22,737 nucleotides of DNA, from positions 1-22,737 of the IMG/VR virus record IMGVR_UViG_3300031999_000207, one strand, 5' to 3'. This DNA is from a virus. Under the pieces are notes generated by a model. The model did no database searches and had not been told where the DNA came from. It was given only the letters and a program-made list of their open reading frames with translations. Shown here one piece after another: positions 1 to 22,737 of this stretch; within the stretch, counting starts at the first letter, position 1, and each line of letters begins with the position of its first letter. The translations under genes and the position numbers were made by a program.

Positions 1-76
1 CGAGCGTGGGTCCGGTGCCCTCGACGGCTTCGTCGAGGTAGTAACGTACTACCAAGCCTGTATCTACAAGGGCCAC
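1..76 (-). CDS. Start of a LamG-like (concanavalin A-type) surface protein, cut by window edge
   Basis: A GTG at 74-76 begins a frame that runs off the window. The 25 visible residues (MALVDTGLVVRYYLDEAVEG and five more) match the opening strand of LamG/concanavalin A-like domains of phage tail and surface proteins, where G-L-V-x-R-Y/W-x-x-D-E-A and then a G-T stretch are typical. GAGG lies about eight bases before the GTG. If right, it would be a glycan-binding or structural lectin-like domain; the rest of the protein is needed to say more. Confidence 0.55.
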   Translation of the reverse strand, partial: MALVDTGLVVRYYLDEAVEGTGPTL

Positions 77-77
77 G

Positions 78-158
78 CTAGACCTCGGCCTCGTTGTCCA
101 CGTAAACGTCGCCGCCGTGCTGCCCGGCAAGCCGACCGCGAACGCCTTCCACCTTCAT
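78..158 (-). CDS. Possible 26-residue ORF between two surface-protein genes
   Basis: An ATG sharing a base with the upstream TAA (TAATG) opens a 26-codon frame, MKVEGVRGRLAGQHGGDVYV followed by six acidic/neutral residues, ending in TAG at 78-80. It fills the gap before the next gene exactly and contains a possible ribosome-binding site (GAGG) for it. The overlap fits the coupling style of the whole window, but its shortness keeps confidence low. Confidence 0.35.
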   Translation of the reverse strand: MKVEGVRGRLAGQHGGDVYVDNEAEV

Positions 159-895
159 TATTGCGCTGCTCTAAAAAACGTCTGTCTGCGCCTAGAGATC
201 AGATAGGTATCTGCTGCGCCACCCGGTAGTTTGAACGCGGCGATGAAGTTGTCCGCGCTCGTAGCGCCTCCTGTATACGTCCACAGACCGGCTACTGCCG
301 CCGCCGTTGCTTGCACCTTGTAGATCATCCGTCCATCGTCGCCCGCGCCGTTGCTATTGCGAAGGCTGGCTGGGCCTGTCCAACCAGTGCCAGCAGCAAA
401 ATCGTTTTGCTCATTCCCTTGGAAACCCGCTGCGACTAACAGAACCCCGTTAGCTGTTGGAGTGATGTTCGCCGTTGAACAGCCATCGGTCGTGCCAGTG
501 TTGTCGAACGTCCCGCCGTCCGTAGCAGTGCGCCCGATCCAATGTGTGTCGAGCGGCGCGACAGTATCGCCGCCAGAAAATTCAGCGACCCATACCCGCT
601 CGTAGTCGGTGGGTTGCCCAGAAAAAGTGAACACGACAGCAGTATTGCCACCAACACAATTTTGGGCGTACCAGCTTGCCGCGTTGGTACTGGTGAGGTA
701 TTCATCTATCTTTACGAAGGTATCACTACCCTCCACTACGCCTGTACAAGTCCGCGCGCTGGGGAATCCTGATATCGTAAAGGCGACCAGCAAATTGCCC
801 GCAGTAACCGCCGCGCCCAGGGTGACGGTGAGCGTGGTTTGAGGCTGCCCTTGATCAATAGCAGCAACGCCGCCCTGAATAAATATGAACGCCAC
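158..895 (-). CDS. Beta-sandwich surface-type protein, possible host-binding or decoration protein
   Basis: A GTG at 895 with AGGTGGAG just upstream opens a 245-residue protein. The sequence is nearly all beta: an N-terminal TLTVTLGAAVTAGNLLVAFTI segment, a centre with NAASWYAQNCVGGNTAVVFTF and VWVAEFSGGDTVAPLDTHW, and a second NLLV-like strand (ANGVLLVAAGF), ending FIAAFKLPGG. This alternation resembles extracellular beta-sandwich domains found in bacterial and phage surface proteins, where the pattern is NLLV, aeysG, asplD, dLLV, aaFk. A short basic tail (SRRRQTFFRAAQ) closes it. Binding to carbohydrate is possible but not shown. The stop and the next start share a base (TAATG). Confidence 0.7.
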   Translation of the reverse strand: MAFIFIQGGVAAIDQGQPQTTLTVTLGAAVTAGNLLVAFTISGFPSARTCTGVVEGSDTFVKIDEYLTSTNAASWYAQNCVGGNTAVVFTFSGQPTDYERVWVAEFSGGDTVAPLDTHWIGRTATDGGTFDNTGTTDGCSTANITPTANGVLLVAAGFQGNEQNDFAAGTGWTGPASLRNSNGAGDDGRMIYKVQATAAAVAGLWTYTGGATSADNFIAAFKLPGGAADTYLISRRRQTFFRAAQ

Positions 896-896
896 G

Positions 897-956
897 CTAC
901 TCCACCTGCAAGAGGATCACGCCTGCACCCATTACTCGGGGATTGCGATGACTCAC
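897..956 (-). CDS. Micro-ORF, 19 codons, with conserved MGAGVILLQVE ending
   Basis: A GTG at 956 overlaps the previous stop (GTGA) and opens a 19-residue frame, MSHRNPRVMGAGVILLQVE, ending in TAG at 897-899. It fills the gap between the 94-residue protein and the beta-sandwich protein and contains that gene's ribosome-binding site (AGGTGGAG) near its end. The ending is nearly identical to that of the micro-ORF at 22424-22480, and most of the base differences in the shared part are synonymous. It is too short for statistical gene prediction; its support is the paralogy and the coupling. Confidence 0.5.
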   Translation of the reverse strand: MSHRNPRVMGAGVILLQVE

Positions 957-1237
957 TTCACTACACTTATTTCAACAACGTCGATGCGACCGTCCTCGTC
1001 CCTCTTTGTGACTTTCGCCCGAATTTGACTTGGCACCTTGAGGTTCATTCGCGCGAGCTCCTCGGCGATCCGCAGCGACAGATCCATCTGCACCGCAGAC
1101 GCTTCGACAACCTGACCGATCTTTTCGGTAAGCGCCTGTTGCGCGAGAACCGTTGGCTCGAGCGGCCTTGGCCGAACGGCAATCTTGGCGCCATCAGCCA
1201 CCATGTCATCGAGTTCTTCTTGGCTCAGTCGCGGCAT
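953..1237 (-). CDS. 94-residue helical protein after the giant protein, function unknown
   Basis: The ATG at 1237 overlaps the giant protein's stop as TGATG and gives 94 residues; a GTG four codons upstream is less likely. The product is a single charged helical protein (LSQEELDDMVADGAKI, then QQALTEKIGQVVEASAVQMD and SLRIAEELARMNL) ending in a short KAKVTKRDEDGRIDVVEI-like beta pair. I do not recognise it. It may be an accessory or chaperone of the giant protein, or the last member of the ejection cassette. Its stop overlaps the GTG of the next micro-ORF (GTGA). Confidence 0.7.
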   Translation of the reverse strand: MPRLSQEELDDMVADGAKIAVRPRPLEPTVLAQQALTEKIGQVVEASAVQMDLSLRIAEELARMNLKVPSQIRAKVTKRDEDGRIDVVEISVVK

Positions 1238-4170
1238 CAGCTTACGCACTCCAACACCGCCTCGATGGTTTTGAGGCGTTTCGCCATTCTACTCGCCACC
1301 TTGTCCGCTTTTTGCATCACGATTGCGGTGCCGGTATCTGTTTCGTGCTCCATCGACAGGACGATCGTATCGAGAGCCTTTGTCGCAGGCTGCGCCTTCA
1401 GATACTCGATCATCCCCTGCAGTTGGTCCTGGGAGAGATCGTCGAGATGCTCCTTGCCCGTGACTCGCTTGGTGAGCGCCATGAATTCGGGGTTATTGTC
1501 CCACGGGATGCCCTTCGACTCGGCGAGTTTGTGGATATCCTCGACAGCAAGCGGCTTGGACGCTTTCGTTGCGCCGACACTTTCCGCTGCCGCTTTGCGC
1601 TGCTCTGCCGTCGCCAGTTGGCTTTGCGGCATCAGCGCATTGATCGCCGTTTCGATCTTGGCCCGGTGAGTCTGGTTATCCGCCGTCTGCGGCAGCAGCG
1701 CAGCGTTGGCTTGATCGATCGCCGCCGCCCACGCCTCGTCATGGCTCGCAAACGGGCCAATCTGATGATTGTTGAACGCCTCGACCGCACGATTGCCCTT
1801 CCCCTTGGAAGGCGTCATCACCAGCGTGCCAAACCACTGACCGTCGACCTGATGCGCGCCGACACGGACCATGTTGCCGCCGTAGCTCATCGCCTCCGGC
1901 GCCACAGTCTCGGGTTGACTCGATTCCTGACGGGTTACATTTTTGCCCGTCGTATCGTCGCCGAGAGCTTGCGCAATGGCGCGTTCCGGCGAAAAGCCGG
2001 CGCGCAACATGCTGGTGATCTCAATGACCTGGCCGTCGCCTTCCCGCTGAATAACAGCGTCGCCACTTGGGCGCACAATTAATCTGACCGTCTCTTGGGC
2101 CGGGCCTTCGCCGCCGATAGCGTCGGAAATCGTATACTTGCCGCTGGACGCACCGTGGTTGACTGGCGCAATCGCGCCCGGCGCCTGCAGCGCGAGCGGA
2201 ACGATCGTCTCACCCTTGCCGGTGAACTCGGCCGCGGGGAATACCATCGTCTCGCCTTCGAGCCCCGTCTTGATGCCGAGATACTTCTCGCCAGTCCCAG
2301 GCTTGAGGTACGCAATGGTGATGTGCGGCTTGTAGTCAGGGAACGTCTGGGTGTTCGGCAGGGCGTCGAGCTTCTTGTTCAGTCGCACGAGATCGGGTGA
2401 ATCGACACGCTGCACCAGAACATCGGCCTCTGGTGTCTTGAATACCTCCAACGCGCCGCCTGTTACGGCGACGTGCCCCTCGTCAGCAATGACCTTCGCA
2501 ACGTCGTCGGGGTTCTCTGTGTGCAGCCCGTGACGAATCGTGATGTGCGGGCGTTTCTCTATGCCCTGGTCGGCCAAGTCCTCCGGCGCGATGTGCTGCG
2601 CCACCGCCTGAATCGCCCCGGCGCGAACTGGATCGATCGCAACCTGAGCGCCGGAATACTCGTGCGCCTGCTCGCCCGCGGCGATATTGATTCCATAGCC
2701 TTGCGCCAGCGCCATCGGATTGCCAATGTTCTGACGTATGTGCAGCCTTTCAGCCTTCTCCGCATCGGTCAGAATCTCCGGCTCGATCGCCGGAATCGTG
2801 ACCGCATTGCCCTCCGCATCGGTCGACTCAACGGCTGGATGGCCCGCCGCCTTCCGGTTGATCGCGTGCAGTCGCGCCTGGGCCTGCGAAACGACTTCGG
2901 TCGTCGACATGGTGGGACCGCCAACGAACGGCTCACCCGGTATCTTCGCCCCAGTAACCGCCTCGCCAATGCTCGGGTCGATCCTCTGGAGTTTATCGGC
3001 CTGCATCGCCTTCAACGCGGCAGCAACCGCAGCTTCCGTGGTCGGCGCGGCTGCAATCTCGTCTATTTCCGGCTTGTTGATGAATGCCGCTATTGCACCC
3101 GGCACACCGAACACCGCGCCCATGCCGGTCTGCTCGCCAACTCCTTCGAGGACGTTCTTGTTGGGATCGACCTGGGCCGTGGCGACGTTCGCTACCAGCG
3201 CGCCGCCCGGTCCTTCCTGAATACCTTGCTGTAGCGATTCGCCCACTAGGGCGATGCCAGCCCGCTTGGCGCGCGAGCCTACCGCCTTGCTACCAACGCC
3301 ACCCAACGCTCGCTCTATCTCGGTCGAACCTGGGATGAATGTCGTGGCTACCGCAATGAGCGCAGCCGCCGCGAACGACTTTCTGGACAGGGAGAGAACC
3401 TCGTCGTTCTTCGCCTTCTGGTAGAACGCATCTCGATCCGCTTCTGATGCGCCGGGATGCGCAGTGGCGTAACTCGCCATTGCATCCTCTATCTCTGGCT
3501 TCTTCTTCCATACCTCGTCTGGGATCGCGCGCAACTGCTGTTGAGTTTGTTGCGCGGCATCGCCGCCCTGGAGCGCAGCTTCAGTCGCCACACCACCAGC
3601 AACCGCGCCTTTGGCAACAAACTTCTTCGCGGCAGCTTCCTCGAGCAAGCGGCGCGCGGCAATCTTTTCGGCGACCATTGCAGTAGCCCGCGCAGTCGGC
3701 CCGATCACGGCGAACTGCGGCACTTGCTGAAGGGCGAAGCTCGCCATGAGAGTCGGGCTTTTCAGCGTCTCCCACACCGCAATGCCAGCGCGCTGCACCT
3801 CAGACCCCAGATCCTCACCCTTAACAGCCGCCATCTTGTCGGCACGCTGTTTCTCAAGCGCCTTCTGGTCCTCTGGGAGTTGCTTCTGCAGCTCCTCGAT
3901 GCCAGCGGTCGCCCCAGTCGTGAGGTCGTTGTCTATGTTGCCGCTGACAAGCCCCCCTGTGACACCGGCCAGTTGCGCCAGTTGCGCACCGCCAATACCA
4001 AGGTTCGTCAGGATAAAACCGGGCTTGTAATCGACCGAAATGGGTTCGCGCTGCGGATTCGGGTCGAGCGAATTTCCCCGCGCCTCGGGTGCAGTGCCGA
4101 ACTGACTCCAGTCAGGGAGCTCGGGTTCGGTGCCGAACTGACTCCAATCGGGAAGGACAGCCTCAGCCAT
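1237..4170 (-). CDS. Giant putative ejection protein with embedded 2H phosphoesterase domain
   Basis: This 977-residue protein is the largest in the window. N-terminus: two copies of LPDWSQFGT (residues 6-14 and 18-26). Then a region of several hydrophobic or glycine-rich segments (about 51-76, 138-160, 264-281 and 350-364), compatible with membrane insertion, separated by charged helices. Residues ~503-660 match a 2H phosphoesterase: H542-I-T544 (KRPHITIRHGLH) and H616-I-T618 (DYKPHITIAYLKPG), 74 residues apart, with an HEYSGAQV start and a DVLVQRVDSPDL strand-helix between. The final part contains a GQWFGTLVM beta segment and a helical C-terminal module (GIPWDNNPEF ... DDLSQDQLQGMIEYL). The likely role is delivery into the cell with phage DNA; the 2H domain would cut 2'-5' or 3'-5' phosphodiester bonds. 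Both roles are inferred. The stop overlaps the next start as TGATG. Confidence 0.75.
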   Translation of the reverse strand: MAEAVLPDWSQFGTEPELPDWSQFGTAPEARGNSLDPNPQREPISVDYKPGFILTNLGIGGAQLAQLAGVTGGLVSGNIDNDLTTGATAGIEELQKQLPEDQKALEKQRADKMAAVKGEDLGSEVQRAGIAVWETLKSPTLMASFALQQVPQFAVIGPTARATAMVAEKIAARRLLEEAAAKKFVAKGAVAGGVATEAALQGGDAAQQTQQQLRAIPDEVWKKKPEIEDAMASYATAHPGASEADRDAFYQKAKNDEVLSLSRKSFAAAALIAVATTFIPGSTEIERALGGVGSKAVGSRAKRAGIALVGESLQQGIQEGPGGALVANVATAQVDPNKNVLEGVGEQTGMGAVFGVPGAIAAFINKPEIDEIAAAPTTEAAVAAALKAMQADKLQRIDPSIGEAVTGAKIPGEPFVGGPTMSTTEVVSQAQARLHAINRKAAGHPAVESTDAEGNAVTIPAIEPEILTDAEKAERLHIRQNIGNPMALAQGYGINIAAGEQAHEYSGAQVAIDPVRAGAIQAVAQHIAPEDLADQGIEKRPHITIRHGLHTENPDDVAKVIADEGHVAVTGGALEVFKTPEADVLVQRVDSPDLVRLNKKLDALPNTQTFPDYKPHITIAYLKPGTGEKYLGIKTGLEGETMVFPAAEFTGKGETIVPLALQAPGAIAPVNHGASSGKYTISDAIGGEGPAQETVRLIVRPSGDAVIQREGDGQVIEITSMLRAGFSPERAIAQALGDDTTGKNVTRQESSQPETVAPEAMSYGGNMVRVGAHQVDGQWFGTLVMTPSKGKGNRAVEAFNNHQIGPFASHDEAWAAAIDQANAALLPQTADNQTHRAKIETAINALMPQSQLATAEQRKAAAESVGATKASKPLAVEDIHKLAESKGIPWDNNPEFMALTKRVTGKEHLDDLSQDQLQGMIEYLKAQPATKALDTIVLSMEHETDTGTAIVMQKADKVASRMAKRLKTIEAVLECVS
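2191..2664 (-). other. 2H phosphoesterase (LigT / Acb1-like) domain inside the giant protein
   Basis: The two HxT motifs that define the 2H superfamily are both intact (codons at 2539-2547 and 2317-2325), each preceded by Pro and followed by a hydrophobic residue, the usual arrangement. The segment between, with a DDVAKVIADEG helix, a VLVQRVDSPDL strand-helix and LNKKLDALPNTQTFPDY before the second motif, resembles phage 2H domains. Known 2H enzymes include RNA ligase-like LigT, cyclic phosphodiesterases, and the phage Acb1 proteins that destroy CBASS cyclic-nucleotide signals. The substrate here is not known. Confidence 0.8.
4094..4146 (-). repeat. Two 36-base-spaced repeats encoding LPDWSQFGT at the N-terminus of the giant protein
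   Basis: gtgccgaactgactcca occurs at 4094-4110 and 4130-4146, spaced by 36 bases. Each copy encodes most of the LPDWSQFGT peptide, which stands near the extreme N-terminus before a proline/Asn-rich linker. Confidence 0.85.
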
Positions 4171-4171
4171 G

Positions 4172-4981
4172 CTATTTCACCGCAGGACCTCCATTTTTGA
4201 TAATCACTCTGCCGTCCTTTGGATTGATGAATGGTGTTCCATTCGGCAAAGCGGCGAACTCAACATCGTTCTTCGGCGTCGCCGGATTACCAACGCTGTA
4301 CGGCTTGTCCGGTGTCGCGGGGGACGGCGGCAATGTTGCCGCCGTGTCCGGTCCTTGCGCGGCGCGCAACGCCTCGACCGATATCAGATTGATCGCCCCG
4401 GTTTCGTTGTTCTGCTGAACGATCGTATCATCACCCTCCATGCCGGTTGAGATCTTCAAGGAGTAACCTTTGTTCGATTCATGGCGAAGCAGATTGATGT
4501 TGTCGATCGCCTTCTGCTTATCTTCAGGCGAGGCTTTCGGGTCAATCGCAATCGCTATGTTATCCCTGATCTGCTTCTGATCGTCGATACTCATCTGGGA
4601 TATCTCGCGCTGCATCTTGTTCGTCGCAGCAGCATCAGCATCGCGCGTCGCCGATCGCTCCGCTTCTGTTTTGGCAATATCCAGCCGCTTACCTTCTGAT
4701 TGCTCCACGCGACCTTCGTGCTCCGCTTGAGCCTTGTCGCGCGCCGCTCGGGCGTCAGAATCTTCTTTGTGGTACTGCGAAGCCTGCTCGCGCGTCGCCT
4801 TGTTCTCTCCAGCCGTGAAGTCTCGGCTCGCCTTGGCTTCGGCACCCTGGAATGCCTGCGACGATTCCTGCAGCCGTTGTTGGCGCAACATCGCGAGTTC
4901 CGACTTTTGCGCTTCCAGTGCGACGGGGACCGCCACATCTGCTGCGCCCTTCAGAATCCCAGCGATGATTCCCGTGCTCAC
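4172..4981 (-). CDS. Coiled-coil virion-cassette protein
   Basis: A GTG start overlapping the upstream stop (GTGA) opens a 269-residue protein. After a short hydrophobic helix (GIIAGILKGAADVAVPVAL, about 4-22) there is a very long charged coiled coil (about 25-150) rich in Ala, Arg, Glu, Gln and Lys. The C-terminal third is Pro/Asn-rich and ends with a small strand-rich segment (PNGTPFINPKDGRVIIKNGG). This composition is usual in podophage internal core proteins that form a transperiplasmic channel (like T7 gp15 or P22 gp20 by analogy, not similarity). A two-base-range gap separates it from the giant protein. Function otherwise unknown. Confidence 0.6.
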   Translation of the reverse strand: MSTGIIAGILKGAADVAVPVALEAQKSELAMLRQQRLQESSQAFQGAEAKASRDFTAGENKATREQASQYHKEDSDARAARDKAQAEHEGRVEQSEGKRLDIAKTEAERSATRDADAAATNKMQREISQMSIDDQKQIRDNIAIAIDPKASPEDKQKAIDNINLLRHESNKGYSLKISTGMEGDDTIVQQNNETGAINLISVEALRAAQGPDTAATLPPSPATPDKPYSVGNPATPKNDVEFAALPNGTPFINPKDGRVIIKNGGPAVK

Positions 4982-5580
4982 GCGGCTACTCCTGACGGCG
5001 CAGCTTCAGGCGGAACCGGAGCGCCGCCCTCTTTGCCAGCCTGTAGTTGCTGATCACTCATTTGCTGCTTCTGCTCGTCAGAATACTTCGCCGAGAGCGC
5101 CTGCAGTTCTTCCTCGTTCACGCCGTACAGCTCCGCAACCTGCGGGATGAATATCTGCCCAGCCGACTGCATGACCGCGTCGGATACTTTGAAAAATCCA
5201 GCCTTCTGCGCGAGCTCGGCGACAAGCTGCGCAATTTCCGCAGCGGCCGGCAACACGACCGGCGCCGGGATCGAGTCTTTTGACGCATCTTTGAGCTTTT
5301 GAATAACCAGCATCACCGCACTAGCAATCGCCCGTGCGGGTGTGTTTTTCGCGCCCTGAAGAAGCTCCATGATCGACTGATGGGTTTTTTCGTCGTAGAG
5401 CATCTTGGCGCCAGCCATCACAACCTGATCGTATGCCTGCTGCTCCTCGGGAGTCGCCTGTTCCTCGTCCTGGGCCATGTCTGGATTTTGCCCTTTGCCC
5501 TGGTCGGCGGCTTCGTCTGGCACCTGACCCGCAGCCTGATCCGTCGCGGCATCAGCGTTCATCACGTCGGTGATTTTCAT
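4978..5580 (-). CDS. Virion-cassette protein, function unknown
   Basis: The 200-residue product starts with an acidic, Gln/Asp-rich disordered segment (about 1-45) and then becomes a helical domain of around 110 residues (YDQVVMAGAKMLYDEKTHQS, then ARAIASAVMLVIQKL and EIAQLVAELAQKAGFF). The C-terminus is Gln/Lys-rich, then Pro/Ala-rich. I do not recognise the family. It overlaps both neighbours by four bases (ATGA at 5577-5580 and GTGA at 4978-4981), so it is coupled to the membrane-interacting and coiled-coil proteins and probably belongs to the same complex. No cysteine and no catalytic motif are visible. Confidence 0.65.
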   Translation of the reverse strand: MKITDVMNADAATDQAAGQVPDEAADQGKGQNPDMAQDEEQATPEEQQAYDQVVMAGAKMLYDEKTHQSIMELLQGAKNTPARAIASAVMLVIQKLKDASKDSIPAPVVLPAAAEIAQLVAELAQKAGFFKVSDAVMQSAGQIFIPQVAELYGVNEEELQALSAKYSDEQKQQMSDQQLQAGKEGGAPVPPEAAPSGVAA

Positions 5581-6404
5581 ACCACAGCACCCTTATCGAG
5601 CCGACTGGCAATCAATCCGCGCATTCCTGTATCTCCAGCGGCCACCGCCATTGCAGCCGGGTTCGTTGGGCTAACGCGCGGAGTCCCAACGGTCGGATTC
5701 TCTACCTGCGAAAGACCGGAACCGCCGTAGTTAGACAGCGGATTCCCGGCTGTATCGGTGATACCCCGATCTAGCGGAGCGATACCAAGATCGAGGCCGC
5801 CAACCTGCGTGTTCTTATTGGCCTCTTGGCGCTCGTCTTTCCGCGCTTGCTGCGCAGCGGCAGCTTGATATCCGCCTGACACGGCGGACATTCCCAATGC
5901 CATTGGCACCGGGTTCGCCATCGCCGTCGCAACCAGACCGTTGATCGTTCCCATGATCCCGGCAGCCGTCGAGGTGCCGACTGCCGTTGGCACCGAGGCC
6001 ATTGCGGTGTTGAGCGCGGCTGTCTCCGCGGCGGTTAACATGCTACCGCCTGTTGCCGCCGCTGTAGTACCCACCGCGCCAGCGGCAGTGCCAGCGGCAG
6101 TGCCAGCGGCAGTGCCAGCGGCAGTGCCAGCGGCAGCAGTGCCGGCAGCGGTGCCAGCGGCAGCGGTGCCAGCGGCAGCGGTGCCAGCGGCAGCGGTAGT
6201 GCCAGCGGCGGCAGTGCCCGCGGCAGCGGTGCCAGCCGTTGTCGCAGTCGTCGCACCTCCCAACAGCGCCGTGCCAGCGCCCCAGGTGAAGTAGATGACG
6301 ATCGCAGCGAGGATGACCTTGCCAATCGTCGAGGAGAAAACCGACTTGAACGCCTTACCGATACCGCTGACGACCGACTTGATACCTTTCACTATCTTGG
6401 ACAT
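5577..6404 (-). CDS. Membrane-interacting virion protein with Ala-Gly-Thr repeats
   Basis: The 275-residue product has a basic amphipathic N-terminus (residues 1-24, MSKIVKGIKSVVSGIGKAF) followed by a hydrophobic segment suitable for one membrane span (about 27-49, VILAAIVIYFTWGAGTALL). Next comes a long low-complexity AGTA/AAGTA region (about 55-110), a helical region and a C-terminus rich in Gly, Pro and Asn. The absence of a signal peptide and the position in the putative ejection cassette suggest a protein carried in the head or tail that inserts into the host membrane during DNA entry. The repeats are encoded by 12- and 15-base units (6077-6234). The stop overlaps the next start (ATGA). 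Confidence 0.6.
   Translation of the reverse strand: MSKIVKGIKSVVSGIGKAFKSVFSSTIGKVILAAIVIYFTWGAGTALLGGATTATTAGTAAAGTAAAGTTAAAGTAAAGTAAAGTAAGTAAAGTAAGTAAGTAAGTAAGAVGTTAAATGGSMLTAAETAALNTAMASVPTAVGTSTAAGIMGTINGLVATAMANPVPMALGMSAVSGGYQAAAAQQARKDERQEANKNTQVGGLDLGIAPLDRGITDTAGNPLSNYGGSGLSQVENPTVGTPRVSPTNPAAMAVAAGDTGMRGLIASRLDKGAVV
6077..6234 (-). repeat. Minisatellite of 12- and 15-base units encoding Ala-Gly-Thr repeats
   Basis: About a dozen near-identical units of gccagcggcagt or gccagcggcagcggt follow each other without interruption, all multiples of three bases. They encode the AGTA/AAGTA stretch of the 275-residue protein. The near-perfect nucleotide identity indicates active expansion or contraction. 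Confidence 0.9.
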
Positions 6405-6406
6405 GA

Positions 6407-6877
6407 CTATCTGATCTCCATGAACACTGGCAACTCCTCGCGGAGGCCCATGCGTGCCAGTAGCTTACCGATACGCGGATCGGCGCGCACTTCGAGCGTG
6501 AACACGATGCTTTTGATTGCCGACCGCCCGCGCGCCCACTTGAGGAACGCACGAATCAGCGGCGCCCCGACTCCAGGCATCCGCGTGTAGAACTGGACAA
6601 CGCTCGCCTGCTTGCCTTCGTAGAATAGGCAGTCGTGAATCAGCGCAGACACCGCGGCGACTACCTGACCGTCGACCTCCGCCACACAACAGAAGTTGCC
6701 GGAGCCGGAAATCACGTCACGCGCAACCGCGCGGACTCGATCAACCGAAATCTTCATGCGCGGGTATGGGTCCGCCCGCATTGCCTCGATCCCAAGATTG
6801 GCAACCGCCGTAATGTCGTCAGGTCGAGCGCGTCGCAAAATGACTTCACCGGGTTCGTATGCGTGCGCTTCAGACAT
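6407..6877 (-). CDS. GNAT-family N-acetyltransferase
   Basis: The 156-residue protein has the order of a GNAT fold: an N-terminal VILRRARPDDITAVANL strand-helix pair (residues 12-28), a CCVAEVDGQVVAAVSAL beta hairpin (63-79), the acetyl-CoA-binding motif R99-M-P-G102-V-G104 fitting R-x-x-G-x-G/A at the end of strand 4 (YTRMPGVGAPLIRAFLKWA), and a final strand-helix LARMGLREELPVFMEI. GNATs transfer an acetyl group from acetyl-CoA to an amine of a small molecule or protein. The substrate is not evident. It is encoded in the middle of putative ejection-protein genes, with gaps of three and two bases on its sides, so it may act in the virion, on virion proteins, or in the infected cell. Confidence 0.85.
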   Translation of the reverse strand: MSEAHAYEPGEVILRRARPDDITAVANLGIEAMRADPYPRMKISVDRVRAVARDVISGSGNFCCVAEVDGQVVAAVSALIHDCLFYEGKQASVVQFYTRMPGVGAPLIRAFLKWARGRSAIKSIVFTLEVRADPRIGKLLARMGLREELPVFMEIR

Positions 6878-6880
6878 TTA

Positions 6881-7939
6881 CTAGCTGACCTTCGGCACTA
6901 TGAGCGGCAATGGTGGTGCCGTTGGCGCGCCTGTGTTGGTGAACGTGAGCAGATTTCCAAAATCCACGTTGTTCGCATTGCCAATGGTCTGCAGTCCATT
7001 CTGGAGCAGATCGATTTCTTGACTGATGATCTGCTGCTTGCTCGACATGCTGAGCTTCGGCGCCGCCAGGATTGCGCTGATTGAGGAGCTCGTCTGTGCG
7101 TACATATTCGCAGCGGATTGCGTCGAGGTAATCAACGCCTGATAGTTTCCCTTCAGCGTCTCGAGCTTGATGTCGAGCTCCCCGTCCAGCTTCTTGAGCT
7201 CCGTTTGATTCGACAGCTCGATCTCGCCAGCGAGCTTGGCCGCCGCCTGTGCTTGGTCTGCGTTTTGGGCCGAAAGAGTCGACTCTTGCGCACCCTTGAG
7301 TTCTTGGAGCTCTTTGTCGATGACGGCAGCGCGCGCCTGCAGATCGACCTTGCTGGCGGCGTCCGCCGTCTGTAGTGCCGTCTCGATCTCCCCGCGCTCT
7401 TGCTGCAGTCTCGATTGGATAATGCCTTGGCCTTCCTGCAAGCCAGCCTGGATTTTCCCCTGACTCTCCTGCAAGCCAGCCTGGATTTTCCCCTGACTCT
7501 CCTGCAAGCCGGCCTGGACCTCACCCTGTCTCGTGATCGCCTGTTGTTGCTGCGCCCCGGTCGCCCCCAGCGCAGAGGCCGCGTTCGCCGCTTGTGCGTT
7601 CGAGCTTTTGACACCCTGCATCGCAGCGGCATCAGAGGTTGCGATTGGCAATGCCGAATCGATTACCGCCTTTTGCCCAGCGCCAACCGCCATCGACGAA
7701 TTGACGAGCCCGCGCGAAGCCATCTGCTCATTCGCGCGCGTCGCCGCGGATTGCTGAAGCGCGGAATTCTTGTCGATGATCGAATTCAGCCGGCCCTCTA
7801 CGGTGTCGGTGTTCTGGTCGAGAGATATCCGCTCGGGGTCGTAAGTAACCGACTCGGGCGACTTTCCAGACGGAACGCCCGGCATCTCCCCCGCGGGACT
7901 GGGGGCGGCATCCATTTTCGCGGCTACGAGCCCGGCCAT
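6881..7939 (-). CDS. Probable internal (ejection) virion protein with tandem Gln-rich repeats
   Basis: The 352-residue product is rich in Ala, Gln, Ser and Glu and is mostly long helix. It begins with a proline-rich extended segment, has a central array of 11-residue units of the form IQAGLQESQGK (three copies, 33-base DNA period at 7434-7532), and continues as a charged coiled coil (DLQARAAVIDKELQELKG; ELKKLDGELDIKLETL). The C-terminal part (SSISAILAAPKLSMSSKQQI) is amphipathic. Internal proteins that are injected with DNA in podophages often have this composition, and it lies first in a run of such genes. AAAGGAGA precedes the ATG. No enzymatic motif is visible. Confidence 0.65.
   Translation of the reverse strand: MAGLVAAKMDAAPSPAGEMPGVPSGKSPESVTYDPERISLDQNTDTVEGRLNSIIDKNSALQQSAATRANEQMASRGLVNSSMAVGAGQKAVIDSALPIATSDAAAMQGVKSSNAQAANAASALGATGAQQQQAITRQGEVQAGLQESQGKIQAGLQESQGKIQAGLQEGQGIIQSRLQQERGEIETALQTADAASKVDLQARAAVIDKELQELKGAQESTLSAQNADQAQAAAKLAGEIELSNQTELKKLDGELDIKLETLKGNYQALITSTQSAANMYAQTSSSISAILAAPKLSMSSKQQIISQEIDLLQNGLQTIGNANNVDFGNLLTFTNTGAPTAPPLPLIVPKVS
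7434..7532 (-). repeat. Three tandem 33-base repeats
   Basis: Units at 7434-7466 and 7467-7499 are identical over the 33 bases; a third unit, 7500-7532, is diverged. They encode the 11-residue IQAGLQESQGK-type units of the 352-residue protein. Two identical neighbouring units suggest recent slippage or recombination, which preserves frame. Confidence 0.9.
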
Positions 7940-7943
7940 TGGA

Positions 7944-8117
7944 TCAGTCTCCTTTTGAGGACTCTAGCGCCTTATCGATGGCACCAAGCGCAACACCAAG
8001 CGCGTTAAACAGCGCCTTCGCAGTCGCGATGTCGTAAATTTGCTTTTGTTCACCGATGAACACATCGATGTACATTGCCGCTTGGGCGCTTACTCTCATC
8101 TCTGTTTGAGCGTTCAT
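7944..8117 (-). CDS. 57-residue helical protein at the head of the ejection cassette
   Basis: An ATG at 8117 opens a 57-codon frame ending in TGA at 7944-7946, in a region that otherwise has no gene. The product is mainly helical: MNAQTEMRVSAQAAMYID, then IYDIATAKALFNALGVALGA and a charged tail ending in ESSKGD. The end of the gene carries AAAGGAGA, the ribosome-binding site of the next gene, so the two are coupled. Its own ribosome-binding site is weak: AGGA lies rather far upstream. Function unknown; the amphipathic helix could be a virion peptide or a small chaperone for the next protein. Confidence 0.6.
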   Translation of the reverse strand: MNAQTEMRVSAQAAMYIDVFIGEQKQIYDIATAKALFNALGVALGAIDKALESSKGD

Positions 8118-8157
8118 GCTGACAGTTTGATCCTATTCGATACTCTTTGCCTAACAG

Positions 8158-8808
8158 TCATTCCCTGATCGCGGCGGCGATAGCCTTTTCAGCCCGCGCC
8201 TTCGCGGCAAAGACACTCCCGGCTACGGGCGCGTCCAGCGGCAGCATCCGACCCGTGCGATTGGCATACTCGTCGACTTTCTGCCGCACCCCATGGGTGA
8301 TTACCCCCTTTGGAATCGGCGCTACGCTGAACACCATCAACACGTCGCCGGGTTCGATTACGATGTCGCCGCCTGTATCGAATGTCACCGGAGTATCCAG
8401 CGGCAGATTGCCCGCCAGCGCGACGACCCACTGCCCCGCTAATGGTGGAATTGTCGCCGACGCGGTGAACAGCGCGTAGTCGATCCATTCCTCGCGCCGC
8501 GCCGGGGATATGCAGACGTATTCCAGATCCGCTAAGCAGACCGATTTTGCTGCTTCGTGGCTGTCTACGTGAGGAATGCCGATCAGCGGGTTAACGTCGT
8601 GCAGTCCGTTGATTGTGTAGGTCGACGACGCACGGTCCACTCGCGACGTGCCGCTGAGCTGTACATACGCAGTCGGGATAAACACCGTAGCGGGGTCCGC
8701 CGTCTCGTATCCGTCGATGTGGAAGTCATTGGTTTCGCCAGCGACAACGTGCGCCCGCGTCAGGTTGAACCCGGCAAACCGGGTCGTTGTTACGTTGGCC
8801 CACGTCAT
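8158..8808 (-). CDS. Structural protein of unknown function in the tail region
   Basis: The ATG at 8808 (overlap ATGA with the previous stop) gives 216 residues; a GTG two codons upstream is an alternative. The N-terminal half is a beta domain that could be a host-interacting or virion module (FAGFNLTRAHVVAGETNDFH, then VFIPTAYVQLSG). A middle beta part (DTPVTFDTGGDIVIEPGDVL) leads to a C-terminal helical alanine-rich end (FAAKARAEKAIAAAIRE). I do not recognise the family. The gene ends the fibre cluster and is followed by a 40-base gap. Position suggests a tail accessory protein. Confidence 0.65.
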   Translation of the reverse strand: MTWANVTTTRFAGFNLTRAHVVAGETNDFHIDGYETADPATVFIPTAYVQLSGTSRVDRASSTYTINGLHDVNPLIGIPHVDSHEAAKSVCLADLEYVCISPARREEWIDYALFTASATIPPLAGQWVVALAGNLPLDTPVTFDTGGDIVIEPGDVLMVFSVAPIPKGVITHGVRQKVDEYANRTGRMLPLDAPVAGSVFAAKARAEKAIAAAIRE

Positions 8809-9188
8809 CCCCACAGCTCCACTGTTTCAGTGCCGCTCGTAGTGAATGCCGAGCCAGCAGTCCACGACCACCGTGACAACCCGGCGCTGTCTGAGAAGGT
8901 AGCCGCTGCCGCCGTGAACGTGCCAAGACTACAGACAAGCCGGTTGAAAAAGGTTTGCGGTTTTCCGGTAATAAAGTACACCTCCAAGGTAAACCCCGAC
9001 TGCGTAGTGGAGATAGATTCGCAAGATTCTCCTTTGTAGAAGGTGCTACTTGTGAGCGATCCGCAGGGGATGAGTGCGGTTGCGGAGCGATACCCTGATT
9101 CAATGTGCTTGGCATCTTCGCCGCGCGTCATCGTGGTCGTGTACTTGGCGATCCTGCTAGCAACCAGCACGTTCAATACGCCGCTCAT
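8805..9188 (-). CDS. Small beta-rich protein after the fibre gene, function unknown
   Basis: The ATG at 9188 overlaps the fibre stop as TGATG and gives 127 residues; a longer frame starting at 9215 is less likely. The protein has a short helix-strand start (MSGVLNVLVASRIAKYTTTM), a SGYRSATALIPCGSLTSSTF stretch and a serine/threonine-rich beta C-terminus ending ELWG. Three cysteines are present, unlike the fibre. No family is recognised. The position just after the fibre suggests a fibre-associated or tail-tip protein, but a chaperone is also possible. The stop overlaps the next start as ATGA. Confidence 0.6.
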   Translation of the reverse strand: MSGVLNVLVASRIAKYTTTMTRGEDAKHIESGYRSATALIPCGSLTSSTFYKGESCESISTTQSGFTLEVYFITGKPQTFFNRLVCSLGTFTAAAATFSDSAGLSRWSWTAGSAFTTSGTETVELWG

Positions 9189-10495
9189 CAGGTGACGTTC
9201 CCCGATATGATCCACGTCGTCGCAGTCATCTTCACCGCCGTCGCGATACCCATGACACTCAGCGTGCGCGTGCCGGGGGTCGCGGTGCCGGCCAGCGTCA
9301 TCGTGTCGGTGGTGATGGCAATTGCTACTGTATTCGTCGCATCTGCGTTGATGAACGTCAACACGGTGCCGATCGCGTATGCCACCGAGGCATTCGCCGG
9401 GATCGTGTAGGTGTCGCCCGCACCGTCGCCCGATGCGTGGAAGATGTGTTTGCCAGAGTCTGCCGCAACCAGCGTGTAGTTGGCGGCCTGGGCATTCTGC
9501 GGTACGCCGAGATAGCCCACCTCATTCGTGGTGCCGGTATGGACGCGGCTGACTTGCATGTCGTTGGCGTTGACGATCAGCCCGCCGCCCGAAGTCGCCA
9601 CCACGTCAAGCGTGCGGTCCGCTGCCAGCGTACCGCCGCCCGTCAGACCCGCGCCTGCGATCACCTGTTGGGCGGCGGCGGCGCCCCCAACGATCGCGAG
9701 CGCCTGGGCGCCCGTGAGCACTTCAGGCACGCCCGTTCCCGCCGTGTTGCGGCCGAGGATAGACGCGGTCGCGATGCTCACCACTTTTGCCAGCGTCACG
9801 TTAGCGTCGAGTATCTTAGCTGTAGTGACGTTACCGTCCAGTATCTTAGCTGTAGTGACGGCGTTGTTGGCGATCGTGGTCGCGAACGATCCAACGCCAG
9901 AGCCCGTCACATCGCCAGTGAGCGTAATCGTCTGGTCGCCGGAGTTGGTGCCGGTCAATGCCAGCATCGTCTTGACCGTCGCGACGGAGAGCTCCTCGAC
10001 GTTGCCCGTTCCCGCCGTGTTGCGGCCCATGAACGTCGCCGTCGCGCGTTGCTCCAGCATCGAGAGCACGACCTTGTTGGCGCCGATCGTCAGCGCGGCA
10101 CCGCCAGTCACGTCGCCCGTGTGCGTGTTGTTCACGCCCAGCGTGGTGAGCAATGTGGAACCAGACTGCAGCACCGGAGCGCCGGCCTGACCCACCAGCA
10201 CTTCGCCAAGGGCCGGCTTCGCCGTAACCGTCAGCGCGCCAGCGCCACCCCCCAGCATGATGCCGTTGGAGGTGAACGATGCCGCGCCAGTGCCGCCATT
10301 GGCGACTGGGACAGAGGTGACCGTCGTGTGCCCGGTCGCCCCGGCATTGACCACGACGATTTGATTCGCCAGCCCCGTGTAGCCGGCCAGTTTTGCGAAC
10401 GCCGCAGCGATCGAGTTGAACTCGCCGCGCATGGTCGACGAGGCGCCAGATGAGGACGTGGCGGGAGCTCCAGATACAACGTACCAATCAGTCAT
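9188..10495 (-). CDS. Tail fibre protein
   Basis: The 435-residue protein is a typical phage fibre: a short N-terminal virion-anchoring segment with STMRGEFNSIAAAFAKLAG (residues 20-38), a VANGGTGAASF motif (64-74), and then a low-complexity Ala/Gly/Thr/Val shaft with two GRNTAGTG motifs and a tandem decamer TTAKILDGNV/TTAKILDANV. The C-terminal ~120 residues (from about YLGVPQNAQ) look like a globular beta domain and are the likely host-binding tip. Cysteine is absent, as is usual for trimeric fibres. The start overlaps the nozzle stop as ATGA and the stop overlaps the next start as TGATG. No chaperone or lyase motif is seen. The receptor cannot be predicted. Confidence 0.85.
   Translation of the reverse strand: MTDWYVVSGAPATSSSGASSTMRGEFNSIAAAFAKLAGYTGLANQIVVVNAGATGHTTVTSVPVANGGTGAASFTSNGIMLGGGAGALTVTAKPALGEVLVGQAGAPVLQSGSTLLTTLGVNNTHTGDVTGGAALTIGANKVVLSMLEQRATATFMGRNTAGTGNVEELSVATVKTMLALTGTNSGDQTITLTGDVTGSGVGSFATTIANNAVTTAKILDGNVTTAKILDANVTLAKVVSIATASILGRNTAGTGVPEVLTGAQALAIVGGAAAAQQVIAGAGLTGGGTLAADRTLDVVATSGGGLIVNANDMQVSRVHTGTTNEVGYLGVPQNAQAANYTLVAADSGKHIFHASGDGAGDTYTIPANASVAYAIGTVLTFINADATNTVAIAITTDTMTLAGTATPGTRTLSVMGIATAVKMTATTWIISGNVT
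9731..10027 (-). repeat. Two identical 24-base direct repeats in the fibre gene
   Basis: An identical 24-base sequence, beginning gcccgttcccgccgtg and ending in ttgcggcc, occurs at 9731-9754 and 10004-10027. Both copies encode the GRNTAGTG motif of the fibre shaft. They are 273 bases apart, a multiple of three, so recombination between them would delete shaft in frame. Confidence 0.85.
9811..9860 (-). repeat. Tandem 30-base repeat in the fibre shaft
   Basis: gtatcttagctgtagtgacg is repeated exactly at 9811-9830 and 9841-9860, a spacing of 30 bases, encoding two copies of a TTAKILD-NV decamer. The identity of 20 bases, including synonymous positions, suggests recent duplication. Confidence 0.85.
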
Positions 10496-12585
10496 CTCAC
10501 TTGTCTCCTTAGAACCTGCCGGATACGCGCCCCCGTGTACGTTACCGGCGTCATGTAGTCTGCACTCTTACGAATCCATAACGATATGTTTTCGGCCTCT
10601 CCAGCCAGCTTGCTTCGAGAGGGTGTCAGCGCAGTGCCGTCCCAGAAAAACGCATCCCAGATGAAGCTGTCCCAAAACACGGGCGTGAATGCCAGCGTGT
10701 TCGTCAGCACGCCAACCTGATCCGCCCCGAGCGGCTGGGTGAGATCCGTGGTGTTGTACCCGAGCTGGTAGCTGAACATGAACTCTGAGTACGCCTGACC
10801 CTTCACCTCGAGCACGGCCGACAGATATCGCTTCAGCCAGCCCAGCGACTTCGCGTAGTGGTATTGCGTCTGGATGTAGGCGGTGATCGCAGTGCCATCG
10901 AACGAGGTGCCCTTCTCCAACTGGCGGACATACCCATCAGATGAACCGAAAAGCATAATCTCTGCACCCGACGACGTTTCGCTCGACACCGCGCACGTCA
11001 CATCATGGGCATACGCGATTGGCATGAACCCAGCGATCTTGCCGTTGATAATCGTCGCGTAGAGCCCGCTCTTGTCGGCAAAGAAGATTCGATACTGGTT
11101 CTTGTCGCGCGAGATCATCGAGTCTCTAGCCGTGGTCCTGCGCGCATTCACATACGACTGAATCCTGGCCGACATCGTCATGTCAGCGAAGTTGCCGAAC
11201 TCCTGAACAGCCTTCAGCGTCGTGATGCCGCGCTCGTGCAGGAAGATCGAATACCCCAACTGCTGAACGGTATACGCGAACGCGCCAACTTCCGGCCGGT
11301 AAGGCGCGAGCTGCCAGTCAGACGGCGTGTTGCCGTACAGCATCGAAATCAGATTGCGCGAGTAGATCGATAAGGTTCCGCCTCCAATCGATGCCGGCTG
11401 AATCTGGAATGCCGTCACCGGGTCGCCAACCGACAATTCCCCGGCCCCAACCAGGGCGGTCCATGTGTACGGCAGGTTGATCCCGCCATGCTGAATCGAC
11501 GACCCAAACGAGAAGAATAACTGGAACTTGTGAACGATGACGTGCGTCGGTGTGTCGGTTGTCATGCCGCTGCGAATCGGACAAAACACGGCGCCATCGA
11601 ACTCGAAGCCACGGTTGACCCCATCGCACCCATACGCGCGCTGCAATCCGGCCGGGTTGGCGAAGTTCGACAGGAAGAATTCGTAGCGCCCGCTGGGCAG
11701 CAACGTAATGGCCGTCGCGTTGCCCGCGATCGTCGCCACGTTGAGGTTCGCGCCGATGTCGATGTTCTCGGCGACGAAGTTGCCCGTTTTCGACGCGAAT
11801 ATGTACTTTCCTGTCGCGTCCCCGCCCGCATATGAACCCGTCTGGATCATCACCCGCGTGAGCACCGCCGTTGCCCCCGATGTCGCCCCGGTAATCGTCG
11901 CCCCTTCCAGGCTGACGAATGTACCGCCAGAGGTGAAGGCCAGCTCGAACCCCAGCGCCACCAGCGACCATCCGCCCGCCGTCGTCTTGTAGATCGCCGC
12001 GGTTGCGCCCCCGGCCGCATTGCGGACTGCATAGGTGACACCGTTGAGGTAGACAACCCCCAGGATGCTCCCCTCGCCAGGGACCACCAATATGTCGGTT
12101 CGGTAGATGCTCGCTGCAGCCGCCTTGTACTGCGCTGACAGCTTCGGCGTCGAGGCGCCGTCGATGATCGCCAGCCCGGTCGCCGTTCCTTGCGTCACCG
12201 CCGCAACCTGAATCGCGCTCGTCGCATTGAAGGTGCCGACAATCTTCGTGATGACCAGATATTGCGGAGAGGTCGCCGAGGACACTGCCGCAACCACCGC
12301 AGTCGCGCCGCTGGTCAACTGCGTGATGGCATTGCCGATCGCGAACGATCCGCTGATGGTGAGATTGATGACCGCGTACAACGCCGCACTGGGCGCCGGC
12401 CTGCCGTCGATCCGCTCGTAGCCCGTGAGGTCGGCATAGCCGCCCGTAATCGCTATCTCGAAGTTCTGCGAGTCCTTCAAGTACCCCGGCTTAACCTCCC
12501 AGCTCGGCGTCTCATAATCCACGCCCCCCGCAAAAGGCAAGAAATCGAAGGTCGCATTAGGAAGCTGCGGAGTTCCCCCGCGCAT
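10492..12585 (-). CDS. Tail nozzle / DNA-stabilisation-like structural protein
   Basis: I place the start at the ATG at 12585, overlapping the adaptor stop as TAATG, giving 697 residues. An upstream extension in frame to 12954 is unlikely because it would lie wholly inside the adaptor gene. The protein is almost entirely beta-rich. The N-terminal PFAGGVDYETPSWEVKPGYL and the ENFEIAIT-like segment after it, together with repeated short strands and the central PYRPEVGAFAYTVQQLGYS segment, fit the beta-propeller tail nozzle proteins of podophages (functional counterparts of T7 gp12 or P22 gp10). The C-terminus has an aromatic FWDSFIWDAFFWDG stretch and a basic end. The role, closing the tail tip and retaining packaged DNA, is inferred from position and overall pattern. 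Confidence 0.7.
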   Translation of the reverse strand: MRGGTPQLPNATFDFLPFAGGVDYETPSWEVKPGYLKDSQNFEIAITGGYADLTGYERIDGRPAPSAALYAVINLTISGSFAIGNAITQLTSGATAVVAAVSSATSPQYLVITKIVGTFNATSAIQVAAVTQGTATGLAIIDGASTPKLSAQYKAAAASIYRTDILVVPGEGSILGVVYLNGVTYAVRNAAGGATAAIYKTTAGGWSLVALGFELAFTSGGTFVSLEGATITGATSGATAVLTRVMIQTGSYAGGDATGKYIFASKTGNFVAENIDIGANLNVATIAGNATAITLLPSGRYEFFLSNFANPAGLQRAYGCDGVNRGFEFDGAVFCPIRSGMTTDTPTHVIVHKFQLFFSFGSSIQHGGINLPYTWTALVGAGELSVGDPVTAFQIQPASIGGGTLSIYSRNLISMLYGNTPSDWQLAPYRPEVGAFAYTVQQLGYSIFLHERGITTLKAVQEFGNFADMTMSARIQSYVNARRTTARDSMISRDKNQYRIFFADKSGLYATIINGKIAGFMPIAYAHDVTCAVSSETSSGAEIMLFGSSDGYVRQLEKGTSFDGTAITAYIQTQYHYAKSLGWLKRYLSAVLEVKGQAYSEFMFSYQLGYNTTDLTQPLGADQVGVLTNTLAFTPVFWDSFIWDAFFWDGTALTPSRSKLAGEAENISLWIRKSADYMTPVTYTGARIRQVLRRQVR

Positions 12586-13295
12586 TACGCAATCGGCCGC
12601 GCAAGGTCGAACGGCGCCATCTGAGTCGAGTGCAGCCCGCGGAATAGTCCCTTGGCGCGACGCTCCGCACGGTTGAGAACTTCCTGCGCGACTTGGTGAT
12701 AGCCGTAGTCGATCATCGCCCGGTAGACAATCAGCTTGTGGTATTGCACCGGCATTTCGGGAACCGTGGCATCCGCCGCCATCACTTGCGGGCCGCGATA
12801 AAACTCCCCGACGATCGTGTAGATGTCGTTCGGCACCGGCCCCAGAAGCAAGCGGTCTGCCGGATCGATCGTGATATGCGCGGGCGCGCCCTGCTGGGCC
12901 GTCCCGATCTTGTAGATGTTCCTGAAGTAGTCGTAGCTGATGAACGTCAGCCACGTCTGCGCCGCGACGCCCGAAGCGGTCAGGTAGCTCATTGGCGGAG
13001 CATTGCGGTCGGATAGGTGCCAGCGATTGAACCGATCAATCACCGCCGAGGTGTTGGTGTCAGTTACCCCGCCGAAAGCGTAGGTATCAGTGCCGGCGAC
13101 CGTGTTGACGGAGAAGCCGTGACGCAACCAGCGCCACAGCCCACCATTGCCAGCCTGCAGTTCGACCCACGCCTGCTTCGTCCACTCAACCAGATTGGCA
13201 AGATCGCCAGTTTGGTTGAGAACGGTCGCAGGCCCAGTGCCCGGTAAGTCGACTTCTTGACGCAAAACTTGCGTCAGCTCCAGAAACGTCGACAT
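12585..13295 (-). CDS. Head-tail adaptor, SU10-type
   Basis: The 236-residue protein begins with the pattern seen in adaptors of the SU10 kind in podophages: LTQVLRQEVDLPGTGPATVL, then DLANLVEWTKQAWVELQ and a WRWLRHGFSV strand. A middle beta part (YDYFRNIYKIG, ITIDPADRLLLGPVP, YTIVGEFYRGPQ) and a C-terminal helix bundle (YHKLIVYRAMIDYGYHQVAQE) complete it. Such proteins form a 12-fold ring below the portal and connect it to the tail nozzle. The order here, adaptor immediately before the nozzle-like gene, supports this. AGGA lies eight bases before the ATG. The stop and the next start share a base (TAATG). Confidence 0.8.
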   Translation of the reverse strand: MSTFLELTQVLRQEVDLPGTGPATVLNQTGDLANLVEWTKQAWVELQAGNGGLWRWLRHGFSVNTVAGTDTYAFGGVTDTNTSAVIDRFNRWHLSDRNAPPMSYLTASGVAAQTWLTFISYDYFRNIYKIGTAQQGAPAHITIDPADRLLLGPVPNDIYTIVGEFYRGPQVMAADATVPEMPVQYHKLIVYRAMIDYGYHQVAQEVLNRAERRAKGLFRGLHSTQMAPFDLARPIA

Positions 13296-13303
13296 ACTTC
13301 ATC

Positions 13304-13921
13304 CTACGGTTGCGACAGAATCGATTTCAGCCAGTCCGCTCCTCGCGGATGCGGATCGTGGAGCACGCTGAACGAGTATCGAAGCCCGCGGTGGGTCGGC
13401 CATCGCACGCTGCGCGTGCCGTCCATCGCGACATACTCCTCATTCCGGTACGTCACCGGCTTGGCTCGCGCAAGCGTTTCGACGAACTTTCGCGCCACGC
13501 TGTACTCACGCCCACGCTGGAACAACTGGCTGCGCCCGTTGACCATCACCTCGAAAATCTGATCCGCATTCTTCTCGCTGGCCTCGTGGATCGCGATCAT
13601 CAGCATATCTTCGTTGAACGCGAGATCGGCGGTGTGCTGCCGAGTCCACGCATCATCCATGCTCGCCTTCGACACCTCGATCTCGCCGTCGACATCAGCA
13701 ACCATGCCGCTGGCGTTCACGTCGAGCCCATTGGCATCCACCGATTGTCGGACACTATAAACATCCGGCGCTTTTCGTTCCGCCAGCATGTTCAGAATGT
13801 TGTCGAGCTTGCCATCCTGAGCCGACTGCTGCGCGGCCATGTCGCCAACAACCTGGGTCAGTTGAGTCACCGAATCATCCAACTCGTCCTGCCTGTTCTC
13901 AATCTCTTTCGCTATCGCCAT
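13304..13921 (-). CDS. Virion-associated protein with N-terminal coiled coil
   Basis: The 205-residue protein has a heptad-like helix in the first ~50 residues (RQDELDDSVTQLTQVVGDM, then KLDNILNML), which could trimerise or hold it to another virion part. The C-terminal half is a compact alpha/beta domain with FEVMVNGRSQLFQRGREYSV and a conserved-looking RSVRWPTHRGLRYSFSVL strand pair ending DPHPRG. I do not recognise the family. It is expressed from its own ribosome-binding site after a stem-loop and precedes the adaptor gene by eight bases, so a head-tail junction or minor structural role is plausible but unproven. Confidence 0.7.
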   Translation of the reverse strand: MAIAKEIENRQDELDDSVTQLTQVVGDMAAQQSAQDGKLDNILNMLAERKAPDVYSVRQSVDANGLDVNASGMVADVDGEIEVSKASMDDAWTRQHTADLAFNEDMLMIAIHEASEKNADQIFEVMVNGRSQLFQRGREYSVARKFVETLARAKPVTYRNEEYVAMDGTRSVRWPTHRGLRYSFSVLHDPHPRGADWLKSILSQP

Positions 13922-13936
13922 GTCCCCTCCCAGGGC

Positions 13937-13958
13937 GGGTAGGCAATGTTGCCTACCC
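13937..13958 (-). promoter_or_regulatory. Perfect 10-bp inverted repeat before the 205-residue protein gene
   Basis: GGGTAGGCAA and TTGCCTACCC are exact reverse complements separated by two bases, giving at least eight stacked pairs with a six-base loop. The element fills most of the 53-base gap. It lies just upstream of a purine-rich ribosome-binding site (GGGAGGGG) and the start codon at 13921. No T-run follows, so it is unlikely to be a classical terminator. It may be an mRNA processing, stability or protein-binding site separating head genes from connector genes. Confidence 0.6.
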
Positions 13959-13974
13959 TGTCATTTGAAACGAA

Positions 13975-14463
13975 TTACCCGACCCGAACGTAGTCGTAAG
14001 TGGTCGCCGCGGTACGGATCAAGGCGAATACCCCACCCGTGTTGATTACCGCTCCCGAACCTACCAACGTCACGTTGGCGCCGGCAGTGATCGTCGAAGC
14101 GTTGATGGCATTGTTGCCGGCGTGATACACGATCATGCCCTTACCAATCGCCAGCACCGGGAACGCCGAAGTGATCTGCGCCGCAGTCGGGCCGACCATC
14201 GTCCGCGCCGCCGCCGTACAGTCCTGATACAGAATCCCGCCGCCCAGTTGGGCAACGGTGATCGTCGCAGCGTCAGTGATCGTCGATCGCGTCAGCCCAT
14301 TGACGAATAGCGCGGCAATGCCGGCGAATGCCAGCCCGACCCGCTGTCGAACGAGACTCTGCGTGGCGTTACCAGTCGTGACCTCAGCCTCGAGGCTCGA
14401 CCCGATCGGCAGACGCAGAAATCCTTGAACAAGAAGGTTTGAAGCTCTATCCCAAACGCGCAT
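13975..14463 (-). CDS. Structural protein, function unknown
   Basis: This 162-residue product is low in charge and rich in Ala, Thr, Val, Gly and Ile, with alternating short strands. Visible landmarks are an N-terminal LVQGFLRLPIGSSLEAEV segment, a central GGGILYQDCTAAARTM followed by VGPTAAQITSAFP, and a C-terminal ITAGANVTLVGSG strand. The PTAAQ-type pattern recurs in unassigned phage virion proteins. It lies between capsid-associated and connector genes and is not visibly similar to the previous 162-residue protein. The start ATG at 14463 has GAAGGAG upstream. The role is unknown; a capsid surface protein is the simplest guess. Confidence 0.7.
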   Translation of the reverse strand: MRVWDRASNLLVQGFLRLPIGSSLEAEVTTGNATQSLVRQRVGLAFAGIAALFVNGLTRSTITDAATITVAQLGGGILYQDCTAAARTMVGPTAAQITSAFPVLAIGKGMIVYHAGNNAINASTITAGANVTLVGSGAVINTGGVFALIRTAATTYDYVRVG

Positions 14464-14490
14464 TGCGTTCTCCTTCGTGATGCCTTATTA

Positions 14491-14513
14491 CGGCGCGCCG
14501 CGCGGGCCGGCGC
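14491..14513 (-). other. 23-base all-G/C stretch with inverted repeats between two structural genes
   Basis: The 64-base gap 14464-14527 contains 23 consecutive G or C bases. Inside are a perfect 10-base palindrome (cggcgcgccg, 14491-14500) and a five-pair stem (GCGCC/GGCGC, 14495-14499 with 14509-14513). No T-run follows on the transcribed strand, so a terminator is not supported. A strong GAAGGAG ribosome-binding site for the next gene follows it. Confidence 0.4.
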
Positions 14514-14527
14514 TCCGGTGTTTTCTC

Positions 14528-15016
14528 TTACGCGGTTACGCCGGAATCCGGTCGCGACGGGTAAGTGACCAAGTTAGTCGCCAACCGCGTCACGCCAGTT
14601 GCGTTGAAGTTCGAGGAACCGAACGTCCAGGCCGAGGAGGCCGAGGTCGTCTGGTAGGTAATCATCCCGAACGGGCACACGGTCGCAGGGATCTGCGGCA
14701 GTTGCCCCATCGTTACCGGAAGGTTCGATGCGTCCACGGTGGTGATACCACCCTGATACACCGTCACCGTACCGGCCGCGTTCACGCCGAACACGAAGGT
14801 ACAACGACGCGACGGCTGCAACGCAACGAACGCGGCCCCAGTGGTTCCGTCTGTCGTGGGCACAGTCGTCGCACTGATGATCGCCTTCAACTGCGCAGCG
14901 CCTTGGAGCGCGTAGTTGAATGCGGTCGTGGTCGAGTAGTTGGTATTAGCCCCGGCCGAGTCAGCGAGAACAGCCTTTGCTAAACAGGCTGTCAGTCCAC
15001 CAATATCAAGTTCCAT
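14528..15016 (-). CDS. Beta-rich structural protein following the capsid gene
   Basis: The 162-residue product starts 27 bases after the capsid gene, behind a strong AAGGAG. After a helical N-terminus it is made of short strands and has a recognisable TFVFGVNAAGTVTVYQG stretch in the middle, followed by LPQIPATVCPFGMI and a WTFGSSNFNATGVT strand. Proteins of this pattern are found next to capsid genes in podophages and siphophages and are generally assigned only as virion structural. A head decoration or minor capsid role is likely from the position but not shown by sequence. No catalytic motif is seen. Confidence 0.75.
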   Translation of the reverse strand: MELDIGGLTACLAKAVLADSAGANTNYSTTTAFNYALQGAAQLKAIISATTVPTTDGTTGAAFVALQPSRRCTFVFGVNAAGTVTVYQGGITTVDASNLPVTMGQLPQIPATVCPFGMITYQTTSASSAWTFGSSNFNATGVTRLATNLVTYPSRPDSGVTA

Positions 15017-15043
15017 CTGCTTTCTCCTTAGTCCAGGCTACCG

Positions 15044-16087
15044 TTAGCCCAGATCCGCTACGCCGACTTCGGCTACCGCCATCCAGCCATCGTTCTGAAC
15101 GAACGAAGCCGACCAGAAAATCGCGCCGATGTACCCACGTTGGCCCAACGGGTCCGCCTTGTCCTTTTGCGAGGCGGGCTGATGGATCACGTCGAAGGAG
15201 TTCATCCCGCGCAGAGCAACGTCGCCCCAGGCATCGTCACCAACGACGATCATGGGATACACGTCGAGCAGCGAGCCGCCCGTCGAGAACAACCCGGTCG
15301 TGCCGATCGCGGCCCCGGCGTTGATGACCGAGGACAGTTCCGGCGAGACGATGAAGCGATACCGATCCGCCGAACCGAGTTCGAGCTCGTGAACCGCACG
15401 GCGCGAGCCGTATGCAGCCACTTCCTTGAAGCCGGGAAGGTTTCTGATGTCGTTTTCGCAGTCTGTGTGACAGAACACCAGAAACCCGGCTTCTACCGGA
15501 GCGGTGTTGTAGTTCGCAGACGGAGCCAGAATCGAAGTGATGAGGTCAGCCCGGTTGCCCATCAGCGAGCGGGTGATCTTGCGCAACAGGTTCAACGACA
15601 CCGAGGCGGCGACCGTCGCGCGAGTGGTGCCACCCGCGTAGAACTTGTTGGTACAACCTTTCAACGCGCCGTAGCGGATCAACTCGCGAACGAGCCCCAT
15701 CCGTTGCCCGGTCTGCTTCTTCATCGCGTCGGGTACGTCGTCCTCGTACAGGTCAGCGGCTTTGTCGCTGTACTGGTAGAGGCACGAGTATTGGTTCAGT
15801 TGAACCGTGATGTCCTGCGGCACGATCGTGTCGGCTGCAGGCGTGACACCTTCTTGGGTCAGGTGCGTATTCGGGTCAGCGGTCCATCTGTTGATGGTCG
15901 TCGCGCTGGTGATGGCGCCGCCAAACGGCAACCAACGTCGGTACACCACGGTGTCCGACATATTCTTTCCGATCTTGTGCTGATTCCCGGTGATACCGAG
16001 AACTTCGCGGGGGATTGCGTGCGCGAGGATTTCGCCTTTCAGGCGTCCAATTCGCGGTGCTGCTGTTGCATAGCCTTGTTGCGGCAT
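15044..16087 (-). CDS. Major capsid protein, N4-gp56 family
   Basis: The 347-residue protein matches the N4-gp56 family of HK97-fold coats in length and in motifs along its whole length: RIGRLKGEILAHAIPREVL (residues 12-30), the YRRWLPFGG segment (49-57), GLVRELIRYGALKGCTNKFY (131-150), and the strongly characteristic AYGSRRAVHELELGSADRYR (225-244) followed by FIVSPEL. It forms the icosahedral shell together with the scaffold encoded upstream. Translation starts at the ATG at 16087, with CGGAGA upstream. It is preceded by the longest gap in the window, with the stem-loop leader. This suggests that capsid expression is separately tuned, as expected for the most abundant virion protein. Confidence 0.93.
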   Translation of the reverse strand: MPQQGYATAAPRIGRLKGEILAHAIPREVLGITGNQHKIGKNMSDTVVYRRWLPFGGAITSATTINRWTADPNTHLTQEGVTPAADTIVPQDITVQLNQYSCLYQYSDKAADLYEDDVPDAMKKQTGQRMGLVRELIRYGALKGCTNKFYAGGTTRATVAASVSLNLLRKITRSLMGNRADLITSILAPSANYNTAPVEAGFLVFCHTDCENDIRNLPGFKEVAAYGSRRAVHELELGSADRYRFIVSPELSSVINAGAAIGTTGLFSTGGSLLDVYPMIVVGDDAWGDVALRGMNSFDVIHQPASQKDKADPLGQRGYIGAIFWSASFVQNDGWMAVAEVGVADLG

Positions 16088-16120
16088 GTAACGACTCTCC
16101 GTTTCGACGTTTGTATAAAC

Positions 16121-16194
16121 CGACCCCTTGCGGGATCGACCTCAAACGAAGGACGAAAAGTCGTTCGTGCGTTCTATAGGACCAGTTGCCTGGT
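16121..16194 (-). promoter_or_regulatory. Leader with three stem-loops before the major capsid gene
   Basis: The 108 bases between scaffold stop and capsid start hold three consecutive inverted repeats in the transcript sense: ACCAG-GCAA-CTGGT (16181-16194), ACGAA-C-GAC-TTTTC-GTC-C-TTCGT (16146-16168, one mismatch), and CGATCCC-GCAA-GGGGTCG (16121-16138, seven pairs including one G-U). The first and third have identical GCAA tetraloops of the stable GNRA class. No T-run follows, so these are not simple terminators. They could protect or process the capsid message, or cover a promoter. I see no convincing sigma-70 promoter with correct spacing. The capsid ribosome-binding site (CGGAGA) lies after the last stem. 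Confidence 0.6.
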
Positions 16195-16195
16195 G

Positions 16196-17026
16196 CTAAG
16201 TGGTGTTTCGCGTTTTCTTGTAAGACGCCAAGAATGCCTGTTCTTCGCTTTGCTCTGTATCGTCGCGAGTCGTGCCACCTTTGGTAGCAGGGATCGCTCG
16301 TTCCAGCCTTCCACGTCGATTAGCTCGGCTTGGCGCCTCACTCTGTCCCTGAGTTTGCGACCCCGAATAAAACTTTTCAAGTAGCGCGCTCGCATCATCG
16401 CTGTCCTGCGAATTCGACAACGCCTTCGTGACTGCATCCTGACTACTGAGCCACGCCTTGAATTTGTCCGTCTTTACATCCCGTTCCCAGCGCGTGCCGA
16501 ACTCGGCATCCAGCCGGGCCAATGACCTGTTTTCCGCAGTGATCTCTCGGGCGGTCTTTGTAACCTCCTCCACCACCGAAGCCCGCAGCTCGGTCGTATC
16601 CGCAGGCCGGATGTTTGCCAGTTGCTCCGTCAGCGCCTCCGCCCATTCGGGGAAGTCCGCCTGCAGCGCCTTCAGCTTCGCCGAACTCCCGGCCGCTCCG
16701 GCAACCTGCCCACTGGTGGGCGCATCGCCACCCTGGGTAGCCGCCTGCGTCGCGCTGCGCGCCATCACGTCCTGCAGTTGCTTGTTGACGGTGCCGAACT
16801 TGCCTTCCATGTTCCGCAGCCGCGACGCCAGCGCCGCTAAGTCATCAGCCGGCGACACGACCGGCGCCGCCTCGACAACTGGCTCGACAACCGCCTCGAC
16901 AACCGGCTCCTCCTCGAGCACTTCTTTTACCGGCTCCTCCTCGCGGTGCTCCGCGAAGGACTCTAGGAATCCCTGCTCCTCCTCAACCTCAGCCGCAACT
17001 TCCTCAGCCGTTCTTTCCTCACTCAC
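16196..17026 (-). CDS. Capsid scaffolding protein
   Basis: The 276-residue protein sits between portal and major capsid protein, the usual place of a scaffold. Composition fits: the first ~55 residues are extremely rich in Glu and Val, residues ~60-90 contain a heptad-like helix (DDLAALASRLRNMEGKF), the centre is helical and charged, and the C-terminus is basic (ANRRGRLERA, then SYKKTRNTT). In P22 the scaffold C-terminus is a basic helix-turn-helix that binds coat, so a similar arrangement is plausible here. It would direct procapsid assembly and leave or be degraded before packaging. The start is GTG, overlapping the upstream stop as GTGA. No protease gene is seen nearby. Confidence 0.8.
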   Translation of the reverse strand: MSEERTAEEVAAEVEEEQGFLESFAEHREEEPVKEVLEEEPVVEAVVEPVVEAAPVVSPADDLAALASRLRNMEGKFGTVNKQLQDVMARSATQAATQGGDAPTSGQVAGAAGSSAKLKALQADFPEWAEALTEQLANIRPADTTELRASVVEEVTKTAREITAENRSLARLDAEFGTRWERDVKTDKFKAWLSSQDAVTKALSNSQDSDDASALLEKFYSGSQTQGQSEAPSRANRRGRLERAIPATKGGTTRDDTEQSEEQAFLASYKKTRNTT

Positions 17027-17259
17027 GATGCGTCCCCTCTCAAAATATATGTTTCCCGTTTCTCACCTACGGGCACCGGATCGATCTGCCGCAACAGCGT
17101 CTTGAGCTCCGCAATCTGCCCACGCAGATACCCAGTCTCAACCTCGCCCAGCTTTGGCGTATCGTTCTGAACCCGCAAAACACCCAACCGATACTGGCAG
17201 TATTCCTTCAGCGCAGCGCGCCCAACCGCCTCGAAATCACTCCCCGTCAATGGCTTCAT
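17023..17259 (-). CDS. Small protein between portal and scaffold, function unknown
   Basis: This 78-residue protein has an N-terminal helical half and a heptad-like GYLRGQIAELKTLLRQI segment (about residues 43-59) that could form a short coiled coil. I do not recognise the family. It overlaps the portal stop (ATGA) and its own stop overlaps the scaffold start (GTGA), so it is tightly coupled to prohead genes. This location suggests a prohead assembly or portal accessory role, which is inference from position only. Small proteins of about this size are often found just after phage portals. Confidence 0.75.
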   Translation of the reverse strand: MKPLTGSDFEAVGRAALKEYCQYRLGVLRVQNDTPKLGEVETGYLRGQIAELKTLLRQIDPVPVGEKRETYILRGDAS

Positions 17260-19661
17260 TTCTCGAACGACTCCCCGTTAGGCGCGCGCCCCTTTGGCTC
17301 AGTCGGCGGCGCAAGCGCCTGACCACCGGCATTCATTCGCTCCAACTCCATCTGCGCCTTCAGCTTCATCACGACCTCAACCAGCTTCACTTTCCGGTTC
17401 TTGTCGCCCTCGCTCGCCGCAGCCTGCAGTTTCGCAAGATCCGTCACCTGACCGCCCTCGGTCTTGCGCACGTCATTTTGCTGATCGAGCGCCTTCGTCG
17501 CGATCTCCATCTCGTGCGCGCGATCCTGCGCCCGCACCTCGAGCGCCTTGTTCGCAATCTCCATCTCGTGCGCCTTGTTCTCCGCCGTCACGTCCAGCGA
17601 CTTCATGGCGATCTCCATCTGCCGATCGGCATCCGCGTCCTTGGCCTCTTGCTCAAGACGCATCTTGTCGATCTCGACACGGAGCTGCGCAATCTGCAGC
17701 GAACTGTCAGCCGGTGGCGCAGACATCTGCTCGACTACCTTCTGCCATTCCTCATCGTCGTACTCGAACCGCTCCGGCGCCAACCGCTGCGCCTTCAGGA
17801 ACTCTTGCGCCCACTTCTTCGGGTCAATCCCAAAGACCGGATTCACCACGATGTTCGCCATCTGCAGGATCGCTTGGTTGTTCAGGTCGCGGTCGACCAG
17901 GGCAGTGCTGCCTCGAGCATCGATCTGGAAATCACCCTTCTCGTCGTCGCTCTCGCCGTACTGCAGCAGATAGGCGTAATACCGCCGAACGTGCGGCTCA
18001 GTGATAAGGTCGTCAAACAACCGCGCAACACGCCGCATCGGACTCGACGCGTTCTCGTTCAGGATCTTCATGCCCCCAACAGTGTCCGGCGCCGAACCCT
18101 GCGAGCCCTGCATCAACATCGGCATACCCGTCACATCCTCAGCCATCTTCAGGCCGAACTGGATGATTGCCTGCAACTCCTTCTGCATCATCGGAATCTC
18201 GATGAACGTGAACGCCTTCGTCACATCCTCGATCGTCGCCTCATCCGTCACCGTCCAGCCCTTTCGAGGAGCAAGCTCCGGCTTGCCATCCATCGGCACG
18301 ATAATCCCGCCCATGTAGACGAACATCGGCCCGCCCGCAAGACCGGCGTTGTCCATCATGTTCCGCCCACCACCATTCACCACCCGCTGCGGCGTCCGCA
18401 TCTGCCGCGGCACACCAATCCCCCAAGGCGTGCCAACCCGGCGCTGCCACACCATGAAGTCATACGGGAACTCCCCGGTATCCAACAAATTCAACGACGC
18501 CTTGATGACGTGGTTGTTCACCAGCGTCAGCACCGCGTCATAGTCGAACTTCTCCTCGTGCCCTTCGTCGAACTCGCAGCCGGCCGACTCTAAATCCTCG
18601 TGCTTCACCCGACCGTGAAAGTACCAAATCTCGAACATGGTCGTGGTTTCACGCTTGACCAACCCCATCAGGTGCTCGTCACCGTCGAACTCCTTCGTCG
18701 CCCGGTGCGGACCCTCAGCAATCACTCGGTCAATCTCGTCGTCCAGATAGTCACCACCCTTCAGCGCGGCCAACCGCTTCGAGGTAATGTCGTCACGCTC
18801 CCAGAAAAACCCCCCGTCATGGATCGATTGCCCACACGCCGGGTCAGGAAAACAGTTCCAGTAATCCACCCGCCGCGACGAGGGGATCGTCGTCGACTGC
18901 ATGATCAACTTGCCTTCGACGTAGGCAAACGTCTGCTTGCGCATCGGCACCGGACCCTTGAGCACCCCAGTGCCCCCGCGACAGGTGTCCTCGATCACTT
19001 GCCGCATCTCCGCCTGATACTGGCTCTCTACATGCCAGTCCTCAATCCGCGTCTGCGCGCGATTGGCCCGATCGGTCGCGATCTTAAATCGCTCCTTCTC
19101 GGTCTTAATCAGATCGGCCTTCGTTTCCTCAACCTTCGTGGCGCGCGTCTCCGCGTCAAACTTGTCCCACCGAATGTCCTTCTCGATCGCCCTGATCAAC
19201 CGCGCCGGGATCTTTCCCTCAGCAATCTCAGCCATATCCGGCACCGGCGTAGGCCGAATCGACCATGCCCGGTCGTCCGTAGGCAACAGCATGTCGCCCA
19301 TCCGCGCCGACGCCGAATCAGTGTACGGGCGCGTGATGTTGAAAAACGCCGTCGATCCGTTCTGCTGAACCCGCGTCGTAGGATCAATCGCCGTAAACGG
19401 CTTGCCACGCCAACCCGCGTGCTCATGCCGGTTCGCGTCGTCTATCCCCTCGTAATGCTCCTCGTCCTGCAGCCATTCCATCTCAATGCCGCACTGCGCC
19501 CGCCCGGCAATCGCCTCAGATCGGGTCTTGATGATCCGCAGCGCGAGGTTCTGCAATATCTGGTTGCGCTCCTCAGCCTTGGCCGACTCCTCTGGGTTCT
19601 CCTCAGACTCATCCTCTGAATCCATGTTCATCACACCACGGAATTTTGCTGCTTCACTCAT
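17256..19661 (-). CDS. Portal protein, P22-type, with C-terminal coiled coil
   Basis: The 801-residue product is similar in length to P22-type portals (P22 gp1 is 725) and follows TerL directly. Portal-like features include an acidic N-terminus, an FNITRPYTDSASARMGDML segment around residues 108-126 typical of the family, a WNCFPDPACG segment in the wing region, a VVNGGGRNMMDN stretch and a VTGMPMLMQGSQG stretch in the crown/stem part. The last ~150 residues form a long charged helix containing three 18-residue repeats (core MEIA-K-L; DNA period 54 bases, 17503-17620). The dodecamer would be the DNA channel and the docking site for terminase and adaptor. The stop overlaps the next start as ATGA. 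A second in-frame ATG eleven codons in is possible, but the TGATG junction favours the first. Confidence 0.9.
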   Translation of the reverse strand: MSEAAKFRGVMNMDSEDESEENPEESAKAEERNQILQNLALRIIKTRSEAIAGRAQCGIEMEWLQDEEHYEGIDDANRHEHAGWRGKPFTAIDPTTRVQQNGSTAFFNITRPYTDSASARMGDMLLPTDDRAWSIRPTPVPDMAEIAEGKIPARLIRAIEKDIRWDKFDAETRATKVEETKADLIKTEKERFKIATDRANRAQTRIEDWHVESQYQAEMRQVIEDTCRGGTGVLKGPVPMRKQTFAYVEGKLIMQSTTIPSSRRVDYWNCFPDPACGQSIHDGGFFWERDDITSKRLAALKGGDYLDDEIDRVIAEGPHRATKEFDGDEHLMGLVKRETTTMFEIWYFHGRVKHEDLESAGCEFDEGHEEKFDYDAVLTLVNNHVIKASLNLLDTGEFPYDFMVWQRRVGTPWGIGVPRQMRTPQRVVNGGGRNMMDNAGLAGGPMFVYMGGIIVPMDGKPELAPRKGWTVTDEATIEDVTKAFTFIEIPMMQKELQAIIQFGLKMAEDVTGMPMLMQGSQGSAPDTVGGMKILNENASSPMRRVARLFDDLITEPHVRRYYAYLLQYGESDDEKGDFQIDARGSTALVDRDLNNQAILQMANIVVNPVFGIDPKKWAQEFLKAQRLAPERFEYDDEEWQKVVEQMSAPPADSSLQIAQLRVEIDKMRLEQEAKDADADRQMEIAMKSLDVTAENKAHEMEIANKALEVRAQDRAHEMEIATKALDQQNDVRKTEGGQVTDLAKLQAAASEGDKNRKVKLVEVVMKLKAQMELERMNAGGQALAPPTEPKGRAPNGESFEK
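17503..17620 (-). repeat. Three 54-base repeats encoding 18-residue helix units in the portal C-terminus
   Basis: The 17-mer atctccatctcgtgcgc occurs at 17503-17519 and 17557-17573, and its first ten bases recur at 17611-17620, an exact spacing of 54 bases. In protein each unit reads (A/Q)-(H/-)-EMEIA-K-(A/S)-L followed by a charged stretch. The repeats keep the frame and extend the predicted coiled coil. Confidence 0.85.
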
Positions 19662-21298
19662 CAGTAGCCTATGCCTCTATCGGTAAGCCTTCTGGTAACG
19701 GCCATCGGGCGATTCTGCAATCGCGGAAATACGATCTTCATGTCAGGGTCGCAGATCCGCGAAAGCACATCCAACAAGTCATCGAACGGACCCACCGGAA
19801 ATGGCAAATACTCCATCTCGATGAACTGCTTCACCATGTCAACCGTCTGCCCAGACCACAGCGTTCGATGCGCCGTCTCTGGAATCCATATTCGATGCTG
19901 CTCCAACAGCGGAATCAACCGCCGAATGCGGTCGTTCTTCGACATCCGCCCGCCCAGCTCGGTAATTTTGAACCGATAGCTGGACCTCTCCATCTTGTCA
20001 TTCAGGTGCGCAATGTCGGAATCCTTACCGTACCGCTCATACCCCACCCCCAACGGCCGGTATTGCCGGTGCCACTCAAACAGCAAGTCGGCCCGCTCCG
20101 TCAGGTTCAACCGATCGCGCACGAAATCGACCATGTAGTAGTTCATGTCGTCGCAAACTTCGATCACCGCCATCGCGGTGTTGTCGCGCTTCTGCGACGC
20201 CGGAACTCCTTGCTTCTTCTCCCCGGCAGGGTCACACAAAATGTACCGATTGCCCGCCCGCGGCGGAATCCTGAAGTGACATAGCCACTCCCGGCGCAAC
20301 TCACCACCACCCTTCGGCGACGGCCGCTGCTGCAACTGACCCGCAGCGCCATAACTGCCCAGGTCGATCTCGAGATTGCGCACCGCACCCTCTGGGAACA
20401 GCGCCGGAAACAACAACTCACCCTCAACGTGCCGCGGATCGTTCAAATCGGGTCGGCCAATGTCCGCCCCCGCATCAAACGTGTTCCCCGCCTCGTACCG
20501 CATCGGTATACGCAACAACTTCCAGTTCTGGCCCTCCTTCGCCAACAGATGCCCAGTCATGTCAGTCAGGTGGATACGCTGCATGACCAGAATTCGTGCC
20601 GATTTCTCCAGATTGTTCACCCGCGAGGACCACGCAACGTCCCACTTCATCGTGACAGCCTTACGCTGGATGTCCGACTCGGCCTGTTGCGTGTCGTGCG
20701 GGTCGTCCCAGATCACCGTATCGCCACGCTTCCCCGTGACCTTACCCGACACGCCGATCGCCTCGCGAAAGCCGCCCTGGGTGTTCTTGAAGTGGTGTTT
20801 TTCACTCTGCCCGCGATCAATCGTGACCAGATCGCTCGCAACCCCCTCGTCACTGACCTTCAGCGCCCACTTGGACTGATACCAGTGCGACTCCACAAGG
20901 TCACGCATCTTCATCGAGTCACGAATCGCCAACGATGCGTCGTTCGATGCCGTCAGAAAACGGTGCGATGGCTGATGAATCCAGCGCCACGCCGGATAAA
21001 TCACACCCACCAACAGAGACTTCATCGTGCCAGGAGGAATGTTGACGATCAGCCGGATGATCCGACCGTCCGCAACCGCCTCCAGATAGCCGCAAATCGT
21101 GTCGAGGTGCCAGTTCCACGTCAACGGCGTCCCCGGCTCAAGAATGTGCCAAGCGTCTTTCGTGAACTCAGCCAACGAAGCAGCACACGCGAGCTTCCGC
21201 TCAGTGCCGTCCGTCTCAGTGAGTAGTGCGGACGCCTCCGCTGGCGTCAACCGGCTTATCCAATCCAGCGATCGCGCGGAACTTGTCTCTGATTTCAT
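19661..21298 (-). CDS. terL: Terminase large subunit (packaging ATPase and nuclease)
   Basis: The 545-residue protein has both halves expected of TerL. The ATPase part shows a Walker A-like VNIPPGTMKS (residues 85-94), a Walker B TVIWDD (194-199) and the family motif VMQRIHLTDMTG (238-249). The C-terminal RNase H-like nuclease part begins near YILCDPA (Asp356) and ends with PFDDLLDVL (Asp506, Asp507, Asp510), giving the acidic residues that bind the metal ions. It pumps DNA into the prohead through the portal and cuts the concatemer. The ATG at 21298 lies inside terS, but GGAAG precedes it at a suitable distance, and the next in-frame ATG would lose the Walker A region. The stop overlaps the portal start as TGATG. 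Confidence 0.95.
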   Translation of the reverse strand: MKSETSSARSLDWISRLTPAEASALLTETDGTERKLACAASLAEFTKDAWHILEPGTPLTWNWHLDTICGYLEAVADGRIIRLIVNIPPGTMKSLLVGVIYPAWRWIHQPSHRFLTASNDASLAIRDSMKMRDLVESHWYQSKWALKVSDEGVASDLVTIDRGQSEKHHFKNTQGGFREAIGVSGKVTGKRGDTVIWDDPHDTQQAESDIQRKAVTMKWDVAWSSRVNNLEKSARILVMQRIHLTDMTGHLLAKEGQNWKLLRIPMRYEAGNTFDAGADIGRPDLNDPRHVEGELLFPALFPEGAVRNLEIDLGSYGAAGQLQQRPSPKGGGELRREWLCHFRIPPRAGNRYILCDPAGEKKQGVPASQKRDNTAMAVIEVCDDMNYYMVDFVRDRLNLTERADLLFEWHRQYRPLGVGYERYGKDSDIAHLNDKMERSSYRFKITELGGRMSKNDRIRRLIPLLEQHRIWIPETAHRTLWSGQTVDMVKQFIEMEYLPFPVGPFDDLLDVLSRICDPDMKIVFPRLQNRPMAVTRRLTDRGIGY

Positions 21299-21881
21299 TG
21301 CGTACTTCCGGTGAGAGTCGCTCGAAGTCTGAACTGATCCCCGCCTTCTGCAGGTTGTCCTTCTCGAACATGCCCAGGTACTTGCCCAGCATGTCCAGCG
21401 ACCGATTCTTTTCCCAGAACTTCACTTCCTTGGTGTACACCGGGACATTGCGAATCTCCCCCGTATCCTCGTCGACCTGGGGCGCCATCGTCTCAACCAC
21501 CTTCACCGACGACACCGCTCCTCGCATCCCAGCCGGCCACTTCTTCACCGGCAACAGCGTGCCCGCATCATCGAACAGCACACCAACGTCGGAAAACGCA
21601 ATCTTCGCCACCTCCGTCAACACATTGGCCGTCGTCACCGTCGTGTGCGAGATCGTCTCGTCCATCAACTCCCGCAGCCGCTTGGCAATCCGCGGCAACC
21701 GGAAAAAATCACCGGCCCGCTTCATCGCATAAGTACGGTTGTCTTGAACCTTGTTGTACTTGGCGTATGCCTCGAACTGACTCACCCCACGCACCGCCCC
21801 CTCGACGTAAGCGCGGATCGTCAACTCCTCTCGCGGAGTGACCCGGCGCGCCACCAGCGGCGGATTGGCGTATTTCTTCAT
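21216..21881 (-). CDS. terS: Terminase small subunit
   Basis: This 221-residue protein lies just upstream of the large terminase and has the architecture of the Terminase_2-type small subunits that recognise phage DNA for packaging. The N-terminal third (about residues 13-70) is helical and contains a helix-turn-helix-like stretch (RAYVEGAVRGVSQFEAY ... IAKRLREL). It is followed by a VLTEVAKIAFSDVGVLFDD stretch typical of this family, then a beta-containing middle and a helical C-terminus that would form the oligomeric ring. The ATG at 21881 overlaps the upstream stop as TGATG. The reading frame can be extended upstream to 22025, but that would overlap the previous gene by 145 bases. The 3' end overlaps the large subunit gene by 83 bases. 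Confidence 0.85.
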   Translation of the reverse strand: MKKYANPPLVARRVTPREELTIRAYVEGAVRGVSQFEAYAKYNKVQDNRTYAMKRAGDFFRLPRIAKRLRELMDETISHTTVTTANVLTEVAKIAFSDVGVLFDDAGTLLPVKKWPAGMRGAVSSVKVVETMAPQVDEDTGEIRNVPVYTKEVKFWEKNRSLDMLGKYLGMFEKDNLQKAGISSDFERLSPEVRNEIRDKFRAIAGLDKPVDASGGVRTTH

Positions 21882-22411
21882 CAGTTCTGCTGCACCATCA
21901 GCTCGACCTGAAACGTCTCGGCACTCACCGGCACATACGCATTGCGTATCACCAGTTGACCAAAGATGCTCGGCGTCACAGGCGTACCCAGACGGAACGG
22001 CAACCCCAATGTCGGCGGCGCCCACTCACACATCGAGTTCACCCCCGAAGCACTCGCCTGACGCCAGCTCGCCACCGGGAACGGAATCACTCCAATGATC
22101 GTATTCGCCTCCGCATCAGTCGGCGCAAACTGCGTCTGGTCCGCAACCGCCGCAATGTCCGTCCTGAACAGCCACAACTCAAGGTCAGGCTTCGTCGCTA
22201 CGTTCGCGTTCGATACGATCCGCGCGCCCACGATCACCCCACCCATCAGCCCGGGCGCCTTCTGCGCCGCACTGGCAAACGTCAGGTGAGCGTTCGTCGT
22301 CACCGCCGATACCGTCCCGCCCGTCGCATACGCCGTCACGTTCGACGGCCGAATCAACGACGCAATGAGCGACGCAAGTTGCTGTTGCTGAACCGCCATT
22401 ACCCTTTCCAT
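21881..22411 (-). CDS. Beta-rich conserved virion protein, possible capsid decoration
   Basis: This 176-residue protein is rich in Ala, Val and Thr and has no enzymatic motif. Its pattern, an IRPSNVTAYATG segment near the N-terminus, a central LELWLFRTD strand followed by a TDAEA/IIGVIPF segment, and a C-terminal NAYVPVSAETF strand, resembles small phage proteins found beside head genes and usually left as hypothetical virion proteins. A surface or decoration role is inference. The ATG at 22411 is preferred because GAGGAG lies eight bases upstream. A second ATG at 22399 also has a purine-rich sequence before it. The stop overlaps the terminase small-subunit start as TGATG. Confidence 0.65.
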   Translation of the reverse strand: MERVMAVQQQQLASLIASLIRPSNVTAYATGGTVSAVTTNAHLTFASAAQKAPGLMGGVIVGARIVSNANVATKPDLELWLFRTDIAAVADQTQFAPTDAEANTIIGVIPFPVASWRQASASGVNSMCEWAPPTLGLPFRLGTPVTPSIFGQLVIRNAYVPVSAETFQVELMVQQN

Positions 22412-22423
22412 TCACTCGTCTCC

Positions 22424-22480
22424 TCATTTCACTTGCAAGAAGATCACGCCCGCGCCCATCCGCGTGATCGAGAGCGACAG
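22424..22480 (-). CDS. Micro-ORF, 11 or 18 codons, with conserved MGAGVIFLQVK ending
   Basis: The 62-base gap between the FN3-like gene and the next gene contains a short reading frame ending in TGA at 22424-22426. From the ATG at 22459 it encodes 11 residues, MGAGVIFLQVK. An in-frame CTG at 22480, five bases after the previous stop, would give 18. The same ending (MGAGVILLQVE) occurs in another micro-ORF at 897-956, with mainly synonymous base differences. That argues for selection at the protein level. The stop overlaps the GAGGAG ribosome-binding site of the next gene, so this peptide could couple translation into it. The peptide is hydrophobic, with no recognised family. The start codon is uncertain. 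Confidence 0.4.
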   Translation of the reverse strand: MSLSITRMGAGVIFLQVK

Positions 22481-22485
22481 CGGCC

Positions 22486-22737
22486 TTACTGAACGGTCAA
22501 GACACTGGGCGGCAACGGAACCGGCGCGGCAATAGTAAAATTTATCGGGTTGGTGAGCGCAGACTCATTCCCCGCCGCGACGGTGTTGTTGTTGACCGCC
22601 GTCAGTGAGCACGACCAGTTGCCCGTCGCGAACGTCCCTGCCGGTGCGTTCCAGTTCTGGATCGGCACGAGCAGCACCTTAGTCGGTGTCGTCGTCTTAC
22701 TCGGCACTGCCGGTGGTTGGGCACAGTAGAACCTGTA
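22486..22737 (-). CDS. C-terminal part of an FN3-like virion or host-binding protein (5' end outside window)
   Basis: The frame is open to the window edge and ends with TAA at 22486-22488, so only the last 83 residues or so are seen. A GTG at 22707 could be read as a start, but the frame continues upstream in a tyrosine/cysteine-containing strand (YRFYC), so I treat this as a truncated gene. The visible part has the pattern of the second half of a fibronectin type III domain: a YRFYC strand, a short insert, a WSCSLTAV strand, then an AGNESALTNP loop and a final FTI strand. A proline-rich tail (APVPLPPSV) closes it. FN3 domains are common add-ons in phage fibres and other surface virion proteins, where they bind carbohydrate or space domains apart. 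The rest of the protein is not available, so the main function is unknown. Confidence 0.6.
   Translation of the reverse strand, partial: YRFYCAQPPAVPSKTTTPTKVLLVPIQNWNAPAGTFATGNWSCSLTAVNNNTVAAGNESALTNPINFTIAAPVPLPPSVLTVQ

Follow-up and report, generated by a model that had tools for sequence, protein, structure and literature searches.

Among phage enzymes that act on nucleotides, Acb1 (T4/FBB1; PDB 7t26, 7t27) is a free protein of the 2H fold whose base-stacking residues are Y12, W74, F107 and W147 (PMC9117128). The activity of T4 Acb1 appears about 15 min into infection (PMC9117128), so the description of Acb1 as an early protein in the initial annotation of the locus studied here does not obviously apply. 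An Acb1-type domain also occurs at the C-terminus of a virion protein, the portal of Pam3 (PDB 8hds; residues 468-611, E 7.6e-20), where it is a true Acb1-clade match carried by a portal rather than by an ejected protein. In the part of their work drawn on here, Iyer et al. 2017 predicted 2H domains of injected polyvalent proteins to be RNases or nucleotide-signal degraders, and their 2H polyvalent, MuF and portal fusions likewise embed such a domain in large multidomain proteins among virion genes (PMC5512222); the general idea of an injected 2H domain was thus already proposed in 2017. The N4 virion RNA polymerase (vRNAP) N-terminus is described in the same source as involved in injection. 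In N4, gp50 is the last and largest protein of the ejection cassette, with about 3,500 residues and 4 +/- 1 copies per virion, and its N-terminal domain (gp50-NTD) is part of the ejection model (PMC12633501).

The 977-residue gene and its cassette

The window is the whole 22,737-nt stretch of viral DNA that was analysed; its source record (IMGVR_UViG_3300031999_000207) is a 22.7-kb fragment. The genes discussed below are as follows:

1237-4170, minus strand: 977-residue ORF whose sequence points to a short, probably ejected virion protein of polyvalent type, with a 2H domain
1354-1896, minus strand: C-terminal region of that protein (residues 759-939), with a counterpart in the polyvalent giant of phage G014, which is of LPD type
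4172-4981, minus strand: 269-residue candidate ejection-cassette protein, adjoining the 977-residue gene (1-base gap) and at the same position in G014 and Y3
4978-5580, minus strand: 200-residue putative cassette protein with a G014 homologue at the same position (E 9e-6)
5577-6404, minus strand: 275-residue Ala/Gly-rich candidate channel protein with a hydrophobic N-terminus
6407-6877, minus strand: GNAT acetyltransferase, a cassette gene (PHROG 1249, E 2.4e-10), with a Y3 counterpart at the same position (E 1e-7)
6881-7939, minus strand: 352-residue cassette protein (G014, E 8e-16; Y3, E 2.6e-9)
15044-16087, minus strand: N4-gp56-type major capsid protein (PHROG 1357, E 2.8e-54; 56% to MW202426, 34% to Y3)
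17256-19661, minus strand: portal protein (42% to MW202426, 29% to Y3)
19661-21298, minus strand: terminase large subunit (PHROG 38, E 2e-68)

Synteny with Y3 and G014 bears out the proposal that the 977-residue gene is the last and largest of an ejection-type cassette. Within it, the 200-residue gene overlaps its neighbours by 4 bases, and the 275-residue protein weakly matches the Y3 gene at the same position (E 0.003). Of three related phages, two have a giant polyvalent protein at the position of the 977-residue protein, with 2,868 residues in G014 and 3,421 in vB_PunP_Y3; these giants bear ddrB-ParB, ART and LPD1/5/38 domains (LPD1 and LPD38 in the G014 giant). For the Y3 giant, a match to the N4 virion RNAP hallmark was reported by those who described it (PMC11654794). 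No 2H domain was detected in the nearest phage relatives (G014, W01 and W02), which suggests that this domain is optional cargo.

Polyvalent proteins combine several effector domains with LPD-type domains and are encoded among virion genes; the 977-residue protein has a single effector domain, and its C-terminal region is shared with the LPD giant; a Pfam scan found no LPD domain in it, and no MPTase or RNAP domain is recognisable. Residues 759-939 are 35.7% identical (E 2.6e-21) to residues 734-904 of the 2,868-residue G014 protein. The C-terminal 312 residues gave no relatives among phage records, and an AlphaFold2 model of residues 840-950 (pLDDT 64) was set aside. Because of where this common region lies in the G014 giant, we also considered a giant gene broken by a frameshift. 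The downstream ORFs of 98 and 245 residues do not match the G014 giant, which makes a shortened gene more likely than a recently broken one, on a contig that stops soon downstream. The membrane-like segments previously attributed to the protein are weak, the top 19-residue Kyte-Doolittle mean being 1.46, below the usual threshold of 1.6.

The 2H domain and its structural neighbours

Three features define the central part of the protein:

2185-2658, minus strand: 2H phosphoesterase domain (residues about 505-662), recognised by Pfam, PHROG 755, AlphaFold2 and PDB 2H matches
2539-2547, minus strand: first HxT motif (H542-I-T544), its His unchanged in 35/35 relatives
2317-2343, minus strand: second HxT motif (H616, T618), within the sequence FPDYKPHIT (residues 610-618)

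The domain had first been placed at 2191-2664, corresponding to residues 503-660, with HIT motifs at residues 542-544 and 616-618 spaced by 74; these motif positions are correct, and the presence of a 2H domain within the 977-residue protein is upheld by the Pfam Acb1 model, the AlphaFold2 fold and the solved-structure matches. Judged by sequence and predicted structure together, residues 505-662 are confirmed as an apparently intact 2H phosphoesterase domain with its catalytic residues retained. In the search against 2H profiles, the Pfam Acb1 family PF23474 exceeded its cut-off (E 8.9e-9; 35.7 bits against 27) in a partial match covering profile positions 51-110 of 144, and PHROG 755 matched with E 3.2e-13. 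The 2_5_RNA_ligase2 profile fell slightly under its cut-off of 27 (26.0 bits, E 1.1e-5; 31.6 bits when scored from the genome), while LigT_PEase (PF02834) reached 14.4 of the required 23.3 bits and gave no match in a genome search.

Shuffling the 977-residue protein produced a loose H-x-[ST] pair at 2H-like spacing in 0.4% of copies, and across 20,000 copies never a PHIT[ILV] pair. Across 35 aligned sequences, with identity down to about 20%, both motif His are unchanged and each motif Thr is kept in 34, the remaining sequence having Ser. FPDYKPH is constant in the alignment, yet it was also the search pattern that gathered most of the relatives.

AlphaFold2, run with the 35-sequence alignment, predicted the two-lobed 2H fold with confidence (pLDDT 91.8, pTM 0.85); by virtue of the fold match, the two motif His should face one pocket. 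The solved structures matching the model are 2H enzymes (Z about 10-16). The top matches were drCPDase (Z 15.7), TT0787 (15.5), Usb1 (14.8) and LigT (14.7), with Acb1 lower at 12.8, although Z varies with length and Acb1 is shorter. In the model, therefore, the resemblance to LigT, CPDase and Usb1 appears at least as close as that to Acb1. LigT (2'-5' RNA ligase), CPDase and Usb1 share the fold across about 150 residues (Z about 14-16), but are 8-18% identical to this domain.

Relation to Acb1 and candidate substrates

The domain has in common with Acb1 the 2H fold, the HxT/HxT tetrad and the FPDYKPH motif; it differs in being embedded in a larger protein and in having an additional C-terminal strand beyond the part aligned to Acb1. 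In a tree rooted at its midpoint only, without LigT outgroup sequences, Acb1-type sequences form their own clade (support 100/99, branch 2.05), and the window domain lies outside it, grouped with that of the giant ORF L016, its nearest relative (support 93/95). A 14-sequence alignment places Y505, F577, F610 and F649 opposite Acb1 Y12, W74, F107 and W147; the correspondence of F577 and F610 is robust, whereas Y505 and F649 match the Acb1 rows in that alignment and not in the 35-sequence one. Glu141 of Acb1, which contacts adenine and is unchanged in five Acb1-type sequences, has no equivalent here, its column holding Val643 in a weakly aligned part.

The anti-CBASS role proposed in the initial annotation is thus only partly sustained: the domain passes PF23474, but it falls outside the tested Acb1 clade, has Val in place of Glu141, and is at least as close in fold to LigT, CPDase and Usb1. 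From its sequence, anti-CBASS activity is possible.

Once ejected, the domain might instead act on host or phage RNA, as a Usb1-like RNase or as a LigT/CPDase-like enzyme opening 2'-5' links or 2',3'-cyclic ends. The four structures scoring above Acb1 speak for this, as does a clade profile built without Acb1 members, whose match to archaeal LigT-like proteins (1.5e-5) is almost as good as that to Acb1 (1.2e-6); the RNase role is also the one listed first in the part of Iyer et al. 2017 drawn on here (PMC5512222). Against it, a single-sequence search yielded three Acb1 entries only among solved 2H structures, no RNA ligase or kinase gene was found among the window proteins scanned, and the structural ranking is subject to the length effect noted above. 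We regard action on RNA as rather unlikely.

Probable delivery with the DNA and its implications

Two features of the N-terminal part bear on delivery:

2998-3894, minus strand: region resembling the N-terminus of N4-type vRNAP (residues 93-391), found by HMM, PHROG 2206 and tblastn
4084-4164, minus strand: duplicated short motif EAVLPDWSQFGTEPE / EPELPDWSQFGTAPE (residues 3-29), identified by a shuffle test

An HMM built from five Schitoviridae vRNAP N-termini scored 32 bits (E 2e-9) in this region of biased composition, against 3.4 bits for the best of 400 shuffled copies; PHROG 2206 (virion RNAP) matched residues 116-389 exclusively (E 4e-6), and tblastn added E 3e-5. No T7-type RNAP domain was matched by Pfam, and the N-terminal 499 residues had no close relatives among viral contigs. 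The protein resembles N4 gp50 in its N-terminal region and cassette position, and differs from it in its far smaller size, its 2H domain and the missing RNAP match. The duplication was equalled in none of 300 shuffles, ranks top among all 90-residue windows of the protein, and recurs in 7/12 such 2H-bearing giant-type proteins.

About ten further giant ORFs of phages, as well as portal/MuF fusions, also carry domains of the 2H clade to which the window domain belongs, and the cassette of the L016 giant includes an internal virion protein and a GNAT gene. The 2H giants appear to belong to other phage lineages, because the window terminase has no match in the records holding them and the window portal matched, among the records searched, only that of G014, which lacks the domain. 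No relatives of the 2H domain were confirmed in one genome per bacterial or archaeal species, searched with single-sequence patterns that reach close relatives only.

Delivery with the DNA is well supported indirectly, and the sequence suggests that the protein is probably injected into the host along with it. A late protein kept in the infected cell or used in assembly, with a 2H domain acting late like free Acb1, would fit the timing of T4 Acb1; we find this improbable given the vRNAP-like N-terminus, the cassette-end position with its giant polyvalent counterparts, and the N-terminal motif common to other giants. Still less probable is a 2H domain with no catalytic function, whether carried along idly or used for structure or binding, for although phage virion proteins can hold inactive domains (the Mu gp30 PBECR domain is reported inactive in the part of PMC5512222 drawn on here), both HxT/S motifs are intact in 30/30 relatives outside the Acb1 clade at 17-42% identity.

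We propose that an N4-related podovirus (vB_PunP_Y3/ctsTn925 lineage) may use the 977-residue protein as a short ejection protein of polyvalent type. The N-terminal 390 residues of this protein would be the counterpart of the N4 vRNAP ejection region, and it would leave the capsid last, through a channel built from the smaller cassette proteins, the central 2H domain reaching the cytoplasm as a single folded bead along the chain. Catalysis would then fall to the two HxT motifs, which would cleave a phosphodiester of a small nucleotide independently of metal, the 2'-OH attacking and a 2',3'-cyclic intermediate forming as it does in Acb1. Counter-defence would be the likeliest purpose, with a cyclic or 2'-5' signal nucleotide removed from the start of infection; action before any phage gene expression would follow only if ejection is real. 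The domain, its predicted fold, the retained catalytic residues, the N-terminal homology and the synteny are observed; virion presence, ejection, catalysis, substrate and benefit are what we infer in this account. That the protein is ejected and its 2H enzyme is active is likely; a signal nucleotide as the target has about an even chance, and CBASS-type cyclic di- or trinucleotides specifically are less likely than not. The whole account, an ejected N4-type protein delivering a counter-defence 2H enzyme, seems evenly poised. Rather doubtful is the broader notion that an Acb1-like signal nuclease replaced the polymerase of an N4-type ejection protein, disarming cyclic-nucleotide defence before expression by a route common to a widespread 2H clade of giant ejected proteins.

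Compared with the fusions of Iyer et al. 2017, the protein is short, has a vRNAP-type N-terminus and lacks any recognisable domain of the RNAP, MPTase or LPD types; its architecture was not found in the part of that paper drawn on here (PMC5512222). What is new is a short N4-type ejection protein, as we interpret it, with a 2H domain and without a recognisable polymerase, along with its phage context, the residue-level Acb1 comparison and the duplicated motif shared among such proteins. At about 160 residues, the domain is amenable to expression on its own, which makes the substrate question posed in 2017 for polyvalent proteins directly testable; the clade alignment supplies many more candidate enzymes, and the recurrence of the clade in giant phage proteins makes the delivery idea testable as well. 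Among anti-CBASS nucleases the best studied is T4 Acb1, whose action comes only minutes after the onset of infection. If an Acb1-like enzyme is indeed virion-borne, the alarm signal would be cleared from time zero, and a few catalytic copies would suffice.

The 2H domain and its nearest relatives

The protein under study is encoded by one long open reading frame:

1237-4170, minus strand: ORF of the 977-aa protein

The two HIT motifs described in the initial annotation were found as given, at residues 542-544 and 616-618, with the interval covering residues 503-660. The observation is real and exceeds chance: a loose motif pair appeared in 0.4% of shuffled versions of the protein, and none of 20,000 contained a PHIT pair. 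The 2H domain proposed there is certain, being matched by the Pfam Acb1 model (E 8.9e-9, 35.7 bits with a cut-off of 27, residues 562-621) and by PHROG 755, a phage protein family labeled "RNA ligase" (E 3.2e-13). The other 2H profiles in the Pfam scan gave less, with 2_5_RNA_ligase2 borderline (26.0 of 27 bits) and LigT_PEase below its cut-off (14.4 of 23.3 bits). An AlphaFold2 model built from 35 sequences confidently predicts the 2H fold (pLDDT 91.8, pTM 0.85), and the solved structures matched by the domain are 2H enzymes.

The ranking of these enzymes by single sequence differs from that by fold. In the former, the sole 2H structures were three Acb1 entries (9q2g, 6e-4; 7t26, 1e-3; 9q2y, 3e-3); in the latter, drCPDase (Z 15.7), TT0787 (15.5), Usb1 (14.8), and LigT (14.7) preceded Acb1 7t26 (12.8, 134 of 137 residues) and the poxvirus cGAMP PDE (11.3), in a comparison biased by length toward the first four over Acb1. 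A clade profile without Acb1 rows scored Acb1 (1.2e-6) and archaeal LigT-like proteins (1.5e-5 and 2.7e-5) nearly equally, and the clade matched the Acb1 group in profile-profile comparison with E 1.4e-15 over 80 columns. In a midpoint-rooted maximum-likelihood tree, Acb1-type rows form one clade (support 100/99, branch 2.05), and the window domain lies outside it, with that of the viral record L016 beside it (93/95) and amid domains that come from large proteins. In BFVD, the best match is to a fragment of a large phage protein (TM 0.83). Tree, profile, and fold comparisons thus assign the domain to a phage 2H clade close to Acb1; it is not a proven Acb1.

Across the 35 aligned rows, both motif histidines are invariant and both threonines nearly so; FPDYKPH is also invariant, although its invariance and that of the second histidine partly reflect selection, because this pattern collected most rows. 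Acb1 stacks bases on Y12, W74, F107, and W147, and its E141 contacts adenine (PMC9117128). In a 14-row alignment, Y505, F577, F610, and F649 occupy the stacking columns; in the 35-row alignment, F577 and F610 keep theirs, while the ends of Acb1 rows align differently. The glutamate equivalent to E141 is invariant in all five Acb1-type rows, whereas the window domain has V643 in that column of the 14-row alignment. Catalysis is therefore plausible, base stacking is likely, and an adenine contact of the Acb1 type is probably lacking; the active site does not reveal the substrate.

The carrier protein and its gene cassette

An HMM built from five Schitoviridae virion RNA polymerase (vRNAP) N-termini matches residues 93-391 (32 bits, E 2e-9; at most 3.4 bits in 400 shuffled copies), in agreement with PHROG 2206 and tblastn. 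According to PMC5512222, this vRNAP region is the one that takes part in protein injection; it is described as the gp50-NTD in the model of N4 ejection, in which each virion has 4 +/- 1 copies of gp50 (PMC12633501). Unlike the N4 enzyme, the 977-aa protein yielded no polymerase domain in Pfam and PHROG scans. Its ejection is probable.

By capsid, portal, and tail genes, the nearest relatives are MW202426 (ctsTn925; capsid 56%, portal 42%), G014, a contig (capsid 47-49%, portal 30-34%), and vB_PunP_Y3 (Y3), a Pseudoalteromonas phage for which a new family, Poorviridae, with descent from N4-like viruses has been proposed.

Cassette order (protein lengths in aa)
Window: 352, GNAT, 275, 200, 269, 977
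G014: 352 homologue, 321, 214 (homologue of the window 200-aa protein, E 9e-6), 261, 2,868 giant
Y3: 352 homologue, GNAT (E 1e-7), 317, 216, 318, 3,421 giant

The G014 giant carries LPD1/LPD38 and shares residues 759-939 of the 977-aa protein (35.7%, E 2.6e-21); the Y3 giant carries ddrB-ParB, ART, methyltransferase, and LPD1/5 domains, and was matched by its authors to the virion RNAP hallmark. In MW202426, a 3,145-aa LPD protein with weak N-terminal similarity lies elsewhere in the genome, before the terminase. A 2H domain was sought with PHROG 755 in G014, MW202426, and Y3 and found in none of them. Synteny, giant counterparts, and this distribution indicate that the 977-aa gene fills the ejection-giant slot, the 2H domain being cargo particular to the window phage among the phages compared.

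The G014 giant contains two copies of the domain that it shares with the C-terminus of the 977-aa protein (residues 590-659 and 839-907 of the L004 giant). In three phage lineages, a GNAT gene stands just upstream of ejection-type proteins and a giant:

Window 6407-6877; viral records L054:21064-21516 and L016:4938-5459: GNAT gene recurring near the giant

Of the 12 giant or ejected proteins whose N-terminus is complete, 7 have a short segment that is duplicated within the first 90 residues:

Window 4084-4164; N-termini of the L004, L016, L024, L030, L032, and L039 giant ORFs: duplicated motif, first 30-90 residues

It was not seen in the other five (L019, L046, Y3, MW202426, Axy12 vRNAP) or in three shorter fusion proteins (L047, L018, L020). 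Each duplicate has p <= 0.023 against shuffles, uncorrected for the several proteins tested, and ranks best or second best among all windows of its own protein; in L032, what scored as the duplicate was a stretch rich in proline and alanine, not the DPYAxIA pair spotted by eye. The sequences differ between proteins (LPDWSQFGTEPE twice, GPWxDYA twice, PWEEA two to three times), several having P/G-aromatic cores (PDWSQFGT, GPWxDYA, PWEEA, GNPF). As a guess, the motif may be a docking, packaging, or virion-loading signal.

Recurrence in other viruses

A profile search of viral contigs gave 38 loci with the domain, several overlapping those of the first search. In about 10 distinct records it lies in ORFs >1,000 aa, whose domains include helicase, SNF2, RelA/SpoT, LPD, and methyltransferase; other loci are fusions to portal or MuF, and most of the remainder are free-standing proteins of 150-205 aa. 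L016 (3,216 aa), the closest relative, comes after a cassette that includes an internal virion protein, a GNAT, and a virion structural protein.

Portal proteins, too, can end in an Acb1-type domain at the C-terminus, and the structure of one of them has been solved:

PDB 8hds (Pam3 portal) residues 468-611; L014:502-2682; L048:8342-10489: Acb1-type portal C-termini

Single ORFs at L018:7296-11417 and L020:8696-12007 join a portal-like segment, DUF5661, and the 2H domain, adding either MuF with an intein-like segment or a topoisomerase IB domain. At L007:1061-2377 and L008:7959-9284, the 2H domain is fused to a DnaQ-type (RNase_T) exonuclease. The 862-aa terminase large subunit at L032:15453-18041 has a long insertion between its matched parts, possibly an intein, and shows a weak match to a PHROG that is likewise hit by the intein-bearing protein of L018.

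Meaning for the phage

An active 2H enzyme is probable, and the chances that its substrate is a signal nucleotide are about even. The possible anti-CBASS role put forward in the initial annotation is favored by the single-sequence Acb1 matches and the aromatics aligned with the stacking positions, but the position outside the Acb1 clade and V643 at E141 speak against it, and a CBASS signal in particular is a rather unlikely target. The general concept of 2H domains in ejected proteins is already known, because Iyer et al. 2017 described them in polyvalent proteins and MuF/portal fusions and suggested that they act as RNases or destroy defence nucleotides (PMC5512222). Acb1 reportedly provided a biochemical precedent for this concept in 2022. 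One small protein would suffice for testing the key claims on the 977-aa protein. T4 Acb1 activity was seen at ~15 min, along with a late onset of CBASS (PMC9117128); this timing makes it less compelling that the enzyme must be delivered at entry.
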